Source: Paenibacillus sp. Soil750 (GTDB taxonomy: Bacteria > Bacillota > Bacilli > Paenibacillales > NBRC-103111). Taken from it: a stretch of DNA of 64,000 nt. Location of the stretch: NCBI RefSeq assembly GCF_001428045.1, contig NZ_LMSD01000041.1, forward strand, positions 127,847-191,846, written 5' to 3'. This document shows positions 1 to 64,000 of this stretch, in pieces (positions within the stretch are counted from its first letter, which is position 1; the number at the start of each line of letters is the position of its first letter). The notes under the pieces are model-generated. The model made no database searches. It was not told where the DNA came from and saw only the letters and a program-made list of their open reading frames with translations. A program made the position numbers and the translations under genes.

Positions 1-242
1 TCATAGCTGGCCTTACTGGCACGGAAGCACTGGTGTTTGGCATGGCGGGCATCAAACCGAAGTTGGATGGAACGTTAGAAATATGTCCGCAGCCACCGCA
101 TGAAGGAAGTGTCTCGATTTCTGGGTATCGTTATCGCGACCAACAGATTGACGTCCACATGAAGCCGAACCATTGCACAATTGTACGTAATGGAGAGCCC
201 GTATATAGTGGAACTCCTTGCGCCTATATCCTATTCAGCTAA
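1..242 (+). CDS. C-terminal end of a carbohydrate-active enzyme (partial)
   Basis: The reading frame is open from base 3 and ends at TAA 240-242, so only about 79 C-terminal residues of a longer upstream gene are visible. The segment with GIKPKLDGTLEICPQPP resembles the small beta-rich tail that closes (alpha/alpha)6-barrel glycoside hydrolases and phosphorylases (GH65-like style). That is a resemblance only, since the catalytic part lies outside the window. It sits 153 bases before a sugar-importer permease on the same strand, which fits an enzyme acting on the imported sugar. Exact family unknown. Confidence 0.5.
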   Translation, partial: IAGLTGTEALVFGMAGIKPKLDGTLEICPQPPHEGSVSISGYRYRDQQIDVHMKPNHCTIVRNGEPVYSGTPCAYILFS

Positions 243-395
243 CCAACCAAAGGATAGCAGATGACAATGGCACGGAAGAAAATGATTATAAAATGATTAT
301 TTGTTGGAACAAGCAACGAAATGAATATCGACGGAAACAACATGTGGCAATTAACATGAAGGCAGTGAACGATTGTTGGAGGATGTGACTGACCT

Positions 396-1379
396 ATGAA
401 TAGAACAACAGTCCAGAGAAAGCGTGTGCTGACGCAGGCGACTTCAGTGGGTACATCGCACAAACCTGGATATCTGAAGCAGCTATGGCTAGATATCAAT
501 AAAGAAAAACTGCTGTACTGTATGCTGATTCCAGGCCTTTTATTTTTCATCTTCTTTAAGTATTTGCCGATGCTGGGGGTGGTCATTGCCTTTCAGGATT
601 ATCAACCTTTTGCGGGGATCTTAAAAAGCCATTGGGTCGGCCTGCAGCACTTTCAGCGTTTTTTCACGAATCCGGATTTTTGGAAGCTGTTCAGAAATAC
701 GCTCGTGCTGGCAGTTTACAATCTGCTCTTTTTCTTTCCACTGCCTATTATTTTAGCTTTGATGCTGAATGAGGTTCGGAAGGAGTTTTTCAAAAGATTC
801 GTGCAAACCATTATTTATATCCCGCACTTTATCTCGTGGGTCGTTGTTGCAGGGTTGACGTACACCTTGTTTACAACGGAGGGCGGTATTGTGAATGAAG
901 CTCTTGCTTACATGGGCGGAGACAAGATTAATTTCTTGTTAAGTAAAGATTGGTTCCGTTCGATGATTACATCGCAAGTTATCTGGAAGGAAACCGGCTG
1001 GGGAACGATTATTTTCTTAGCGGCACTCTCAGGAGTCGATCAGCAACTTTATGAAGCTGCACGAATGGATGGAGCCAATCGGTGGCACCAACTTTGGCAT
1101 ATTACGTTACCCGCCATCCAAACGACGATTGTCTTGTTGCTTATTTTAAGACTAGGTAGCTTCTTGGACACTGGCTTTGAGCAAATTTTCCTCATGTTGA
1201 ATTCCGGAAACCGGGAAGTAGCTGAAGTATTTGATACGTACGTTTATACGTCCGGTCTAGTGAATGCGCAATTCAGTTACAGTACGGCGGTGGGGTTGTT
1301 TAAATCTCTCGTAAGCCTGATTCTGGTCGTTTCTGCAAATGCCATGGCAAAGAAATACGGCGAGGAAGGGGTTTATTAG
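396..1379 (+). CDS. CUT1 sugar ABC importer permease, LplB-like (importer 1)
   Basis: This 327-residue inner-membrane protein has six hydrophobic segments. The first follows a basic N-terminus and the motif MLIPGLLFFIFFKYLPMLG, typical of LplB-type permeases. The ATPase-docking EAA loop is intact near residues 220-240 (EAARMDGANRWHQLWHITLP). A TGGAGGA ribosome site lies at 377-383. The second permease follows at once and the binding lipoprotein comes next, so the order is permease, permease, binding protein. No ATPase gene is nearby; such systems commonly use a shared MsmK-type ATPase. The substrate is probably an oligosaccharide but is not readable from sequence. Confidence 0.93.
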   Translation: MNRTTVQRKRVLTQATSVGTSHKPGYLKQLWLDINKEKLLYCMLIPGLLFFIFFKYLPMLGVVIAFQDYQPFAGILKSHWVGLQHFQRFFTNPDFWKLFRNTLVLAVYNLLFFFPLPIILALMLNEVRKEFFKRFVQTIIYIPHFISWVVVAGLTYTLFTTEGGIVNEALAYMGGDKINFLLSKDWFRSMITSQVIWKETGWGTIIFLAALSGVDQQLYEAARMDGANRWHQLWHITLPAIQTTIVLLLILRLGSFLDTGFEQIFLMLNSGNREVAEVFDTYVYTSGLVNAQFSYSTAVGLFKSLVSLILVVSANAMAKKYGEEGVY

Positions 1380-1380
1380 C

Positions 1381-2253
1381 ATGAGAGATCGTACCATAAG
1401 CAGCAAAGTCTTCGATGCAGTCAATTATTTGATGCTTTTTATCGTTGCGGTAATTACGGTGTTGCCGTTCATTTATGTTATATCCGGTTCACTCGTAGCG
1501 TCGGAAGAGCTGCTTATCAAAAAAGTTGTACTATTTCCTACGAAGTTTTCGTTGGATGCTTACAGATTCATTTTTTCCACCAAAATTATTTACACAAGCC
1601 TATTCATCACCATATTCATTACCGTTGTCGGAACGCTGATCAATTTGCTGCTTACTACGCTAATGGCCTATCCGTTAGCACGCAAGACATTGCGCGGCCG
1701 GGGTAAATTCATGCTGTTAATCGTCATTACGATGCTCTTCAGCGGAGGTATGATCCCCACGTTCCTCGTTGTCAAAAGCTTTGGATTACTGGATACGTAT
1801 TGGTCCCTATGGATCCCTTCGGCGATCAGCGCGTTCAATCTGATTTTGTTAAAAAACTTTTTCCAGCAACTTCCTGAGGGTTTGGAAGAATCGGCGAAAA
1901 TGGATGGCTGCAATGATTTGCAGATTTTGTACAAAATCGTTATTCCCTTATCCTTACCGGCTATGGCCACGTTCGCGTTATTTTATGCGGTGGGGCACTG
2001 GAACTCGTACTTTACTGCCATTATGTACATCAATGATGCGAAAATGTGGCCCATACAAGTATGGCTGCGCCAAATCGTTCTTCTATCGGCAGGCGGTTTT
2101 ACCGATGCCAGTGCAGCTTCGGAAATAGCAGCTCCACCTCAAAGCATCAAATACGCGGTTATCGTCGTTGCGGCTGTTCCGATATTGCTTTTGTACCCAT
2201 TCTTGCAGAAACATTTCGCCAAGGGAGTTTTGCTAGGTTCGGTTAAAGGATAG
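1381..2253 (+). CDS. CUT1 sugar ABC importer permease, YtcP/LplC-like (importer 1)
   Basis: A 290-residue inner-membrane permease, partner of the preceding gene. I chose ATG 1381 over an earlier ATG at 1339 because GAGGAAGGGG at about 1362-1371 is a good ribosome site and the next start follows the upstream stop by one base, which suggests coupled translation. The EAA-type loop reads EESAKMDGCNDLQILYKIVI near residues 175-195. The C-terminus PFLQKHFAKGVLLGSVKG is the usual signature ending of this family and recurs in the three other second permeases of this window. Confidence 0.93.
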   Translation: MRDRTISSKVFDAVNYLMLFIVAVITVLPFIYVISGSLVASEELLIKKVVLFPTKFSLDAYRFIFSTKIIYTSLFITIFITVVGTLINLLLTTLMAYPLARKTLRGRGKFMLLIVITMLFSGGMIPTFLVVKSFGLLDTYWSLWIPSAISAFNLILLKNFFQQLPEGLEESAKMDGCNDLQILYKIVIPLSLPAMATFALFYAVGHWNSYFTAIMYINDAKMWPIQVWLRQIVLLSAGGFTDASAASEIAAPPQSIKYAVIVVAAVPILLLYPFLQKHFAKGVLLGSVKG

Positions 2254-2284
2254 ACGCTCAAGACTGGTAAGATCGTCTTTCTTT
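2252..2284 (+). terminator. Attenuator-like hairpin between permease and binding-protein genes
   Basis: AGACGCTC (2252-2259) pairs with GATCGTCT (2271-2278) with one mismatch. The right arm runs into TTTCTTTC. It overlaps the end of the permease gene and lies before the lipoprotein gene, so it may cause partial termination or protect the 3' messenger end. Confidence 0.45.
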
Positions 2285-2317
2285 CTATACAATAAAATGA
2301 AATAACGGAGGGTTTGT

Positions 2318-3865
2318 ATGCGAAAAACAAAGGGTCAATTGAAAACAGGTTTAGCTGTTACTTGCACGACAGTCATGATGGCGTCCGTATTAGCGGCTTG
2401 TGGAGGTGGGGATCCCGTAAGTGACACTACAAAGAATACCCCTGGTAGTACTAGTACCGCTCAAAAGCAAATCAAATTCAGCATGATGTCTCCTTTCTAT
2501 GGACAACAGCCGCCGGCAACAGATGATACGAACGCTGCTTTTAAGGCCATTCAGGAGCAGACCAATAGCAAGATGGATATAACGTTCGTCCCTGGTGCGT
2601 CCTATAATGATAAGCTGAATGTGACGATCGCCTCAGGCAATCTCCCACAAGCGATGGTCGTCTTAGACACCAAGAATTCGGCGATTATCAATGCTGTTCG
2701 TTCCGGCGCTTTCTGGGAAATCGGCCCGTATCTCAAAGATTTTCCGAAAATCAGTAAGTATTGGAATGAGAAGATCGCTAACAATATCTCCGTAGATGGT
2801 AAAATATATGGGCTATACCGTGACCGTCCTTTTGCCAGAAAAGGTATCATCTTCCGCCAAGACTGGCTCGATAACCTTGGGTTGCAGCAGCCCAAAACAG
2901 TAGATGACCTCTATAACGTTGCGAAAGCATTCACATTGAATGATCCGGATAAGAACGGTAAGAATGATACCTACGGTCTGACTTTGACCGATGATAATTT
3001 GATCACCGATGCGAGTCTTGTCCTTGTTACTGCGTTAGGCGGCTTTAATCAGTGGGGCGTGCAGGACGGCAAGGTGATACCTGATTTTATGACCAAAGAA
3101 TACATGGATTCACTCAAGCTGCTCAAAAAAATGTATGATGAGAAGCTGATTAATCAGGACTTCGGCGCCATCAAAGGAACTAAGTTGCATGAAAACATCA
3201 ATTCAGGCAAAGCCGGTATCTATCTTGCAAGCATTGATGACGCACCTAATAAACATGCTGATTTGTACAAATTGAATCCGAAGGCCAAAATGGATTTCGT
3301 CATTGGTCTGCAAGGGCCGAAGGGAGTTAAACTGCCTGCGAATTCAGGCTATTCGGGCGTCTTCATGTTCCCTAAATCCAGTGTGAAGACAGAAGCGGAA
3401 CTGAAGGATATATTAACTTACTTCGAGAAAAATCTGCAGGACGATGTATTGAAAACGTTTGCGTGGGGTGTGGAAGGCGTTCATTATAAAACAGAGAACG
3501 GTAATCCTGTGTTCACCAATGAGCAGTTGTACAAAGACCAAGTTGGTGACTTAGGGCAGCTTCGCATCGCACCTTCAACCTTAGCATGGCCGACAGAACC
3601 CGATATGGGGAAAAAAGTGAAGAAGCTGTATGAAGAAGGAATGCCGAATGCTGTGCCAAGTGTCATTGAGCCGTTTCTTTCCCCGACGAAAACTCAGCTG
3701 GGCTCGGAGCTTGATAAGCTGATCAACGATGCTCGTGTTCGTTTCATCATGGGTGAGGTTGATGAGGCCGGGTTTAACAAGGTCAAGGAAGAATGGAGCA
3801 AAAAAGGCGGCGATAAAATCATCGAGGAATTTACAGCCGAGTATAAAAAAGCTCAACAAAAATAA
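2318..3865 (+). CDS. Sugar-binding lipoprotein of importer 1
   Basis: A 515-residue family-1 extracellular solute-binding protein. The N-terminus is a lipoprotein signal with lipobox LAAC, so Cys28 would be lipidated and the protein tethered outside the membrane. Near residues 208-219 it carries NDPDKNGKNDTYG, an EF-hand-like Asp/Asn loop typical of large LplA-type binding proteins and probably binding calcium. It captures a sugar and delivers it to the two permeases upstream. The ribosome site CGGAGGG lies at about 2306-2312. Substrate not identifiable. Confidence 0.92.
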   Translation: MRKTKGQLKTGLAVTCTTVMMASVLAACGGGDPVSDTTKNTPGSTSTAQKQIKFSMMSPFYGQQPPATDDTNAAFKAIQEQTNSKMDITFVPGASYNDKLNVTIASGNLPQAMVVLDTKNSAIINAVRSGAFWEIGPYLKDFPKISKYWNEKIANNISVDGKIYGLYRDRPFARKGIIFRQDWLDNLGLQQPKTVDDLYNVAKAFTLNDPDKNGKNDTYGLTLTDDNLITDASLVLVTALGGFNQWGVQDGKVIPDFMTKEYMDSLKLLKKMYDEKLINQDFGAIKGTKLHENINSGKAGIYLASIDDAPNKHADLYKLNPKAKMDFVIGLQGPKGVKLPANSGYSGVFMFPKSSVKTEAELKDILTYFEKNLQDDVLKTFAWGVEGVHYKTENGNPVFTNEQLYKDQVGDLGQLRIAPSTLAWPTEPDMGKKVKKLYEEGMPNAVPSVIEPFLSPTKTQLGSELDKLINDARVRFIMGEVDEAGFNKVKEEWSKKGGDKIIEEFTAEYKKAQQK

Positions 3866-3877
3866 TTGTTATGCGAA

Positions 3878-3924
3878 GCGGCGCTTCTTCCCTGTCAATG
3901 ACCGGGAAGAAGCGCCGCAATTAT
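3878..3924 (+). terminator. Rho-independent terminator of importer 1
   Basis: A perfect 15-bp stem (3878-3892 with 3904-3918, GCGGCGCTTCTTCCC on the left) with an 11-base loop follows the binding-protein stop, then AATTATT. Confidence 0.8.
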
Positions 3925-4003
3925 TGACATTTCCGTGTAATTGCTGATAAAAGTAAAGAACCAATGAAGTTATGGTTAGTACAAGAACAGCGGGGGCTTG
4001 TTT

Positions 4004-6259
4004 ATGAAATTACGTGCGTCTACCTTTTTATCCAAGCTCATATGGTTTACACTGCTGCTCGCGACGATTCCTGTCATGGTATTGGGGGCTTTTTCCTATT
4101 ATCAAGCTTCGGATGCGGTGCAAACCAAGGTCAATGAGAGCAATCAGCAGATGCTGAAACAGACCGAATCACAAATTGAACAGTTGCTGAGGCTGATCGA
4201 TTACTCGGCTATTCAATATATGAATCAACCGGTAGTTATCGACGCTCTTAAGGGAGAATTGGCTGGTACGGACGGTTACGTTCAGAAAGTGAAGAGTCTG
4301 CTCGAATCGATGAGTAAGCTGCAAAGCAATGAGCTCGGGACGATGGGCATGGAACTCATAAGCATAGCGGGCAAATGGTCCATTAACGATAAGGGTTTGT
4401 CCATGCTGGAAACGAAGGCTATGGAAAGTTATGCGGGATGGGTGAATGATCCAAGAACTTCATTTTGGTCCACAAGTTCTACCGGTATGAAACTCATTAA
4501 GAAAATCCCAGCGTATTCCCCTAACCCATCGGGGCTGCTGATCATGTCGATTCCGATTTATGATGTCAATAGTTTAATAAATAAGGATACAGCTATGGGC
4601 AATGTTCTGCTGTTGGATGATCAGCAGGTCGTATTCGCCGGCAATGCCGCTAATCTGATTGGCAGACCGTTTCAAGAACTAGCGATCGGGAATGAACCCA
4701 TACCTGTTGCAGAGCAAGGCTTCTACACAACCCGTTCGGAACGGGAGCGTGTCGGGATCAGTTACCGGAAGTCCAATTATAACGGTTGGATGTATGTATC
4801 AGTGGTGTCCATTGATGAGCTGAACAAGGAGTCGCAGGGCATAGGGTGGTTCACCCTGTATATTTGTCTTGGTATCTTATTGTTAGCTCTACTGATTTCT
4901 TATCTAGGTTCAAGGAAGATGTATAAACCGATTCGGAAGTTGTATGAAGTCGTGCGCAATTCTCCTGAAACCGTCGGCACCGAAGGGGCCATCGATGAAT
5001 TCGAATTTATCAATGAGCGTTTTCGAGGGTTGATGCAAAGGGAGTCAAGTCTATTACAAGAGGTTATGGGACAGTCCCATCAAATGAGGGAATACTTTGT
5101 TTTCAAGCTTTTTCAGAGCGACATGGCAAGAACCGAGGCTCAGGATAAGCTGGAAGCCTTCGGTCATCTGACGGAATGGAACAGCATGTGTGTGATGACA
5201 ATCCAGATTGATACGTTATCCAATACGCGTTTTGAAGAGCAGGATCAGGATTTACTGCTTTTTGCTATTTACAATATCGTTTCCGAACTTATTACACCTG
5301 AGCAGAGGCTGCCACCCGTCGTTATGGGAGACTCCCAGGTTACTTTGCTTGGAGGCGCGGAAACAGATCCCAAGCTGTTCAAGAATCTTCTCGACACAGC
5401 GGCACATCAAATCATGCAGATGATCAAACTTTATCTGGAGTTGAAAGTCAGCATTGGCTTTAGTCATACGTTTAACGACATTAAGCAAATTCGTCATGCC
5501 TATGGAGAATCGTTGCAAGCTTTAAAGTACCGCATGAACCTGGGGGAAGAATCGATCCTGTTCATTGAGGATGTACAGCCAGAGAAGAGCATGCAGTTGA
5601 GTTATCCAGATACCGCAGAACGGCAGCTTTTGGACGCCTTAAAATTCGCGGACCGAGAGCAGGCTACGGACTGTCTTCACCAATTCATAACGACGCTTGC
5701 TGTAGATGAGCGAACACATGAAGAATATTTCATGTCCTTCGTCCGTCTTCTAGTGCAAATGCTACAAGCAGTTAAGGATGCAGGCGTGTTGCCTAAACAT
5801 TTATACCCCGATGAGCAAACCTTGTTTATACAACTGTTTCAATTGAAGACAGTGAGTGAGGTGGAACGGTGGTTTCTGGATGTGGTCATGCTTCCGTTTC
5901 TAATTCACTTGGAACATAAGCTAGATGCGCAGTATCAGAGCATTTCCAGTCAAATTATTCATATGATAGAGACTGGTTTCGATACCGATCTTTCCCTAGA
6001 GGTGTGCGCACGTCGTATGAATTACAGTCCGAATTATTTGACCAAAGTATTCCGCAAGGAAACAGGTGTTAATTTCAGCGATTACTTATCGGAGTATCGG
6101 ATGAAGATGGCCAAACAATGGCTGTTAGAAACGGATATGAAAATTTCCGAGATCGCGGAGAAGTTAAAGTATAATACGCCTGCCAATTTTATTCGATATT
6201 TCCGCAAGTTGGAGGGAACGACGCCAGGTCAGTATCGTGATAGCTTTTTAAAGAAATAA
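4004..6259 (+). CDS. Membrane-anchored AraC-type regulator next to importer 1
   Basis: This 751-residue protein has a membrane segment at about 8-30, an extracytoplasmic sensor region (Cache-like by layout), a second membrane segment at about 282-302 (FTLYICLGILLLALLISYLG), a cytoplasmic middle part and a C-terminal AraC double helix-turn-helix at about 662-745. The layout is the one-protein version of a YesM/YesN pathway common in Paenibacillus: the outside domain senses sugar or binding protein and the inside domain activates the neighbouring importer. ATG 4004 is preferred over TTG 3998 because GGGGG at 3992-3996 is spaced correctly for it. Regulation of importer 1 is inferred from position. 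Confidence 0.88.
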   Translation: MKLRASTFLSKLIWFTLLLATIPVMVLGAFSYYQASDAVQTKVNESNQQMLKQTESQIEQLLRLIDYSAIQYMNQPVVIDALKGELAGTDGYVQKVKSLLESMSKLQSNELGTMGMELISIAGKWSINDKGLSMLETKAMESYAGWVNDPRTSFWSTSSTGMKLIKKIPAYSPNPSGLLIMSIPIYDVNSLINKDTAMGNVLLLDDQQVVFAGNAANLIGRPFQELAIGNEPIPVAEQGFYTTRSERERVGISYRKSNYNGWMYVSVVSIDELNKESQGIGWFTLYICLGILLLALLISYLGSRKMYKPIRKLYEVVRNSPETVGTEGAIDEFEFINERFRGLMQRESSLLQEVMGQSHQMREYFVFKLFQSDMARTEAQDKLEAFGHLTEWNSMCVMTIQIDTLSNTRFEEQDQDLLLFAIYNIVSELITPEQRLPPVVMGDSQVTLLGGAETDPKLFKNLLDTAAHQIMQMIKLYLELKVSIGFSHTFNDIKQIRHAYGESLQALKYRMNLGEESILFIEDVQPEKSMQLSYPDTAERQLLDALKFADREQATDCLHQFITTLAVDERTHEEYFMSFVRLLVQMLQAVKDAGVLPKHLYPDEQTLFIQLFQLKTVSEVERWFLDVVMLPFLIHLEHKLDAQYQSISSQIIHMIETGFDTDLSLEVCARRMNYSPNYLTKVFRKETGVNFSDYLSEYRMKMAKQWLLETDMKISEIAEKLKYNTPANFIRYFRKLEGTTPGQYRDSFLKK

Positions 6260-6264
6260 AGGGA

Positions 6265-6303
6265 AAGAGAAGGGCTTGCCTTGCGGCGGCCCTTTTCTTG
6301 TTT
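6265..6303 (+). terminator. Rho-independent terminator
   Basis: AAGAGAAGGGC (6265-6275) pairs with GCCCTTTTCTT (6289-6299), one mismatch. T-rich on the plus side, it closes the AraC-type gene and may also serve the convergent lrp-like gene. Confidence 0.7.
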
Positions 6304-6336
6304 ATTTGAGGGACGGGTAGAGTTTTATGCGCTTGA

Positions 6337-6771
6337 TTACACCTTGCTAGATACAAGGCTTTTGTCTTCAAATGCCGTCGAGAGCACAATTAAAGTCGTT
6401 GAAAATCCATAAGGACTGCAAGTGTCAAGAAATTGTGCCAGTGATTCTGTTGTTTCGGTTAGCACTTTCATTAGAAAATTATAATCTCCACTGATTCTGT
6501 AAAGATCGACAATCTCAGGGGATGTTTCGCAGAATTTCACAAAGTCCGGACAGTTGTTGGTTTTAAACATGACAAAAGCGGATGTATGCTTGCCAAGCTT
6601 CTGTGGGGACAATTGCGCACGATAAGCCGTTACGATTCCCTGCTCCTCCAGCTTTCGGAGCCTTTCCGTTACAGCGGGCTGCGACATGGCAATGATTTTG
6701 CTCATTTCAGAAATCGATATCCTGGCATTTTCATGCATCAACGATAAAATTTTAGTATCAACTTGGTCCAT
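6337..6771 (-). CDS. Lrp/AsnC family transcriptional regulator
   Basis: A 144-residue feast/famine regulator. It starts MDQVDTKILSLMHENARIS, the classic Lrp opening. A winged helix-turn-helix follows (ISEMSKIIAMSQPAVTERLR, residues about 19-38), then the ligand-binding alpha/beta RAM domain. It is divergent from the flavin oxidoreductase at 6926, with 154 AT-rich bases between them. By analogy to other Lrp pairs it probably controls that gene and itself. Effector unknown. The minus-strand ribosome site is AGGAGGTG immediately upstream. Confidence 0.9.
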   Translation of the reverse strand: MDQVDTKILSLMHENARISISEMSKIIAMSQPAVTERLRKLEEQGIVTAYRAQLSPQKLGKHTSAFVMFKTNNCPDFVKFCETSPEIVDLYRISGDYNFLMKVLTETTESLAQFLDTCSPYGFSTTLIVLSTAFEDKSLVSSKV

Positions 6772-6925
6772 AAAATCACACCTCCTAAATATATAAGGTG
6801 AAGTTTAATAAATAACTTAATAAATTAGTTTAATCATGTCATTTATCTTTATATTACTATGTGTTTTGCATGTTATCAACAATATAATGAAGTCAGTTAT
6901 AACATGCAAAGGAGAATGAATAGAA

Positions 6926-7936
6926 ATGACATTGACCTTAGATAACCCTATTAATCTGGGCAGCCTCCGCCTGAAGAACAGATTAATCATGGCGCCCTTG
7001 CAGCAATATAAAGGCACGATTGAAGCGTTCCCTATTGACCACCACATTGAACATTATGGACGAAGGGCCAAGCATGTGGGGCTTGTTATTTTGGAATCAA
7101 CTGCGATCTCACCGAATGGAAGACTGTGGAAAAATGATATTGGGATTTTTACAGATCAGCATGTGGAACTATTAAAAAAAATTACCGATGCCATCCATGC
7201 CCATCAAACTCCTGCTTTTATCCAATTGTCTCATGGTGGTAGGAAATCCTCACCCGAAGTTACAAATTCATTAGTGGCACCGAGCGCAATTGCGTTCGAC
7301 GAGCATTACGGCTCGCCAGAGCCGCTGTCTTTAGCGGGCATTCAAACGATCGTAGAGGAATACCGTCTTGCAGCAAAAAGAGCTGTCGCAGCGGGGTTCG
7401 ATGGCATTGAAATTCATGCGGCACATGGCTTCTTAATTCATCAATTCCTTTCCCCTCTATCCAATGTGCGGTCGGATGACTATGGCGGCAATTCGGAGAA
7501 TAGAGCAAGATTTTTGAAAGAGGTTCTTCTGGCCATTAGGGGAGAAGTTGGTCGACAATATCCGGTTACCATACGGGTTTCAGCCACTGACTATTGCACA
7601 GGGGGATTAACACCTGTGGAGTTGGTGCGGATGCTAAAAACCCTTGAGAGTGAATTGGATGCGATTCATGTCTCAACAGGTGGACTTCTCCCTATACAAC
7701 CTAGTGATGTGCACACAGGTTATCAGGTGCCACATGCTGCTGCAATCAAGCAACATCTCAATATCCCGGTTATTGCGGTCGGAAAGATATATACCCGCAG
7801 TCTTGCTAACCGTATACTTGAAGATCAATTAGCCGATTGTATTGCCATCGGGAGCCCGCTCTTGGCGGACCCAGATTATGCGGAATATTTATTGATGCAT
7901 CAAGAGCAAGCTTCCACGACGGACAACGATAGTTAA
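6926..7936 (+). CDS. NADH:flavin oxidoreductase, Old Yellow Enzyme family
   Basis: This 336-residue FMN-dependent TIM-barrel ene-reductase resembles the short YqjM-like group. Visible marks are the N-terminal RLKNRLIMAPLQQYKG, the FMN/substrate segment QLSHGGRKSS near residue 97, and the hallmark IHAAHGFLIHQFLSPLSN with DDYGGNSENRARF (about 163-197). It would reduce activated C=C bonds using NAD(P)H in the cytosol; the physiological substrate is unknown. The ribosome site AAAGGAG lies at 6908-6914. It is a single gene, divergent from an Lrp-like regulator. Confidence 0.9.
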   Translation: MTLTLDNPINLGSLRLKNRLIMAPLQQYKGTIEAFPIDHHIEHYGRRAKHVGLVILESTAISPNGRLWKNDIGIFTDQHVELLKKITDAIHAHQTPAFIQLSHGGRKSSPEVTNSLVAPSAIAFDEHYGSPEPLSLAGIQTIVEEYRLAAKRAVAAGFDGIEIHAAHGFLIHQFLSPLSNVRSDDYGGNSENRARFLKEVLLAIRGEVGRQYPVTIRVSATDYCTGGLTPVELVRMLKTLESELDAIHVSTGGLLPIQPSDVHTGYQVPHAAAIKQHLNIPVIAVGKIYTRSLANRILEDQLADCIAIGSPLLADPDYAEYLLMHQEQASTTDNDS

Positions 7937-7952
7937 AAGACGTAGATGAATC

Positions 7953-7983
7953 AAAAGGGCTGCCGTATGGCAGCCCTTTTTGT
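7953..7983 (+). terminator. Rho-independent terminator
   Basis: A perfect 12-bp stem AAAAGGGCTGCC / GGCAGCCCTTTT with a GTAT loop, followed by T. It is symmetric, so it probably serves both the OYE gene and the convergent gene at 8011. Confidence 0.85.
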
Positions 7984-8010
7984 TCTAACTAGGCAGTTTT
8001 ACTTAACCTA

Positions 8011-8346
8011 CTACCAGTTAAATTTACCATAAAATATTAATTCACCGTTCCCCGCAGGTAGGTCATATACGCCATATATTGCAATCATAGGAGGGGATTC
8101 AATATAAGCTTTTGATAACGTGGAATAAACTTTGATCTCAATTGTATCACCGGCTGCTAAAGCGTCCTCTTTCGTTTCCCAGTAACTTATGGCACCGAAC
8201 TCATTCGTTATATCTTCCCCCAAAAATGTAATACCTTTAAATCCCTTTAGTGATCGATGGACCAAGTAAGTTTTCTCAGCCCATTGCTCTGCGAATGAGA
8301 TGGGGGCATCAGGTTTTAATCTAAACATACTTAATCTAGCGTACAT
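8011..8346 (-). CDS. Small dimeric alpha/beta-barrel protein, ABM-like
   Basis: 111 residues. The order of elements (MYARLSMFRLKPD at the start, then a helix, then GFKGITFLGED and AISYWETKEDALAAGD) resembles the antibiotic-biosynthesis-monooxygenase or heme-degrading dimeric ferredoxin-like fold. The fold assignment is a pattern judgement, and enzymatic activity cannot be claimed because no catalytic residues are diagnostic. It is a single gene with a TGGAGA ribosome site just upstream on the minus strand. Confidence 0.6.
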   Translation of the reverse strand: MYARLSMFRLKPDAPISFAEQWAEKTYLVHRSLKGFKGITFLGEDITNEFGAISYWETKEDALAAGDTIEIKVYSTLSKAYIESPPMIAIYGVYDLPAGNGELIFYGKFNW

Positions 8347-8552
8347 TAGGAATCTCCACCTTATACAGTCAATATTAAGATTTTATGTTAGATCAGTTCC
8401 AAAAGTGTATGTTTAATTATTGAATTTGTGTAACATAATAGACGATCCCTAGTTTGCTGAGGTAACAGGTAGTTTACAGCATTGACGGGAATATTCTAGC
8501 AACAGTATACTTTAAAGTGAGTAAAATATTACCAATTGGAGGGATTTAAAGA

Positions 8553-8888
8553 ATGAATCAGGAAGTTACGGCCTACATAGAAAATCTACCGAAGTGGCAA
8601 GCTGATATCAGTTCGACCCTGCGGAACATGGTTCATGAGACGATTTCGGAAGCCGAAGAACGCATTCAGTACAAGAAACCACACTTTCTGAAAAATGGAC
8701 ATTATGCAGCAGTAATTTCGCCTTCCAAAGACGCGATTGCATTTATGATCATGAATGCAAATGGAATTGACTTTCCGAAAGAATTCGATGGGCCTGCTGA
8801 ACGAAAGTGGATTAAATTAAAGGAAGGAAGCACTCCGGATCTCTTAACTTTGTCCGGGCTTCTGAAGCAAGCCTCTGTCACGCTATAA
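8553..8888 (+). CDS. DUF1801-type small protein (YdhG/frataxin-like fold)
   Basis: 111 residues resembling the DUF1801 family. A short N-terminal helix (VTAYIENLPKWQADISSTLR) leads into the IQYKKPHFLKNGHYAAVISP beta region, and the motif IDFPKEFDGPAERKWIKL near the end is typical. Members have a frataxin-like fold and have been linked to iron handling, but function is not settled. The ribosome site GGAGGG precedes ATG 8553. It is monocistronic and ends at a strong terminator. Confidence 0.7.
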   Translation: MNQEVTAYIENLPKWQADISSTLRNMVHETISEAEERIQYKKPHFLKNGHYAAVISPSKDAIAFMIMNANGIDFPKEFDGPAERKWIKLKEGSTPDLLTLSGLLKQASVTL

Positions 8889-8935
8889 ATTCAACCGTAG
8901 AAACGATGGTTAGATGAAGAGAGCAAGCATAACGG

Positions 8936-8977
8936 GGTATTCTCGTCCTTTCAAGGATGGAGAATACCTCTTTTTTT
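8936..8977 (+). terminator. Rho-independent terminator
   Basis: A stem from GGTATTCTC (8936-8944) extended by TCC pairs with GGA and GAGAATACC (ending 8968). Seven T follow. Confidence 0.85.
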
Positions 8978-9133
8978 GTCTAAATTGAGAGACAATTGAA
9001 AAAGCATGGCCTACTAAATGGAGTGTCACGATGGGGCAGGTAAGATATTTGGGAGAATGATAACATAAGTCCAAGCGAATATATTAACCAATTCATACAC
9101 TGTTACTATCTTGTGATTAAGAGGGTGATAGGG

Positions 9134-9508
9134 ATGGGATTTATATTTAATCGGAATGTTAGAGTTACTTTTTTCTCGGGTTTTAACTTTACTGGAAGAA
9201 ATTTAACATTTAGAAGAGGCGTGGCAGTTTCAAATCTGGGATTATTCGGTTTTAACAATATCATCTCCAGTTTCCGGCTAAGAAATGTTGTATTTCCTAG
9301 TCAAGTTACGTTAGTACTGTTTTCAGGGCGTAATTTTACAGGAAATTTTCGAATTTTCCGTGGTAGCCAGAACATTGCTGACTTACGAGCGTTCAACTTT
9401 AACAATGTAACCTCGTCGTTTATTCTGGTTGGATTCCGGATAAGTACTACACAGATACGTACCATTCAACGCACAGGCACAATGCCAAGCGACATTTCTG
9501 GATTATAG
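9134..9508 (+). CDS. Two-repeat beta/gamma-crystallin-like protein
   Basis: 124 residues with two consecutive Greek-key motifs. Repeat 1 has FSGFNFTG (residues 14-21) and NNIISS (41-46); repeat 2 has FSGRNFTG (63-70) and NNVTSS (90-95). These match the F/Y-x4-F/Y-x-G signature and the N/D-N/D-x-x-S/T-S calcium-site signature of microbial beta/gamma-crystallins, both intact, so one domain with two Ca2+ sites is expected. There is no signal peptide or membrane segment, so it is cytosolic or spore-associated. ATG 9134 is preferred over GTG 9113 because AGAGGGTGAT sits just before it. It is a single gene; role unknown. Confidence 0.72.
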   Translation: MGFIFNRNVRVTFFSGFNFTGRNLTFRRGVAVSNLGLFGFNNIISSFRLRNVVFPSQVTLVLFSGRNFTGNFRIFRGSQNIADLRAFNFNNVTSSFILVGFRISTTQIRTIQRTGTMPSDISGL

Positions 9509-9613
9509 ACTAAAAGGACGCTGAAAACGGATAGAGACTTCTATCAATGTTTGTATCAAATGGCAGATACAATGATATTTTTTGACCAAAGGAATATGAC
9601 TAGAAGAATGAAT

Positions 9614-9646
9614 AAAGTGCACCTCCTCAATTCAGGGGTGCACTTT
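9614..9646 (-). terminator. Bidirectional terminator hairpin
   Basis: AAAGTGCACC (9614-9623) pairs with GGTGCACTTT (9637-9646). It lies between two convergent genes and overlaps the last codons of the minus-strand gene ending at 9632. Both flanks are short A/T tracts. Confidence 0.6.
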
Positions 9647-10285
9647 CATTTCTCTTTGTTCAGGAAGAGTTGCGCTGCGAGCGATAATGAACTGGGCGCT
9701 GTAATAGGTTGTCATGATCAAGAGATCCGCATAGGAAATTGGGGAGACGAACAGGTTCCAGGACAGGATGGAATCCGAAATCAAGAACAGAAAACTGCCC
9801 ACAATCGCCCCTCGATTACCAGTCATAATCGCAGACCAGCCCATTAGCGAGATAACGATAATGTAAAATAGTACAGGTACCACAAGACCAGCGTTATTTT
9901 GCTCTATGAGCGAGATTACTAGCGCTCTGCCCATTATGAAGGAATAAATGGCGATAGGTACGATCGAAGAGAAGCGCAACCAAGAGAAACGCCATTGGAC
10001 GAGAAAACCGGCTGTATAAAACAAATGACCGATTAGGAAAGCAGCAAGCCCAAGAACGAACCAATACATAATGAGTCCATCGCCAAGCATGCCGAAGAAT
10101 AAACCGGTTAACATCAACCCATGTACGCATTTTTTGGCTGAAGGCATATGCGAGTATGTATAATACAAAATCAGCCACATCGGAATTAATTTGAAAAAGA
10201 ATTTGAATGCTTGAGCTTCCGGTCGAATTTCAAAAATGTAAAGCGCGCTCGTAAGCAGTATAGCAATCGGTAACCACCGTTTCAT
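9632..10285 (-). CDS. YhhN/TMEM86 family membrane protein (lysoplasmalogenase-like)
   Basis: 217 residues with about seven or eight membrane helices. Family marks are KLIPMWLILYY at about 31, GLFFGMLGDGLIMY (about 60-73), LGLAAFLIGHLFYTAGF (about 78-94), FLFLISDSILSWN (about 166-178) and TTYYSAQFII near the end, with the conserved acidic residues expected of the active site. The family includes lysoplasmalogenases that cleave the vinyl-ether bond of lysoplasmalogen; the activity of bacterial members is less certain. It is monocistronic, with a recognisable promoter at 10332-10360. Confidence 0.82.
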   Translation of the reverse strand: MKRWLPIAILLTSALYIFEIRPEAQAFKFFFKLIPMWLILYYTYSHMPSAKKCVHGLMLTGLFFGMLGDGLIMYWFVLGLAAFLIGHLFYTAGFLVQWRFSWLRFSSIVPIAIYSFIMGRALVISLIEQNNAGLVVPVLFYIIVISLMGWSAIMTGNRGAIVGSFLFLISDSILSWNLFVSPISYADLLIMTTYYSAQFIIARSATLPEQREMKVHP

Positions 10286-10331
10286 CGTAAAGATCTCTCT
10301 TTCATGTAGAAATAACCATTCAAATAGAAAT

Positions 10332-10368
10332 AGTATATGGGTATTTTTTATGTTTGTAAACGCTTTAT
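10332..10368 (-). promoter_or_regulatory. SigA-type promoter with overlapping cre-like site
   Basis: On the minus strand TTTACA (10360-10355) is followed after 17 bases by TATACT (10337-10332), pointing to the gene starting at 10285. TTGTAAACGCTTTAT at 10354-10368 (plus strand) matches the cre consensus WTGNAANCGNWNNCW at all but one position and covers the -35 box, which would suit CcpA repression. Confidence 0.6.
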
Positions 10369-10465
10369 TTTCATATATGTATTGGGATTAATTCCAATGG
10401 GTACAAGACTTGCGGTTAGAGTAGGAACTCCCTTATAATTTAAGTCTATAAGGGAGGCGGTAAAT

Positions 10466-10519
10466 ATGGCAAATCATTTTGCCGGAATAAGAAGCGACTC
10501 ATGCAGAGCCTTTCATTAG
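10466..10519 (+). CDS. Putative 17-residue leader peptide before the FusB-like gene
   Basis: A strong ribosome site AGGGAGGCGG (10451-10460) is followed by ATG 10466 and an ORF encoding MANHFAGIRSDSCRAFH, ending at TAG 10517-10519. It lies 113 bases before a predicted ribosome-protection gene, the usual position of leader peptides in translational or transcriptional attenuation. The peptide is too short to have its own recognisable function. Inference rests on the ribosome site, the position and the structured RNA that follows. Confidence 0.5.
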   Translation: MANHFAGIRSDSCRAFH

Positions 10520-10632
10520 GGCGATCTTTGCATGGGGTGATTCGTTTATGGTGATCGCCCGAGAAAAATCGTTTCTAATTATGGGGCTTTGCAGCTTATT
10601 TTATTTTCAATAAAAATAAGGGGCTGGAAGCT
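10501..10632 (+). promoter_or_regulatory. Structured leader RNA, possible attenuator of the FusB-like gene
   Basis: Three pairings are visible. ATGCAGAG (10501-10508) can pair with CTTTGCAT (10526-10533) using one G-U pair. GGGCGATC (10519-10526) pairs perfectly with GATCGCCC (10553-10560), and shares base 10526 with the first, so they compete. CTTATTTTATT (10595-10605) pairs with AATAAAAATAAG (10609-10620), and GCAG/C at 10591-10595 can extend onto GCTG (10623-10626), covering the ribosome site AAGGGGCTGGA of the next gene. A stalled ribosome on the leader could switch these. Confidence 0.45.
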
Positions 10633-11295
10633 ATGAGTCAACCATTCATTAGAAACCATCAATACAACGAGATTAAGAAGCTGATCGGGCAGTTACAAAG
10701 TGCCTGTAACTCCGTTTCCAATTTGAAAGTGGTCGAAGCGGTTCGCAATGATACAGAAGTCAAGATAAGCGAATTGTTTTCGGATGTAACTGATCTGCCA
10801 AAACAATGGATTGTGAACCTGAAACAGCTACAAACCACTGCGGACTTTCAGCGATATCTGCATGCCTTGGAGCCTTATTTAGCAGAGGAATATGCGCATG
10901 TGACGGACAATCAAATTAAGAAACTTTTCCCTAAGCACAAGAAACTGAAAATACCCGATCTTAAAGGTATCACTTATAGATTCGCGACATACCTGGGCTG
11001 GACCGATATTGCAACGAATAAATTATTCATTGTTTATGATCTGAACGGAAAGCTAATCGGCATTGAAGGGAAGTATACGCCGACTAATAAGAATGGCGTT
11101 TGCTTTGTGTGCAATCGGCATACTGAGGTCGCGCTATTCACTGCTGTGACTAAGTGGAAACCGGAAGGTGCACCGCCTGATTATTACAGGGCCATAGGTA
11201 ATTATTTGTGCGTGAACAGCGAGGTTTGCAACAAGAACATAACGGATGTCGCAGTATTGGAGAAATTCATTCATGGCGTGTTTGTCGGTCCGTAA
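10633..11295 (+). CDS. FusB/FusC-family EF-G-binding protein
   Basis: 220 residues. A helical N-terminal half is followed by the conserved C-terminal domain with a four-cysteine zinc site: CFVC (about 156-159) and CVNSEVC (about 193-199), inside YYRAIGNYLCVNSEVCNKNI, which is diagnostic. Family members bind elongation factor G and help it leave the ribosome, giving fusidic acid tolerance; chromosomal versions in Paenibacillus and Bacillus relatives are common and may act in normal translation recovery. A putative leader peptide and hairpins upstream suggest ribosome-responsive control. Resistance itself is not proven by sequence. Confidence 0.88.
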   Translation: MSQPFIRNHQYNEIKKLIGQLQSACNSVSNLKVVEAVRNDTEVKISELFSDVTDLPKQWIVNLKQLQTTADFQRYLHALEPYLAEEYAHVTDNQIKKLFPKHKKLKIPDLKGITYRFATYLGWTDIATNKLFIVYDLNGKLIGIEGKYTPTNKNGVCFVCNRHTEVALFTAVTKWKPEGAPPDYYRAIGNYLCVNSEVCNKNITDVAVLEKFIHGVFVGP

Positions 11296-11356
11296 CGGCC
11301 GCGAAGCATGGTTATTATGTCTGTTATTCATAAGACGATATCAGCAAATATAGACA

Positions 11357-11388
11357 AAGCCACTCCTGCCAAGGGAGTGGCTTCTTTG
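11357..11388 (+). terminator. Rho-independent terminator
   Basis: AAGCCACTCC (11357-11366) pairs with GGAGTGGCTT (11374-11383), then CTTT. It sits between the convergent FusB-like and cysteine-pattern genes. Confidence 0.75.
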
Positions 11389-11427
11389 GATAGAAATTCT
11401 CTTTTATTTAGGAGAGATATTCAACCG

Positions 11428-12081
11428 TTATGTCGGCAAACAGCTAATGAGGCAAACCGCCTGTGCACTCAAACATATCGGTGTGCATAAGACAGCGAAG
11501 ATGCCGCATGCAGCCTTACAAGAATTTGCAATACGATAACATCTTGCATTGCATTCGGGATCAGCGGTCGCACCTTTGCCTCTCCGCGGAGCTAGCTTTT
11601 TTAATACTCGCTCAAGTTTAGTAAATAGTCGTTTAAGGGTAAGTTGGAGCGATTTATCGATACTGATCTTTAATGTTGTGCCGTCTTTGAATCTTATTTT
11701 TTGGGTACGCGTGGAAGAGCAACCGCCACATTGGCAACCGCTTTCAAGTCTAACGGGAACGATTGCTTTCTTATTAATGAATCCTCTAGCAGTGATATTG
11801 TTGTTCTTATCTTGGAGAATAATGTTGGCACTGGAGACACCGTTCACTTGTTTACCAAAGGAAGCAGTGAGTCTGCTGCTTGTACGATTCAGAGATTGTA
11901 TTTTGAATGTTACTAAGTTACATGCATTCTGCGTGATATTTAGGAAGATGTCGGAGACACCTCGACTGGCGTTTAAAACCAATTCGATGTTCGCGCTTAA
12001 GATGCCGTCTTGCTTGGATTTTATGCTAGCTGTTGCAAAAAGGGTGGTTGTTCCGTTGACTGTCCGTAGCAGTCCGGGCAT
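11428..12081 (-). CDS. Unrecognised protein with periodic-cysteine C-terminal domain
   Basis: 217 residues, no signal peptide. Residues about 1-120 look all-beta (alternating polar/hydrophobic, many S/T/N). A CQCGGC cluster follows, then a basic stretch (LKRLFTKLERVLKKLAPRRGKG). The last 40 residues carry eight cysteines spaced exactly 4,7,4,7,4,7,4, an 11-residue period, in a small-residue-rich hydrophobic segment. I do not recognise the family; the tail loosely recalls cysteine-rich bacteriocin-like domains. ATG 12081 is chosen over ATG 12120 because GAGGGAGTGAT lies just before it. It is divergent from the ParB-like gene at 12295. Confidence 0.7.
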   Translation of the reverse strand: MPGLLRTVNGTTTLFATASIKSKQDGILSANIELVLNASRGVSDIFLNITQNACNLVTFKIQSLNRTSSRLTASFGKQVNGVSSANIILQDKNNNITARGFINKKAIVPVRLESGCQCGGCSSTRTQKIRFKDGTTLKISIDKSLQLTLKRLFTKLERVLKKLAPRRGKGATADPECNARCYRIANSCKAACGIFAVLCTPICLSAQAVCLISCLPT

Positions 12082-12294
12082 AGCTATCACTCCCTCAATT
12101 CGATTGGTCTGTTCTCTCACAATATATGTGGAACCAAAAGACTCGGTGTGGGTGAATAGCTAGAAAGCCAAGCCACTTACAGCAATAGGATCAGACTTCC
12201 CAATGAAAGCAAGAACCTCCAATACGCTAACATACATACACTGTAATAAGTTGGAATACATTACATTAATCAGCGGTGTTGAGGAGGGGTAGCG

Positions 12295-12789
12295 TTGAGA
12301 TATACAGTGCAATATATACCTCTAAGTAAAATTAAGCAGGAAAGTATCAATACGAAGACCTCGCCACGTAAGAAGGAGTTAAAAAAAGTGGCACAGGACC
12401 TTATGCAATTACTAATTGTGCAAAAAAGTAAGAAAGATGGTGGCTATATTATCCAAGATGGACACCATCATTTCGCATTCCTCAAAAAGCACACAAATAA
12501 AAATCGGGCTGTGTGTCTCGTAGATGAAAGCAAAATTTCAGCTAACTTTGGAAATCTTGTTAATCGATTTCGAAAACGACAACTGCCTTATGAAGTTCCC
12601 TACCTAAAACCAAACCGGTTTGAAATCAACAGTTGGACGATTATTCGTAAATTTTTAAAGCAAGAACCACGTTTCCGAACGCTATCCCGAAGACAGCAAT
12701 TAAAGGTCATTCGGCTTGGTATTCAATATAGGAAAACAACGGTGCAATCTATGCAAGCTAAAGTAGAAGACATTTTAAAAAGACGCTAG
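12295..12789 (+). CDS. ParB/sulfiredoxin-fold orphan protein
   Basis: 164 residues, very basic. The N-terminal half has the ParB-type layout: YIPLSKI near the start, then GGYIIQDGHHHFAFLKKH at about 49-66, which resembles the nucleotide-binding DGHHR loop of ParB/Srx-like folds. A basic helical C-terminal part follows (about 85-164) with no recognisable DNA-binding motif. The start is TTG 12295, supported by GAGGAGGGGT at 12280-12289. It is not in a parABS setting, so chromosome partition is unlikely. Function unknown; related domains include nucleases, kinases and transcription factors. Confidence 0.65.
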   Translation: MRYTVQYIPLSKIKQESINTKTSPRKKELKKVAQDLMQLLIVQKSKKDGGYIIQDGHHHFAFLKKHTNKNRAVCLVDESKISANFGNLVNRFRKRQLPYEVPYLKPNRFEINSWTIIRKFLKQEPRFRTLSRRQQLKVIRLGIQYRKTTVQSMQAKVEDILKRR

Positions 12790-12910
12790 TTGATTCAAAC
12801 CCGCATAAAAGAGTAAATATTTGTTACATGATTGAAATCTTATTTTCATCTGGTATTAATCATGCAGGATTATAATAATAGACGACCCCCTTTTAAAATA
12901 TAAACCTTTA

Positions 12911-12942
12911 GACCCGCGGCCCGTTGCTGTGGGTCTCTTTTT
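12911..12942 (+). terminator. Rho-independent terminator in a 364-base gap
   Basis: GACCC-GCGGC pairs with GCTGT-GGGTC (12911-12935), followed by TCTTTTT. It closes the ParB-like gene. The rest of the 12790-13153 gap is AT-rich with only a possible gene remnant near its end. Confidence 0.65.
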
Positions 12943-13029
12943 GCTTTTTATTCCCTTTCCTTGCGTTATTGTAGTTTTCAGTTGATTCCACTCTGTAAGT
13001 ATACATCCCTGTGGCTTTATTTAAATTTC

Positions 13030-13125
13030 CACTATCTTCTTCTTCTCCACACCAACGCTAATACAGACGCCGAAAGTGATATTGCTCATGAAGGAATTTC
13101 ACGCTTCATGGAGAAAGTAGGTTAA
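13030..13125 (+). pseudogene. Possible tail of a lost gene
   Basis: One frame ending at TAA 13123-13125 reads as a normal-looking protein tail (NTDAESDIAHEGISRFMEKV and a final glycine) but has no start or ribosome site upstream. It may be the 3' remnant of a deleted gene just before the SGNH hydrolase. I do not recognise the family, and chance coding is possible. Confidence 0.2.
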
Positions 13126-13153
13126 CGACAATATAGAAGAAGGGGTTGTTGAC

Positions 13154-13807
13154 ATGCTCTTGCAAAAAGGCGAAAAACTCATCATGATTGGAGACTCAAT
13201 CACAGATTGCGAACGAAAGCGTCCTTATGGAGAAGGACTATTCGGAGGGATTGGCAAAGGTTATGTTTCGCTGGTGGATGCGTTAATTCAAAGTACCTAT
13301 CCCGAGAGGGGAATCCGAATAGTAAATATGGGGACTAGTGGGAACACCGTCCGAGATTTGAAAGAGCGCTGGGCTGCCGATGTGGAGAATCTAAAGCCTG
13401 ACTGGCTCTCAATAATGATCGGGATCAACGACGTTTGGCGTCAGTATGATCAACCTACCATTGGTGAGTCTCATGTTTACACGGAGGAGTATGAGGCTAC
13501 GCTGCGGGAGCTAGTGTTACGAACCAAGTCGCAAGTAAAAGGCATCGTCTTGATGACTCCATTCTACATTGAACCCAACAGGGAAGATGCGATGCGGGTG
13601 ACGATGGATGAATATGGGGGAATCGTGAAACGTATCGCGGAAGAGACTGACTGCTTGTACGTGGATACGCAAGCTGCGTTCGAACCGGTGTTGCGAGAGA
13701 TTTACCCGGCTACTCTAGCCTGGGATCGCGTCCATCCTTCCGCGGTCGGGCATATGGTACTCGCTAAGGCATTTCTGGCAGCGATTGGGTACTCATACCA
13801 TATGTAA
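13154..13807 (+). CDS. SGNH/GDSL-family hydrolase
   Basis: 217 residues, no signal peptide. Block I is MIGDSITDCERKRPYG, with the nucleophile serine in GDSI near residue 14; block II is NMGTSGNTVRDL with Gly; block III is IGINDVW with Asn near residue 96; block V is DRVHPSAVGH with the Asp-x-x-His pair near residues 195-198. This set defines SGNH esterases, and the sequence style is close to rhamnogalacturonan acetylesterase-like members. Removal of acetyl groups from imported plant oligosaccharides would fit the window but is inference. The ribosome site AAGGGGTTG precedes ATG 13154. Confidence 0.88.
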   Translation: MLLQKGEKLIMIGDSITDCERKRPYGEGLFGGIGKGYVSLVDALIQSTYPERGIRIVNMGTSGNTVRDLKERWAADVENLKPDWLSIMIGINDVWRQYDQPTIGESHVYTEEYEATLRELVLRTKSQVKGIVLMTPFYIEPNREDAMRVTMDEYGGIVKRIAEETDCLYVDTQAAFEPVLREIYPATLAWDRVHPSAVGHMVLAKAFLAAIGYSYHM

Positions 13808-13823
13808 AGTAAGTTAGGATATG

Positions 13824-13857
13824 ACTTAATAAAACATGCGACTTAATAAAACATGCG
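13824..13857 (+). repeat. Perfect 17-bp tandem duplication
   Basis: ACTTAATAAAACATGCG occurs twice in direct contact (13824-13840 and 13841-13857), just after the SGNH gene. It looks like recent slippage or a simple duplication; no function evident. Confidence 0.9.
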
Positions 13858-14018
13858 TTTAAAGCCCCTTGGAAAAGCATCCCTTGGAGGCTTTTTTGTT
13901 GCTTAACTTATGGCTCCCATTGACCAGTAAATCCACTTATTTCCTCCTACAGCTGCTGATACATTTGATAGATTAATGGAATAGAATGTATTGGAAGATT
14001 AATAGGAGGTGTTCATAA

Positions 14019-14996
14019 TTGGGTGATCGATCACAAAAAAGTGTAAAAATTATGACATGGAACATCTATTTTGGATCTACCTTAACGCCTGTAGTAGGAA
14101 CCACTCCTGAGGAAGTACCACTACGTGTTACTGAGATCTATAGACAGTTTCAAGCAACAAATTTTCCGGTACGGGCGAGGGCTATTGCTGATCAAATTGC
14201 TGAAAAAGAACCAGAACTAATTGGTCTTCAAGAAGTAGCAAAATGGCAACTTCTGTTACCTCAAAATTCTAAAGTAGTTGTAACCTTTGATTTTGTTTCC
14301 ATCCTTCTTAAAGAGTTAGAAAAAAGAGGATTGCATTATCAGGTTTTAGCAGAAACTAGAAATACTGATGTTACGCTACCTAGTAGTCATGGCTTCAACG
14401 TTCGATTTTTAGATCGAGATGTGATTCTGGCGCGAAAAAACTCAGGACTTAAGTTCTCAAACATACAAACAAAAAATTTTGAAGCTTCTCTTATCGTACC
14501 AGTTGGTGGTAATCTTGTAAAAACCCTGTTTGGTTGGTCTTCTGTTGATGTCGAAATAGTAGGAAAGAAATTTAGACTAGTAAATACTCATTTACAACCC
14601 GTTTCACCTTTAATCCCCGAAACACTTCAAGTACAACTCGCTCAAGCTGATGAACTTTTAAATGGCCCGGGAGCTACTCAACTTCCCTTAGTATTCATAG
14701 GGGATTTCAACTCAAATAGTAACGGCAGTGGTCTATCTTACAACAAATTGATTGATGCTGGATTTAAAGACTCATGGAAGATCGCAGGAAAAGGCGATGG
14801 ATTAACATGTTGCCAGGATGCTGATGTATTAAATTTGATCTCGCAATTATTTATTAGAATAGATTTAATTCTCTTTCGAGGCGATTTCAAGGTTAAAAAA
14901 ATAGACGTTGTAGGAGAAGAGCAAGAAGATCGTACACGTACGGCACTATGGCCTTCTGACCATGCAGGAGTTGTGGCTACGCTTACTTTACATTAA
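14019..14996 (+). CDS. Endonuclease/exonuclease/phosphatase (EEP) family protein, copy 1
   Basis: 325 residues covering a full EEP fold. Visible motifs are MTWNIYFG near residue 13, the metal-binding Glu in LIGLQEVAKW (about 68-77), DRDVILAR, the catalytic Asp-x-Asn in FIGDFNSNSN (about 231-240) and the terminal SDHAG (about 316-320). The start is TTG 14019, backed by AGGAGGT at 14004-14010. There is no export signal. EEP proteins cut phosphodiester bonds in DNA, RNA, lipids or inositol phosphates; the substrate cannot be told. It is clearly paralogous to the gene at 19028 over its whole length, including the segment TEIYRQFQATNFPVRARAIA. Confidence 0.85.
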   Translation: MGDRSQKSVKIMTWNIYFGSTLTPVVGTTPEEVPLRVTEIYRQFQATNFPVRARAIADQIAEKEPELIGLQEVAKWQLLLPQNSKVVVTFDFVSILLKELEKRGLHYQVLAETRNTDVTLPSSHGFNVRFLDRDVILARKNSGLKFSNIQTKNFEASLIVPVGGNLVKTLFGWSSVDVEIVGKKFRLVNTHLQPVSPLIPETLQVQLAQADELLNGPGATQLPLVFIGDFNSNSNGSGLSYNKLIDAGFKDSWKIAGKGDGLTCCQDADVLNLISQLFIRIDLILFRGDFKVKKIDVVGEEQEDRTRTALWPSDHAGVVATLTLH

Positions 14997-15081
14997 AATA
15001 TTTTCAAGTGCGTTGGGAATAAGTAAAGCCAAATTTATACTTATTGAACAAACGGGAAACGATAGATCAATGAAATAACAG

Positions 15082-15119
15082 GAGAAGGCTGCCGAATATT
15101 ATTGTTCGGCAGCCTTCTC
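15082..15119 (+). terminator. Strong bidirectional terminator
   Basis: A perfect 15-bp stem (15082-15096 GAGAAGGCTGCCGAA with 15105-15119) between the EEP gene and the minus-strand MerR remnant. Confidence 0.75.
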
Positions 15120-15121
15120 AC

Positions 15122-15361
15122 CTAACGGGCAGTAGAGCGTGGTAGTAGCTTGAACTTTTGATTTATTTTATCAAAGCATTCAGACCAGGTGAGGCATTTG
15201 CATGTTAAGCCATTGCCTAAAATTTGAATCATCGAATTGATTTGTTTCTTTTTCTCTTTAAGCTGAGCGCGTTTTTCTCTCGCCATTTCTTCCCATCAAT
15301 CCGTTGTAGGGATTGTCTCAAATCCTTCAAGTAATACCGCAATTTCTGGGATCGAAAGATA
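15122..15361 (-). pseudogene. Decayed MerR-family regulator fragment
   Basis: On the minus strand one frame reads LSIPEIAVLLEGFETIPTTD, stop (TGA at 15298-15296), WEEMAREKRAQLKEKKKQIN, then a cysteine-rich end (CKCLTWSEC) to TAG at 15124-15122. This is the second half of a MerR regulator: the helix before the dimerisation coiled coil, the coil itself and a metal-type cysteine tail. The DNA-binding N-terminus is missing and there is an internal stop. It follows the chromate-transporter gene by 16 bases on the same strand and may once have regulated it. Confidence 0.6.
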
Positions 15362-15376
15362 GCAAGTAAATTTTGA

Positions 15377-16570
15377 CTATATAATTATCGTCAGAGTTCC
15401 TCCTGCTGCACCAGCGATCACAATAACCCATGGAGGCAATTTCCAAAATACGAGCAAAATAAATAATATAGCAGCTAAAGCAAAGTCTGCAGGTTTTAAT
15501 ATTGCTGATGTCCAGATCGGGTTATAGAAGGCAGCAAGTAAAATTCCGACGACAGCAGAGTTAATGCCTGTTAAAGCACCTTGAATTTTAGGATTGCTTC
15601 TGAGAACATTCCAAAAGGGCAGTGTACCGATAACCAATAAATATGCCGGAAGAAAAATAGCGAAAGTTGCAATCACAGCACCAAAAACTCCCCCATTAAT
15701 AGCTCCCAAATAAGAAGCAAATGTGAACAGAGGCCCTGGTACCGCTTGAGTGATCCCATATCCAGATAAGAAGTTTTCTTTACTTACCCAACCTGTTGGT
15801 ACCATCTCTCGCTCTAAAAAAGGTAAAACCACGTGACCTCCGCCAAAGACTAGGGATCCAGATCTATAGAAACTATCAAATAACGCCAGCCAGTGTTGAG
15901 TAGAAATTCCCCTCAGAATAGGTAGTCCAACTAGGAAAGCAAAGAACAAAACTAAACAGATCAGACCTATGGTACGGCTAACTGGAATTTGAAGTTCCGT
16001 GCGTTCCACATCAGTCTTTTCTCGGTATAGGAGTACTCCAATTAATGCCGCTAGAGCAATAAGTACGATTTGAGCCATTGTAGTTTGCCAAATCAGTGTG
16101 ATGGTTGTACTGACTATGGCTATTGTCACCCGTTTTCGATCTGGGGTAAGTTTTTGGCCCATCCCTAAAATTGCTTGTGCTACGATAGCTACTGCAACTA
16201 TCTTTAAACCATGAATCCACCCAGCATTTCCAATATCGAATCCTTTCAACACTAAAGCAAAAAGAACTAATGCAATCACTGATGGCAGCGTGAACCCTAG
16301 CCAGGCAACAAATCCGCCTAGAAGACCTGCGCGAATGGTGCCAATCCCTATTCCGACTTGACTGCTAGCGGGTCCTGGTAAGAACTGACAGAGTGCAACT
16401 AAGTCTGCGAAGCTACGTTCATCCAACCACTTTTTCCTGCGAACATATTCGTCATGAAAGTAACCCAAGTGCGCCACAGGGCCCCCAAATGATGTTAAAC
16501 CCAACTTCAGAGATACCCATAATACTTCAAGAGTAGATGTCAATCTATTCAATTTCTTCGATTTATCCAT
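15377..16570 (-). CDS. chrA: Chromate transporter, ChrA family (two-domain)
   Basis: 397 residues with two homologous CHR halves. Half 1 has SFGGPVAHLGYFHDEYVRRK (about 25-44) and LCQFLPGPASSQ (about 61-72). Half 2 has VFGGGHVVLPFLEREMV and YGITQAVPGPLFTFASYLG. These conserved Gly-rich and PGP segments define long-chain ChrA proteins, which export chromate (some members may carry other oxyanions). About ten membrane segments are present. ATG 16570 is preferred over ATG 16597 because AGGAGTGG is well placed for it. A broken MerR gene lies directly downstream, so any original regulation may be lost. Confidence 0.88.
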   Translation of the reverse strand: MDKSKKLNRLTSTLEVLWVSLKLGLTSFGGPVAHLGYFHDEYVRRKKWLDERSFADLVALCQFLPGPASSQVGIGIGTIRAGLLGGFVAWLGFTLPSVIALVLFALVLKGFDIGNAGWIHGLKIVAVAIVAQAILGMGQKLTPDRKRVTIAIVSTTITLIWQTTMAQIVLIALAALIGVLLYREKTDVERTELQIPVSRTIGLICLVLFFAFLVGLPILRGISTQHWLALFDSFYRSGSLVFGGGHVVLPFLEREMVPTGWVSKENFLSGYGITQAVPGPLFTFASYLGAINGGVFGAVIATFAIFLPAYLLVIGTLPFWNVLRSNPKIQGALTGINSAVVGILLAAFYNPIWTSAILKPADFALAAILFILLVFWKLPPWVIVIAGAAGGTLTIII

Positions 16571-16727
16571 TACTTTCCTACCACTCCTGTCCTTCATGCT
16601 TTACATAGAATAATAAGCTGCTGAATACGTAAAGTCTGCTCGTCTAAATTTATTCCAAAATTAACTCATTATAGCATTCACTCAGTTTTGAAATATCAAG
16701 TGGTTATTAATTATTTGTAAAACCATC

Positions 16728-16760
16728 AGGATTTGCTACCGGCAGATCCTCTTTTTTTTT
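16728..16760 (+). terminator. Orphan terminator-like hairpin before the truncated RND gene
   Basis: AGGATTTGC (16728-16736) pairs with GCAGATCCT (16742-16750) except for an internal mismatch. A run of nine T starts at 16752. No plus-strand gene precedes it; the gene on the left runs the other way. It may be left over from a lost gene or may end a short leader RNA. Confidence 0.5.
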
Positions 16761-16886
16761 ATTAATTAATTATTTTAGAACCATTCTGAACTTTAGCAGC
16801 ATGAGCCCAGTCCTTTCATTTTGTAATAAGAGAAAAGAAGAAAGAAGGCCACTCGATAAGAGAAAAAACGGAATGAGGTTTGAATA

Positions 16887-17963
16887 ATGAAAAGAATAAT
16901 TGAAGGTTCAATGCAAAGGGCGATTCTAGTTGTAGTTTGTATGCTGCTTATTCTTGCGTGGGGAGGTGTCTCTGCCTTTCAAATGCAGCGTGATTATCTA
17001 CCAGGCATTAATAATACAACTCTGCTTGTTTCAGTAAGGGCATCATCTTACCAAGCAGATCAAGTTAAACTAAATGTAACACCAAAATTAGAAGATGCTA
17101 TTAGGTCTTCTGATGGCTTGATGGATGTAGAAACGAATTCCTATGATGGCGGACTTTTAATGAATCTGTACTACCCGATGGATTTTGATATGAAACAAGC
17201 TGAGAGTGACATTAAACAAGCTGTATCAAGCGCAGTGCTTCCAACTGACGTTGGGGCTCCGGTTATCACTCGTGTAACGACTAGTACATTTCCAATTTTG
17301 AGCTATAGCTTAACTTCAAACAGTACAAACATTGACGAAACTACACTTCGTTCTTCGATTGAGGCTGATATAGCTAAACAACTGAAATCCGTTCAAGGCG
17401 TCGCTGATGTCCGTGTCACTGGAGCAGCAAACAATGGTTATGTTTTAAATGTTAGGATGCAGGATCTAACAAAGAATGGTTTAACAATGGATGATTTGAA
17501 TCAATCATTAGCCGCCGCGCTGCCGAATTGGTCCACTGGAAAAGTGTCTAACAATAAAGACTCGTTTCCATTAACAGTGAATGGTTGGAACTTAACAGAC
17601 CAAGAGTTAAACAATATTCCGATAAAAAATAAGCAAGGCACCAACGTCCAGTTGTCTACTGTGGCTGATCTATCCCACTCTCTGACTGACATTAAAACCG
17701 TATCCCGAACTAACGGAAAAGCAAGCATCCTTTTAGATGTTCTAAAATCACCGTCATCGAATATTACGGATGTAGCAAAACTAGTCAAAGAGCGCGTCGC
17801 GCAAATAGCGTCAATTAAAAATAATGATGTTTCGTTAACCGTGATGCTAAGTCTGACGATCCCTATTTTACTGAAGTACGGGCAGCATTCGTTAACGCTG
17901 AGCAAGGCTGGATTGAAATCAAGAAACATAGTGGAATCCAAAAATGGAAAAATCGAGGAATAA
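16887..17963 (+). pseudogene. Truncated RND efflux transporter (N-terminal third)
   Basis: The first ~320 residues are a good RND (AcrB/SwrC-like) N-terminus: a membrane helix, QMQRDYLPGINNTTLLVSVR, the porter-domain segment VQGVADVRVTGAANNGYVLN, and VNGWNLTDQELNNIPIKNKQ. Intact members run to about 1000 residues with 12 membrane segments, but here the similarity ends near VSLTVML (about 17850) and an unrelated 38-residue tail ends at 17963. From 17831 another frame reads like a different protein's tail (DPYFTEVRAAFVNAEQGWIE), so two genes appear joined by a deletion. The product cannot be a working pump. Confidence 0.8.
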
Positions 17964-18029
17964 TTAGAAGAGATGTGAAAATAATAAAGGCATGGAACGA
18001 TGAGAAGAGTGTGTTTTTAAGCCTTTAAA

Positions 18030-18107
18030 TTAGGCTAATATCATTGAGTAGCCATTTGGCTGAAGCGGGATGCCCAATTCTTGAGCTACTTCATACTTTA
18101 GTTGGTG
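18030..18107 (-). pseudogene. Fragment of an alpha/beta-type small acid-soluble spore protein
   Basis: On the minus strand this 25-codon stretch reads HQLKYEVAQELGIPLQPNGY and five more residues before TAA (18032-18030). LKYEVAQELGI is the first conserved block of alpha/beta-type SASPs, the DNA-coating proteins of spores. The second block (GG-x-x-x-RRLV) and the start are absent, so only a remnant is left. An inverted repeat (TTAGTTGGT 18098-18106, ACCAACTAA 18132-18140) overlaps its broken 5' end. The rest of the 17964-18270 gap shows nothing else. Confidence 0.5.
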
Positions 18108-18270
18108 AGAAATTATTGTTTAATTTCGCCGACCAACTAAGTGATTGGCACAATGTGTCTGCTTATATTACTTCTTAAGTGAGTACAATATATATGTTTC
18201 AAATTACTCAAAAGAAAAGCGTGAAATCAGAAACTTATTATTTCATCAAGATAGAAAGGAGGTAATTTCA

Positions 18271-18402
18271 ATGTCCAATAAAACTAAAACTAAGATAACC
18301 AAATCTCAGCGTACCGTAGATAAGGAACTGCAATCTCGAACTCGAAAATCGCCTGACCAGTCTGCACAAAATAATACACATGATCAACCAGGTGATGCTT
18401 AA
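18271..18402 (+). CDS. Small hydrophilic protein, 43 residues
   Basis: An ideal ribosome site (AAAGGAGG, 18256-18263) precedes ATG 18271. The 43-residue product is made almost wholly of K, T, S, Q, N, R and D, starting MSNKTKTKITKSQRTVDKEL, and has no hydrophobic core. The longer frame from 18145 lacks a ribosome site and is rejected. Composition and a spore-protein fragment nearby suggest a minor spore-specific or stress protein, but the family is not recognised. Confidence 0.55.
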   Translation: MSNKTKTKITKSQRTVDKELQSRTRKSPDQSAQNNTHDQPGDA

Positions 18403-18538
18403 AGCTGAATCTGTTGGTGTTGATTACACAAATGCATGAGGCGAAAACGAACCAATGAGGCTATATGTTTAATAAGGGTGGAAAATAGCATCGTAATTTA
18501 GTAGGGAGATCAACTTTCGAATTTGGAGGATAAATACA

Positions 18539-18724
18539 ATGACATCCAGTAGAGGACATCAAGGAGCTCATGGCACAGGACAAATTGTTAAGCAACTGAA
18601 CAATCAAGCCCAAGCCGCGGAGCAAATTCAAGGAAGTAATAAGGTCGATCAAGAAATTATTGCAGCCGCAAACGAACATAGTTCAGAACTGGATGAAATC
18701 ATTGATACGGATGTCAGTTCCTAA
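18539..18724 (+). CDS. Small hydrophilic protein, 61 residues
   Basis: The ribosome site TGGAGGA at about 18524-18530 precedes ATG 18539. The 61-residue product starts MTSSRGHQGAHGTGQIVKQL, is Gln/Asn/Ala-rich in the middle and ends acidic (ELDEIIDTDVSS). It has no Cys or Trp, which together with its polarity recalls small acid-soluble spore proteins, though it matches none I know. It is followed by a strong terminator and lies 136 bases after another small polar protein. Confidence 0.55.
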   Translation: MTSSRGHQGAHGTGQIVKQLNNQAQAAEQIQGSNKVDQEIIAAANEHSSELDEIIDTDVSS

Positions 18725-18768
18725 GTTGAGCTTCGGCATGGAACGATCTAAAGTAATACGAGTTAGAG

Positions 18769-18801
18769 ACCTGCGGCATGCTTCATGCTGCGGGTTTTTT
18801 C
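18769..18801 (+). terminator. Rho-independent terminator
   Basis: ACCTGCGGCATG (18769-18780) pairs with CATGCTGCGGGT (18784-18795) with G-U pairs, then a T run. A second weaker hairpin with seven T lies at about 18866-18897. Nothing else is seen in the 18725-19027 gap. Confidence 0.85.
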
Positions 18802-19027
18802 TTGTTCGGCGGCACAAACACAATAGTTGTTTACTGCAACTAAATGCGTAACAGCGAACACCAGTTGAGGGGCTTGCCTCGCGGCAATTCCTTTTTTTCT
18901 TCATTCACGTGTTAAGCCTCAAATAACATAAAATCTATCAAAGTAGTAGTCAAACTGCCGTTTCCATTCTCAATTAATTTTCATTTATTATTAATAGATT
19001 TATATATTGATTGGAGGAAAATGGAAA

Positions 19028-20017
19028 ATGAATTCTGATTGTAATCTTAAGGTCTCGTTCCTAACGTGGAATATTTATCAAGGTTTTGATGTTGCACCAT
19101 TGTTTGCTGCGTCCCCACAGCAAATCCCTGAAGTTGTAACACAAGTCTTTAGGCAATTTCTTGCGACGAATTTTCCTGTTCGTGCCAAGGCAATTGCTAA
19201 AGCTATCGCTTCGGAAAAACCTGGTCTTATCGGTTTGCAAGAAGCGGTGCGGGTGAAACTAGTTATTCCAACTTTCGGAACCGTCACCTACGACTTTATA
19301 GATATATTATTAAACGCGTTAGAGGAACGAGGTTTGAAATACGAAGTTGCGGCTCGTAATAATGATGCACAGGCGGAACTTCCAGACAGCAATGGAAATT
19401 TAGTTCAATTTTTGGAAAGGGATGCAATCCTGATTCGTAAAGACCATAAATTGGACGTGAAAAGAAGGCAGGAAGCCAATTTCCAAACAAATCTAACTGT
19501 ATCCTTAGCAGGACAACCTTTTACAATACTCCGAGGATGGTCTTCTATAGATGTTAAGATTGATGGACAAGTTTTCAGGATGATTAATACACGTTTGGAT
19601 CCAACTGTTGAAGCCATACGGAATGCTCAAGCATTTGAAATTATTCAAGGACCTGCAAACACGAGTTTACCGGTGGTTATTACGGGAGATTTGAATGCCA
19701 TTCCTAATAGCTCTACTTATAATCTGTTTATGAATGCTGGCTTTAAAGATACATGGAATAAAGTGGGTGAAGGACCAGGGTTTACCCATGAACAGAGTCC
19801 TGATCTATTAAATGCAGTTTCTTTGTTGACTGAAAGAGTCGACTATATTCTATTTAAAAACGGCTGGGAACCAATTGAAGCAGAATTAGTTGGAGAATCG
19901 CAGAATGACCGAACAAAAACAGGGCTTTGGCCATCCGATCACGCAGGAGTATCTGCAAGTTTACATTTAGAGGATCATCATGACGATGATGAGAGCAGTG
20001 ACGAAAGCAGCAGTTAA
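19028..20017 (+). CDS. Endonuclease/exonuclease/phosphatase (EEP) family protein, copy 2
   Basis: 329 residues, paralogous to the gene at 14019. Same motif order: FLTWNIYQG near the start, Glu in LIGLQEAVRV, ERDAILIR, ITGDLNAIPNSS for the Asp-x-Asn pair and PSDHAGVSA near the end. It adds a Ser/Asp/Glu tail (DDDESSDESSS) absent from copy 1. No signal peptide, so probably cytosolic. ATG 19028 is preferred over TTG 19007 since TTGGAGG (19010-19016) is correctly spaced for it. Substrate unknown. It is a single gene followed by a strong terminator. Confidence 0.85.
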   Translation: MNSDCNLKVSFLTWNIYQGFDVAPLFAASPQQIPEVVTQVFRQFLATNFPVRAKAIAKAIASEKPGLIGLQEAVRVKLVIPTFGTVTYDFIDILLNALEERGLKYEVAARNNDAQAELPDSNGNLVQFLERDAILIRKDHKLDVKRRQEANFQTNLTVSLAGQPFTILRGWSSIDVKIDGQVFRMINTRLDPTVEAIRNAQAFEIIQGPANTSLPVVITGDLNAIPNSSTYNLFMNAGFKDTWNKVGEGPGFTHEQSPDLLNAVSLLTERVDYILFKNGWEPIEAELVGESQNDRTKTGLWPSDHAGVSASLHLEDHHDDDESSDESSS

Positions 20018-20055
20018 CAGGGAGCAGACTGCCGTGGCAGCTGCTCCCTGTTTTC
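20018..20055 (+). terminator. Rho-independent terminator
   Basis: ACAGGGAGCAG (20018-20028) pairs perfectly with CTGCTCCCTGT (20041-20051), then TTTTC. Confidence 0.85.
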
Positions 20056-20226
20056 ATTCAAGTAACGTGCAGATTAACGCAATAACATCAACTTTTAGCT
20101 CGAATTTCCTACCTATTCTTTGTCATGATCATATGTTATCAGGACAAGAATGCGGGGACAGGGCAGAGTGTCGCCTAGAGGTTTAGAGGTTACATACAAG
20201 AACGCTAGGTACATTGTTGTAACAAG

Positions 20227-20257
20227 AAAAACCGTCAGTTTCTCACTGACGGTTTTT
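20227..20257 (-). terminator. Bidirectional terminator
   Basis: AAAACCGTCAGT pairs with ACTGACGGTTTT (20227-20257). It closes the minus-strand gene ending at 20266; the A/T flanks allow use in both directions. Confidence 0.8.
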
Positions 20258-20265
20258 ACATGGTA

Positions 20266-21408
20266 TTAATCTTGTTTGCTGCCTTTACTTTTCTCGTTCT
20301 TGTTGCCGTAGTCGTTGTCGTGTCCGTTGCCGTTCCTTTTTTCGCCGCCGTTGTGTTGGCTATGGTTCTTTTTCTCTTTTGCTATACCAGATTTATCAAT
20401 ATCCTGTTTGTCATCGCGCTTCTTCGTTTGATCTGCTTTTTCCGTTAGGAAGTGCTCCTGTTTCTTTTGGTCTGAGACAGGCTCGTTTGTAACTGGTGTT
20501 GGAACTGGTGTTGAGGTTGGTGATGGAACCAGCGGAGCAATGGACTGCTCTTCCTTAACCGTAACGTTCTCATTCTCCTGCCCCAGTTTCTCTTTACGTT
20601 CGATTTTGGCCAGTTTTTTATCTAGATGAGTAAACGACTTCTCAATATTTTTCATTAAAGCTAGCTGGGCTTTCGGATTCCCCGCCTTTTCCAATGCCGA
20701 GGCCAAGGCTAGAATGTTATGCTGCAAATCGGTCTTTACCTTCAGGACCTGCTCCGGATGTTTCACTTCCTTTACAGGAGTGGTCACGTCTTCGGTTTCG
20801 GTTTGCTCAGGATCTGCAGTCTGCTCACTGCTCGATATAGCTACGATTGTTGTTGCAATTTCTTTTTGTGTTGAAGCTTCTGCTTCAGTAGCCGCCGCTT
20901 GGGTCGTATTTTCTGCTAGCGTAGTCTTAACGGTTATCGAAATACCAGTAGCCTGGTCTGTTTTTTGAACAGCACTTTGCTGAGTTTCTAGCGACTTCTG
21001 AAGAGATAGACTCGCCTCATTCGATTTTCCTTGAGCCAATAAGGCGTTCGCTTCTTTTAGTCGCTCTTGGGCAAATGCGGTAAGCAGTCGTGCCTCCTTT
21101 ACGTCATTGACAGTTAGGGCCATTCGAATATTTTCGTACATTGTTTTTACAAAATAGAAGAAGTCTCCGGGCAAAAGATCTGGAGTCTCCGTTTCGGATT
21201 CGTTCAAAGTCGTGCCTGCTTGCGAGGAGACAGACGTATTCTGGGTGACGCTCACGGATGTGGGATTAGACGACGGTGCTGTTGTTGTTGTTGTAATCTC
21301 CGAAGCCAATATGTTACCGGTGCCTACGCTAAAAACGAGTATGCTGAGCATGACGCTCTTAGCGAGAAGGTTGTTTCTTTTGGACTCTTTTGTTAACTTC
21401 AGTATCAT
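20266..21408 (-). CDS. Exported DUF5667-type protein with charged low-complexity tail
   Basis: 380 residues. An N-terminal signal-like helix (about 13-35) is followed by a Thr/Ser-rich stretch, then TPDLLPGDFFYFVKTMYENIR (20 of these residues, about 75-95). That opening and the helical ALT...EARLLTAFAQERLKEANAL segment are typical of DUF5667, a domain found in secreted or anti-sigma-like proteins. The last ~110 residues are Lys/Glu/Asn/Gly/His-rich and probably disordered. It is divergent from the secreted protein at 21656, with 247 bases between them. Role unknown; a cell-envelope location is inferred. Confidence 0.7.
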   Translation of the reverse strand: MILKLTKESKRNNLLAKSVMLSILVFSVGTGNILASEITTTTTAPSSNPTSVSVTQNTSVSSQAGTTLNESETETPDLLPGDFFYFVKTMYENIRMALTVNDVKEARLLTAFAQERLKEANALLAQGKSNEASLSLQKSLETQQSAVQKTDQATGISITVKTTLAENTTQAAATEAEASTQKEIATTIVAISSSEQTADPEQTETEDVTTPVKEVKHPEQVLKVKTDLQHNILALASALEKAGNPKAQLALMKNIEKSFTHLDKKLAKIERKEKLGQENENVTVKEEQSIAPLVPSPTSTPVPTPVTNEPVSDQKKQEHFLTEKADQTKKRDDKQDIDKSGIAKEKKNHSQHNGGEKRNGNGHDNDYGNKNEKSKGSKQD

Positions 21409-21655
21409 GAGTATTACCGCCTTATTAAGGTATTTTAGCTGCAGCTGATACTAAGGTATACGAGATCTAAAAGTATTTTTAGGGGGCAGGTAGGATTAAG
21501 TACGCAACGGTAACAATAGCTAAACAAACAAATAGGCTGCCACAAGGCAGCTTAAGGAGTACTGTGAAATAATATTTGTAGAGTAAGTATACCCTCACAA
21601 AAATGGAAGAAGAATCCGAATATATAAAGGTAGACAACTTAGGAGGCGTAAAAAG

Positions 21656-22495
21656 ATGAAAAAAAGATGGATGGTTATCGCGTCATGTGTACTGGCAACG
21701 AGCCTTATGGCAGGATCGGCATTTGCAAAATCCGAAACAAGCAATGCTAATGAGGGCAAGTCGGATAATGTAAAAGTTAACGTTGATCTCAAGGTGAATG
21801 CTAAATTGGATGTGACTGTTACATCCGATACTTATGGCAATCAAGGTCATAATGGATACAAGGGGCTGCTCAACGCGATCAACAATGTGAAGGACAAGCC
21901 TGCAGGGGCTGTTATTGCCGAGCTTCTTTTGACAAAATACGAGACTCAGCTAACTGCTGAAATGAAAGCTGAACTTGAGGCCATCAAAGAGAAGGACGCA
22001 GCCTTATCGGCGTTTGCTGATCTGTTAGATAGAAACGGGAGCGTAACCGACGCGGTTTACGTTCAAAAGGAAGCTATTATTGCAAACGTTACAAATCTTG
22101 ATTCTTACAAAAAGCTTGGTAAATTGTACGATAAACTAGGGAAAAAAGGTGTGAAATTATACGTAAACGGTGAAGAGCCAACTTTCGAGGTAGCTCCATT
22201 TATCCGCGAAGGCAACACTTTAGTTCCATTCCGCGCTATCTCTGAGGCGTTGAAAGCAACGGTTACCTGGAATGAAGAAGAGCGTTCAGTTACTGTTACA
22301 CGTGATGGTATCACAGTGAAACTCTTTATTGATAGTAAGACAGCAACTGTCAATGGGAATGAAGTTACTCTCGAAGTTCCAGCAGCGATTGAAAACGGCA
22401 GCACGGTTGTGCCGGTTCGTTTTGTAAGCGAAGCCTTAAAAGCAGCAGTTAAATGGGAGTCAGAGACCCAGTCTGTCGTTATTTACGAAGATTAA
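21656..22495 (+). CDS. Secreted protein with copper amine oxidase N-like (stalk) domain
   Basis: 279 residues. The signal peptide ends near AFAKSE (about 22-28). A helical middle region (about 60-150) precedes a C-terminal stalk domain: VKLYVNGEEPTFEVAPFIRE and GNTLVPFRAISEALKATVTW, then a second VNGNEVTLEVPAAIENGSTV half. Such domains are common in Paenibacillus exported proteins and bind surfaces or partners; no catalytic function is implied. The ribosome site AGGAGG (21641-21646) is ideal. It is divergent from the DUF5667 gene. Confidence 0.8.
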   Translation: MKKRWMVIASCVLATSLMAGSAFAKSETSNANEGKSDNVKVNVDLKVNAKLDVTVTSDTYGNQGHNGYKGLLNAINNVKDKPAGAVIAELLLTKYETQLTAEMKAELEAIKEKDAALSAFADLLDRNGSVTDAVYVQKEAIIANVTNLDSYKKLGKLYDKLGKKGVKLYVNGEEPTFEVAPFIREGNTLVPFRAISEALKATVTWNEEERSVTVTRDGITVKLFIDSKTATVNGNEVTLEVPAAIENGSTVVPVRFVSEALKAAVKWESETQSVVIYED

Positions 22496-22650
22496 TCCAG
22501 TTCAAATTCTAGGAGCCATCCAGTCGAGGATGGTTCTTTTCTCATTTACAATAGTTGAGGAACTATAGTTCAGCAAACAGATGGATCTTACTATAAGCTA
22601 TAGTCCAGATTATTGTTTGTGCGGGTGTTTGAAGGTTATAAACAAATAAA

Positions 22651-22673
22651 ATGCCGCAAAAACTATGCGGCAT
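22651..22673 (-). terminator. Bidirectional terminator
   Basis: ATGCCGCA (22651-22658) pairs perfectly with TGCGGCAT (22666-22673). On the minus strand a TTTATTT tract follows, so it ends the 22693-22827 gene. Confidence 0.65.
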
Positions 22674-22692
22674 TCTTCTTCAAGTCGAGCGG

Positions 22693-22827
22693 TTACTCTT
22701 CTCTAGCTTCAACCTCGCCATTCATTTGTTCGGCATAGGCACGTATCAGATCGTAATCGTGATTAAACTCAGGTTCTGCTGTGCGTGAAGTTTCTTGCTC
22801 TTGAGGGATTGTTGTCTCTTCCTTCAA
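22693..22827 (-). CDS. Small acidic protein with TTG start, 44 residues
   Basis: A minus-strand ORF starts at TTG 22827-22825 behind GGAAGGAGTGGG, a strong ribosome site, and ends at TAA 22695-22693, just before a terminator. The product is acidic, beginning MKEETTIPQEQETS and ending with NGEVEAREE. It lies 92 bases downstream of the SDR gene on the same strand and may be co-transcribed. Too short for family recognition; the well-placed ribosome site and terminator argue that it is real. Confidence 0.45.
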   Translation of the reverse strand: MKEETTIPQEQETSRTAEPEFNHDYDLIRAYAEQMNGEVEAREE

Positions 22828-22919
22828 ATTGCCCACTCCTTCCTTTATTAGGGAATAGGATTACCTATATCCGGTTTGTTATCCATGCCCTGTCATGGAG
22901 CGGTCTTGTCTCTTTTTCT

Positions 22920-23669
22920 TTATTCCTCTAAGTACATCATTTTAACGGTCATACCGCCGTCTATCGTCAGGTTCTGACCCGTAATGAATCCTGCCTTCTC
23001 GCTTGCTAAATAAAGACAAGCCTCTGCAACATCTTCTGGCCTGCCTACTCTGCCTACGGGATGCTGGCTTTTATCCACTTCCGTGTGGGAAAAGCTGCCC
23101 TCGTCCCTTACTTCAATCCACCCTGGAGAGATCGCGTTGACGCGAATGCCGTAGCCGCCTAAACTGATGGCCATCGCATGTGTCAGTGCAGAGATGCCTC
23201 CCTTGGAGGCTGAATATGCCTCGGTATTAGGCTCCGACATAATAGCCCTGGTTGACGAGAGATTAATGATGGCGCCGCCCCTTTCTTGTTCTTTCATGAT
23301 GCGGGCTGCAGCCTGCGAGCAGTGAAAAGTACCTCCCAAATTTACGGAAATGACCCGCTGAAATTGCTCAGCGCTAAGCTCCAATACATCGGTATTGTGC
23401 ATAATACCTGCATTATTCACCAACACATCGATGCTGCCCAACAAGGAAGATGTACGTTCCATCCATTGCTCAACCTCCTCATTCTTGGAGGTGTCGACCT
23501 TCATGAAGAGTGCATCATCTGTAAAGGGGCGTAGAAGTGCAATTGTCTCTAATCCTTTGTCTTGATCAATATCCGCAATGGAGATACCATACCCTTCTTG
23601 TGCAAAAGAAAGCGCAATGGCTCGTCCGATGCCCTGTCCTCCGCCAGTAATGACTGCGATTTTCCGCAT
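22920..23669 (-). CDS. Short-chain dehydrogenase/reductase (SDR)
   Basis: 249 residues of a classical SDR. The cofactor loop is TGGGQGIGRA (about 8-17), followed by NNAGIMHN (about 87-94), the catalytic Ser in INLSSTR, and Tyr-x-x-x-Lys in AYSASKGG (Tyr near 153, Lys near 157), with ISPGWIEVR downstream. It reduces or oxidises an alcohol/carbonyl with NAD(P); the Asp in SIADIDQDKG after strand 2 favours NAD(H). ATG 23669 is preferred over ATG 23696 because AGAGGTGAT lies just before it. Substrate not known. Confidence 0.9.
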   Translation of the reverse strand: MRKIAVITGGGQGIGRAIALSFAQEGYGISIADIDQDKGLETIALLRPFTDDALFMKVDTSKNEEVEQWMERTSSLLGSIDVLVNNAGIMHNTDVLELSAEQFQRVISVNLGGTFHCSQAAARIMKEQERGGAIINLSSTRAIMSEPNTEAYSASKGGISALTHAMAISLGGYGIRVNAISPGWIEVRDEGSFSHTEVDKSQHPVGRVGRPEDVAEACLYLASEKAGFITGQNLTIDGGMTVKMMYLEE

Positions 23670-23815
23670 ACAATCACCTCTATCTCTATTTTCCAACAGT
23701 GTAACACAACTGCTGCTTTAACATACGCGTTTATGCTTGACTCTAACACTGATGTCAACGTTTATACTGAGATTATCTCGAGCAGAAATCTGCCAGAAAG
23801 GAAGTATGATACGTT

Positions 23816-24040
23816 ATGATTATTACGCCACAAGAAGAAAACATGATTAAAGCGCTTCGTGAAGCGGCATTGCCTCCATTATATGTGCTCATACGAATTA
23901 GAAATGAGATCTCAAATGACACTATAAATGTCGAAGAGAGCCGTAGGGATGACGTGGTGAAAACATTAGAACAATACATCGCCCCACTATGGGAAGACTA
24001 TCATAAGGGGAAGAATTCACAAACCCAAGAAGGGCTTTAA
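23816..24040 (+). CDS. Small hypothetical protein, 74 residues
   Basis: A GAAAGGAAGT ribosome site precedes ATG 23816. The product is soluble and mixed-charge, with no Cys, starting MIITPQEENMIKALREAALP; two helices seem likely. Family not recognised. It is divergent from the SDR gene and followed by a clear terminator, which supports expression as a single gene. Confidence 0.5.
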   Translation: MIITPQEENMIKALREAALPPLYVLIRIRNEISNDTINVEESRRDDVVKTLEQYIAPLWEDYHKGKNSQTQEGL

Positions 24041-24064
24041 CGAATTATTTTAATCGATACTGTT

Positions 24065-24102
24065 AGTCCTGGTGAGCTAGTACAGTCACTGGGGCTTTTT
24101 TT
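24065..24102 (+). terminator. Rho-independent terminator
   Basis: AGTCCTGGTGA (24065-24075) pairs with TCACTGGGGCT (24086-24096) through Watson-Crick and G-U pairs, then seven T. Confidence 0.75.
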
Positions 24103-24276
24103 ACTTATACCTTGATGGGTCCCAGTATTTTGAAGATTTGTCGGGAGTATCATATTTCTCTCCGATAATCATTAACTCAGAAAAATGGAAAATATGAGCA
24201 AATGATTGTTTCGGAACCTCTTTCCAAACTGATAAGCTGAGTCTGAGCTTGGATGAGGAGAGGGGGATGCGTAAAC

Positions 24277-24291
24277 TTGTAAGCGGTTTCT
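24277..24291 (+). promoter_or_regulatory. cre site (CcpA operator) before the pectate lyase gene
   Basis: TTGTAAGCGGTTTCT fits the catabolite-responsive element WTGNAANCGNWNNCW at all 15 positions. It lies 36 bases before the start codon, a position suited to repression when preferred sugars are present. Confidence 0.75.
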
Positions 24292-24327
24292 GATGCGTTA
24301 CAACAATTATACGTGGGAGGAATTACA

Positions 24328-26442
24328 TTGAACAAAAGTGTTTCAAAAGTAACGAGTTACGTTTTATTGTTTGCTTTAGCGCTATCTATTATCGCAAGCG
24401 GAGTGGCCAGTAAGGCTGTACATGCTATCGGAGTTTCGATCACGGGCAGTGGAGGATGGAATGAGACAGCCTATGTAGAATGGACACCTGTAAGCAATGC
24501 TCAAGGGTATAATGTCTATGTTAAACCTTCAAGTGCATCCGATTCACAATATAAACAAATTGATACGGAATTAATCCGACAATACCCTTCCAATTGGAGA
24601 GCTGATGCTGTAGGGCTTGCAGCTGGAAGTTATGTAATGAAAGTTGAAGCAGTACTATCAGATGGTTCAAAAGAAAGTACGGTTACAAATACGCTATCCG
24701 TAACGGCACATGACAGATCTGGGTTTGCTTTTGCAAATCAATCAACATTCGGCACAGGTTCAGGTGCTTATAATGAAGATGGTACACTTCCGAGTGGTGC
24801 GCAAGTTATTTATATAACATCTGCGACTGCACAAACCGTATCTCTTGATGTGAAGATTAATAGCGCAGGTGATAAACAAACGGCTGTTGGTTTAGGTGCA
24901 ATTCTGGCACTAAGACAAAAAGGCTACGATCAAACACCACTTGCAATCAGATTCATTGGAAAAGTGACAGATGCCAACATGGGTTCATCCATTAACAGCG
25001 GTGGATTTCTTCAAGTAAAAGGAGCTTCAGCATATACACGAATGAATACGACAATTGAAGGTATCGGAAACGATGCAACTATCTATGGATGGGGACTTCT
25101 ACTTAGAAATGTCGGTAATGTAGAAGTAAGAAACCTAGGTATTTTGTTATTCCAAGATGATGCCGTTTCAATGGATACAGCAAATGTTAATATTTGGGTG
25201 CATAATAATGATATTACATATGGAAAAGCAGGCGGGGATGCTGACCAAGCCAAAGGTGATGGTTCAACTGACCTTAAAGGCGCATCGACGTATACGACAA
25301 TATCGTACAATCACTACTGGGATTCCGGAAAAGCTGCTCTAATCGGTTTGAGTGAATCATCTGAATTCTTTGTAACCTTTCACCATAACTGGTTTGACCA
25401 TTCAGACTCACGTCATCCACGTATAAGAAAAGGAACTATTCATGTTTATAATAACTTCTTTGATGGTGTCTCCAAATATGGAACTGGTATTACAACAGCA
25501 GGTTCGGCATTTGTAGAGTCAAATTATTACAGACATTCTAAAAATCCAATGTTAATTTCCTTACAAGGTACGGATATTGCAGGTGGGTCCGTAGGTACAT
25601 TCTCCGGTGAGAATGGTGGTATGATTAAAGCATACAATAATAGTATCGTAGATCTTGTTGGAGGTCTTATTTATGCAAATTCCAATGCAGGATCAGCTCC
25701 AGCTAATGCAACATCATTTGATGCGTATTTAGCTTCGACTAGAAATGAGACAGTTCCAAGTTCATACAAAGCATTAGTAGGTGGAACAACTTATAATAAC
25801 TTTGATACTACGATCGATACGGGAGTAAATGCAGCTGACATTGATAGCGTAAGCACGGTAGAACAAGTTGTTACGGCAGAAGCTGGACGCCTTGGTAATG
25901 GAGACTTTACATGGACATTTAATGATGCTGTTGATGACACATCTTCTGACCTTAATTCAGCACTTATGTCAAAAATACTGAGTTACACATCTCAACTTGT
26001 ATCTGTAGGTGGTAACTCAACACCACCAACAGGCACACCGGCACCAACGACTACGCCAGCACCAACAGCTACACCAACGACGACACCAGCCCCTACAACT
26101 ACACCAGGTACTTCCATTGTTCATAACTTTACCACAGATGGCAAAACAAGCAGCTTCTTCACGATTGTCGGGAACCTTTCAACAAGTAAGGGAACAGTGG
26201 TATATAATGGGCTAACTCTAACGCAATGTTTAAAAATGGAGAGTTCAACCAATATTGGTTTTACCACAACAACAGCTAAAACATTAACCTTAGTGTTTAA
26301 TCCAGCAAACGGACTCAAGGTTAAAATAGACGGAACAAGTTATGCAATGACGAATGGCATTATAAGTGTAGCACTTGCGCCTGGCGCACATACCATTATC
26401 AAAGAGGATGTTACAAATCTTTATTACATGAAATTAGAATAA
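24328..26442 (+). CDS. Secreted pectate lyase, PL1-type, multidomain
   Basis: 704 residues. A signal peptide (about 1-32, ending at VHAIG) is followed by an FnIII-like region (about 33-130), then the right-handed beta-helix catalytic domain (about 135-555). Marks include NVNIWVHNNDITYG, KGDGSTDLKGASTYTTISYN and DHSDSRHPRIRKGTIHVYNN, which contains the conserved Arg region of PL1. A Thr/Pro linker (about 565-592) leads to a ~105-residue C-terminal beta domain that may bind carbohydrate. The enzyme cleaves de-esterified pectin by beta-elimination, Ca2+-dependent in this family. Start TTG 24328 follows GGGAGG (24315-24320). A cre-consensus site lies upstream. Confidence 0.93.
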   Translation: MNKSVSKVTSYVLLFALALSIIASGVASKAVHAIGVSITGSGGWNETAYVEWTPVSNAQGYNVYVKPSSASDSQYKQIDTELIRQYPSNWRADAVGLAAGSYVMKVEAVLSDGSKESTVTNTLSVTAHDRSGFAFANQSTFGTGSGAYNEDGTLPSGAQVIYITSATAQTVSLDVKINSAGDKQTAVGLGAILALRQKGYDQTPLAIRFIGKVTDANMGSSINSGGFLQVKGASAYTRMNTTIEGIGNDATIYGWGLLLRNVGNVEVRNLGILLFQDDAVSMDTANVNIWVHNNDITYGKAGGDADQAKGDGSTDLKGASTYTTISYNHYWDSGKAALIGLSESSEFFVTFHHNWFDHSDSRHPRIRKGTIHVYNNFFDGVSKYGTGITTAGSAFVESNYYRHSKNPMLISLQGTDIAGGSVGTFSGENGGMIKAYNNSIVDLVGGLIYANSNAGSAPANATSFDAYLASTRNETVPSSYKALVGGTTYNNFDTTIDTGVNAADIDSVSTVEQVVTAEAGRLGNGDFTWTFNDAVDDTSSDLNSALMSKILSYTSQLVSVGGNSTPPTGTPAPTTTPAPTATPTTTPAPTTTPGTSIVHNFTTDGKTSSFFTIVGNLSTSKGTVVYNGLTLTQCLKMESSTNIGFTTTTAKTLTLVFNPANGLKVKIDGTSYAMTNGIISVALAPGAHTIIKEDVTNLYYMKLE

Positions 26443-26457
26443 TTAGCTAATAAGACT

Positions 26458-26503
26458 GCCAACAGTATTGCGATTCTCGCATATTGTTGGTATTTCTTTT
26501 TTG
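26458..26503 (+). terminator. Rho-independent terminator
   Basis: A long interrupted stem from GCCAACA (26458) to TGTTGGT (ending about 26491), with an inner GCGA/TCGC pairing, then ATTTCTTTTTT. Confidence 0.75.
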
Positions 26504-26537
26504 CCTAAACAAATAGCGGGTCGAAAAATGGGATAAC

Positions 26538-26566
26538 TTTACAATAAGAGCATTGTCTTCTATAAT
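26538..26566 (+). promoter_or_regulatory. SigA-type promoter
   Basis: TTTACA (26538-26543), a 17-base spacer and a perfect TATAAT (26561-26566) lie 36 bases before the nucleotidyltransferase start. It may drive the short genes 26602-27439. Confidence 0.7.
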
Positions 26567-26601
26567 ATAGGAATATACGTTCTTATTGGGGGCTTTTTAA
26601 A

Positions 26602-27168
26602 TTGGTAAAAAGTAAAGAGGATATTATTGCTCTTATACGTGCGGATGAATGGATGATGGACATCCTCAAGGCTGCTCGGTCCTTACAGCTCCCTGATTGG
26701 TGGGTTTGTGCGGGCTTTGTTCGTTCAAAAATCTGGGATACCCTTCATGAATATGAAGAACGAACGCCACTCTCCGATATAGATGTCATCTATTTTGATG
26801 CTTCAAACGTAAATGAGGATATTGAAAAACGATTGGAAGAACAGTTACTACAAATCATGCCCAACTTACCTTGGTCCGTAAAAAATCAGGCAAGAATGCA
26901 TGTGCTCAATGACAATCCTCCCTATTCGTCTTCTACAGATGCCATGTCCAAGTTCCCTGAGACAGCAACTGCTTTGGGGCTGAGGCTAGACGATCAGGAT
27001 CATGTACAGTTAGCTGCCCCATGTGGAATTGATGATGTACTTCAAATTATTATTCGGCCGACCCCCTATTTCTTAGAGAATAAGCACCTTGCGGCTATAT
27101 ATGATAAACGAATCGTACAAAAGAATTTTAAAGGCAAGTGGAATAAGGTGACTGTGATTCGCCTGTGA
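26602..27168 (+). CDS. Nucleotidyltransferase-like protein (NTP_transf_6 type)
   Basis: 188 residues. WWVCAGFVRSKIWDTLHEYE (about 33-52) and PLSDIDVIYFDAS (about 56-68) match the glycine-rich opening and the acidic metal pair of the small nucleotidyltransferase family PF06042 (YqjA/yiaA-like proteins of unknown substrate). A WSVKNQARMH segment near residue 93 is also typical. Start TTG 26602 follows TGGGGGC. The biological role of this family is not established. Confidence 0.8.
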   Translation: MVKSKEDIIALIRADEWMMDILKAARSLQLPDWWVCAGFVRSKIWDTLHEYEERTPLSDIDVIYFDASNVNEDIEKRLEEQLLQIMPNLPWSVKNQARMHVLNDNPPYSSSTDAMSKFPETATALGLRLDDQDHVQLAAPCGIDDVLQIIIRPTPYFLENKHLAAIYDKRIVQKNFKGKWNKVTVIRL

Positions 27169-27187
27169 TTCGCGATTAGGAGTGTGA

Positions 27188-27439
27188 TTGATACTGAGGA
27201 AAGTAATTAAAACACTAGGAATTTTATTTAGTTTACTAACAGTTATTCTTGCAATATCTATTTTTATTGATAAAGGCTTTCAGCAAATTAAACTTTCATT
27301 GATGGCAGTTGCGATGTGTTGCTCATTGATATTTAACGGGGGAGCTTCGTATTTGATAAAAGATGATTTGAGAGGATTGCTTTCTCTAGGATTTGGTGTT
27401 TTAACTTTATGTTTTGTGATAATGACATTTCCTTTTTAA
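27188..27439 (+). CDS. Small membrane protein, three segments
   Basis: 83 residues with about three hydrophobic segments (near residues 9-27, 36-50 and 62-82). Start TTG 27188 with TTAGGAG just before. It follows the nucleotidyltransferase by 19 bases and is probably co-transcribed. Family unrecognised; it resembles many YczI-like tiny integral proteins, but no function can be assigned. Confidence 0.65.
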   Translation: MILRKVIKTLGILFSLLTVILAISIFIDKGFQQIKLSLMAVAMCCSLIFNGGASYLIKDDLRGLLSLGFGVLTLCFVIMTFPF

Positions 27440-27478
27440 AAAAGGTGCAGATTTGTGCCTTGAAGGAGGCGATTTTTT

Positions 27479-27982
27479 ATGCTCTATATCTTTAGCGGGT
27501 TGCCAGGCACCGGGAAGTCCACGTTATCAGCAGCTTTGGCCGGCAAGATACGGGCCACATATCTCCGGGTAGACGTTGTGGAGCAGGCTATGCGGGATGC
27601 CGGGACCTGGATTAACGGACCTGCAGGTTACATCGTGTGTTACGAGATTGCTTCGCATAATCTCCGGTTAGGCCTTGACGTGATAGCGGACACAGTCAAT
27701 CCCATTCATGAAACTCGCCAGTCCTGGCGCGACGTTGCGCAGTCTCTCGGAATTCCGTTTGTGGAAATCGAAGTGGTCTGCTCGGATGAACGGGAACATA
27801 GGCGTCGAATCACTACGCGTTTAACCGATATTCCCGGTTTTGCTTTACCTACGTGGGATGAGGTCAAGACCCGACAGTATGATGTTTGGGACCGAGATCA
27901 CATTATTATCGACACTGCTCATCAAACTGTGGCCGAAAGCCTTTTGACGTTATATGAAAAGTTGGATCAAGAAATTAAATAG
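27479..27982 (+). CDS. P-loop kinase-like ATPase
   Basis: 167 residues. The Walker A motif GLPGTGKST is at residues 7-15, followed by an ATYLRVDVVEQAMR segment like small-molecule kinases. A later basic stretch (EHRRRITTRLTD) resembles the lid region. This is the AAA_33/chloramphenicol-phosphotransferase/gluconate-kinase style. It is cytosolic and phosphorylates an unidentified small molecule. The ribosome site AAGGAGGC is ideal. GC content looks higher than in the neighbours (see CGGGTAGACG), so transfer is possible but not shown. Confidence 0.75.
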   Translation: MLYIFSGLPGTGKSTLSAALAGKIRATYLRVDVVEQAMRDAGTWINGPAGYIVCYEIASHNLRLGLDVIADTVNPIHETRQSWRDVAQSLGIPFVEIEVVCSDEREHRRRITTRLTDIPGFALPTWDEVKTRQYDVWDRDHIIIDTAHQTVAESLLTLYEKLDQEIK

Positions 27983-28089
27983 GAAAAAGTGGTGCGTAAT
28001 ATGAATCTGGGTGTAGGATTTGACTATGGAATGGGCAATTCGTATGCTCCAAATAAGATTGTAAAAAATGAAAAAAGGGGTCGAATGGG

Positions 28090-28485
28090 ATGGCGACAGC
28101 TGGCTGGGCGAACAAAATTACTGAGATTACATTGTTTGTAGAAGATTTGCATCGGTCGAAGGCATTTTACCAAGAGACGTTCAAACTTGCGATCATATAT
28201 GAAGACGAAAACTGCACGGTGTTCGATTATGGCAATACAAGTATCAATCTGTTAAATAAATCGAATGCCCGCGAGTTGATTGAGCCGGCACAGGTTGGTG
28301 GCAACGGAGATGGCGCGCGGTTTCAGTTTACGATCCAAGTTCCAGACGTTGACCAGGTATGTGATGAGCTGAAAGTCTGTGGCGTTAAGTTATTGAATGG
28401 ACCGATAACGCGCCCTTGGGGGCGGCGGACGGCTTGTTTTGCCGATCCGGATGGGCATGTGTGGGAGATAGCGCAAGTGCTGTGA
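28090..28485 (+). CDS. VOC (glyoxalase/bleomycin-resistance fold) protein
   Basis: 131 residues forming one VOC domain with two beta-alpha-beta-beta-beta units. Typical parts are EITLFVEDLHRSKAFYQETF (about 12-31) and the end ACFADPDGHVWEIAQVL, with a metal-site Glu. Members bind divalent metal and act as lyases, dioxygenases or drug binders; the substrate here is unknown. GGGGTCG precedes the start, an imperfect ribosome site. A tiny overlapping ORF (28002-28142) in another frame is ignored. Confidence 0.85.
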   Translation: MATAGWANKITEITLFVEDLHRSKAFYQETFKLAIIYEDENCTVFDYGNTSINLLNKSNARELIEPAQVGGNGDGARFQFTIQVPDVDQVCDELKVCGVKLLNGPITRPWGRRTACFADPDGHVWEIAQVL

Positions 28486-28551
28486 TGAATTGGGAGAATA
28501 TCTTATGAATGCATGAAATTGTGAAATCTTCGCATCCAAAGGAGCATTTCT

Positions 28552-29463
28552 ATGAACATATCAGATCTTCAGAAGCACTTACCATTCCTGCAAAATGTGA
28601 CCGAAATTACACGGATTACGAAAGGGTTCTCCTTTGATAGTAAGTACTTTTTATATGAAAATAGCGAAACGCCTCAATATGTATTACGAACGGCCCCTCT
28701 GAAGCAAAAGCAAAAGAAGGAATCAGAATTTGAAGTTGTTAAGAACGTATTTGATCGTGGGATAAAAACATCGAAACCCATTCAGTTCGGTGCCATCGAA
28801 TCGATTGATATTTGCTATATGCTGCTGAGTTATGTGGAAGGGGAGGATGCCTTTGATATTTTACCTTCCTTATCGGATGACGAACAATACCAAATTGGCT
28901 TACAAGCTGGACGAGAGCTGCGTATCATGCATGACATACCTGCTCCCCACTCCGAAGACTGGTATGAGAACAGATTCTCCAAACATATTCGCCAATATGA
29001 GAGCTATCGCAAATGCGGCATTAAGCTTGCCGAAGAGGATGCAATCCTTTCTTTTATTAATCAAAATGCGAATTACATGCACAATCGCCCTAATCGCTTC
29101 CAGCATGATGATTTTCATACGAGCAATCTACTCATTCTTAATCGGAGCTACGCGGGGGTCATTGATTTTAACCGATTCGACTGGGGAGACCCTTACCATG
29201 ATTTTTTGAAAATCGCCTACTTTAGCCGCGAGGTTAGTATCCCGTTCTGCAGGGGGCAAGTACTAGGTTACTTCGATGGCACTATTCCGGAGGAGTTCTG
29301 GCGATTGTATGCACTGTACACCGCTATGATTATTTTTGGGACAATTACTTGGACGCTGCAGGTGATTCCAGAGCAACTTGAATCCATGTTGGGTAGAATT
29401 CGGGTTGTGTTGGATGATCATCAAAACTTTGAGAAGTGTATTCCGAATTGGTTTAATGCATGA
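28552..29463 (+). CDS. Aminoglycoside phosphotransferase (APH)-family kinase
   Basis: 303 residues with the APH fold. The catalytic loop FQHDDFHTSNLLI (about 184-196) has the His-x-Asp-x4-Asn pattern, and GVIDFNRFDWGDPYHDF (about 203-219) has the metal-binding Asp. The N-terminal nucleotide-binding lobe includes QYVLRTAPLKQKQKK. APH-fold proteins phosphorylate antibiotics, homoserine, choline and other small molecules, so resistance cannot be claimed. The ribosome site AAAGGAGC is well placed. It stands with a VOC and a P-loop kinase in a row of small enzymes. Confidence 0.85.
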   Translation: MNISDLQKHLPFLQNVTEITRITKGFSFDSKYFLYENSETPQYVLRTAPLKQKQKKESEFEVVKNVFDRGIKTSKPIQFGAIESIDICYMLLSYVEGEDAFDILPSLSDDEQYQIGLQAGRELRIMHDIPAPHSEDWYENRFSKHIRQYESYRKCGIKLAEEDAILSFINQNANYMHNRPNRFQHDDFHTSNLLILNRSYAGVIDFNRFDWGDPYHDFLKIAYFSREVSIPFCRGQVLGYFDGTIPEEFWRLYALYTAMIIFGTITWTLQVIPEQLESMLGRIRVVLDDHQNFEKCIPNWFNA

Positions 29464-29563
29464 GTTAGGACATAGCAACAGTTAGCTCCTGTTAATTGGC
29501 ATATACAAGCTTATCTTACATACAATGGAGATGTACAAGATATTGCTTGACTATGGGGGAGCT

Positions 29564-30610
29564 ATGAAGTCCAAAACGCTCATGATTTTACAAATTGCTG
29601 CAACGTATATGGGGACTGTGGTGGGGGCGGGATTTGCCTCGGGGCAGTCCATTATGCATTTCTTCACAATCTACGGAGCCTATGGCGGAGTTGGCATATT
29701 GATTGCAACGGCTTTTTTTATATGGATTGGGACGAAAATGATGGTCCTCTCGCATCGACTTAAGGCGTCTTCCTATCAGGAGTTAAACGATTATTTATTT
29801 GGGGATATTTTTGGGAAAGTCGCGAATTCGTTGACGTTTATTATCCTGTTCGGCGTGACCGCTGTGATGATGTCGGGCACTGGCTCTATTTTCGAAGAGC
29901 AGCTGAGACTGCCCTATCAATTTGGGGTCATCATTAGTATGTTGCTATGCTACTTGGTCATGAGCAAAGAAATGCATGGGATTCTAGCAATTAATTCTCT
30001 TGTTATGCCGTTGATGCTTTTTTTCATGGTGCTTGTAATTATCCGAGTTGTTGGGATAGATGGGATTGGGGAAGCGACGAATTGGCAAGAACTACAAACA
30101 AGCACCCATTTGAAATGGATCCTGAGTCCACTTACATATGTCGCCTTAAATTTTGCCTTTGCTCAAGCGGTCTTGGTGCCGTTAGGTAGTGAGGTGCAGG
30201 ATGAGAGCATACTGAAGTGGGGGGGCCTGTGGGGTGGCATAGGGCTTGGTGTCATGCTATTGATCAGTCATTTTGCGATACATTCGCGGATGCCGGAGAT
30301 TTTGAATTTTGAAATTCCGATGGCTGAAATTATACGAGGTTTTGGACGGTTATTCCATGTGCTATTCATCCTAGTTATTTACGGGGAAATTGTAACAACG
30401 TTAATTGGGAATGTGTTCGGAATTACCCGGCATATTAGGCGCATATATCCGCTGCCACGAAATTGGGTAGTTCTGGCTATTTTGCTGACCTGTTTATTGA
30501 TCAGTCAGGTTGGTTTTACTTCACTTCTTACATATCTTTACCCTCTCTTCGGGTATATGGGGATGATCCTTCTTATTTTTCTAATAGTAAGACCTATGCC
30601 TAGTAAATAA
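29564..30610 (+). CDS. YkvI-family membrane transporter-like protein
   Basis: 348 residues with ten or so membrane segments, opening MKSKTLMILQIAATYMGTVV and then GAGFASGQSIMHFFTIYG, the signature of the YkvI family (LeuT-like fold). The substrate is unknown, possibly an amino acid. ATG 29564 matches the usual family start; a longer frame from 29525 adds 13 residues but lacks a ribosome site. GGGGGA lies close (29554-29559), which is tighter than usual spacing. It follows the APH gene by about 100 bases. Confidence 0.8.
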   Translation: MKSKTLMILQIAATYMGTVVGAGFASGQSIMHFFTIYGAYGGVGILIATAFFIWIGTKMMVLSHRLKASSYQELNDYLFGDIFGKVANSLTFIILFGVTAVMMSGTGSIFEEQLRLPYQFGVIISMLLCYLVMSKEMHGILAINSLVMPLMLFFMVLVIIRVVGIDGIGEATNWQELQTSTHLKWILSPLTYVALNFAFAQAVLVPLGSEVQDESILKWGGLWGGIGLGVMLLISHFAIHSRMPEILNFEIPMAEIIRGFGRLFHVLFILVIYGEIVTTLIGNVFGITRHIRRIYPLPRNWVVLAILLTCLLISQVGFTSLLTYLYPLFGYMGMILLIFLIVRPMPSK

Positions 30611-30639
30611 TTAACATCATAGATGAAGGAGCTTTCCTA

Positions 30640-31167
30640 ATGTTAGTTCAAAACATAGCTAATTTGGAGATCCGCCGTTTAGGGCATACGGATGTTCCAG
30701 CAATTCGAGAGCTTATGGTAGATGTTGTGTCTCGTCTGGCTTCACAAGAACTTTTTGCCATGGACGATGAACAGTACTTGAACGCTCATATAGAAGAAAA
30801 AGGTGAAATCTACGGCGCTTTTCAAAATGGGAAGCTAGTTGCTTACTCCGCTCTGGCGTTTCCTGGTTGGAGTGAAAGCAATCTAGGCAGGGAGTTTGGG
30901 GTGCCTGAGTCAGATCTAACATACGTAGCGATTCTCGATGCAACGATCGTTCATGAAACCGTTCGTGGCTTGGGGTTGCAACGCTACTTCCATGAATTAC
31001 GTGAAAGGCGAGCACGGGACAACGGCTACCGATACTTATATTCAACAGTTCATCCCGACAATCTGGTGAGCAAACATAATTTAGAAGCTGCAGGGTTCGT
31101 CCTTCAATTCACGCGGCCCATGTACAATGGTAAGCCAAGGCACTGTTATGCCAAATGCTTGCTGTAA
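30640..31167 (+). CDS. GNAT-family N-acetyltransferase
   Basis: 175 residues. The acetyl-CoA loop is VRGLGLQRYFHELRERRARD (about 107-126), after the YVAILDATIV strand, with YSTVHPDNLVSKHNLEAAGF (about 132-151) following, the usual GNAT end. It acetylates an unidentified amine. The ribosome site GAAGGAGC is correct for ATG 30640. It follows the YkvI-like gene by 29 bases. Confidence 0.88.
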   Translation: MLVQNIANLEIRRLGHTDVPAIRELMVDVVSRLASQELFAMDDEQYLNAHIEEKGEIYGAFQNGKLVAYSALAFPGWSESNLGREFGVPESDLTYVAILDATIVHETVRGLGLQRYFHELRERRARDNGYRYLYSTVHPDNLVSKHNLEAAGFVLQFTRPMYNGKPRHCYAKCLL

Positions 31168-31248
31168 AGAGAAAATTTTTTCTTCTATGTATAAATAGCA
31201 TACATTCGGGAAATACTAACTTTTATTGCGTGAAAAAAGAAATTAGAA

Positions 31249-31262
31249 GTAAACCTGTTTAC
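31249..31262 (+). promoter_or_regulatory. LacI-like inverted repeat in a 331-base gap
   Basis: GTAAACCTGTTTAC is an inverted repeat of two 6-base arms (GTAAAC/GTTTAC) around CT. It lies 237 bases before the next gene, so a regulatory role is uncertain. Apart from this and the terminator at 31368, the 31168-31498 gap shows nothing. Confidence 0.25.
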
Positions 31263-31367
31263 CGGATAATGTTCGAATTATAAATGTATCCATATTGGAA
31301 TGAAAATTGTTGAAGTATTGCCTGCAATATGTTTAATTTCTCGTTTCGGATAAACGCAAGAATGAAG

Positions 31368-31397
31368 AAGCTGTGATCATAGATCCAGCTTTTTTTG
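31368..31397 (+). terminator. Rho-independent terminator
   Basis: AAGCTGTGAT (31368-31377) pairs with ATCCAGCTT (31383-31391) with one bulge, then a T run. Confidence 0.65.
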
Positions 31398-31498
31398 TGC
31401 TTTTCACGGACTGAATGAGTAGAATCAGACGAAACCTTTTGATATATGTTAAAATAAGGAAAAAGTTGGAGTGGAACAACGTCAATCGGAGGTGTACA

Positions 31499-32038
31499 AT
31501 GATTTACTTGGAAACAGCGAGATTACGATTACGTGACTGGGTAGAAACCGATCTCGAACCATTTCGTCAGCTGAATGCGGATGAAGAGGTGATGACGTAT
31601 TTTCCTAAAACTTTATCGAAAGACGAAACAGATACGTTCTATAGATCCATTTTATCAGAATTTCAAGAATGCGGATTTGGGTTATATGCGGTGGAAGTAA
31701 AAGAAAACCAAGAGTTTATCGGGTTTATTGGATTTCACAGGGCCACCTGGGAGTCTGATTTCACCCCATGTATCGAGATTGGTTGGCGGTTGAAAAAAGA
31801 AGCATGGGGAAAAGGCTATGCGACAGAAGGGGCGGAGGCCTGTTTACACTATGGTTTTAAGGAATTGGGCTTTCGTGACGTGTACAGTTGGACAGCCGAG
31901 ATTAATAAGCCTTCGAGCCATGTGATGAACAAGATCGGCATGCAGTTTATTACAATGTTCAACCATCCGAAGGTGGAGTTGGATAGTCCTTTGTGTAGAC
32001 ATGTTTTGTTTCATATAAGTCAAAAGGGAAGGAGTTGA
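31499..32038 (+). CDS. GNAT acetyltransferase, RimJ/RimL-like
   Basis: 179 residues. It opens MIYLETARLRLRDWVETDLE, the standard RimJ/RimL-type start, then GFIGFHRATW, the acetyl-CoA segment WRLKKEAWGKGYATEGAEAC (about 98-117) and VYSWTAEINKPSSHVMNKIG. The target may be a protein N-terminus or a small amine. ATG 31499 is set by CGGAGGTG just upstream; the frame extending back to 31415 is rejected. It is followed at 8 bases by the Rieske gene. Confidence 0.9.
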   Translation: MIYLETARLRLRDWVETDLEPFRQLNADEEVMTYFPKTLSKDETDTFYRSILSEFQECGFGLYAVEVKENQEFIGFIGFHRATWESDFTPCIEIGWRLKKEAWGKGYATEGAEACLHYGFKELGFRDVYSWTAEINKPSSHVMNKIGMQFITMFNHPKVELDSPLCRHVLFHISQKGRS

Positions 32039-32045
32039 CCTTCGT

Positions 32046-32582
32046 ATGACTGCCCAATTACCGCGAAAGATCACAAGAAGAGCCTTTTTGAGCACCTCAA
32101 GCAAAGTTGTAATAGGCGTGTCTGGCGTGTTACTTGGGGATACAGCTTTGTTTTATTACGGAGCGGTTCATGGGAAAAAGCTGGATGATCCAGCCGCACG
32201 GGAGATTCCGTCTAGTTTCGTAAAGGTTGGCGCAGTAGAGCAGCTGCACGCCATGACTGGCTACGAGAAGGTTTTTTATACCGCTACGATCGAGGATGCC
32301 TGGGTAAAGACGCCTAAGCAGGGTTTCGTCTATGTGACCAAAGATGAGCGCGGCTCACTTGTCATCCTTTCACCGGCATGTACACACCTAGGGTGTTCGG
32401 TGGAGCCAGCGACAGAAGCGCAACGTAATCGGAAAAAGGAGCTTTTCTTCTGGTGCCCCTGTCACGGCGCCGAATTCGATATCGTGGGGGCGTCAGTCGG
32501 TATGGCGCTGCCTGGATTAGAAAGGTATAAACCACTTCTAATTGAAGGTGATGTGTATGTGGATATTTCGACCCCAGAATAG
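32046..32582 (+). CDS. Rieske 2Fe-2S protein, Tat-type N-terminus
   Basis: 178 residues. The N-terminus KITRRAFLSTSSKVVIGVSG carries a twin-arginine motif and a hydrophobic helix, so export by Tat with a membrane anchor is likely. The cluster-binding motifs are CTHLGC and CPCHGAEF (about 116-145), followed by the usual Gly/Leu-Pro segment (MALPGLERYKP). This resembles QcrA-like Rieske proteins, but no cytochrome b gene is near, so it is a stand-alone electron carrier or part of an oxygenase-like pathway. The ribosome site GGAAGGAG overlaps the previous stop. Confidence 0.88.
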   Translation: MTAQLPRKITRRAFLSTSSKVVIGVSGVLLGDTALFYYGAVHGKKLDDPAAREIPSSFVKVGAVEQLHAMTGYEKVFYTATIEDAWVKTPKQGFVYVTKDERGSLVILSPACTHLGCSVEPATEAQRNRKKELFFWCPCHGAEFDIVGASVGMALPGLERYKPLLIEGDVYVDISTPE

Positions 32583-32592
32583 GTATAAAAAT

Positions 32593-32624
32593 AGGAGCTA
32601 GGTGCAAACGCACCAGCTCCTTTT
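32593..32624 (+). terminator. Rho-independent terminator
   Basis: AGGAGCTAGGTGC pairs with GCACCAGCTCCT except one A/A position, then TTTT. It closes the GNAT-Rieske pair. Confidence 0.8.
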
Positions 32625-32658
32625 CCACTTCCAAAACAGCCTCTTTCAGTATGACCGC

Positions 32659-33102
32659 TTATGCATTTCTTCTCGCCCAATACTGTTTCCATTGAAAATA
32701 GATGAAGCACCCGAAGCAAAATCCGCTTAAAGCCAGCACGACAGCAATAGTTAACATACTTAGTGTGATGTACGCGAGCGTCGTCACATTTAAAAGCAAA
32801 GCCGTAATGGTAACGATGAGAAATAGGATAGCCAACAAGTTGTTGAAACGCAGTAATTCGCGGCTTTCTGTTCGTGTACTAACCGGAAAAAGTGGAGAGA
32901 ACAGCCGGACAAATATATTGTATTTCACGCCATAGGTACGACTAATCAGCTGAACAATTAACGGAAGGACGAGAATCCATAGCTGCTGACTGAGAACGCT
33001 GACCAAGATACTTAACAGAATTCCTAGTTGATTACCCCGCACGCGATGCAAGGGAACCTCGTCTATACAATCGTAGTCGCCACGCCAAAATTGAGTTCTC
33101 AT
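32659..33102 (-). CDS. DUF4395-like membrane protein
   Basis: 147 residues with about four membrane segments. HRVRGNQLGILLSILVSVL near the N-terminus and the later ESRELLRFNNLLAILFLIV are typical of DUF4395 membrane proteins. Function unknown. ATG 33102 is chosen because GGAGGAGG lies six bases upstream; two earlier in-frame ATGs would sit on or before the ribosome site. It converges on the Rieske gene and is divergent from nothing nearby. Confidence 0.65.
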   Translation of the reverse strand: MRTQFWRGDYDCIDEVPLHRVRGNQLGILLSILVSVLSQQLWILVLPLIVQLISRTYGVKYNIFVRLFSPLFPVSTRTESRELLRFNNLLAILFLIVTITALLLNVTTLAYITLSMLTIAVVLALSGFCFGCFIYFQWKQYWARRNA

Positions 33103-33190
33103 CGTCATCCTCCTCCATTCACAATGAATAGATATTATCATCATTATACATTAATTCATAGTATTCTGATAGGAATAAACGAAAATTATT

Positions 33191-33964
33191 TTAACGTGGA
33201 CGTTTCATAAACATACTCGGGGTCATGCCTTGCCATTTACGAAATTGATTCGTGAAATGATTATAATTTTGAAAACCAACATCGTAACAAACTTCCGAAG
33301 CACTGCGTCCCGTATGGGCTAGCATCATAACGGCTTGCTGGATCCGCATGCGATTCAAAGTATCGATAATGGAGTAGCCGGTGCTCTCTTTGAAAAGGTG
33401 AGATAATCTCGACGGGGAGAGACCGACTGTCTGAGCAAGATCCTCAAGCCGAATCTGTTCGCGCATCTGCCCAGAGAGTAAGTGGAGAACCTCTTCAATG
33501 CGGGGATCCATTTTGCGTATGTATTTCTGCGCCATGATTAGCAGAATTTCTCGTAAAGAGCTGCAACAGAGCTCGAACCAATACTCGCCACGTTCCCGCG
33601 AATCCGCTAATATACGGGCAAATGCTGAGTATATCCGTTCCTGTAAGGACTCATTTTCTATGGTAAGGAATATTTGATCTTCCTGAGGAAGCAAGTTGGT
33701 TTCAGAAAGTGTGTGGGGGAAATGTGCCCATACGAAATGCCAGGTATGGTTTGTCAATGTGCCGTAGTGTTGGGGAGTTCCAGGTGCTAATAAAAGAAGG
33801 ACACCCTTCTTACAGACATGTTCTGCACCATGGTAGTTAACAAAACCTGCTCCTTCCAGTGTGAAAATTAATAACCAATCATCCCGACCTTGAGGACGTT
33901 TAGTAACATATGAATCTGATTCTATGTAATGGCCGGCGAACAATCTATTTGCATCCAATATCAT
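33191..33964 (-). CDS. AraC-family transcriptional regulator (cupin plus HTH)
   Basis: 257 residues. The N-terminal cupin ligand pocket (about 10-90) includes LLIFTLEGAGFVNYHGAEHV and PGTPQHYGTL. The C-terminal double helix-turn-helix (about 155-257) includes IRLEDLAQTVGLSPSRLSHL and ends with the QNYNHFTNQFRKWQGMTPS signature. It is divergent from the PhyH-like gene at 34122 and would activate that gene in response to a sugar or related ligand. No membrane segment. Confidence 0.9.
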   Translation of the reverse strand: MILDANRLFAGHYIESDSYVTKRPQGRDDWLLIFTLEGAGFVNYHGAEHVCKKGVLLLLAPGTPQHYGTLTNHTWHFVWAHFPHTLSETNLLPQEDQIFLTIENESLQERIYSAFARILADSRERGEYWFELCCSSLREILLIMAQKYIRKMDPRIEEVLHLLSGQMREQIRLEDLAQTVGLSPSRLSHLFKESTGYSIIDTLNRMRIQQAVMMLAHTGRSASEVCYDVGFQNYNHFTNQFRKWQGMTPSMFMKRPR

Positions 33965-34121
33965 GTTGGATAATCCCTTCTCTACCTAATTAAGATAGAT
34001 GTAATTATAGCATGAAATAGCAGGATTATAGGAATCATTAGCATGATTATTACTTCTATGTAACCAGTTATTTCGATATGCTAAAGACATAGAAATAAAG
34101 GTTCAATTGGAGGGAATAACG

Positions 34122-34931
34122 ATGACACAATCACTAATTAAATTAACGAAGGAACAAAAACAGCATTTTGAGACTGAGGGTTATGTAATCGTGAAGGGGC
34201 TATTTTCAGAAGATGATTTGGCTAAAATTGATGAAACTTTCGAAACGATTAGCGATCAGACGGTTCCAGGATATTTTGAACCTGATCTATCGACGGAGGT
34301 CGTCGACCCATTGAAACGCTACCCGCGTGTCATGCACCCGCATCGGTTTAATGAGACAGCGAAAACCTACATGCTTCATCAGCCCGTGTTAGAGGTTCTA
34401 GCAGATTTGTATGAGGAAGAAGCACTCGCTGCGCAAAGTATGTTTTATTACAAACCGCCAGGCTCCCGGGGACAGGCGCTTCATCAGGATAACTTTTATT
34501 TGCAGGTGGAGCCAGGCAATTGTATTGCAGCATGGACAGCTATTGACGCGGCTGATGAGGAAAATGGAGGATTACTCGTTGTACCGAAAACGAATGCCCT
34601 CGAAATCTCATGTCCCGATATCGCAGATTCGAAGGAATCTTTTACGACCCACTACGTGAAACCGCCGAAGGACGAGAAGGCAATGCCAGTCATCATGGAC
34701 CGGGGGGATGTTCTCTTTTTCAATGGCAATCTGATTCATGGTTCCTATCGAAATAAGACTAAGGATCGCTTCCGCCGCGCGTTCATCTGCCATTATGCCA
34801 ATGCTTCTGCAACGCATATTAGTAATCATTACCGACCTTTGTATCGAGCAAATGGGGAAGCAGTTTCGTTGGAGATTAACCCCAGTGGCGGGCCTTGCGG
34901 CGATGAATTTGAGACGGTCTACCCACATTAA
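34122..34931 (+). CDS. Phytanoyl-CoA dioxygenase (PhyH)-family oxygenase
   Basis: 269 residues. Iron ligands are visible as His-x-Asp in QALHQDNFYL (about 119-128) and His in NGNLIHGSYRNKT (about 206-218), with the 2-oxoglutarate Arg in FRRAFICHYA. Such Fe(II)/2-oxoglutarate enzymes hydroxylate diverse small molecules; the sugar-gene setting suggests a polyol or sugar-related substrate, which is inference. ATG 34122 follows GGAGGG. It is divergent from an AraC regulator and followed by a LacI regulator. Confidence 0.88.
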   Translation: MTQSLIKLTKEQKQHFETEGYVIVKGLFSEDDLAKIDETFETISDQTVPGYFEPDLSTEVVDPLKRYPRVMHPHRFNETAKTYMLHQPVLEVLADLYEEEALAAQSMFYYKPPGSRGQALHQDNFYLQVEPGNCIAAWTAIDAADEENGGLLVVPKTNALEISCPDIADSKESFTTHYVKPPKDEKAMPVIMDRGDVLFFNGNLIHGSYRNKTKDRFRRAFICHYANASATHISNHYRPLYRANGEAVSLEINPSGGPCGDEFETVYPH

Positions 34932-34952
34932 TTAGGTTTAACGGATAACAGG

Positions 34953-34998
34953 AATCGTTTCTAGGGCATAGTTCTTGTCCTGGGAGCGATTTTATTTT
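34953..34998 (+). terminator. Rho-independent terminator
   Basis: AATCGTTTCTAGG (34953-34965) pairs with CCTGGGAGCGATT (34979-34991) with G-U pairs, then TTATTTT. Confidence 0.65.
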
Positions 34999-35029
34999 GC
35001 AAAAGTGCCGGGATTCCATTGGATTTCGC

Positions 35030-35082
35030 TTGACAGGCTTATTAGATCAATTTAATCTAAAGGAGCAAGTTAAACGTTTAAC
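35030..35082 (+). promoter_or_regulatory. Promoter and palindromic operator of the LacI gene
   Basis: TTGACA (35030-35035), a 17-base spacer and a weak -10 TAATCT (35053-35058) are followed by a perfect 14-base palindrome GTTAAACGTTTAAC (35069-35082) with the central CG typical of LacI-family operators. The operator lies right after the likely transcription start, a roadblock position. Confidence 0.65.
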
Positions 35083-35101
35083 CGATGGAGCTGAAACACA
35101 T

Positions 35102-36124
35102 ATGAGTAGACCCAAACAAGTCACAATTGTAGAAGTGGCAGCAGCAGCTGGTGTATCGATTGCCACGGTCTCCAATGTGCTGAATAGAGGTGGAATCCGT
35201 TCGTCGAAGGAGACCATTCGCAAGGTCGAATTAGCGGCAGAACAATTGGGATATCGACGCAATACCATGGCAGCAGGTTTAAGTCGTAACAAAACCTTTG
35301 AAATTGGCCTCATAGTTCCTGGATTGACGAGTTATTATGGACGGTTAGCGGAAGTTTTACAGATGGAAGCCCATCATGCGGGCTACCATTTATCCGTTTT
35401 TTCCTCAGGAGGATTCGATCCGACGATTGAACGAAGAAACTTAGAAGTATTACTGCAGCGAAGAGTGGATGGACTTATCTGTCATGGCTTAGCGATGGGG
35501 AAGGAATCCACACGCGCCATCGTAAATAGCGGAACGCCTCTAGTGCTCATTAATGGTTGGGGCTGGCCCGAGGATATATCCGTTGGAGCTGTAAATTTAG
35601 GCTTTGCCGAGGCTTGCAGACAATCAACGAAATTACTTGTGGAGCGTGGCTGCGATGAACTCATCTACGTGGGCAGCAAGCACTCGAATGTGATTGATGA
35701 ACAGCGGCGGCTTGGTTTTCATCTGGGTCTACAACAACTGAGCGTTGAGATTTCCCATCGTATCGTCGAAATGAAGGAACTGGACGTGGACGCATTTCTC
35801 CAAGAGGTGATGGCGGGGCCAGCGAAGCGCACGGGGATCGTCGCTTTTGATGATCACGTTGCATTGAAATTGCTTTCGGCAGCCAATAAGCAGAAGATCG
35901 ACTTCCCGAACCGCCTACAAATGATCGGAATTAATAACGACTATATGGCTAAGCATAGTTACCCTGGTATTTCTAGCTGGGACATTCCTTATGAGCTTCA
36001 GGCGCAAATGGCCATCCATAAATTGCTTCATAAGTTTGGACATACCGTAGAGGCCAGCGAGGAGCGAGAATTTGAAGTCCCGCTTATTTTTATAGAACGA
36101 GAAACAACTCGCATCCAAGCATAA
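35102..36124 (+). CDS. LacI-family transcriptional regulator
   Basis: 340 residues. The DNA-binding head is TIVEVAAAAGVSIATVSNVL (about 7-26) with NRGG and RKVELAAEQLGYRRNTMA. A periplasmic-binding-like core follows (about 60-340), with FEIGLIVPGLTSYYGRLAEV, RVDGLICHG and RLGFHLGLQQL. ATG 35102 is used: the longer frame from 34997 would start upstream of the apparent promoter. It probably represses itself through the palindrome at 35069-35082, and perhaps importer 2 downstream, where a half-matching site lies at 36356-36370. Confidence 0.92.
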   Translation: MSRPKQVTIVEVAAAAGVSIATVSNVLNRGGIRSSKETIRKVELAAEQLGYRRNTMAAGLSRNKTFEIGLIVPGLTSYYGRLAEVLQMEAHHAGYHLSVFSSGGFDPTIERRNLEVLLQRRVDGLICHGLAMGKESTRAIVNSGTPLVLINGWGWPEDISVGAVNLGFAEACRQSTKLLVERGCDELIYVGSKHSNVIDEQRRLGFHLGLQQLSVEISHRIVEMKELDVDAFLQEVMAGPAKRTGIVAFDDHVALKLLSAANKQKIDFPNRLQMIGINNDYMAKHSYPGISSWDIPYELQAQMAIHKLLHKFGHTVEASEEREFEVPLIFIERETTRIQA

Positions 36125-36193
36125 GGAATAGCCTTCAGCAACGGTCTGATTACGGGAACCCGCTAGTCATTTTCCAAATATAACATGAACCTC

Positions 36194-36239
36194 AAACACC
36201 CTTACGCCCAGTGATGCTAGCGTAAGGGTGTTTCTTATT
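36194..36239 (+). terminator. Rho-independent terminator
   Basis: A perfect 14-bp stem AAACACCCTTACGC / GCGTAAGGGTGTTT (36194-36207, 36220-36233), then CTTATT. The rest of the 36125-36425 gap holds the importer 2 promoter region. Confidence 0.9.
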
Positions 36240-36355
36240 GTGTAGCAGAAGGTTAAAATTGTAGTATAAATTCTCCAATAAAGATCTGCATTTTAACCAC
36301 TATTTCTTGAATGCGTCTGCTAGTTTCACTAATGGGTTGGTTCTATACTAAGAAC

Positions 36356-36370
36356 AAGTAAACGCTATCA
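36356..36370 (+). promoter_or_regulatory. cre-like or LacI-type operator before importer 2
   Basis: AAGTAAACGCTATCA matches the cre consensus in all but position 2 and shares TAAACG with the LacI palindrome at 35069. It is 56 bases before the binding-protein gene, after a weak -10 (TATACT near 36343). Confidence 0.45.
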
Positions 36371-36425
36371 TGAAAATAAAGTGAGATAAGAGTTTACGGA
36401 ACGTATAAATAGGAGGGGTAATGAA

Positions 36426-38027
36426 ATGAAGAAATTAGTAGTTATTGGTCTCGCTGCTACAATCGTTACGCTTACAGGTTGTTCGGATAGCAAATCGACA
36501 ACATCGACAAGCACGCCGACAGGATCGACCAATGCGTCTGCTACGGCTAAACCTGAGAAGCTGACGTTGAACTGGTCCGTCACTAGCGGAAATCTTGCGA
36601 ATGTGAATTTGCCTGCCGCAGACAAAGATTTTGTTAAGAAGGCCATTGAAGAAAAGTTTAATGTTGATCTCAAGATAGATTATATGATGAACGGTAAAGA
36701 ATACTATGACAAGTTGAATGCAACGATGGCGGGCGGCAATGTGCCAGATATGTTCATCTCTGGTGGTGCAGAGTCCCAAAAGTATATTTCGGATGGAATC
36801 ACTGGTAACCTTGCCCCATTCTTAACGAAAGCAGCTGTACCGAACTATTTCAAATGGGTATCTGAGGATGAAGTCAATGCCTACCAGATTAAACAAGGTG
36901 AATTCTTCCGTGGCATGAATATATTCCCACGTAATACGTATGCAGCTTGGCATATTCGGCAGGATTGGTTAGATAAGCTTGGATTGAAAGCGCCAAAGAC
37001 ATACGACGAATTAACGAAAGTTATGGTAGCTTTCACGAAGAATGATCCAGACGGTAATGGTAAGAATGATACGTTTGGTTTCTCGGCAGCAGGAAATGGT
37101 GCTAACTTGCCGTTTGATTTCCCGCAATGGTTGAATAACGGTCTTGTAGCAGACTTCATGATTACGAACAATACGTATATTGATAACCGGACGGATCTTA
37201 AAGTAGAGAAAGTCATTGATCAAGTCGTGGATTGGATTAATCAAGGCGTTGTAGATCCGGACTGGTTCTTGAATAAACCGGGTGCACAATTGGATAAAGC
37301 GTCACAAGGTAAAGTAGGTATGTTCTTCTCTGGAGATAAGACTACCATCCTAGATAGCAATCCGACAAGCGTGGCGAATCGTTCTAAAGCATTAGATCCT
37401 AAAGCGAATTGGGTACCGATCTTCCCGCTAGATCAGCCGATTATTTGGAAAAATAACGTTGCAGTTGACACGATTTTGATCAGTAAAACAACAGCTGAGA
37501 AAACACCAGATAAAATTAAACGCTCCATGGAAATTCTGAACTGGTTGACAGGCGATGAGGGCTTCTTATTGACACATTATGGCCAAGAAGGCAAACATTA
37601 CACGAAAGATGGCAAGAAAATTACGTTGAATGTTGCTAATTTCGAAGCTGATATTGCGAAAGCCGGCAACTGGTTAAATGTGTACAATGCTTTCGTACCT
37701 GATGAGCCGAAGGTGCTAGGATACGAGCTAGTAGATCCACGTATTAATGATCACGACCGTGCTATTCTGAAGACAGTTGAGTCTTACCCTAAGCATGATG
37801 CATTGCCTCCGGTTAGCTTGGTTCCGCCAGCTGGCATTAACATTGGTGATTTCCGTAAAGAGATGAGTAAATACCATATCAAAAGTGTTCTTGAAGATAA
37901 GAGTGGCAAGAACTGGCCGCAGTACCGTGAAGAGCTCATGACCAAATTCAAAGGTAGAGATATATTCACAGAGTACACGAAAATTTTGAATACAGCATTG
38001 AAGAATAAGCTTAACGATTTTAAATAA
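36426..38027 (+). CDS. Sugar-binding lipoprotein of importer 2
   Basis: 533 residues, family-1 solute-binding. The lipoprotein signal has LTGC with Cys19 as the lipidation site, then a Ser/Thr linker. An EF-hand-like loop NDPDGNGKNDTFG lies near residue 203. Unlike importer 1, the binding protein comes first in this operon and is followed by a hairpin at 38044-38075, then two permeases. The ribosome site AGGAGGGG is well placed. Substrate unknown; the neighbours (MDR dehydrogenase, YesMN-like pair) suggest a plant sugar or sugar acid. Confidence 0.92.
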   Translation: MKKLVVIGLAATIVTLTGCSDSKSTTSTSTPTGSTNASATAKPEKLTLNWSVTSGNLANVNLPAADKDFVKKAIEEKFNVDLKIDYMMNGKEYYDKLNATMAGGNVPDMFISGGAESQKYISDGITGNLAPFLTKAAVPNYFKWVSEDEVNAYQIKQGEFFRGMNIFPRNTYAAWHIRQDWLDKLGLKAPKTYDELTKVMVAFTKNDPDGNGKNDTFGFSAAGNGANLPFDFPQWLNNGLVADFMITNNTYIDNRTDLKVEKVIDQVVDWINQGVVDPDWFLNKPGAQLDKASQGKVGMFFSGDKTTILDSNPTSVANRSKALDPKANWVPIFPLDQPIIWKNNVAVDTILISKTTAEKTPDKIKRSMEILNWLTGDEGFLLTHYGQEGKHYTKDGKKITLNVANFEADIAKAGNWLNVYNAFVPDEPKVLGYELVDPRINDHDRAILKTVESYPKHDALPPVSLVPPAGINIGDFRKEMSKYHIKSVLEDKSGKNWPQYREELMTKFKGRDIFTEYTKILNTALKNKLNDFK

Positions 38028-38043
38028 GAGAGTGAAGGCATCG

Positions 38044-38080
38044 AAGGGAACCCGGCGTTGTTCGTGGGTTTCCTTCTGTC
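38044..38080 (+). terminator. Attenuator-like hairpin after the binding-protein gene
   Basis: AAGGGAACCC (38044-38053) pairs with GGGTTTCCTT (38066-38075), one mismatch, then CTGTC. Partial termination or messenger protection here would give more binding protein than permease. Confidence 0.5.
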
Positions 38081-38115
38081 TTCGGTCTGATAGAGACAGC
38101 TAGGAGGAGATGGCG

Positions 38116-39072
38116 ATGGCGGAAACCATAGCTGCTAAGAACGATATAACGATAGCTCCACGCACGAGAGAAAGTAAATGGAAAAGTGTGTATCGCAGTA
38201 GATGGTTCTATCTCATGATGATACCAGGCCTTCTCTATTATGTCATATTTCATTATGCCCCAATGGCAGGCACGCTAATTGCTTTCCAGAACTACAACAT
38301 TATGAAGGGCATTTGGGGAAGCCCTTGGGTTGGTTTCGATAATTTTCGAGTGATCTTTGATAGTCCTGATTTCATGAGAATCCTCAGAAATACATTGGAA
38401 ATTAGTATTCTCAAAATTATTGGCAGCATGATACCCGACGTGATCTTGGCAATTATGTTAAATGAAGTTAGAGTTCGCTGGTTCAAGAAATGGGTACAAA
38501 CGATTACATATGGTCCTTACTTCTTGTCATGGGTCATCATTTACGGCTTAGTGTTTTCTTTCCTTGCACCGAGCTCAGGGTTAATCAGTACGTTTGTGCG
38601 TGATATGGGTTGGGGACAAATTGATTTATTAACGAATAAAGACTTCTTCAGGCCACTACTAATTATCACCGAAATATGGAAAAATACGGGATTCGGAGCC
38701 ATTATTTACATGGCTGCGCTGGCTACTATTAATCAAGAACTTTATGAGGCTGCCGTGGTCGATGGTGCCGGACGCGGACGACAGCTGTGGCATATTACAT
38801 TGCCGGGTATCCGAGATGTATTTGTACTCTTGCTAATCATTCGAATTGGTGGGATCTTGGATGCAGGCTTTGATCAGATTTTCATATTCTTGAACGCGCG
38901 TGTCTATGACACAGGAGACATCATCGATACGTGGGTTTATCGCTACGGTTTCGAACGGTTGGAGTTCGGTGTAGCGGCGGCGATGGGTGTTTTCAAATCC
39001 TTGGTCGGATTGATATTGGTACTCAGTGCGAATAAGGTAGCTAAGAAAATGGGAGGATCAGGCATATGGTAA
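38116..39072 (+). CDS. CUT1 sugar ABC importer permease, LplB-like (importer 2)
   Basis: 318 residues, six membrane segments, starting with a basic stretch and MMIPGLLYYVIFHYAPMAGT. The EAA loop is YEAAVVDGAGRGRQLWHITL near residues 212-231. ATG 38116 is preferred over 38110 because AGGAGG at 38102-38107 is spaced 8 bases from it. It pairs with the permease at 39109. Confidence 0.93.
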   Translation: MAETIAAKNDITIAPRTRESKWKSVYRSRWFYLMMIPGLLYYVIFHYAPMAGTLIAFQNYNIMKGIWGSPWVGFDNFRVIFDSPDFMRILRNTLEISILKIIGSMIPDVILAIMLNEVRVRWFKKWVQTITYGPYFLSWVIIYGLVFSFLAPSSGLISTFVRDMGWGQIDLLTNKDFFRPLLIITEIWKNTGFGAIIYMAALATINQELYEAAVVDGAGRGRQLWHITLPGIRDVFVLLLIIRIGGILDAGFDQIFIFLNARVYDTGDIIDTWVYRYGFERLEFGVAAAMGVFKSLVGLILVLSANKVAKKMGGSGIW

Positions 39073-39108
39073 TGTCTTGCGTGATCCTTGAAGGGGAGTG
39101 GAGCTCTG

Positions 39109-39996
39109 ATGTCATTCATCATTCATAAAACGAAAAAAGATAAAGTTATTGACGCGTGCATCTATACGGTACTTACCGTAGCCGCTTTGGTTACGTTATT
39201 CCCCTTGTACTATGTCATCATTGTATCCTTAACTCCTTATATTGAGGTTTTGAAAAACGGGGGCTTCGTCATATGGCCAGAGCATTGGACCTTGCAAGCC
39301 TATAAGGAAGTGTTCCAGTCGGCTCGTATCCCGCAAGCCTTGAAAATCACAGTTTTCATTACGATTGTGGGGACTACACTGAACCTCGTTGTGACTACGC
39401 TGCTTGCGTATCCACTAGCCAAGAAATCAGTTCCAGGACGCAATTTTATTCTCATGGCGATTTTCTTCACGATGATCTTTAGCGGTGGTATTATTCCGCT
39501 TTACATGGTGGTACGCAGTATAGGGTTATATGATTCCGTCTGGGCACTCATCGTGCCAGGCATGGTATCAACCTTCAATCTACTGATTGTGAAGACGTAC
39601 TTCGAGAATCTTCCCGTTGAAGTAGAAGAAGCTGCTAGAGTAGACGGTTGTGGCGAATTAGCAACGTTATGGCGAATCGTTCTCCCCTTATCCGCTCCGA
39701 TTATGGCGACCATTGGACTCTTCTATGGGGTTACGCATTGGAACGAGTATTTCAAAGGGATTTTTTATATCTCAGACAAAACGTTAATGCCGATGCAGGT
39801 TGTGCTTCGCAGTATGATTCAAACGCCGAATATTAGTACCGAGCTATCGCTGAATTCCTTAGTCTTGGATGCTTTGCCGCCAGAAACGATTAAGATGGCG
39901 GTTGTCGTTGTTGCTACATTACCAATGCTAGTTATTTATCCATTCCTGCAAAAATACTTTGTAAAAGGTACGATGTTGGGCTCCATTAAGGGATAG
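39109..39996 (+). CDS. CUT1 sugar ABC importer permease, YtcP/LplC-like (importer 2)
   Basis: 295 residues with six membrane segments and EEAARVDGCGELATLWRIVL as the EAA loop (about 172-191). The C-terminus PFLQKYFVKGTMLGSIKG has the family ending. ATG 39109 is preferred over an upstream GTG at 39088; AAGGGGAGTGGAG precedes it. Importer 2 lacks an ATPase gene. Confidence 0.93.
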   Translation: MSFIIHKTKKDKVIDACIYTVLTVAALVTLFPLYYVIIVSLTPYIEVLKNGGFVIWPEHWTLQAYKEVFQSARIPQALKITVFITIVGTTLNLVVTTLLAYPLAKKSVPGRNFILMAIFFTMIFSGGIIPLYMVVRSIGLYDSVWALIVPGMVSTFNLLIVKTYFENLPVEVEEAARVDGCGELATLWRIVLPLSAPIMATIGLFYGVTHWNEYFKGIFYISDKTLMPMQVVLRSMIQTPNISTELSLNSLVLDALPPETIKMAVVVVATLPMLVIYPFLQKYFVKGTMLGSIKG

Positions 39997-40014
39997 AAGA
40001 AGAGGGAATATCCA

Positions 40015-41025
40015 ATGAGAGTTGTTTATACAGTGAAGGGCCATATCGAACTTCTAGATCAGGAGGCTCCAACCATAGAGGACAATTATGTTATAGTGGA
40101 AACCATTTGCTCAGCGATTAGTCCTGGCACGGAAATCATGCTGAAAGACACGACGACCGTACCCAGTACACTTGGCTATAGTGCAATGGGCAAGGTGGTT
40201 GAAGTCGGAGAAGGTGTGACACATGTACAAGTGGGGGATCGCGTTGCTTGTTATGGTTCCCCTTTTGTCCGTCACGCCGAGCTCCTGAAAGTACCTAAGA
40301 ACCTTGTCATTCTTTTGCAGGATCAGGTTAGTGATCAAGAAGCCGCTTATGTTGGCCCTGGGGCGATTGCGATACATGCGCTGCGCCAAGCGGATTTGCG
40401 CTTCGGTGAATCTGTTCTCGTCGTAGGATTAGGCATCCTGGGGCAGATCATCTGCCAAGTTGCTGAATCGTCTGCTTATCAAGTGTTCGGATTAGATCTA
40501 ATCAGGGAACGTGCAGAGAAATTGATCGAATTCGGTTCTCCCCATATGTATGACAACGAAGATGAGTTGACTCGTCACATGAAGGAACTGACAGGTGGCA
40601 TTGGTGTGGATGCTGTCATTCTCTGTGCCGGTGGTGGACTCAGTGGAATGATTGACAAAGCGCTGAGTTGGATTCGTGACAGAGGCAAAATCATTATAGT
40701 TGGGGATGTAGCGATGTCGTTTGATCGGGAACAGATGTTTCAGAAGGAAGCTCAAGTGTTCATTTCTCGTGCAGGCGGGCCAGGTCGATATATGGCTGAT
40801 TATGAGCAGAGAGGGATTGATTATCCCATTGGTTATGTACGTTGGACAGAAGGTCGCAATATGGCCGAATATATACGATTGTTGACACAAGGGAAGATTG
40901 ATATTGCTCCACTTATCACGCATCGTCTGCCAATGGCGCGAATAGCAGAAGCCTATGAACTGTACAGTCATTCACCGCGCGAAGTGCTTGGCGTCGTTGT
41001 TACTTATACAGGGGAAATGGCATAG
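40015..41025 (+). CDS. MDR-superfamily alcohol dehydrogenase-like protein
   Basis: 336 residues. SAISPGTEIMLKD near residue 38 and the nucleotide-binding VVGLGILGQI (about 143-152) indicate a medium-chain dehydrogenase/reductase. The four-cysteine structural zinc cluster is absent, so it resembles zinc-independent or single-zinc BchC/bi-domain oxidoreductase-type members. It is translated 18 bases after the second permease of importer 2, so it probably oxidises the imported sugar or a derivative. Substrate unknown. The ribosome site AAGAGGG is reasonable. Confidence 0.88.
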   Translation: MRVVYTVKGHIELLDQEAPTIEDNYVIVETICSAISPGTEIMLKDTTTVPSTLGYSAMGKVVEVGEGVTHVQVGDRVACYGSPFVRHAELLKVPKNLVILLQDQVSDQEAAYVGPGAIAIHALRQADLRFGESVLVVGLGILGQIICQVAESSAYQVFGLDLIRERAEKLIEFGSPHMYDNEDELTRHMKELTGGIGVDAVILCAGGGLSGMIDKALSWIRDRGKIIIVGDVAMSFDREQMFQKEAQVFISRAGGPGRYMADYEQRGIDYPIGYVRWTEGRNMAEYIRLLTQGKIDIAPLITHRLPMARIAEAYELYSHSPREVLGVVVTYTGEMA

Positions 41026-41033
41026 TTTTTTGA

Positions 41034-41058
41034 AGCCCTCGTTGATCGAGGGTTTTAA
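41034..41058 (+). terminator. Rho-independent terminator
   Basis: AGCCCTCG pairs with CGAGGGTT (41034-41054) around TTGAT, one G-U pair, followed by TTAA. It separates the importer operon from the kinase gene. Confidence 0.6.
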
Positions 41059-41167
41059 GCATCTCCATATGCGCTAATTCGTTCGCTGCTACTAGTTAAT
41101 TAGCTGGGAATTTTTTATACTTAAAGAGTGGTAAGAGAATGAGGACTATGCGGAGGAGAAGACTAGC

Positions 41168-42904
41168 ATGATTCGTCGCTTAAAAGGGAGAAACTTGATT
41201 TCCAGCGTCAGTACGAAGCTCTTCATTCTTACCTTTATGTCCGTTATTGTTCTATTCCTGATTATTGGAATTTTCGGTTACCAACGATTGTTTGAGCCCA
41301 TAAAGCAGAATAATGAGAAAGCACTTCAAAGTTCTGTTGTCCAAGTGGAGAACTATATTAAGACGTTGATGAATAACATCCAGAGTCAGTTGATTTTCTT
41401 ATCCACTCCTGCTTTGTATGAAGTAGGTGAGCCGGATTTCACGAACCTTATTGAAACCATTTTATCGTACCAAATGGATCTGGTTCATAGTATTTATGTG
41501 ATTGAAGAGAATAAGGTACGAGTTAGCGCTCCTTTTGGCTATCAATTTTATATCGATGCGCCAAGTATTGCCGAAATCAAATATCAGACGAATACGACGG
41601 GTTTCTGGTGGAGTGCACCGCATTTAATTAATGATCATTATGTCATTACCGTGTCTAAGCGCATTGATAGCGGTCGTTTCGTTGCGATGGATATTAACCT
41701 AGGTGCGTTGATCGGACCCAAAATGCTACAAGCCGAGCAAGGTACGGAACGACGCATTTATATATTTACTAGTGATGGGGAATTTCTCTCTACGAATACG
41801 AATCTGGTCTATCCCAAAGTGTATGTGAATCATTTGGAAATGAAGGATGCGCTGCAGAAGATTACGCAATCCGCTAGGAATTCATTCGACACAGTGAAGA
41901 CTTCCACTGGGAACTATATGGTGCTAAGCTCGAATCAGAATCAATGGGATTGGTACGTATTCTCGGTTATCGAGGAGTCTCAAGCCTATCCTTTAATTAA
42001 TTCGTTGAAGCAGCAGTTTGTATTCGTGGTATTCATCGCGATTATCCTTGCGTTTATTCTATCTGTATGGATTACGAGCTATATCCGGAAACCAGTGACG
42101 GCGATTACACGGCAATTAAAAGCTGCTGCGCGTGGTGAGCTGGAAGCTCGGATTACACTGAATCGTAACGATGAGTTTATGCATATTGGTAATAGCTTTA
42201 ATGGCATGATGGACAATATTCAAACGTTATTCAATGAATTACGCGTCTCTGAGGAGAAGAAACGACATCATGAACTCAAGGTACTGCAGTCGCAAATTCA
42301 TCCTCATTTCCTGAATAATACGCTCAATGCAATCTATTGCTTAGGTGAGATGGGACAAACACAGGAAATGTGCGAGATGATCCGCTCATTGATGGGCTTG
42401 CTGCAATATTCTACAGATAAAGTAGGAGATGTTGTAACGGTCGAGGATGAATTACAACAATTGGACAATTATGTGCAAATCATGAACCTCAGGTATGGGG
42501 AAGTTTTTGAGGTGGATATTGCCGTCCCTGAGATTTACAACATGACACAGATCCCGAAGCTAACGCTAATTACGTTGGTGGAGAACAGTATTTTCTACGG
42601 ACTCAGTAAAGAAGGGGTCAATCATATTATTGTTTGTGGCAAAGAGCATGAGGGAGCTGGTGTAGTGCTGGAGGTCTCCGATACAGGTCCGGGGATTGCG
42701 CCGGATAAGCTTAAGCTGCTGTTAGAGGATACAGGTGCTGCCAATGCAAATAAAGGGTTAAACAATTTGGGCATGCGGAATGTCCAAGAGCGATTGCGGA
42801 TGACATTCGGATATCCGTATGGGCTGCATTTTCATAACGAGCCGGATGAGGGATTAACGGTGACGATACAGCTACCGGCTGGAGAGTCGAAGGAGCACGG
42901 ATAA
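41168..42904 (+). CDS. YesM-like sensor histidine kinase
   Basis: 578 residues: membrane segment (about 18-38), extracytoplasmic sensor (about 40-280), second segment (about 282-303, FVFVVFIAIILAFILSVWIT), HAMP (RKPVTAITRQLKAAARGELE onward), phospho-His in QSQIHPHFLNNTLNAIY (about 373-389) and an ATPase domain with DTGPGIAP and GLNNLGMRNVQERL. This is the LytS/YesM family (PF06580). It should phosphorylate the response regulator immediately downstream. Its signal is probably the sugar or binding protein of importer 2. Confidence 0.92.
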   Translation: MIRRLKGRNLISSVSTKLFILTFMSVIVLFLIIGIFGYQRLFEPIKQNNEKALQSSVVQVENYIKTLMNNIQSQLIFLSTPALYEVGEPDFTNLIETILSYQMDLVHSIYVIEENKVRVSAPFGYQFYIDAPSIAEIKYQTNTTGFWWSAPHLINDHYVITVSKRIDSGRFVAMDINLGALIGPKMLQAEQGTERRIYIFTSDGEFLSTNTNLVYPKVYVNHLEMKDALQKITQSARNSFDTVKTSTGNYMVLSSNQNQWDWYVFSVIEESQAYPLINSLKQQFVFVVFIAIILAFILSVWITSYIRKPVTAITRQLKAAARGELEARITLNRNDEFMHIGNSFNGMMDNIQTLFNELRVSEEKKRHHELKVLQSQIHPHFLNNTLNAIYCLGEMGQTQEMCEMIRSLMGLLQYSTDKVGDVVTVEDELQQLDNYVQIMNLRYGEVFEVDIAVPEIYNMTQIPKLTLITLVENSIFYGLSKEGVNHIIVCGKEHEGAGVVLEVSDTGPGIAPDKLKLLLEDTGAANANKGLNNLGMRNVQERLRMTFGYPYGLHFHNEPDEGLTVTIQLPAGESKEHG

Positions 42905-42927
42905 CTTCAGAGGGAGAGTGGACGATC

Positions 42928-44547
42928 ATGCTGAAGATACTGATGGTGGATGATGAGAAATGGGTGAGGGAGCGATTTGCGCAGCGCATTCCTTGGTCTG
43001 ACGCAGGCTTTACGTTCATGGGAGCAGCTTCAGGTGCCAAGGAAGCTATCAGCATGATTGAGCAGGAAGTTCCTCATCTACTGCTTACGGATATTACAAT
43101 GCCCAATATGAACGGGTTGGAACTAGCAGCTTATGTGCGTAAGAGATGGCCACGCATCCGAATCGTCATTTTGACCGCTTATGGTGAATTTGAATATGCG
43201 AGGCAGGCTATTGAGTTAGGCGTGGATAATTACTTGATCAAGCTAGCACAAACGCCAGAGCAAATTCTGGATGCTTGCCGTAAGGTAGCTGAAGACCTGG
43301 AGCAAGAGATCGATATTAATTTAAAGTTGGAGATGAGGCTTAAGCTCGAGCGGGAGAAAGAGTGGGCGAAGAAGCGCCAATGGACTGAGATGCTGCTGGA
43401 GGGGGATGGAAGTATGCATCCCATATCTAGGGAGTGGCTTGCAGGTGTAGAATCAGCGAGTTACTTGGCGGGAATAACGATGGGATGGCGTGTGACAGCA
43501 AGTTCGGGGGCAAATAAGACGACTAGTGCGGAGGGAGCTTCCTCCTCGGTGGAAGAACTCGTTCAGCTTCAATGCCAACTAGGTGAACTACTTGAGGCGA
43601 AACTGGATGCACATATGATAGGTGATGGTTGTGGATTAGCTATCTTACCTATTCAACATAGCCAATTACTTCTATTAATTGGGTCTAAGCGTGATATGCC
43701 TGTCTTTCAAATAAACCAATTTGCAAGGATGGCTCAGGAGGTTGTCAGTGCTGCAGCTCCCATGCACAGCGTTGTTCATATCGGATCAGTTGAAGAGTCT
43801 GGGAAGCAATCGTGGACAGGTAAACAGCTTGCCGACCTTATACGAAAAGGAAGGGACGGGCTTGCTGCTTATTTCTATCAAAGTTCAAGTAAAGCCCCTA
43901 TTTTCTTACGGCGTCTTGATTCGGAGCAGACGAGGGAGTGGACGGCCGCTGTCGTCAAAGCTTTGCAACGCGAGAATGAGGAGGCTTTTCGGGAAGCTGT
44001 AAGCGTGATGATCACACTTGGCGTGCCACCGATCCATCCAGGGGATCTGCTCCGTCTGACGAGACAAATGCTCCAACCAGACCTTGTGCGGCTGCCAGAG
44101 TCAGTTGTCACTAGATTAAGTAGCATTGATCAGCTTACGTCGTGGAACATTTACTCTGATTGGTGGTTGGCAACCATTGACGCCATCTGTGAGTGGTGGA
44201 ATCAGCAAGCGCGTCCACAGGTAACCGCACGCAAGGAGATCCAATGGATGTGCCGTTACATCCGCGAGCATTTCCAAGAAGATTTGCAAGTGGCCGAGCT
44301 TGCGAAGCTCGTGCACATGCATCCTTCATATGCGGGGCAAGTGTTCAAACAGGAAATCGGTGAGAACTTTTTGGAATACGTGAACAGGGTACGTATGGAA
44401 AAAGCGAGCGAGATGCTCGAACGGACAACGATGAAAATATACGAAGTATCCGGCGCAGTCGGCATTTCGGACTATCGCTATTTCTGCAAATTGTTCAAGA
44501 GTCACACGGGGATTACGCCGACGCAGTACAAGAGTAAGATGGGGTGA
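42928..44547 (+). CDS. YesN-like response regulator (receiver plus AraC)
   Basis: 539 residues. The receiver domain (about 1-120) has acidic DD at 8-9, the phospho-acceptor Asp55 (LLLTDITMPNMNG) and Lys near residue 105. A long middle domain (about 130-430) with no clear motif follows, then an AraC double HTH at about 440-539, ending FKSHTGITPTQYKSKMG. It forms a pair with the kinase 24 bases upstream and probably activates the importer 2 operon. The ribosome site AGAGGGAGAG is well placed. Confidence 0.92.
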   Translation: MLKILMVDDEKWVRERFAQRIPWSDAGFTFMGAASGAKEAISMIEQEVPHLLLTDITMPNMNGLELAAYVRKRWPRIRIVILTAYGEFEYARQAIELGVDNYLIKLAQTPEQILDACRKVAEDLEQEIDINLKLEMRLKLEREKEWAKKRQWTEMLLEGDGSMHPISREWLAGVESASYLAGITMGWRVTASSGANKTTSAEGASSSVEELVQLQCQLGELLEAKLDAHMIGDGCGLAILPIQHSQLLLLIGSKRDMPVFQINQFARMAQEVVSAAAPMHSVVHIGSVEESGKQSWTGKQLADLIRKGRDGLAAYFYQSSSKAPIFLRRLDSEQTREWTAAVVKALQRENEEAFREAVSVMITLGVPPIHPGDLLRLTRQMLQPDLVRLPESVVTRLSSIDQLTSWNIYSDWWLATIDAICEWWNQQARPQVTARKEIQWMCRYIREHFQEDLQVAELAKLVHMHPSYAGQVFKQEIGENFLEYVNRVRMEKASEMLERTTMKIYEVSGAVGISDYRYFCKLFKSHTGITPTQYKSKMG

Positions 44548-44567
44548 GTGGGGAACCCACTCACCCC
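44541..44567 (+). terminator. GC-rich hairpin over the response-regulator stop
   Basis: GGGGTGAGTGGG (44541-44552) pairs perfectly with CCCACTCACCCC (44556-44567). No T run follows, so it may act as a messenger end or weak terminator. Confidence 0.55.
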
Positions 44568-44588
44568 CATTCACACATTCCACCCAGT

Positions 44589-44790
44589 AATAAATGTATT
44601 TTATGCAGCCAAATTCGCCATTTTAGTGGAAATATGAGGAATAAATGGATTTTATGTAGTTGATTTTCGTCAATAGAGTCAGATTGGTCGAATTGATAGA
44701 AATTAGCTGTATGGTTTCCAGTTAATCTGAATTTGGAGCGAATTAGTTGAAATTTAGATGTAGTTTTTCCAGTTATTTCAACTTTCGTTG
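44589..44790 (+). repeat. Degenerate intergenic array, four units of ~50 bases
   Basis: Similar AT-rich segments begin near 44589, 44640, 44690 and 44740. Units 1 and 2 share AATAAATGTATTTTATGCAG versus AATAAATGGATTTTATGTAG; units 3 and 4 share GAATT(GA/AG)T(A/T)GAAATT and TTTCCAGTTA. Only this array, a hairpin at 44987-45019 and a possible promoter at 45025 fill the 541-base gap 44548-45089; no convincing gene. Confidence 0.6.
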
Positions 44791-44986
44791 AGCACAATGG
44801 GGGAGTATTTTTGGAGCACGATGAGAGCCAACTATACTGGGAGTGTTAATGCCCAGCAGTGATATATTCGTGTTAGAGTGCACGGAAAGTTGCAGTTGGC
44901 AGTGTTTAAGCTAGGTGAGTGGGTGGAGTATGTGTAGTTGGTGAAAGTGTTTAAATAGGTAGGATGAGTTAGGCATATAAAATGAG

Positions 44987-45019
44987 ACAGTCCCTATGAT
45001 GCAAATCATTAGGGACTGT
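44987..45019 (+). terminator. Strong hairpin before the AraC-type gene at 45090
   Basis: ACAGTCCCTATGAT (44987-45000) pairs with ATCATTAGGGACTGT (45005-45019) with one bulged base and a GCAA loop. TCTTGTTG follows, weakly T-rich. It may be a terminator or a leader structure of the gene that follows. Confidence 0.5.
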
Positions 45020-45024
45020 TCTTG

Positions 45025-45040
45025 TTGAAAGCGTTATAAT
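45025..45040 (+). promoter_or_regulatory. cre-like site over a TATAAT box
   Basis: TTGAAAGCGTTATAA (45025-45039) fits cre at all but one position and overlaps TATAAT (45035-45040). No good -35 is visible, so promoter status is uncertain. Confidence 0.35.
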
Positions 45041-45089
45041 AAGGTAGATTTATTCGTACAGAGATAGATATAGATACGGGGGAACTGGC

Positions 45090-47453
45090 ATGAAACTTTG
45101 GCGAATCGTTCAGGAGAAGAAGTATTTGCTGCGCATTTTTCTATGGATTAACTGCATGATCCTGCTCATCTTACTTTCATTTTCCAGTCTTATCTACGTG
45201 AATGTTGAGAAAAATGTGTTTCAAAGCGAATACGAAGGAAGCCAGAAGCTGTTGTCCCAAATGAAGTACAATATCGATTATTTGGATACGATGATCAGCA
45301 AGCTGACCTTTTCTACCTACGGTAATAATGACGTCAAAGCGCTCATGTATTTGAATGACGAAGAGACATATGATCATATGAATACGATTAATAAACTGAA
45401 TGCGACCGTTGTTGCCAATTATCCATTCGTTCAATCGGTCTATGTCTATAACAACCATAAGAAGCTGTATTACTCCACATTTGGTGAATTGTACCATAAG
45501 GATGCTGAATTAGATAAGGTTCTCGCGGAGAATCCTCATATTACGCCTTTGAAAGCGATTGTGCGGAAAATGCAAACCGGAGGCAGCAGTGCCATGCCTA
45601 CCTACGATACTGTGCTGAGTTATGTCATGTTTGAAAATGTGGATGAAAAAGGTGTGATGGACGGTGCCATCATTCTCAATGTGAAGTTGGACTGGCTCGT
45701 CGATAATATTCGAACGATTAATCAATTTGATTCGCGGACGCCAAGTGATTTATATATTTTAGACAACAAGAATCAATTTATTGAAACCGATACCACCCAT
45801 TTGATCGCTGACAATGCCTCGGCCGTTACGATTAAGCAAGCCTTTGAAACATCGGTTTCCCAAGATCGGATGCATACGGGAGAGCCGGCTGGATTTTACG
45901 AATCCAAAGTCAATGGCGAGAAATTCATTGTCTCTTATATCTATTTGGAGAATACGGGATGGACGCTGTTGGAAGCGAAGCCGTATAAAGAAGTGTACGC
46001 GAATCTGAAGCAGCTGATGGATACGATTCTGTTCATTACGGGAGCTGTTTTTGTCGGGGCGCTGCTCTTAACGCTATCGGTTTCTCGAGGCATTTACAGG
46101 CCGGTGAGGCGGCTCATGGAACAGACATCGCTCGGTGGAGCGGGAAGAGAGGGCTTCCTGAAGCCTGGCGTGAAAGACGAGTTTTCCTATTTGACTGAGG
46201 TGTATCGTAAGTCGAGAGAACAGCTCTATGAATACAACCTCGAAAAGAACAATAATACGAGTATTATGAAGATTTACTTTTTGAAAAAGCTGATATCAGA
46301 TAGCTACAGTATGAATGCAGCTGAATTTGAGGATATATTGAGGCAGTTGAATGATGCCCTGACGAAAGATAAACCGTTCTTAATCTGTATTTTGCGTATC
46401 GATGAGTATAAAAAAATCCTAAGTCATAAAAGCTTGGCTGAAAGAGAGTTGCTGCGCTTTGCGATTGCGAATGTAACTGCGGATGCTCTATCTCAAATAG
46501 GTGTCGCCCAAATTGTAGATATGAAAGATGACTCGTTTACGATTTTATTGAACACGGCTGATGGTCAACACGAATCCGTGGAACAGGTGGAACAATCACT
46601 GCAGGAAGCGCAAAACTACATTCAAAAGCACTACCATATCACTTTTTCGGCAACGGTCAGCAATGTCATTACGGAATATACAGCGATTGCTGCCGCCTAT
46701 AATGAAACCTTAGCTAACAGCTCTTATCGGTATGTATTCGGAACGAAGTCTGTGATTACGCAAGCACGTATTGCTTCCAACATGGGGAGTGTGGATGTAG
46801 AGCAAGTGTTGGAGTTAGTGAGCAAATTTACCGATGCTGTTCCCAAAGGTAGCGCGATCAAAACAGAAGAAAGACTCCGTGACGTATTCGGTCACATTCG
46901 CAAGCTAGACTATGGCAGCATCATGCTGGTCAGTATGCAGGTGGTGCACCATTTGAAGAAGACGATTTTTGAGATGAACCGTACGAGTAAGGAGCCAATT
47001 GCTGTTCCCGCTAGGCTGATGAGTCGCGAGCTGTATGAGGAGGAAACGATTGAGCAATTCGAGGGACTTCTGTTGGAAGCGGTACGCGCCATTCATAGTG
47101 AAGGTGAGGAAAAAGGGATTCAAGGCAACCAAGTTGTCGCCGATACGATTAAAGAGATTATCGATTCCAACTATTTCGATTCCTCTCTCTCCGCTGCAAG
47201 TATTTCTGAAATGATGAGACTGCCTGCTTACAAGTTGAGCAAAATATCCAAGATTCACCTCGGGATGTCGATTCCCGAATATATTAATCAGGTGAAACTG
47301 CATAAAGCGGTGGAATGGATGGAGAACTCCAAGCTAAGCATTCAGGAGATCATGCAGCGCGTAGGCGTAGAGAACGAGAGTTATTTCTATAAGCTATTCA
47401 AGGCTAAATTTGGGATGACGCCCAGGGAGTATATGGCAAAGCGCATGCGGTAA
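45090..47453 (+). CDS. Membrane-anchored AraC-type regulator (orphan)
   Basis: 787 residues with membrane segments at about 17-39 and 312-333, an extracytoplasmic sensor region between them, a long cytoplasmic middle part and a C-terminal AraC HTH at about 690-787 (AVEWMENSKLSIQEIMQRVG ... FKAKFGMTPREYMAKRMR). It has the same architecture as the gene at 4004. No importer is next to it; the nearest downstream importer is 5 kb away, beyond three unrelated units on both strands. GGGGGAAC precedes ATG 45090. Its regulated genes cannot be read from this window. Confidence 0.88.
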   Translation: MKLWRIVQEKKYLLRIFLWINCMILLILLSFSSLIYVNVEKNVFQSEYEGSQKLLSQMKYNIDYLDTMISKLTFSTYGNNDVKALMYLNDEETYDHMNTINKLNATVVANYPFVQSVYVYNNHKKLYYSTFGELYHKDAELDKVLAENPHITPLKAIVRKMQTGGSSAMPTYDTVLSYVMFENVDEKGVMDGAIILNVKLDWLVDNIRTINQFDSRTPSDLYILDNKNQFIETDTTHLIADNASAVTIKQAFETSVSQDRMHTGEPAGFYESKVNGEKFIVSYIYLENTGWTLLEAKPYKEVYANLKQLMDTILFITGAVFVGALLLTLSVSRGIYRPVRRLMEQTSLGGAGREGFLKPGVKDEFSYLTEVYRKSREQLYEYNLEKNNNTSIMKIYFLKKLISDSYSMNAAEFEDILRQLNDALTKDKPFLICILRIDEYKKILSHKSLAERELLRFAIANVTADALSQIGVAQIVDMKDDSFTILLNTADGQHESVEQVEQSLQEAQNYIQKHYHITFSATVSNVITEYTAIAAAYNETLANSSYRYVFGTKSVITQARIASNMGSVDVEQVLELVSKFTDAVPKGSAIKTEERLRDVFGHIRKLDYGSIMLVSMQVVHHLKKTIFEMNRTSKEPIAVPARLMSRELYEEETIEQFEGLLLEAVRAIHSEGEEKGIQGNQVVADTIKEIIDSNYFDSSLSAASISEMMRLPAYKLSKISKIHLGMSIPEYINQVKLHKAVEWMENSKLSIQEIMQRVGVENESYFYKLFKAKFGMTPREYMAKRMR

Positions 47454-47474
47454 TTAAATGGTGGGAAAAACGTA

Positions 47475-47514
47475 AAACGACCCGGTTGTCCATCATTGGA
47501 CTTCCGGGTCGTTT
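47475..47514 (-). terminator. Bidirectional terminator
   Basis: AAACGACCCGG (47475-47485) pairs perfectly with CCGGGTCGTTT (47504-47514), with inner GTCC/GGAC. It lies between convergent genes. Confidence 0.8.
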
Positions 47515-47526
47515 GGTTGTGGGTAT

Positions 47527-48984
47527 CTATTTAATTGTGTATGGCAGTTTAAATGTCCATAGAAGTGTTCCATTTTCAGGTGTTGTGCTGTCAATGCCGA
47601 AATCGTTATCATTCGTGATAGCAAGTGTATCACCATTGATGAGCGAAACACCTTCAATTTTCTCATAAGGGAACTTGAATGCAACTGCATCCAGTACGGT
47701 ACGCTTCGTCGTAGGCAGAATGTTATTGGCTTTCAGATCTGCAATCGTCATTTGCTCAAGCGTTTTACCTGCCGCTGTCGCACTGTCATACTTGCCAGTA
47801 ACATTGGTAGCTGTAGAAAGGTCAATGGCATAAATGCGCTTCAACTGTGCTTTATCGCCAGAGAATTTATCTCGCTCATCGATTAACAGCGTGTTCTCGT
47901 TCACGACAACCATATCGGAAATGACGATATCGCCTTGAGTAAGATCCTTAAATTGCTTCGCATCCTCTAGGACGTATACAAACTCAGCAACAGGGTTAAG
48001 CGTCGCGAGGTCAAACTTAATAATTCGAACTTGACGTGAATTGTCCATGGCTTTATCTGGATTACGAAGTGCATTCTGCATGGCCATGAACATATATTTG
48101 CCATCAGGTGTTATGCCAACAGCTTCAGCTCCACGGTTCTGGCGAAGTTTGTTGTACACTTCTGGCAGCGTCTCGCGGGATGGCACAAGCGGAGCGGACG
48201 CTTGACTTGCCCAACCTTTAGGCACAATACGCTCAATGATCGTACCATCACGCTTCACATGGACAATGGATGGACCATATTCATCGGAAATCCAGAAAGA
48301 ATCATCCTTTGGATTATAAGCTAAACCTTCGATATCAAGACCGTACGGGTCGTAAGCGAGTACTTTCTCGCCTTTGGCATCGTAAGGCTCTTCATCGCGC
48401 CCTTTAATATTTGGCAGCCCAGTAATCGTGACTTTGCCTGACACAGGGTCAGTGCCTGAGAGCTTCAAAGGGAACTTGTCTAAGATATTGATTTCACCTT
48501 TACTTACTTCGATTTTATAAATCGTTGGTACATAGTCTGGAAGTGGGAACGTACGCACTGTTTTACCGTTAATTGTAGGTTGTCCATTTGGCCCGCGATC
48601 AGCTGTTGTATAGAATACATTATCAGGGTCTCCTGGAAGGTGCGTTAAGGATGAGCCCACGCCCATTTTAATGCCTTCTGCAAGATTGGCTGCCTTTAGC
48701 TCATATTTACCAGTCAAAACAGGCTTGTCCGTCAAAGATACGCTGTTGCGAAACTCATCCCAATCCACATATTTACCCATGGCTTCTGATAGTGCGCGAA
48801 CGGGCATGTACAAACTGCCGTCCAAATTTACAGCTGGTGCTGAAGGTTTAATCACTTGTCCATTGCTCGAATAGTTTACATTTTCGGAGGTTACTCCGTT
48901 CACTTGCTGAGCAGTTACTGTTCCCGAAACAGCCACAGGAAGAGCAAGCAGTAAAGATGTTAATACGATCCATTTACGTTTCAT
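47527..48984 (-). CDS. Secreted phytase-like esterase with stalk domain
   Basis: 485 residues. A signal peptide (about 1-27, ending VSGTVTAQQ) is followed by a copper amine oxidase N-like stalk domain (about 40-90, SLYMPVRALSEAMGKYVDWD) and a large beta-propeller-like domain (about 95-485). The latter includes FYTTADRGPNGQPTINGKTV, IEGLAYNPKDDSFWISDEYG and LIDERDKF, matching the esterase-like activity of phytase family (PF13449). It could release phosphate from organic phosphates outside the cell; activity is unproven. ATG 48984 is chosen over ATG 49017, with GAGGGGAG upstream. Confidence 0.85.
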   Translation of the reverse strand: MKRKWIVLTSLLLALPVAVSGTVTAQQVNGVTSENVNYSSNGQVIKPSAPAVNLDGSLYMPVRALSEAMGKYVDWDEFRNSVSLTDKPVLTGKYELKAANLAEGIKMGVGSSLTHLPGDPDNVFYTTADRGPNGQPTINGKTVRTFPLPDYVPTIYKIEVSKGEINILDKFPLKLSGTDPVSGKVTITGLPNIKGRDEEPYDAKGEKVLAYDPYGLDIEGLAYNPKDDSFWISDEYGPSIVHVKRDGTIIERIVPKGWASQASAPLVPSRETLPEVYNKLRQNRGAEAVGITPDGKYMFMAMQNALRNPDKAMDNSRQVRIIKFDLATLNPVAEFVYVLEDAKQFKDLTQGDIVISDMVVVNENTLLIDERDKFSGDKAQLKRIYAIDLSTATNVTGKYDSATAAGKTLEQMTIADLKANNILPTTKRTVLDAVAFKFPYEKIEGVSLINGDTLAITNDNDFGIDSTTPENGTLLWTFKLPYTIK

Positions 48985-49147
48985 TAGTAGTAAATCTCCC
49001 CTCGTGGTTATCCACATTTCTCTTAACTACTTACTTATACCAAAACTATGTAAGGGGCATGTAAATGGCATATTACGGAATTGTAAATTTTCGGATCGTC
49101 CTCTAAAGTGGCCTCCACTAATCAATCTAGATGCGATTGTGATATAC

Positions 49148-49164
49148 TGTATACGATGTATACA
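49148..49164 (+). promoter_or_regulatory. Palindromic operator of the TetR gene
   Basis: TGTATACGATGTATACA is a perfect 7-3-7 inverted repeat, right after a TATACT -10-like box (49143-49148), 37 bases before the TetR start. It is a likely self-operator. Confidence 0.65.
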
Positions 49165-49200
49165 TTTTCGGAATGCAAGGATAATGGAGGAATGAACAAC

Positions 49201-49974
49201 ATGGAGATCGGTGATGAAATCATACAGAGCTTACCATCAGGTGTAGCTCTTAGCTGGGGAATTATTAAAACGTCCCGCAGAGGGCCTAAAGGTGAGCTCA
49301 GCATCAAAAAAATCGTTGACGCGGCGATTGCCATTGCTGACAGCGATGGACTTGCGGCTGTGTCGATGAGCAGGGTAGCCCAATCGTTGGGGTACACGAC
49401 GATGTCTTTGTATCGCTATATCACAAGTAAGGAAGATTTGCTCGTGCTGATGCAGGATGCGGTGTGTGACATTCCGATTCCATCAGAGGTGCCAGGTAAG
49501 CCGTGGCGTGAGGAAATGGGGGAATACGTCTGGGCTTGCGTAGATGTGTTTCGCAAACATGCGTGGTATGGCGATATGCATATTACGAGCGTTCCCCTCG
49601 GGCCAAACAATCTTCAGGTGATCGACTGGATGTTGAGAATTATGCGGGATTTTCCGCTGAACGATTTTGAGAAGATGTCATTTCTACTTCTCGTCAGCAG
49701 CTACTCTAGAGCATGCGGTCTGATTGCGCGGGATATGGATAAGGCTATCCGCGATGGTGCGAGTCCGGAAGCATTTAGTGGGGTCAATTATGGCGCAGCA
49801 CTAAAGCAATTGGTCAAGCCGGATCGTTTCCCCCATCTGCATCCCATCTTGATGGCAGGTGCTTACACGGATGAGGTGGAGAATCCGATCGGCAATGATC
49901 TGGATTTCGGACTTGAGCGGATTTTGGATGGGATTGAGCATTATTTGAAGATGAAAAGAGTGGGGCAGGAGTAA
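49201..49974 (+). CDS. TetR-family regulator
   Basis: 257 residues. The N-terminal HTH is at about 35-80 (IKKIVDAAIAIADSDGLAAV ... SQSLGYTTMSLYRYITSKED) and the C-terminal part is an all-helical ligand domain resembling TetR_C of tetracycline-repressor-like members. ATG 49201 is preferred over 49192 because AATGGAGG (to 49190) is only one base from the latter. It converges on the DrrAB-type exporter genes, and a related half-site lies before them, so it probably represses that exporter until a toxic ligand appears. Confidence 0.88.
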   Translation: MEIGDEIIQSLPSGVALSWGIIKTSRRGPKGELSIKKIVDAAIAIADSDGLAAVSMSRVAQSLGYTTMSLYRYITSKEDLLVLMQDAVCDIPIPSEVPGKPWREEMGEYVWACVDVFRKHAWYGDMHITSVPLGPNNLQVIDWMLRIMRDFPLNDFEKMSFLLLVSSYSRACGLIARDMDKAIRDGASPEAFSGVNYGAALKQLVKPDRFPHLHPILMAGAYTDEVENPIGNDLDFGLERILDGIEHYLKMKRVGQE

Positions 49975-49987
49975 TGAGCATAAAAAG

Positions 49988-50029
49988 GCTGCGCGCAAGT
50001 AGAGGGATCTACTTGCGCGCAGCTTTTTT
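49988..50029 (+). terminator. Very strong terminator
   Basis: A perfect 16-bp stem (49988-50003 GCTGCGCGCAAGTAGA with 50008-50023), loop GGGA, then six T. Confidence 0.9.
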
Positions 50030-50058
50030 ACTATATGCCATTAATGTGGCTATGAAAA

Positions 50059-50245
50059 GTGCAAAAGTGCAACCTTTTTTCTCGAGCCATTCCCTCTACC
50101 TGAAATGCGTGCAAAAAGGCAACTTTTTTTCTGGAAATCCACCTATGGGCACCTTTTCGGTGTAAAAGGATGCCTTTTTGCACTTATTTATCTATTTTGA
50201 GGTGTTTTCCCCGAAAATAAGTGCCTTTTAGCATTTTTGGCTATG
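50059..50245 (+). repeat. Second degenerate intergenic array with ~50-base period
   Basis: Related segments start near 50059, 50109, 50160 and 50210: GTGCAAAAGTGCAACC, GTGCAAAAAGGCAACT, GTGTAAAAGGATGCCT and AAATAAGTGCCTTTTAGCA. Each has a CCTTTTT-like core about 10-20 bases in. It lies in the 412-base gap 49975-50386 between convergent genes; nothing else but the terminator is seen there. Confidence 0.6.
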
Positions 50246-50386
50246 GCCGGTTGTTCCAGGGAATGAATAGCGTTATGCGATAAGGTTAAACGGGTACAGT
50301 TCGAATTTTTCTGCGATATAAAATGATGGCATAACGTTATCTACCTCAACATGCTGTATACTGGTTCCACCAATCGAAGGCTCCGC

Positions 50387-51235
50387 TCACTTCCCGCTCT
50401 TCCGACGGAACGCAAGGAGACACCAACCAATGGACATAACCAGTAGGACTGAACACCAGCCGATAGCCCACCAACCGTTATGCAGCACAGGCGTACCCAT
50501 TAGCAGACCGCGAATCGTCTCAATGACCGGTGTGATTGGCTGATGGTTAGCAAAGCCTTGCATCCAAGATGGCATGGTATTCGTTGGAACGAATGCGCTG
50601 GACAAATATGGGAGGAACAGCAGGGCAAAGCCGTAGCCGCTGGCGGCAGAAGGGCTGCCCGTGACGAGGCCGATCGCAGCGAACAGCCAGGTAAACGTCA
50701 GAATGAATAAAATGATGACACCAATGGCTCCAAGCCATTCGATGAATGTCGCGTTGGGACGAAAACCAACAAGCAGGGCAACCCCGATAACCATGCATGT
50801 GGCCAGCAAGTTACGAGCTAGGCTCGCGGCGACATGGCCCGTAATGACGCTGATGCTGCTGATCGGCATGGTCCGGAAACGGTTGATAATGCCATTGGTC
50901 ATGTCGCTTGCTACATCAACAGCCGTGCTGGATGAGCCGAAGCCTGCACACAGTAGGATGATGCCTGGCACGACATAGTTCACATAATTGCCGGTCGGAT
51001 CAAGGGCGCCGCCAAATATATAGGTAAACAGCAGCATGAGCATAACGGGTAGCATGATAGCCATCATGAGCGACTCGATGTTACGCAAGCTGTGACGAAT
51101 GCTGCGTCCAATGAAGACAGCGTTGGTAGCTGCGAAAGAAGCTGGCTTTGGCATAGCTAGATTATTCATGTTTAGGGGCCGAGTGTTATTCGAGTTCAAA
51201 GGCTGTAGGTTCTTTAGGGATTGGAAATCGCTCAT
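50387..51235 (-). CDS. ABC-2 type exporter permease, DrrB-like
   Basis: 282 residues with six membrane segments and the RSIRHSLRNIESLMMAIMLP entrance and FLPYLSSAFVPTNTMPSW motif typical of DrrB-type drug exporters. It overlaps the upstream ATPase gene by four bases (51232-51235), so the two are translationally coupled. It probably exports a toxic lipophilic compound. TetR at 49201 is the likely regulator. Confidence 0.9.
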   Translation of the reverse strand: MSDFQSLKNLQPLNSNNTRPLNMNNLAMPKPASFAATNAVFIGRSIRHSLRNIESLMMAIMLPVMLMLLFTYIFGGALDPTGNYVNYVVPGIILLCAGFGSSSTAVDVASDMTNGIINRFRTMPISSISVITGHVAASLARNLLATCMVIGVALLVGFRPNATFIEWLGAIGVIILFILTFTWLFAAIGLVTGSPSAASGYGFALLFLPYLSSAFVPTNTMPSWMQGFANHQPITPVIETIRGLLMGTPVLHNGWWAIGWCSVLLVMSIGWCLLAFRRKSGK

Positions 51236-52122
51236 ACGAGGGAAGCCTCCTTGTTATTAGTTGTCGTCAACGCAAGAAAGACGTCGTCCATGCTTGGCTT
51301 GCGAATGAAGATGCGCGTACCTGGCGGGCACGAGCCCGCGATCTCGTTCAACGTTTGGCTAACATCCTGAACAGTGCCGCTCGTTGGAATGGATAGAATG
51401 ACCTCATCCAAGGTATTCCTGAGCTCGATGACTTCGCCGCCAACACGAGCTTTCAAGGATTCCGCGGATCCGGATGCGACGATGCGTCCATGATTCAGCA
51501 CAGCGATTTCGTCTGCGAGCTGATCCGCTTCTTCTAGATATTGCGTCGTCAACAGTATCGTCATGCCTTGCTGCTTCAGCCGCAGAATCGTCTCCCATAG
51601 GGAGCGGCGGCTGACCGTATCCAGACCTGTCGTCGGTTCGTCGAGGAAAAGCACCGGACGACTAACGACAAGGCTTACGGCCAGATCCAATCTGCGGCGC
51701 ATGCCGCCAGAGTAGGATTTCACGCGCTTGCCAGCCGCGGCTTCAAGCTCGAATTGCTTCAGCAGCTCCGCAGCACGAATGCGGGACTCGCCCGCAGATA
51801 AGCCAGCTAACCGGCACATCATGATGATATTCTCGTGTCCTGTCAGTACTTCATCCACCGCTGCGAATTGGCCCGTGAGCGAGATTGATCCCCGCACGAT
51901 CTTGCGGTCAGCGATGACATCATACCCTTCGATTCGCGCATAGCCCGCATCTGGTTCAGATAACGTTGATAGAATGTTTATCAGCGTCGTTTTTCCTGCT
52001 CCATTTGGCCCGAGCAACGCAAATATGGACCCCTTCGCTACCTGTAAATCGATGCCATCCAATACGGTTTGTTTGCCAAAGCTTTTGCGTAAGCCGCTTA
52101 CTTCAATGGAATTCGTTATCAT
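51232..52122 (-). CDS. ABC exporter ATPase, DrrA-like
   Basis: 296 residues. Walker A LLGPNGAGKTTLINIL (about 33-48), signature YSGGMRRRLDLA (about 138-149), Walker B PVLFLDEPTTGLD (about 155-167) and the C-terminal DrrA-type extension. It forms one operon with the permease that overlaps it. ATG 52122 follows GGGGAG on the minus strand. This is the only ABC ATPase gene in the window, and it is an exporter type, so it does not serve the sugar importers. Confidence 0.92.
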   Translation of the reverse strand: MITNSIEVSGLRKSFGKQTVLDGIDLQVAKGSIFALLGPNGAGKTTLINILSTLSEPDAGYARIEGYDVIADRKIVRGSISLTGQFAAVDEVLTGHENIIMMCRLAGLSAGESRIRAAELLKQFELEAAAGKRVKSYSGGMRRRLDLAVSLVVSRPVLFLDEPTTGLDTVSRRSLWETILRLKQQGMTILLTTQYLEEADQLADEIAVLNHGRIVASGSAESLKARVGGEVIELRNTLDEVILSIPTSGTVQDVSQTLNEIAGSCPPGTRIFIRKPSMDDVFLALTTTNNKEASLV

Positions 52123-52162
52123 TCGTTATCTCCCCGTTCTTTGAATTGTGGATCATATAAAC

Positions 52163-52177
52163 AGTATATTGCATACT
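52163..52177 (-). promoter_or_regulatory. Possible TetR operator before the exporter genes
   Basis: AGTATATTGCATACT has 5-base arms (AGTAT/ATACT) around 5 bases, 41-55 bases before the ATPase start. It shares GTAT..ATAC half-sites with the TetR self-operator at 49148 but with different spacing, so the link is weak. Little else is seen in the 52123-52455 gap besides the importer 3 ribosome site. Confidence 0.35.
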
Positions 52178-52455
52178 CAGTTATATATGATCGTTCTCAA
52201 GACCGATATTGCACTCGGTCGTCCGCATCATTTCATCTACCTCACATAAGCACTCATCTCCACCAAATCCCCAATCTATCAGGGTTTTATCCACTCTCAT
52301 CACAAAATAGTACAGTGAAAATCCCTCCGATTTTCAAATCTTACAGTCTATTTTAACCCCAGCAAAAATGAGCAGTATCCAATTCTCTACCTGATTTCGT
52401 ATGATGAAATCGCAAAGAGGACGCATGGTAACCCAGACAGAAGGAGGCAGCATAC

Positions 52456-53385
52456 TTGGGAATCTTCTCAGCTATACGCAAAGAATCGAAGCATTTCTGG
52501 AAGGCAAGAAGTTTGTTTTTAATCGGATTGCCGGCCATCATTGTGGTGTTTATCTTTTACTACTTACCTATGTACGGTATCGTGATCGCATTCAAAGATA
52601 TCAACTACGCCAAAGGCATTTGGGGAAGCGATTGGGTTGGGTTGCATAACTTCAAGTTTTTCTTCAACTCACAAGATGCACTAAGGATTACACGAAACAC
52701 ACTGCTTCTAAATGGATTGTTTATCGTAGTGGGCATGTCCTGCGCTTTAGTCATTGGATTATTGCTAGCAGAGTTGGGACGGAGATGGGTGAAGCTGTTC
52801 CAGACGATCTTGTTTTTTCCTTATTTTCTTTCGTGGGTCGTCGTCGGTTTCGTTAGCTACATTTTGCTGAATCCATCCTTTGGCGTGATCAATAAGGCAT
52901 TGGAGCAGCTCCATATTGCCCCGATCGACTGGTACAGTAAGCCAGGCTATTGGCCCCTCATTTTAACACTCACCTATTTATGGAAAAATGTCGGCTACAC
53001 CGCCATCATCTTCTTCACTGGTTTGCTGTCCATCGACAACAGTTATTATGAGGCAGCTTCCATAGACGGAGCTTCGCGTTTACAGCAAATTCGGAAGATT
53101 TCGATCCCGCTCATTTTACCGCTGATTACGATGCTATTCATGCTTAATGTGGGCCGCATATTTTACTCGGATTTCGGATTATTCTACTTCGTGCCCCGAG
53201 ATGCAGGGATGTTATACCCGACGACAGATGTCGTAGATACGTATGTGTTTCGCTCGTTGCGAGTCGTTGGTGACCTAGGCATGGCATCCGCCGCTAGCTT
53301 GTACCAAGCAGTGGTTGGCTTAATTCTAGTCGTATCGACGAACTTACTCGTCAGGAAATTTAGTAAAGATCATGCGTTGTTCTAA
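52456..53385 (+). CDS. CUT1 sugar ABC importer permease, LplB-like (importer 3)
   Basis: 309 residues with six membrane segments. The EAA loop is YEAASIDGASRLQQIRKISI near residues 197-216. Start TTG 52456 follows AAGGAGG (52441-52447) at 8 bases. It begins importer 3 and is followed after 14 bases by its partner permease. The 333 bases upstream separate it from the divergent DrrAB-type exporter. Confidence 0.92.
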   Translation: MGIFSAIRKESKHFWKARSLFLIGLPAIIVVFIFYYLPMYGIVIAFKDINYAKGIWGSDWVGLHNFKFFFNSQDALRITRNTLLLNGLFIVVGMSCALVIGLLLAELGRRWVKLFQTILFFPYFLSWVVVGFVSYILLNPSFGVINKALEQLHIAPIDWYSKPGYWPLILTLTYLWKNVGYTAIIFFTGLLSIDNSYYEAASIDGASRLQQIRKISIPLILPLITMLFMLNVGRIFYSDFGLFYFVPRDAGMLYPTTDVVDTYVFRSLRVVGDLGMASAASLYQAVVGLILVVSTNLLVRKFSKDHALF

Positions 53386-53399
53386 GGAGGAGGGTGGCG

Positions 53400-54287
53400 G
53401 TGCGTTCATCTATCAAGCAAAAGTCAGAAAATAACTGGCTGATCATTCTATTCTTTATGGTTTTATCCATCCTGTTCATCTATCCGATGCTGTACGTGAT
53501 TTCGGTCTCACTCTCCTTCGATGGGGACATCGCCAAATATGGTTATAAGCTGATCCCAGAGCGAGTTACGTTTGTCGCGTACTCGTATATTTTCCAAACG
53601 CCGAAGGCACTGCTTCAATCCTATATGGTGACGATTTTTGTGACAGTCGTAGGAACCGTGTTAAGTTTGATACTCACTTCTTCCCTGGCCTATATCATGA
53701 CTCGGAAGGATTATCGGTATAGCAAAATCACTGGTTACTTCGTCTTCTTCACGTTGCTCTTCAATGCGGGATTAGTTCCTTCGTACATCGTGATGACCAG
53801 CGTGTTGCACCTGCAAGATACGATCTGGGCTTTAATTCTTCCGTATGGGGTCAGCGCTTGGTTTACGATGCTCATGAAGGGCTTTATGGATGGGTTGCCT
53901 TTTGAAATTATTGAGTCTGCCAAAATCGATGGATCTTCCGAACTGAGCACCTTTGTGCGAATTGTTCTTCCGCTTTCGAAACCAGCCCTAGCGACAGTAG
54001 GCTTGTTCTACGCCCTAGCATATTGGAATGATTGGTGGCTGGCCATGCTGTACATTCAAAATGAGAATCTGATTCCGCTTCAATACTACTTGCAGCGAAT
54101 CATGTCTAATATCGAGTTTTTGACGAAAAATATGCAAGCAGGCATCAGCATTGATATGAGTGCGATTCCAGCTGAATCTTCCCGTATGGGGATTGCCATT
54201 CTGGCAGCAGGCCCAATGTTGTTCGCTTTCCCATTCTTCCAGAAATACTTGATCAAAGGATTGACAGTTGGTGCCGTTAAAGGCTAA
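53400..54287 (+). CDS. CUT1 sugar ABC importer permease, YtcP-like (importer 3)
   Basis: 295 residues with six membrane segments. The EAA loop is IESAKIDGSSELSTFVRIVL near residues 170-189, and the end FFQKYLIKGLTVGAVKG fits the family. Start GTG 53400 is chosen over GTG 53394 because AAGGAGG (53384-53390) is 9 bases from it. It partners the permease at 52456 and the lipoprotein at 54394. Confidence 0.92.
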   Translation: MRSSIKQKSENNWLIILFFMVLSILFIYPMLYVISVSLSFDGDIAKYGYKLIPERVTFVAYSYIFQTPKALLQSYMVTIFVTVVGTVLSLILTSSLAYIMTRKDYRYSKITGYFVFFTLLFNAGLVPSYIVMTSVLHLQDTIWALILPYGVSAWFTMLMKGFMDGLPFEIIESAKIDGSSELSTFVRIVLPLSKPALATVGLFYALAYWNDWWLAMLYIQNENLIPLQYYLQRIMSNIEFLTKNMQAGISIDMSAIPAESSRMGIAILAAGPMLFAFPFFQKYLIKGLTVGAVKG

Positions 54288-54393
54288 CTGAATGTAAGGC
54301 TCAAGAACGTTTGTCAATCCGAATCCGGATCGGATGATAATACATGACTTCATTTGTACCATTTTGACCATGAAATCAGGAGGGTTCGATCAT

Positions 54394-55959
54394 ATGAAAA
54401 ATAGAACAATTAAAGCGTTATCTCCCGTTATTGTAAGCTGCGTGTCCCTTACTATGCTGCTCAGCGCTTGCGGTTCCAGCTCGAATAGCTCTTCACCATC
54501 ACCAGCAGCTGCTACTACACCTGCATCTCCAGCGGCAACGACAGCGTCATCAGTACCAGCGGCAACGGAGCTTAAGCCATACGAAATCACTTGGTATTTA
54601 CCGCAAAGCGTATTTCCTGACGCGAAGCTGGTTCAAGATGCGATGAGCAAAATTACCAAAGAGAAAATCAACGCAACATTGAACATTCAACTGGTTGATT
54701 GGGGTACGTATGATCAGAAAATGCAAGCGATTGCAGCTTCTGGCGAGAAAGCGGATCTGATTTTCACATCCAACTGGACGAATGACTATTTGCAAAACGT
54801 AAACAAAGGGGCTTTCCTCGATATTACGGATCTGCTGCCAAAATACGGGCAAGATATTTTGAAACAGGTTCCTCCTGCTGCTTGGGATGCTGCAAAAGTG
54901 AAAGGCAAGCTGTACGGTATCATCAACACCCAAGTTCTGGCTCGTACGCCAGGCTTACTGATGAACAAAACGACCTTAGACAAATATGGCTATAAAGCCG
55001 ATCAGTTCAAAACATTAGCCGATTTGACGCCATTTTTCGAAAAAGTGAAAGCGTCTGAGCCAGACAAATATCCATTCAGCCTGAAGGGTGATACGGATGT
55101 TATGGGGAACTACGGCAGTGCCATCGGTCTTGAGTATTTCTCACAAAAGAACCCGGGTGTAGTTCGCATTGACGATGCTTCCTCTAAAGTTGTGAATTTG
55201 TATGAGACGAAGGAATTCACGGCCTTTTTGAAACAAATGCGCGAATGGTACTCCAAAGGCATTATTCGTAAAGATGCAGCAACGATTAAAGATACGAACT
55301 CGGATGAACTGGCAGGCAAATATGTATCCTCCACTTTCACGGTCATTAATCCGGACTCGGCAGCCAACCAAGCACAACGCTTTGGTGGTGGGGATGCAGC
55401 GAATGTAGCAGCCATCGAATTCTCTAAACCTTATATGAGCACAGGCTCCATTATTGCGACTATGACGGCGATTTCCCGTACATCCAAAGATCCAGCAAGA
55501 GCGATGATGTTCTACAACTTGATGTACTCCAATGCGGAGCTATTCAATTTGATGAGCTATGGGATTGAAGGTAGGCACTATACGAAGGTTTCAGATGATC
55601 TGATCAAAAAGATGGACAATGCCGGCTATTGGGTGGATTCCGGTTGGGAGTATGGCAACATGTTCAACTCGTTCCGAACAAGTGCAACGCAGCCGAAATG
55701 GTTCCCAGCAGGTCCGGATAAGAATGCCGCTGCGATTCCTTCCAAAATTCTCGGCTTCTCCTTTGACCCAAGTAACGTGAAGAGTGAATTGGCACAAACC
55801 GCATCCGTTGTAGATGAATTCTATGCGGGATTAATCACGGGAATTGCTGATCCAGACACCACACTGCCAGCCATGAATGCGAAGCTGAAAAAAGCAGGCT
55901 TGGACAACATTTTGGCGGACATGCAGAAACAAATCGACGCTTGGAAAGCTTCGAAATAA
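54394..55959 (+). CDS. Sugar-binding lipoprotein of importer 3 (DUF3502 type)
   Basis: 521 residues. The lipoprotein signal has LSAC with Cys26 lipidated. Ser/Ala/Pro linker, then a family-1 binding core. The C-terminal ~130 residues (GFSFDPSNVKSELAQTASVV onward) match DUF3502, found in a subset of these proteins. Unlike the binding proteins of importers 1, 2 and 4 it has no EF-hand-like loop, so it is a different subfamily. CAGGAGGG (54377-54384) supports ATG 54394. Substrate unknown. Confidence 0.92.
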   Translation: MKNRTIKALSPVIVSCVSLTMLLSACGSSSNSSSPSPAAATTPASPAATTASSVPAATELKPYEITWYLPQSVFPDAKLVQDAMSKITKEKINATLNIQLVDWGTYDQKMQAIAASGEKADLIFTSNWTNDYLQNVNKGAFLDITDLLPKYGQDILKQVPPAAWDAAKVKGKLYGIINTQVLARTPGLLMNKTTLDKYGYKADQFKTLADLTPFFEKVKASEPDKYPFSLKGDTDVMGNYGSAIGLEYFSQKNPGVVRIDDASSKVVNLYETKEFTAFLKQMREWYSKGIIRKDAATIKDTNSDELAGKYVSSTFTVINPDSAANQAQRFGGGDAANVAAIEFSKPYMSTGSIIATMTAISRTSKDPARAMMFYNLMYSNAELFNLMSYGIEGRHYTKVSDDLIKKMDNAGYWVDSGWEYGNMFNSFRTSATQPKWFPAGPDKNAAAIPSKILGFSFDPSNVKSELAQTASVVDEFYAGLITGIADPDTTLPAMNAKLKKAGLDNILADMQKQIDAWKASK

Positions 55960-55994
55960 GAAAGTATTGCCTCTGTGAACTAGATCGAATAATC

Positions 55995-56030
55995 AGCAGT
56001 CTCTCCATTATGGGGAGACTGCTATTTGTA
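55995..56030 (+). terminator. Rho-independent terminator of importer 3
   Basis: AGCAGTCTCTCC (55995-56006) pairs with GGGGAGACTGCT (56012-56023), one G-U pair, then ATTTG. Confidence 0.75.
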
Positions 56031-56069
56031 TACCACGTGAGAACCCGCATAGAAACAGGGAATGTCTAT

Positions 56070-56110
56070 TGTCACCTTAACAAAATGAACTATGTGTAAG
56101 AAAGGTGACA
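56070..56110 (+). promoter_or_regulatory. Inverted repeat before importer 4
   Basis: TGTCACCTT (56070-56078) and AAGGTGACA (56102-56110) are perfect inverted arms 23 bases apart. The AAGAAAGGT element within the right arm recurs after GTTGATTTGT. A protein site or a leader RNA stem is possible, 120 bases before the permease gene. Confidence 0.4.
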
Positions 56111-56229
56111 GGTTGATTTGTAAGAAAGGTCAACTGGGCAAAACATGTCTATTTCCAATCTCTTCACCGCAGGATACGATCGAATTGCCAGCACAACAGC
56201 AGGCTCAATTTCGAAAGGGTGAACACAAC

Positions 56230-57207
56230 ATGGAGGAAAGAGCGACCGGTTTCCATACAGGTAGAAACCAACGGAAGCCAATATGGATCAAACCAAAGCA
56301 ATCCACATTCAGAAACCGAATGATACGGGATCGACATCTGTATCTGATGCTACTGCCTGTGATCGGATTTTATCTGTTATTTAAATACGCTCCGATGGTT
56401 GGTGAAATTATTGCCTTTAAGGATTATCGATTTGCAGATGGTATTTTTGGGAGTAACTGGGTGGGATTTAAACACTTCACTAGCTTATTCCAAAGTATTG
56501 ATTTTTGGAGAGTTCTCAGGAATACCTTACTGCTCAATGTCTACAGTCTTGTTTTAGGATTCCCAGTACCTATTCTTCTTGCGCTTCTCCTCAATGAAGT
56601 GCGCAAAGAGTGGTATAAAAGGACTGTGCAGAATCTGCTCTACCTACCTCATTTTATCTCATGGGTTGTTCTAGGGGGTATCTTTATAGCTATGCTTTCC
56701 CCGAGCACAGGGGTTGTGAATTTGGTGCTGACGAAAATGTTTGGCATCGAGCCCATCTACTTCATGGCTAGCTCCGGCTGGTGGCCAATCGCATATACAT
56801 TATCCGGTATTTGGCGCGAAGCGGGTTGGGGCACTATTTTATACCTAGCAGCTATGGCATCCATTGATCCTCAGCAGTATGAAGCAGCGAAGATGGATGG
56901 AGCATCGAAACTGCGCCAGATATGGCACATTACGTTACCAGGAATTCGCAGCACAATTGCTATTTTGCTCGTTCTTCGGATGGGGCACATGATGGATGTG
57001 GGTCTCGAGCAGACGTTGGTTCTCCAGAATATGTCTGTACTGGATGTAGCGGATGTCATTAGCACCTACGTGTATCGTGTAGGCTTACAAAATATGAACT
57101 ATAGCTATACGACAGCATTAGGCTTGTTCCAATCCGCGGTTGGTTTGATTCTAGTCGTGGGCGTGAATCGATTAACCCGAGTTTTCGGAGAACGGGGGCT
57201 TTGGTAA
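56230..57207 (+). CDS. CUT1 sugar ABC importer permease, LplB-like (importer 4)
   Basis: 325 residues with six membrane segments after a basic N-terminus. The EAA loop is YEAAKMDGASKLRQIWHITL near residues 217-236. ATG 56230 is preferred over the long frame from 56092, which has no ribosome site and would read through the inverted repeat; AAAGGGTG lies before 56230. The end TRVFGERGLW resembles the importer 1 permease. It starts the importer 4 operon. Confidence 0.92.
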   Translation: MEERATGFHTGRNQRKPIWIKPKQSTFRNRMIRDRHLYLMLLPVIGFYLLFKYAPMVGEIIAFKDYRFADGIFGSNWVGFKHFTSLFQSIDFWRVLRNTLLLNVYSLVLGFPVPILLALLLNEVRKEWYKRTVQNLLYLPHFISWVVLGGIFIAMLSPSTGVVNLVLTKMFGIEPIYFMASSGWWPIAYTLSGIWREAGWGTILYLAAMASIDPQQYEAAKMDGASKLRQIWHITLPGIRSTIAILLVLRMGHMMDVGLEQTLVLQNMSVLDVADVISTYVYRVGLQNMNYSYTTALGLFQSAVGLILVVGVNRLTRVFGERGLW

Positions 57208-57210
57208 TCG

Positions 57211-58107
57211 ATGAAAACCTACAATAGAAATCAACCATTATTTACTCGTTTGGGCACAGCAGCGAATTACACGGTGCTCGCTATTTGTTCACTAATTGCT
57301 TTATACCCTTTTTGGTATGAGATCGTAGCTTCTTTCAGCAGCAGTAGAGCCATTACAGCGGGGGAGGTGTCCTTATGGCCAATTGAATTCAATACGGAAG
57401 CCTACCAGCGGCTTTTCCAGGATGGGCAGCTCTTCGTAGCCATGCGCAACACAGTACTGGTAACCATTGTGGGAACAGTGCTCAATATGGCACTTACTTT
57501 ATTGGCTGCGTATCCGCTTTCTAGACGAAGACTGATGGGACGTACGTCCATCCTCATGTTCATCACATTTACGATGTTGTTCGTTTCGGGTGTAATTCCG
57601 AATTTTATACTCGTGAAATCCTTAGGTCTTATGGATACTTACTGGGCATTATGGCTGCCTGCTTTGATAAGTACGTATAACATGTTCGTGATGAAAACGT
57701 TCATGGAGGGCTTACCAGAGGAACTTGAGGAGTCTGCGGCTATCGACGGCGCAGGTGATTGGCGAATTTTGGCTCAGATCATCGTACCTTTATGCAAGCC
57801 GATTTTAGCTGCTCTTTCCCTGTTTTATGCTGTGGGCTGGTGGAACTCGTATTTCAACGTATTGCTTTATGTGACCAAAACGACCATGCAGACGCTGACG
57901 CTGAAGCTCTACCAAATGATTCTGCAGGTGGATCAGAGTTTGCTCGACAACACTTCTGGAAGTGAGGGCGTGGCTCATGTAGTCCTGACGCCAGAAGGCA
58001 TCAAAGCGGCTGCCATCGTCATCGCAGTTACGCCAATTCTAATTGTCTATCCGTTCCTTCAGAAGCATTTCGTTAAAGGAGTCTTGATTGGTTCGGTTAA
58101 AGGCTGA
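57211..58107 (+). CDS. CUT1 sugar ABC importer permease, YtcP/LplC-like (importer 4)
   Basis: 298 residues with six membrane segments, EESAAIDGAGDWRILAQIIV near residues 173-192 and the ending PFLQKHFVKGVLIGSVKG. Its start codon lies three bases after the previous stop. It resembles the importer 1 partner closely. The lipoprotein gene follows after 56 bases. Confidence 0.93.
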   Translation: MKTYNRNQPLFTRLGTAANYTVLAICSLIALYPFWYEIVASFSSSRAITAGEVSLWPIEFNTEAYQRLFQDGQLFVAMRNTVLVTIVGTVLNMALTLLAAYPLSRRRLMGRTSILMFITFTMLFVSGVIPNFILVKSLGLMDTYWALWLPALISTYNMFVMKTFMEGLPEELEESAAIDGAGDWRILAQIIVPLCKPILAALSLFYAVGWWNSYFNVLLYVTKTTMQTLTLKLYQMILQVDQSLLDNTSGSEGVAHVVLTPEGIKAAAIVIAVTPILIVYPFLQKHFVKGVLIGSVKG

Positions 58108-58163
58108 TATCATGGGGCAAATAGCCCTTGGTATAGATACCAAATTATAAGGGGATGAATTCA

Positions 58164-59768
58164 TTGAACAAGTCTAAACATGTTTGGAAACCAGTTCTTG
58201 CTGCAAGCTTGTCTTTGGCGGTACTGGCTGCCTGTAGTTCGAATACGGGAACGACCGAAAGCAGCTCGACTGCGCCACAAGGCAGTGCACCAGCTGCGGC
58301 AACACCGGTAGGACCGAAGAAAGAAATCAGCATTTCCACGTTTGATAGAGGTACAGTAGCCGCAGAAGAAGGCAGCTATGAGGATAACCGCTGGACGAAA
58401 TGGATCAATGAAAATTCCCCTGCGAAAGTGAATTGGGTTCCAGTTCCCCGAGCGCAGGCTCAACAGAAGTTAAGCACCCTGGTTGCTTCTGGCAGTGCGC
58501 CAGATCTCATCTGGGAGTATGATCGCAACTATATTGCTCAATTAGCCAACCAAGGTGCCATTCAGCCCATTGACAGCTACATTGAGAAGTACAGTACGAC
58601 ATTGAAAAAGTATCTGAAAGAACATCCTGAGCTGAAGTCTGCAATGACCATTAATGGTAAAATGTATGCAATTACCAGCAGTAGAAGTATTGATGGTATT
58701 GCCAACCATGCCATGTGGATCCGTCAGGACTGGTTGGATAAACTCGGATTAAAGGCACCAACGACAACGGAAGAACTGATTGAAGTGGCTAAAAAATTCA
58801 AAGATGCGGACCCTGACGGCAATGGTAAAGCAGATACCGTACCGATTGCGTTCAATGGTAATGCTGTGCAAATTATCAGAGCCTTCTTTTCAGTGAATGA
58901 GAATCAATGGTATTTGGAAGACGGCAAAATGAAATTTGGTAGAACGTTGGATCGATACAAGGATTCCATTGCTTATCAGAAATCGTTATTTGACCAAGGT
59001 TTGTTGGATAAAGAATATATCACGGACAGCAACTTCCAGCGAGCGCGTCAATTGTGGACGACGGGCAAATCAGGCATTTATATGAGTTCTTGGAATATGC
59101 AAAATGAATTTATAGATCTAAAGAAAAATGTGCCGGATGCGAAGATGGTTCCGTTAGAGCCGGTAACTAGTAAATATGGAAAAAATGGCTTGTATCAGGA
59201 GCTGCCAGCGAATATTCTTGTCGCTTTTAACAGCAAGATGAAGGAAGATAAAATTGAAACAGCTGTTAAATTCCTAGATTGGATGATGGAAAAAGGGGAT
59301 ATGTCCCTGAAGTACGGTGAGGAAAACGTTCATTACAAACTGTTGGATGGGAAGATTCCTCAAGTCCTTAATGCTGATAAATCCCGTAAGGAAGTATCTT
59401 ACGCGTATGAGTACGCAATCGTATCTGATTTTAGCTTAGTACCGGAGTGGTTCCCGGTCATGGCTGCGCAAGATGCTGTATCCCAAGAATACGCCAAAAT
59501 AAAGACGCAATCATTGAATGTGGCCCTCAAAAATAAATATCGCAGAGACATTGCATTCAATCCGGATCTTCCAGAAGTCAGTCAATTAATCGCAACATTC
59601 CATCCGATTGCAACACAAATTGAGGTAAAAGCCGTAACAGGCGGCAATGCTTCAACCCCAGAAACTGCGATGGAAGAAGTTCGCAAAGAATGGAAGCGAC
59701 TTGGCGGGGAAAATGTGGAGAAGCTGGCCCAAGAATGGTATGAGAAGAACAAGGAGTTTTTGAAATAA
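58164..59768 (+). CDS. Sugar-binding lipoprotein of importer 4
   Basis: 534 residues with lipobox LAAC (Cys24) and a family-1 binding core. An EF-hand-like loop DADPDGNGKADT lies near residue 215. TTG 58164 is preferred over ATG 58155 because AGGGGAT at 58150-58156 overlaps the ATG but sits well before the TTG. CCCTT (58118-58122) can pair with AAGGG at the ribosome site, with an inner TTGGTA/TACCAA hairpin, which may tune translation. Confidence 0.9.
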   Translation: MNKSKHVWKPVLAASLSLAVLAACSSNTGTTESSSTAPQGSAPAAATPVGPKKEISISTFDRGTVAAEEGSYEDNRWTKWINENSPAKVNWVPVPRAQAQQKLSTLVASGSAPDLIWEYDRNYIAQLANQGAIQPIDSYIEKYSTTLKKYLKEHPELKSAMTINGKMYAITSSRSIDGIANHAMWIRQDWLDKLGLKAPTTTEELIEVAKKFKDADPDGNGKADTVPIAFNGNAVQIIRAFFSVNENQWYLEDGKMKFGRTLDRYKDSIAYQKSLFDQGLLDKEYITDSNFQRARQLWTTGKSGIYMSSWNMQNEFIDLKKNVPDAKMVPLEPVTSKYGKNGLYQELPANILVAFNSKMKEDKIETAVKFLDWMMEKGDMSLKYGEENVHYKLLDGKIPQVLNADKSRKEVSYAYEYAIVSDFSLVPEWFPVMAAQDAVSQEYAKIKTQSLNVALKNKYRRDIAFNPDLPEVSQLIATFHPIATQIEVKAVTGGNASTPETAMEEVRKEWKRLGGENVEKLAQEWYEKNKEFLK

Positions 59769-59784
59769 TACACGTGTAAAAATG

Positions 59785-59836
59785 AATGGGAAGGCTGCTT
59801 GCTTATGCAGGCTGACCTTCCCATTGTTATTCTTTT
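59785..59836 (+). terminator. Attenuator-like hairpin after the binding-protein gene
   Basis: AATGGGAAGG (59785-59794) pairs perfectly with CCTTCCCATT (59816-59825), with an inner CTGC/GCAG, then GTTATTCTTTT. Read-through would express the enzyme gene 59856. Confidence 0.6.
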
Positions 59837-59855
59837 AAAGGAGGGACTTCCCAAC

Positions 59856-61616
59856 ATGAACGTACATGTGCAGAATTCTGATCATAAAGAGTTATTAATA
59901 AAGGCCATTAGAGCGAAAGAAAGTGACTATGATCCTCAGATCTGTATGCTTCGCCGCCCTTTTCATAGTCCAGGGTATCATACTTCATTAACAGCTCAGG
60001 ATCATCCGACGATTCATCCGACTTATCCTTCATTGCTCTATGCGGTTGGCTTGTTAAATACGGAAATCGCGGAATATGAGGAGAGAGCCTGCGATATTAT
60101 AGGTCGCGTGTTAACCTTACAAGATCGGGAGAAGAGTCATGATACCTACGGAATCTGGCCTTGGTTTTACGAAGAACCACTGGCACAGATGGCTCCGCCT
60201 GATTGGAATTGGGCTGACTTTTGCGGAAAAGAACTTCTGTTAGCGATGCTGCGCCATGGTCATAAGTTGCCTGAATCGTTAAAGAGACAAATCCATGAAG
60301 CCGTCTGTTGTGCCTGTGACGCCATTATCAAACGGGACGTGGGTCCTCATTATACGAATATTGCGATCATGGGAGCATTTGTGACTTTAATCGCGGGTGA
60401 GTTGTATGAACGGAAGGATTTTGCCAATTATGGGCTAGATCGATTGGAGAAGCTTCAGCGCTATACAGTAAAGTTAGGGACATTTCAAGAATTCAATAGT
60501 CCAGCGTATTCCATTATTGCCATTGTAGAGCTATCAAAAATTCATACATATGCAACCCATTTTCGCGCAAAGTCCATCGCCACTGAATTATTGGATTTGG
60601 TATGGCGAATGGTTGCGGAGCACTATCATCCGAGCTCTAGGCAATGGGCAGGTCCACACAGCCGCAGCTATAGCACATTGCTGAATAATAGAGCGCTTTC
60701 ATTCTTGCAGATAGCTACAAGCAACCAAATTGTTTTCTTAAACCAATGGGATTTAGAATATGATTCAGAATGGTTTGGCAGCGGAATTCAATGCCCGGAA
60801 GCTTATGTGCAGCTATTTACTGCGAATAAGAAAAGTGATCTCAGTCAGATGTATTATCGAAATGAGGAGACTGGCTTTGTGAAGTGGGCAGACACTTTTC
60901 TTACTCCAACGTATACAATCGGCGTGTTTCGTCATGAAATCATGTGGAATCAAACAAGAGGGATGGTGGCGTATTTCGATAATGGCGAACATAGCACCTA
61001 TCTGCAAATGCGTTGTTTGCATGACGGATATGATTATTGCTCAGCAGTACTCCAAACGGCAGCGAGCAGCAGTCAACTGCTGCTCGGGGTGAATTTTCTA
61101 ACGAATGGCGGGGATACACATCCCAATTTGGATCGTATCCAAGGGAACATAGCAGCGACTGATTTCCGGATTCGCATGGAATTTGGCGGTTGTTTGGAAC
61201 GAGTACAGCTAGAGAAGCAAGGTGCTAAAGCGCAGGTGATCATTGATGGAATGGTATTGCGATTCGAAAGTGTGTATGCCGTCTTTGAGGAGTCGGATGA
61301 AACTCGATCACCACGTGAGGAAGAGTTGTCCAGCTCATTGGCAGGTTGGGATTGGGAAATAAGCAAAGAAGGAGACATATACGGGCTAGACTTGATCATT
61401 CATCGTGGAGAGAAACGCACAATAGACTTTATGGCTTTGAACAAAGCAGCATTTCTTTTCTCCCTCTCCATTGGCGACTTGGAAGGGTTACATCCTCAAA
61501 TAACGCTATTGGAAGAAGCTGACCAAGTGACTGCGAGATATGTTGACGATATTGCCGATCGTGCGACACAACAGCTGTCGATTTCATTGAAGCCGAACGA
61601 TAAACATCCGAACTAA
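59856..61616 (+). CDS. Cytosolic alpha-toroid/beta-sandwich enzyme, family unrecognised
   Basis: 586 residues with no signal peptide. Residues about 1-300 look like an (alpha/alpha) toroid (helix-rich, Trp/His/Tyr-rich: YGIWPWFYEEPLAQMAPPDW, FNSPAYSIIAIVELSKIH, EHYHPSSRQWAGPHSRSYS). Residues about 310-586 look like a beta-sandwich. This architecture is typical of polysaccharide lyases such as PL8/PL12/PL21-like enzymes and some glycoside hydrolases. Conserved-looking His/Tyr/Asn around 229-290 may be catalytic. It follows importer 4, so it likely breaks down the imported oligosaccharide. Exact family unknown. AAAGGAGGGA precedes ATG 59856. Confidence 0.65.
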   Translation: MNVHVQNSDHKELLIKAIRAKESDYDPQICMLRRPFHSPGYHTSLTAQDHPTIHPTYPSLLYAVGLLNTEIAEYEERACDIIGRVLTLQDREKSHDTYGIWPWFYEEPLAQMAPPDWNWADFCGKELLLAMLRHGHKLPESLKRQIHEAVCCACDAIIKRDVGPHYTNIAIMGAFVTLIAGELYERKDFANYGLDRLEKLQRYTVKLGTFQEFNSPAYSIIAIVELSKIHTYATHFRAKSIATELLDLVWRMVAEHYHPSSRQWAGPHSRSYSTLLNNRALSFLQIATSNQIVFLNQWDLEYDSEWFGSGIQCPEAYVQLFTANKKSDLSQMYYRNEETGFVKWADTFLTPTYTIGVFRHEIMWNQTRGMVAYFDNGEHSTYLQMRCLHDGYDYCSAVLQTAASSSQLLLGVNFLTNGGDTHPNLDRIQGNIAATDFRIRMEFGGCLERVQLEKQGAKAQVIIDGMVLRFESVYAVFEESDETRSPREEELSSSLAGWDWEISKEGDIYGLDLIIHRGEKRTIDFMALNKAAFLFSLSIGDLEGLHPQITLLEEADQVTARYVDDIADRATQQLSISLKPNDKHPN

Positions 61617-61623
61617 GGTAATT

Positions 61624-61670
61624 AAGCATTTTGCAGCAGGGATTTCTCTCTGTTCGAAATGCTTTTTTTA
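61624..61670 (+). terminator. Rho-independent terminator
   Basis: AAGCATTT (61624-61631) pairs with AAATGCTT (61657-61664), with inner AGCAGGGA/TCTCTGTT, then T. Nothing further is seen in the 61617-61943 gap. Confidence 0.7.
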
Positions 61671-61943
61671 TGTTGAATGGAGTGACCTCATCATGCTTCA
61701 GGTTACATCTTTTAAGGTGAACATAAGCAATCTGCTAAATGATAGTCGATTCAACAGGATCGAAAGAAATGCCACGTCATATAAAAAGTGTCTCTTGTGA
61801 TTTTGTCCGTATTTGACTAAGTTAATTTCAGCATCCAGTTGTGATCATTGACCAGAGAGGACGTGTGAAAACGTGGGTTGATATAACTGTTAGATCAAAT
61901 GACATGTCGGTCAGGTCAATCGTTCGAGAAAGGGAGTTCTGTG

Positions 61944-64000
61944 ATGAAGCGTCTAAAAAAAATAAGTTCCATCCTTTTCGCTATGATCGTTTTTATACAA
62001 GGTTTGGGTATGGCTTCGATGAGTCCTATGACCGTTCAAGCGGCTGAATCCGTTTCACCGAAGTTGCTGAGCGGTAATAGGTTAGGTGAATTGTTCCCTG
62101 CGAATACAATCGTCATGAATACAGGAGCCTCATATACTTGGCAGCAAGATGGGCTTTATGCAACGGAATCCAATCTTGTCGCTTCAGATCCTTTGGCTGC
62201 ACGTAAAATGATGGACGGTTCTGTAAGCGTTGTCAGTACGGCTAGTCAATCTGGAGAAGCTTATGGAACAGTCGTCTATGACCTGCAAACTGTAAACCGT
62301 CTAACATCCTTGCAGGTGTGGTCAGAATTTTCAGCTGCAAGCGGATTGAAACAGGTAGAGATTCATGCAAGTCTCGATGGCATCAATTACAATCGTGTTG
62401 CGGTAACTGAGAGTGTATATGGGAATGATGCGGGCATTGTGCCTGTGAGCAGCGATATGAAACCTGCCCCGTATGCAAGATATGTAAAGGTTGTGCTTCA
62501 TAAAGATCCAGCCAAGCTTAAGTTGAGCATTGGAGAAATTGCCATTTGGGGTGATGCTGTTCAGGAGCCGGCGATTCTAAGCAATAATCAATTAAAGACC
62601 GGTGGTTACTACGGGGCGGGGACGCCGAAGTTGGATACGAAAGCGACGTATAAATGGAATACGGAGCAGCCTTTTGTAACACAGGCAGGATTACTTGCAA
62701 CGGATAATGAGGCTGGTGCGAAGAATGACGGCAGTGCAGGTGGCTTGCCTGATCTGATTGATGGCTCGAGCACCGAGGGGACAGCGGATACAACAGCCAG
62801 CATGACGGCAGGTTCGCAAGGTCAATATGGAACCGTCACATTTGCATTAAATGACGTATACCAGATCGGTTCAATTGATGTCTGGTCCAAAGCGAGCAGC
62901 GCAAATTTCATGGATGGTTATGAGGTTCTGTTAAGCTTGGATAACATCAACTATTTTTCCACAGGTTACACGGCCAATCCGAACAATCGGTACTCAGATG
63001 CGATGCTCAATACGCCCTCCTACGGAATCCCTGGCAAGCACGCCAAGTATGTCAGAATCGTCATGCATAACGCCAACGATTCCGACCGGTTAATTGCTGG
63101 CGAGATTGCGATTAAGGGGTGGAGACTGTATGATGCGACACTTATCAAGAAAGACATGCCGGATCTAGTTGAACTCACCACGACTATTAAAAATTACAAC
63201 ACGTTGTATCTGGATTGGTCAGCCTACAATTCGGTGGTCAATAAGGTGAATAAATACAGTATCTATATACAGAAGAATGACTTTACATCGACGAATGGGC
63301 TAACCGCTCGGGTGACAGCTGAAAATGGGTCAGCCGAACAGAAGGGGAAATTCCTTCTCGTTTCATCCTTAGAGCCAGAGACGACTTATTACATAGCTGT
63401 AACGCCAACGAGCACAACTTCGGGTGAACGTAAGGATGTCAACACAATTAAAATAACGACGCCTAGTGTCCTTGGCGGCGAGAAGATTGGGGACATTTTC
63501 GCCATTAATGATACACCCTACGGTGGAGGAAATTATGTTCATCACGGGGACAAAGAGGAAGAAAATATCATCCGTAAGCTTATGCTCATGCGAAGCATAG
63601 AAGGGATTAATCTTAATCGGTGGTGGATTCATGATTCTTGGGTTAAAGCATTCTCGAATACATACGGAATCGGGTTCCATACGTTTTACCATGGTCCTCA
63701 AGATGTACCCATGGAAAATAAGCAAGGGACTTGGACCTTCTCTACCGTCAATGAGCCCGATCTGAAAGGGACGAATCCCTCTGCACTCGCCTTACAGTTT
63801 AAACAAAACCACGAGAGCATGAAGGCAGTGGACAACCGAAATTTACTTATTGAGCCTGCTTTAGGCGGGACTGAGCCAGCAAGTATGACTTGGCTTGAGA
63901 ATTTGTATAAATCCGATGGCCAAAATGGCGCTGTAGTAAAAACGTACTTTGATGTTCTTGATGTGCATCCTTATGTGAAAAATCATGAAGGTAGTCTGCC
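61944..64000 (+). CDS. Large secreted glycoside hydrolase, 5' part (runs off window)
   Basis: The frame is open from ATG 61944 to the window end, at least 685 codons. The signal peptide ends near TVQAAES (about 32-38). Two discoidin-like (F5/8 C) carbohydrate-binding regions follow: about 85-200 (LTSLQVWSEFSAASGLKQVE) and about 245-395 (IGSIDVWSKASSANFMDGYE). An FnIII-like region (about 405-510) comes next, then the start of a (beta/alpha)8 catalytic domain (about 520 onward, GINLNRWWIHDSWVKAFSNT, FDVLDVHPYV) of clan GH-A style. AAAGGGAG precedes the start. It probably makes the substrate of importer 4. Confidence 0.75.
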   Translation, partial: MKRLKKISSILFAMIVFIQGLGMASMSPMTVQAAESVSPKLLSGNRLGELFPANTIVMNTGASYTWQQDGLYATESNLVASDPLAARKMMDGSVSVVSTASQSGEAYGTVVYDLQTVNRLTSLQVWSEFSAASGLKQVEIHASLDGINYNRVAVTESVYGNDAGIVPVSSDMKPAPYARYVKVVLHKDPAKLKLSIGEIAIWGDAVQEPAILSNNQLKTGGYYGAGTPKLDTKATYKWNTEQPFVTQAGLLATDNEAGAKNDGSAGGLPDLIDGSSTEGTADTTASMTAGSQGQYGTVTFALNDVYQIGSIDVWSKASSANFMDGYEVLLSLDNINYFSTGYTANPNNRYSDAMLNTPSYGIPGKHAKYVRIVMHNANDSDRLIAGEIAIKGWRLYDATLIKKDMPDLVELTTTIKNYNTLYLDWSAYNSVVNKVNKYSIYIQKNDFTSTNGLTARVTAENGSAEQKGKFLLVSSLEPETTYYIAVTPTSTTSGERKDVNTIKITTPSVLGGEKIGDIFAINDTPYGGGNYVHHGDKEEENIIRKLMLMRSIEGINLNRWWIHDSWVKAFSNTYGIGFHTFYHGPQDVPMENKQGTWTFSTVNEPDLKGTNPSALALQFKQNHESMKAVDNRNLLIEPALGGTEPASMTWLENLYKSDGQNGAVVKTYFDVLDVHPYVKNHEGSL

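Follow-up and report, generated by a model that had tools for sequence, protein, structure and literature searches.

Eight cysteines in near mirror symmetry at the C terminus of a Paenibacillales protein family, tentatively read as a disulphide-stapled helical hairpin

What kind of structure ends a bacterial protein in eight cysteines set at strictly alternating intervals, and what might it do? The question is raised by a 217-residue protein encoded within a 64,000-nucleotide stretch of the Paenibacillus sp. Soil750 genome (the window), whose C-terminal tail, CNARCYRIANSCKAACGIFAVLCTPICLSAQAVCLISCLPT, has cysteines at residues 177, 181, 188, 192, 199, 203, 210 and 214, at intervals of 4, 7, 4, 7, 4, 7 and 4. 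A sequence-only reading had pointed to these eight closing cysteines and to a CQCGGC cluster upstream of them, and our recount bears both out, with Cys 116, 118 and 121 forming the cluster and the tail holding 8 of the protein's 12 cysteines. The spacing is far from chance: when the last 60 residues were shuffled 2,000,000 times it never appeared, and any strictly alternating pair of intervals accounts for 729 of the 95,548,245 possible placements of eight cysteines in 41 positions (7.6e-6). Our preferred explanation, at a probability of roughly 0.45 and so a little short of an even bet, is that the tail folds as a helical hairpin stapled by disulphides and belongs to a spore-surface protein made in the mother cell.

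The open reading frame behind the tail (Table 1) is a genuine gene and evolves under purifying selection. When it is compared with six relatives, the third codon position is the most changed, with 12, 3 and 35 changes at positions 1, 2 and 3 against L002 and 65, 40 and 126 against L009, and dN/dS is low, at about 0.13–0.21 by NG86 (five relatives; for L009 dS was undefined) and about 0.19–0.30 by YN00 (the four relatives other than L007 and L009). Because third-position changes dominate and dN/dS is low, we read the frame as coding. A 204-residue frame antisense to it, at 11549-12163, we regard as its shadow. The encoded protein is basic, with 31 lysines and arginines against 10 aspartates and glutamates.

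Table 1. Positions in the window of the gene, its upstream elements and the regions of its product
Feature	Position	Strand	Basis
Whole gene, 217 aa plus stop, ATG start	11428..12081	-	ORF, translation, coding signature
Proposed helical hairpin: eight-cysteine tail, residues 177-214	11440..11553	-	Sequence; symmetry and variation in relatives; AF2 instead gives one helix
Predicted basic helix before the tail, residues 143-161	11599..11655	-	Local pLDDT about 58-75 in full-length AF2 model; alignment conservation
Upstream cysteine cluster CQCGGC, residues 116-121	11719..11736	-	Sequence; relatives' clusters differ in form
Residues 1-112, N-terminal part; low-confidence prediction of beta strands	11746..12081	-	AF2 pLDDT mostly <60; alignment
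Likely ribosome-binding site GAGGGAG	12090..12096	-	Read from sequence
SigmaK-like -10, CATATATTG	12120..12128	-	Conserved block; score 9 of 10 against the sigmaK consensus
SigmaK-like -35, CACC, 16 bases from the -10	12145..12148	-	Conserved block; scored against the sigmaK consensus

None of the libraries that we scanned (Pfam, NCBIfam, PHROGs and PDB) contains the family. Neither the whole protein nor tails nor other members had a significant Pfam or NCBIfam match, four proteins had none in PHROGs, and a profile search of the PDB with the tail returned nothing up to E 10, so that the profile searches with the C-terminal region proposed by the sequence-only reading ended without a known family. 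A PDB fold search with the full-length AlphaFold2 (AF2) model, itself poor (mean pLDDT 49.9), gave no match at E <=0.001 and was given no weight. Several weak similarities were taken as chance, namely a MAP domain (Pfam, E 0.074), SYLF lipoprotein (NCBIfam, E 0.045), Eap in the PDB (E 0.56) and, with one tail, an Fz domain (E 0.9); the candidate relative L023 (E 0.004) was dropped for the same reason, being antisense to a 492-residue frame.

All relatives that were found belong to Paenibacillales. A first genome set yielded 11 loci, all labelled Paenibacillus, and profiles then matched 14 of 104 genomes of the host's own taxonomic family, 20 of 392 across the order and 12 of 394 in a second family; the three sets overlap and together hold 27 genomes with the gene. 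Farther afield, a tail profile run against 398 genomes of the phylum and a full-length profile including distant members (A6) run against 398 genomes of the class each recovered the host genome only. A similar relative among these sampled outside genomes would probably have been detected, since an earlier profile (A2) had matched even the remotest members with E values no higher than 2.7e-22. Plasmids and phages yielded no relative, and among viral contigs 25 stretches matched a pattern, none of them a relative.

Within this range the gene looks like one that is dispensable and turning over. Eight of the 27 genomes hold a degraded copy only: G018 (L012/L019, tail only), G009 (L022), G024 (L021), G062 (L037), G680 (L049, internal deletion), G780 (L044, early stop), G798 (L059 and L062) and G876 (L060). 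In L012 (4940-5144, the same as L019) the N-terminal part is nearly gone and a perfect eight-cysteine tail is kept together with part of the upstream element. Duplication is also seen: G027 carries two intact paralogs (L017 and L025) with an N-terminal fragment beside one of them, and G840 carries three tandem copies. In L035 the frame is open and the usual ATG position is not a start.

For the comparison of tails, 22 distinct intact copies were recounted from DNA. All eight cysteines stand at the exact 4/7 spacing in 15 of them (the window protein, L002, L003, L005-L011, L017, L020, L025, L045 and L047), and L004 has the same layout with its third cysteine replaced by phenylalanine. The intervals become 4,7,4,8,4,7,4 in L034 and 4,7,4,6,4,7,5 in L035 and L057, so that across these relatives the middle interval ranges from 6 to 8, the first half is constant at 4-7-4 and the second half is 4-7-4, or 4-7-5 in two. 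The tails of L058, L061 and L063 are 51 residues long and more hydrophobic, with intervals of 4,4,13,11,10,4,4. These three are tandem distant copies on one contig of G840 (in the order L063, L061, L058; C106:38029-40282), and their hydrophobic tail might insert in a membrane. The sequence-only reading had asked whether the spacing is retained in homologues that have otherwise diverged, and the answer is divided: L020 and L025 keep it exactly at 28–30% identity, whereas the L058 group, 29–30% identical to the window protein in the full-length alignment, does not. The 11-residue period that it described thus holds for the window protein and its 4/7 relatives but does not define the family; the lasting features are eight cysteines laid out almost mirror-symmetrically and a proline close to the middle.

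We measured this symmetry in 10 tails by comparing the nested position sums C1+C8, C2+C7, C3+C6 and C4+C5. The sums are equal (spread 0) in four 4/7 tails and in L034, differ by 1 in L035 and L057, and by 3 in L058, L061 and L063; when cysteines are placed at random between fixed ends, the probability of such symmetry is about 0.0004, 0.005 and 0.02, respectively. The 4/7 tails are related and their symmetry counts as a single event, and that of the L058 group is only about a 1-in-50 event, shared by three tandem copies of a single genome. In all 22 intact copies a proline lies between 2 residues before and 5.5 residues after the tail centre; it is the tail's sole proline site in the 19 copies with 4-7-type halves, and the three L058-type tails have further prolines.

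The geometry of the relatives points in the same direction. Plotted on a single helix, the cysteines of the window protein give a vector of 0.87, in keeping with the earlier suggestion that they line one helical stripe, but the value falls to 0.67 in L035, 0.54 in L058 and 0.32 in L034. The one-residue change at the centre of L034 rotates its second half by 100 degrees relative to the first on a single helix, and each half taken separately still gives 0.93. The symmetry, the central proline and the loss of the stripe in L034 with its halves intact lead us to a helix-turn-helix reading.

Structure prediction of the tail, also suggested at the outset, returned a helical tail but drew it as one helix rather than as a hairpin. 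From 12 close sequences, AF2 gave one continuous helix over residues 6-44 of 48 at a mean pLDDT of 87; this alignment is shallow, its rows all have the 4/7 layout and one turn length, and the variant tails lie outside it. The full-length model has helices at 143-161 and 175-213 only, at low confidence. Taken at face value, the tail prediction suggests one long helix whose cysteine stripe makes intermolecular disulphides, or a right-handed coiled coil, serving as a cross-linker of a spore or cell-surface layer. The high single-helix vector of the window protein agrees with this, as does the tolerance of L004 for the loss of one cysteine, whose supposed partner in a hairpin, C6, is kept; the prediction and L004 are likewise the points that tell against a hairpin. 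We regard the one-helix arrangement as a live but less likely rival, because the stripe is broken by the middle interval in L034, L035 and L057 and by the layout of the L058 group, and because a proline sits near the centre in every intact copy.

In the stapled hairpin that we prefer, the C-terminal domain would be short and made of two helices that each present four cysteines along a single face, at relative positions 0, 4, 11 and 15, and are joined by a short turn containing glycine and proline, so that C177 would face C214, C181 would face C210, C188 would face C203 and C192 would face C199. In its finished state the domain would most likely hold four nested disulphides. The hairpin half of the earlier suggestion is favoured by the mirror symmetry, the middle interval of 6, 7 or 8, the central proline and the near symmetry of the L058 group, set against the single AF2 helix; its disulphides we infer. 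From sequence, disulphides and bound metal are indistinguishable.

The kind of fold is known, and four staples would be an unusual design. Twin CX9C (CHCH) proteins are defined by CX9C pairs, and the window tail has no interval of 10. Plant alpha-hairpinins have a 4C motif, CX3CX4-20CX3C, and a 6C motif, CX3CX3CX4-20CX3CX3C (PMC11591084). Like them, the tail has mirror-symmetric CX3C pairs, and its inner quartet, C188-X3-C192-X6-C199-X3-C203, fits the 4C form; the 6C form is not found in it. The tail differs in its eight cysteines, which form four CX3C pairs spaced six residues apart, and in being the C-terminal domain of a larger bacterial protein, with no kinship in sequence shown. An alpha-hairpinin is a helix-loop-helix with two disulphides; for the tail, AF2 draws a single helix, and the varying spacing and the proline speak for a hairpin. 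A signal peptide is a filter in the pipeline of that paper (PMC11591084), and the window protein has no hydrophobic N-terminal segment. For the eight-cysteine spacing formula, the 20 matches listed of 75 in an open-access library concern plant LBD proteins (18), an aphid peptide (one) and connexin/pannexin (one). Four staples in such register in a bacterial protein did not appear among these entries or among those listed for helical hairpins and spore coats.

Where the protein would be made and placed can be approached through its upstream region and N terminus. Two short upstream blocks stand at a fixed offset in 14 of 18 regions (missing in L020, L025, L034 and L035), by a pattern that was written after the alignment was seen and with several of the 14 regions coming from close relatives. 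The sigmaK consensus is mACm, 15-17 bases, CATAnnnTA. Against this consensus, nine representatives total 76, compared with a mean of 65.7 and a maximum of 71 in 300 shuffles, and L034, L035 and L057 are perfect matches. A score of at least 9 of 10 was reached by 11 of 21 members, several of them close relatives, versus 3 of 56 control upstreams (of ORFs in the window, some probably not genes) and 75 of 1,800 shuffles; the score of L007-L011, L058 and L061 is 7, which is also the most frequent value among the controls. The sigmaK-like sites in part of the family lend moderate support to a possible late mother-cell expression. In the published description, the sigmaK -35 element has 5 bases and the -10 element 10, separated by 14-16 (PMC517825).

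A hydrophobicity scan of five members (the window protein, L020, L025, L034 and L058) found no hydrophobic N-terminal stretch, the best 15-mer means being 0.72–0.97 (0.81 within the first 40 residues of the window protein), and the family appears to have no evident signal peptide. Since no export signal is evident, synthesis would be cytoplasmic, most likely under a sigmaK-type promoter in the mother cell during sporulation. The protein would then be built into the spore surface as a highly stable component cross-linked through its cysteines, with the N-terminal region and basic middle perhaps serving for binding or assembly. The family appears to resemble CotY, ExsY, CsxA and the cysteine-rich exosporium proteins of C. 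difficile in being cysteine-rich, in the spore-forming kinds of host and in possible mother-cell expression; the window protein differs from such coat and exosporium proteins in lacking a significant Pfam or NCBIfam match and is likened to them by description only. A search of the open-access literature found no paper on a Paenibacillus spore coat proteome.

The gene stands alone in most loci, with no conserved operon: across 11 loci, neighbours on both sides are common to the window and L003 only, and neighbours on one side are shared with L002, L005 and L008. Elsewhere in the window, on the plus strand, 9113-9508 encodes 131 residues with some likeness to a beta/gamma crystallin (PF00030 at E 0.006, PF03995 at E 0.004, neither reaching the cut-off), and 14019-14996 and 19007-20017 encode endonuclease/exonuclease/phosphatase family proteins (PF03372) with 45% mutual identity, about 4 kb apart. 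An AcrB-type transporter gene at 16887-17963 (+) looks broken, with only the N-terminal third remaining (PF00873 positions 2-323 of 1021).

The cysteines of a cytoplasmic protein are reduced at first, a state that suits metal binding just as well, and a metal stripe had been among the first suggestions for this tail. The tail could be a thiolate domain for Cu(I) or another soft metal, in which CX3C-lined helices bundle in the manner of Csp1 and Csp3 with a separate origin, perhaps holding mother-cell copper. Csp3 is described as cytosolic, with cysteines pointing into a four-helix bundle whose core holds 13-19 cysteines in Csp proteins, and with CXXXC motifs that bind Cu(I) without disulphides (PMC5171941). 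BsCsp3 and the spore laccase CotA, which Csp3 supplies, are reported as sigmaK-regulated (PMC9484137). As in those accounts of Csp1 and Csp3, the tail has CX3C stripes on predicted helices, and all 22 intact copies have a further 2-7 cysteines ahead of it. DUF326 proteins at four Paenibacillales loci have helix intervals of 4,3,4,3 and 7,4, of which 4,7,4 is a thinned form.

Other observations speak against this rival, which we hold to be live but less likely than the stapled hairpin. The window protein has 12 cysteines, at most two or three predicted helical segments in place of a four-helix bundle, a long non-helical N-terminal part and a tail spaced 4,7,4 as against 4,3,4,3 in DUF326. No copper gene was seen next door on inspection of the window neighbours by eye, and a stripe on a single helix, which the AF2 prediction would allow, is lost in L034. 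PF03860 (DUF326) matched neither the window protein to E 10, nor 12 members to E 1, nor four tails and two members to E 10, in searches where the HMMER filters drop most weak matches.

The DUF326 model matches 70 of 119 genomes across the order; the host genome has no match, and within the host's taxonomic family it matches none of 14 genomes with the eight-cysteine gene versus 26 of 90 without (p 0.013, or p 0.042 when only the 10 genomes with intact copies are counted and the four with degraded copies only are excluded, kinship being ignored in both). For the genus alone the contrast is 0 of 11 versus 5 of 19 (p 0.08, kinship again ignored), and 3 of the 27 genomes with the gene match DUF326, two of them above the cut-off. 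We treat this contrast as a lead only. A bolder and quite improbable extension is that a minimal thiolate hairpin, evolved independently, forms the tail and associates with a second copy into a Csp-like four-helix Cu(I) store used in sporulation, replacing Csp3 in Paenibacillales that lack it.

The suggestion of a bacteriocin-like domain, by contrast, finds little in the family. A bacteriocin or toxin-like peptide released from a precursor might be expected from the hydrophobic cysteine-rich C terminus, strongest in the L058 group (best 19-mer mean 2.78), and from the degraded copy L012/L019, which retains the tail alone. It is very improbable given the conserved N-terminal part of about 170 residues seen in the alignment, the absence of a hydrophobic N terminus in the five members scanned, the lack of a shared neighbourhood in most loci and the absence of any bacteriocin model among the Pfam and NCBIfam matches. 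Halocin C8 is a lead for a comparison of this type, and the 10 listed of 258 literature matches made no mention of it.

Should the stapled hairpin that we prefer be correct, the cystine-stapled hairpin design would grow from two or three staples to four, and would do so in a bacterial family. Its natural variants would then probe that design, with a turn that varies in length while the cysteines stay in register. As part of a spore-surface protein, the domain would be a compact cross-linking module; if it instead binds copper, it would represent a second answer to Cu(I) storage in sporulation.
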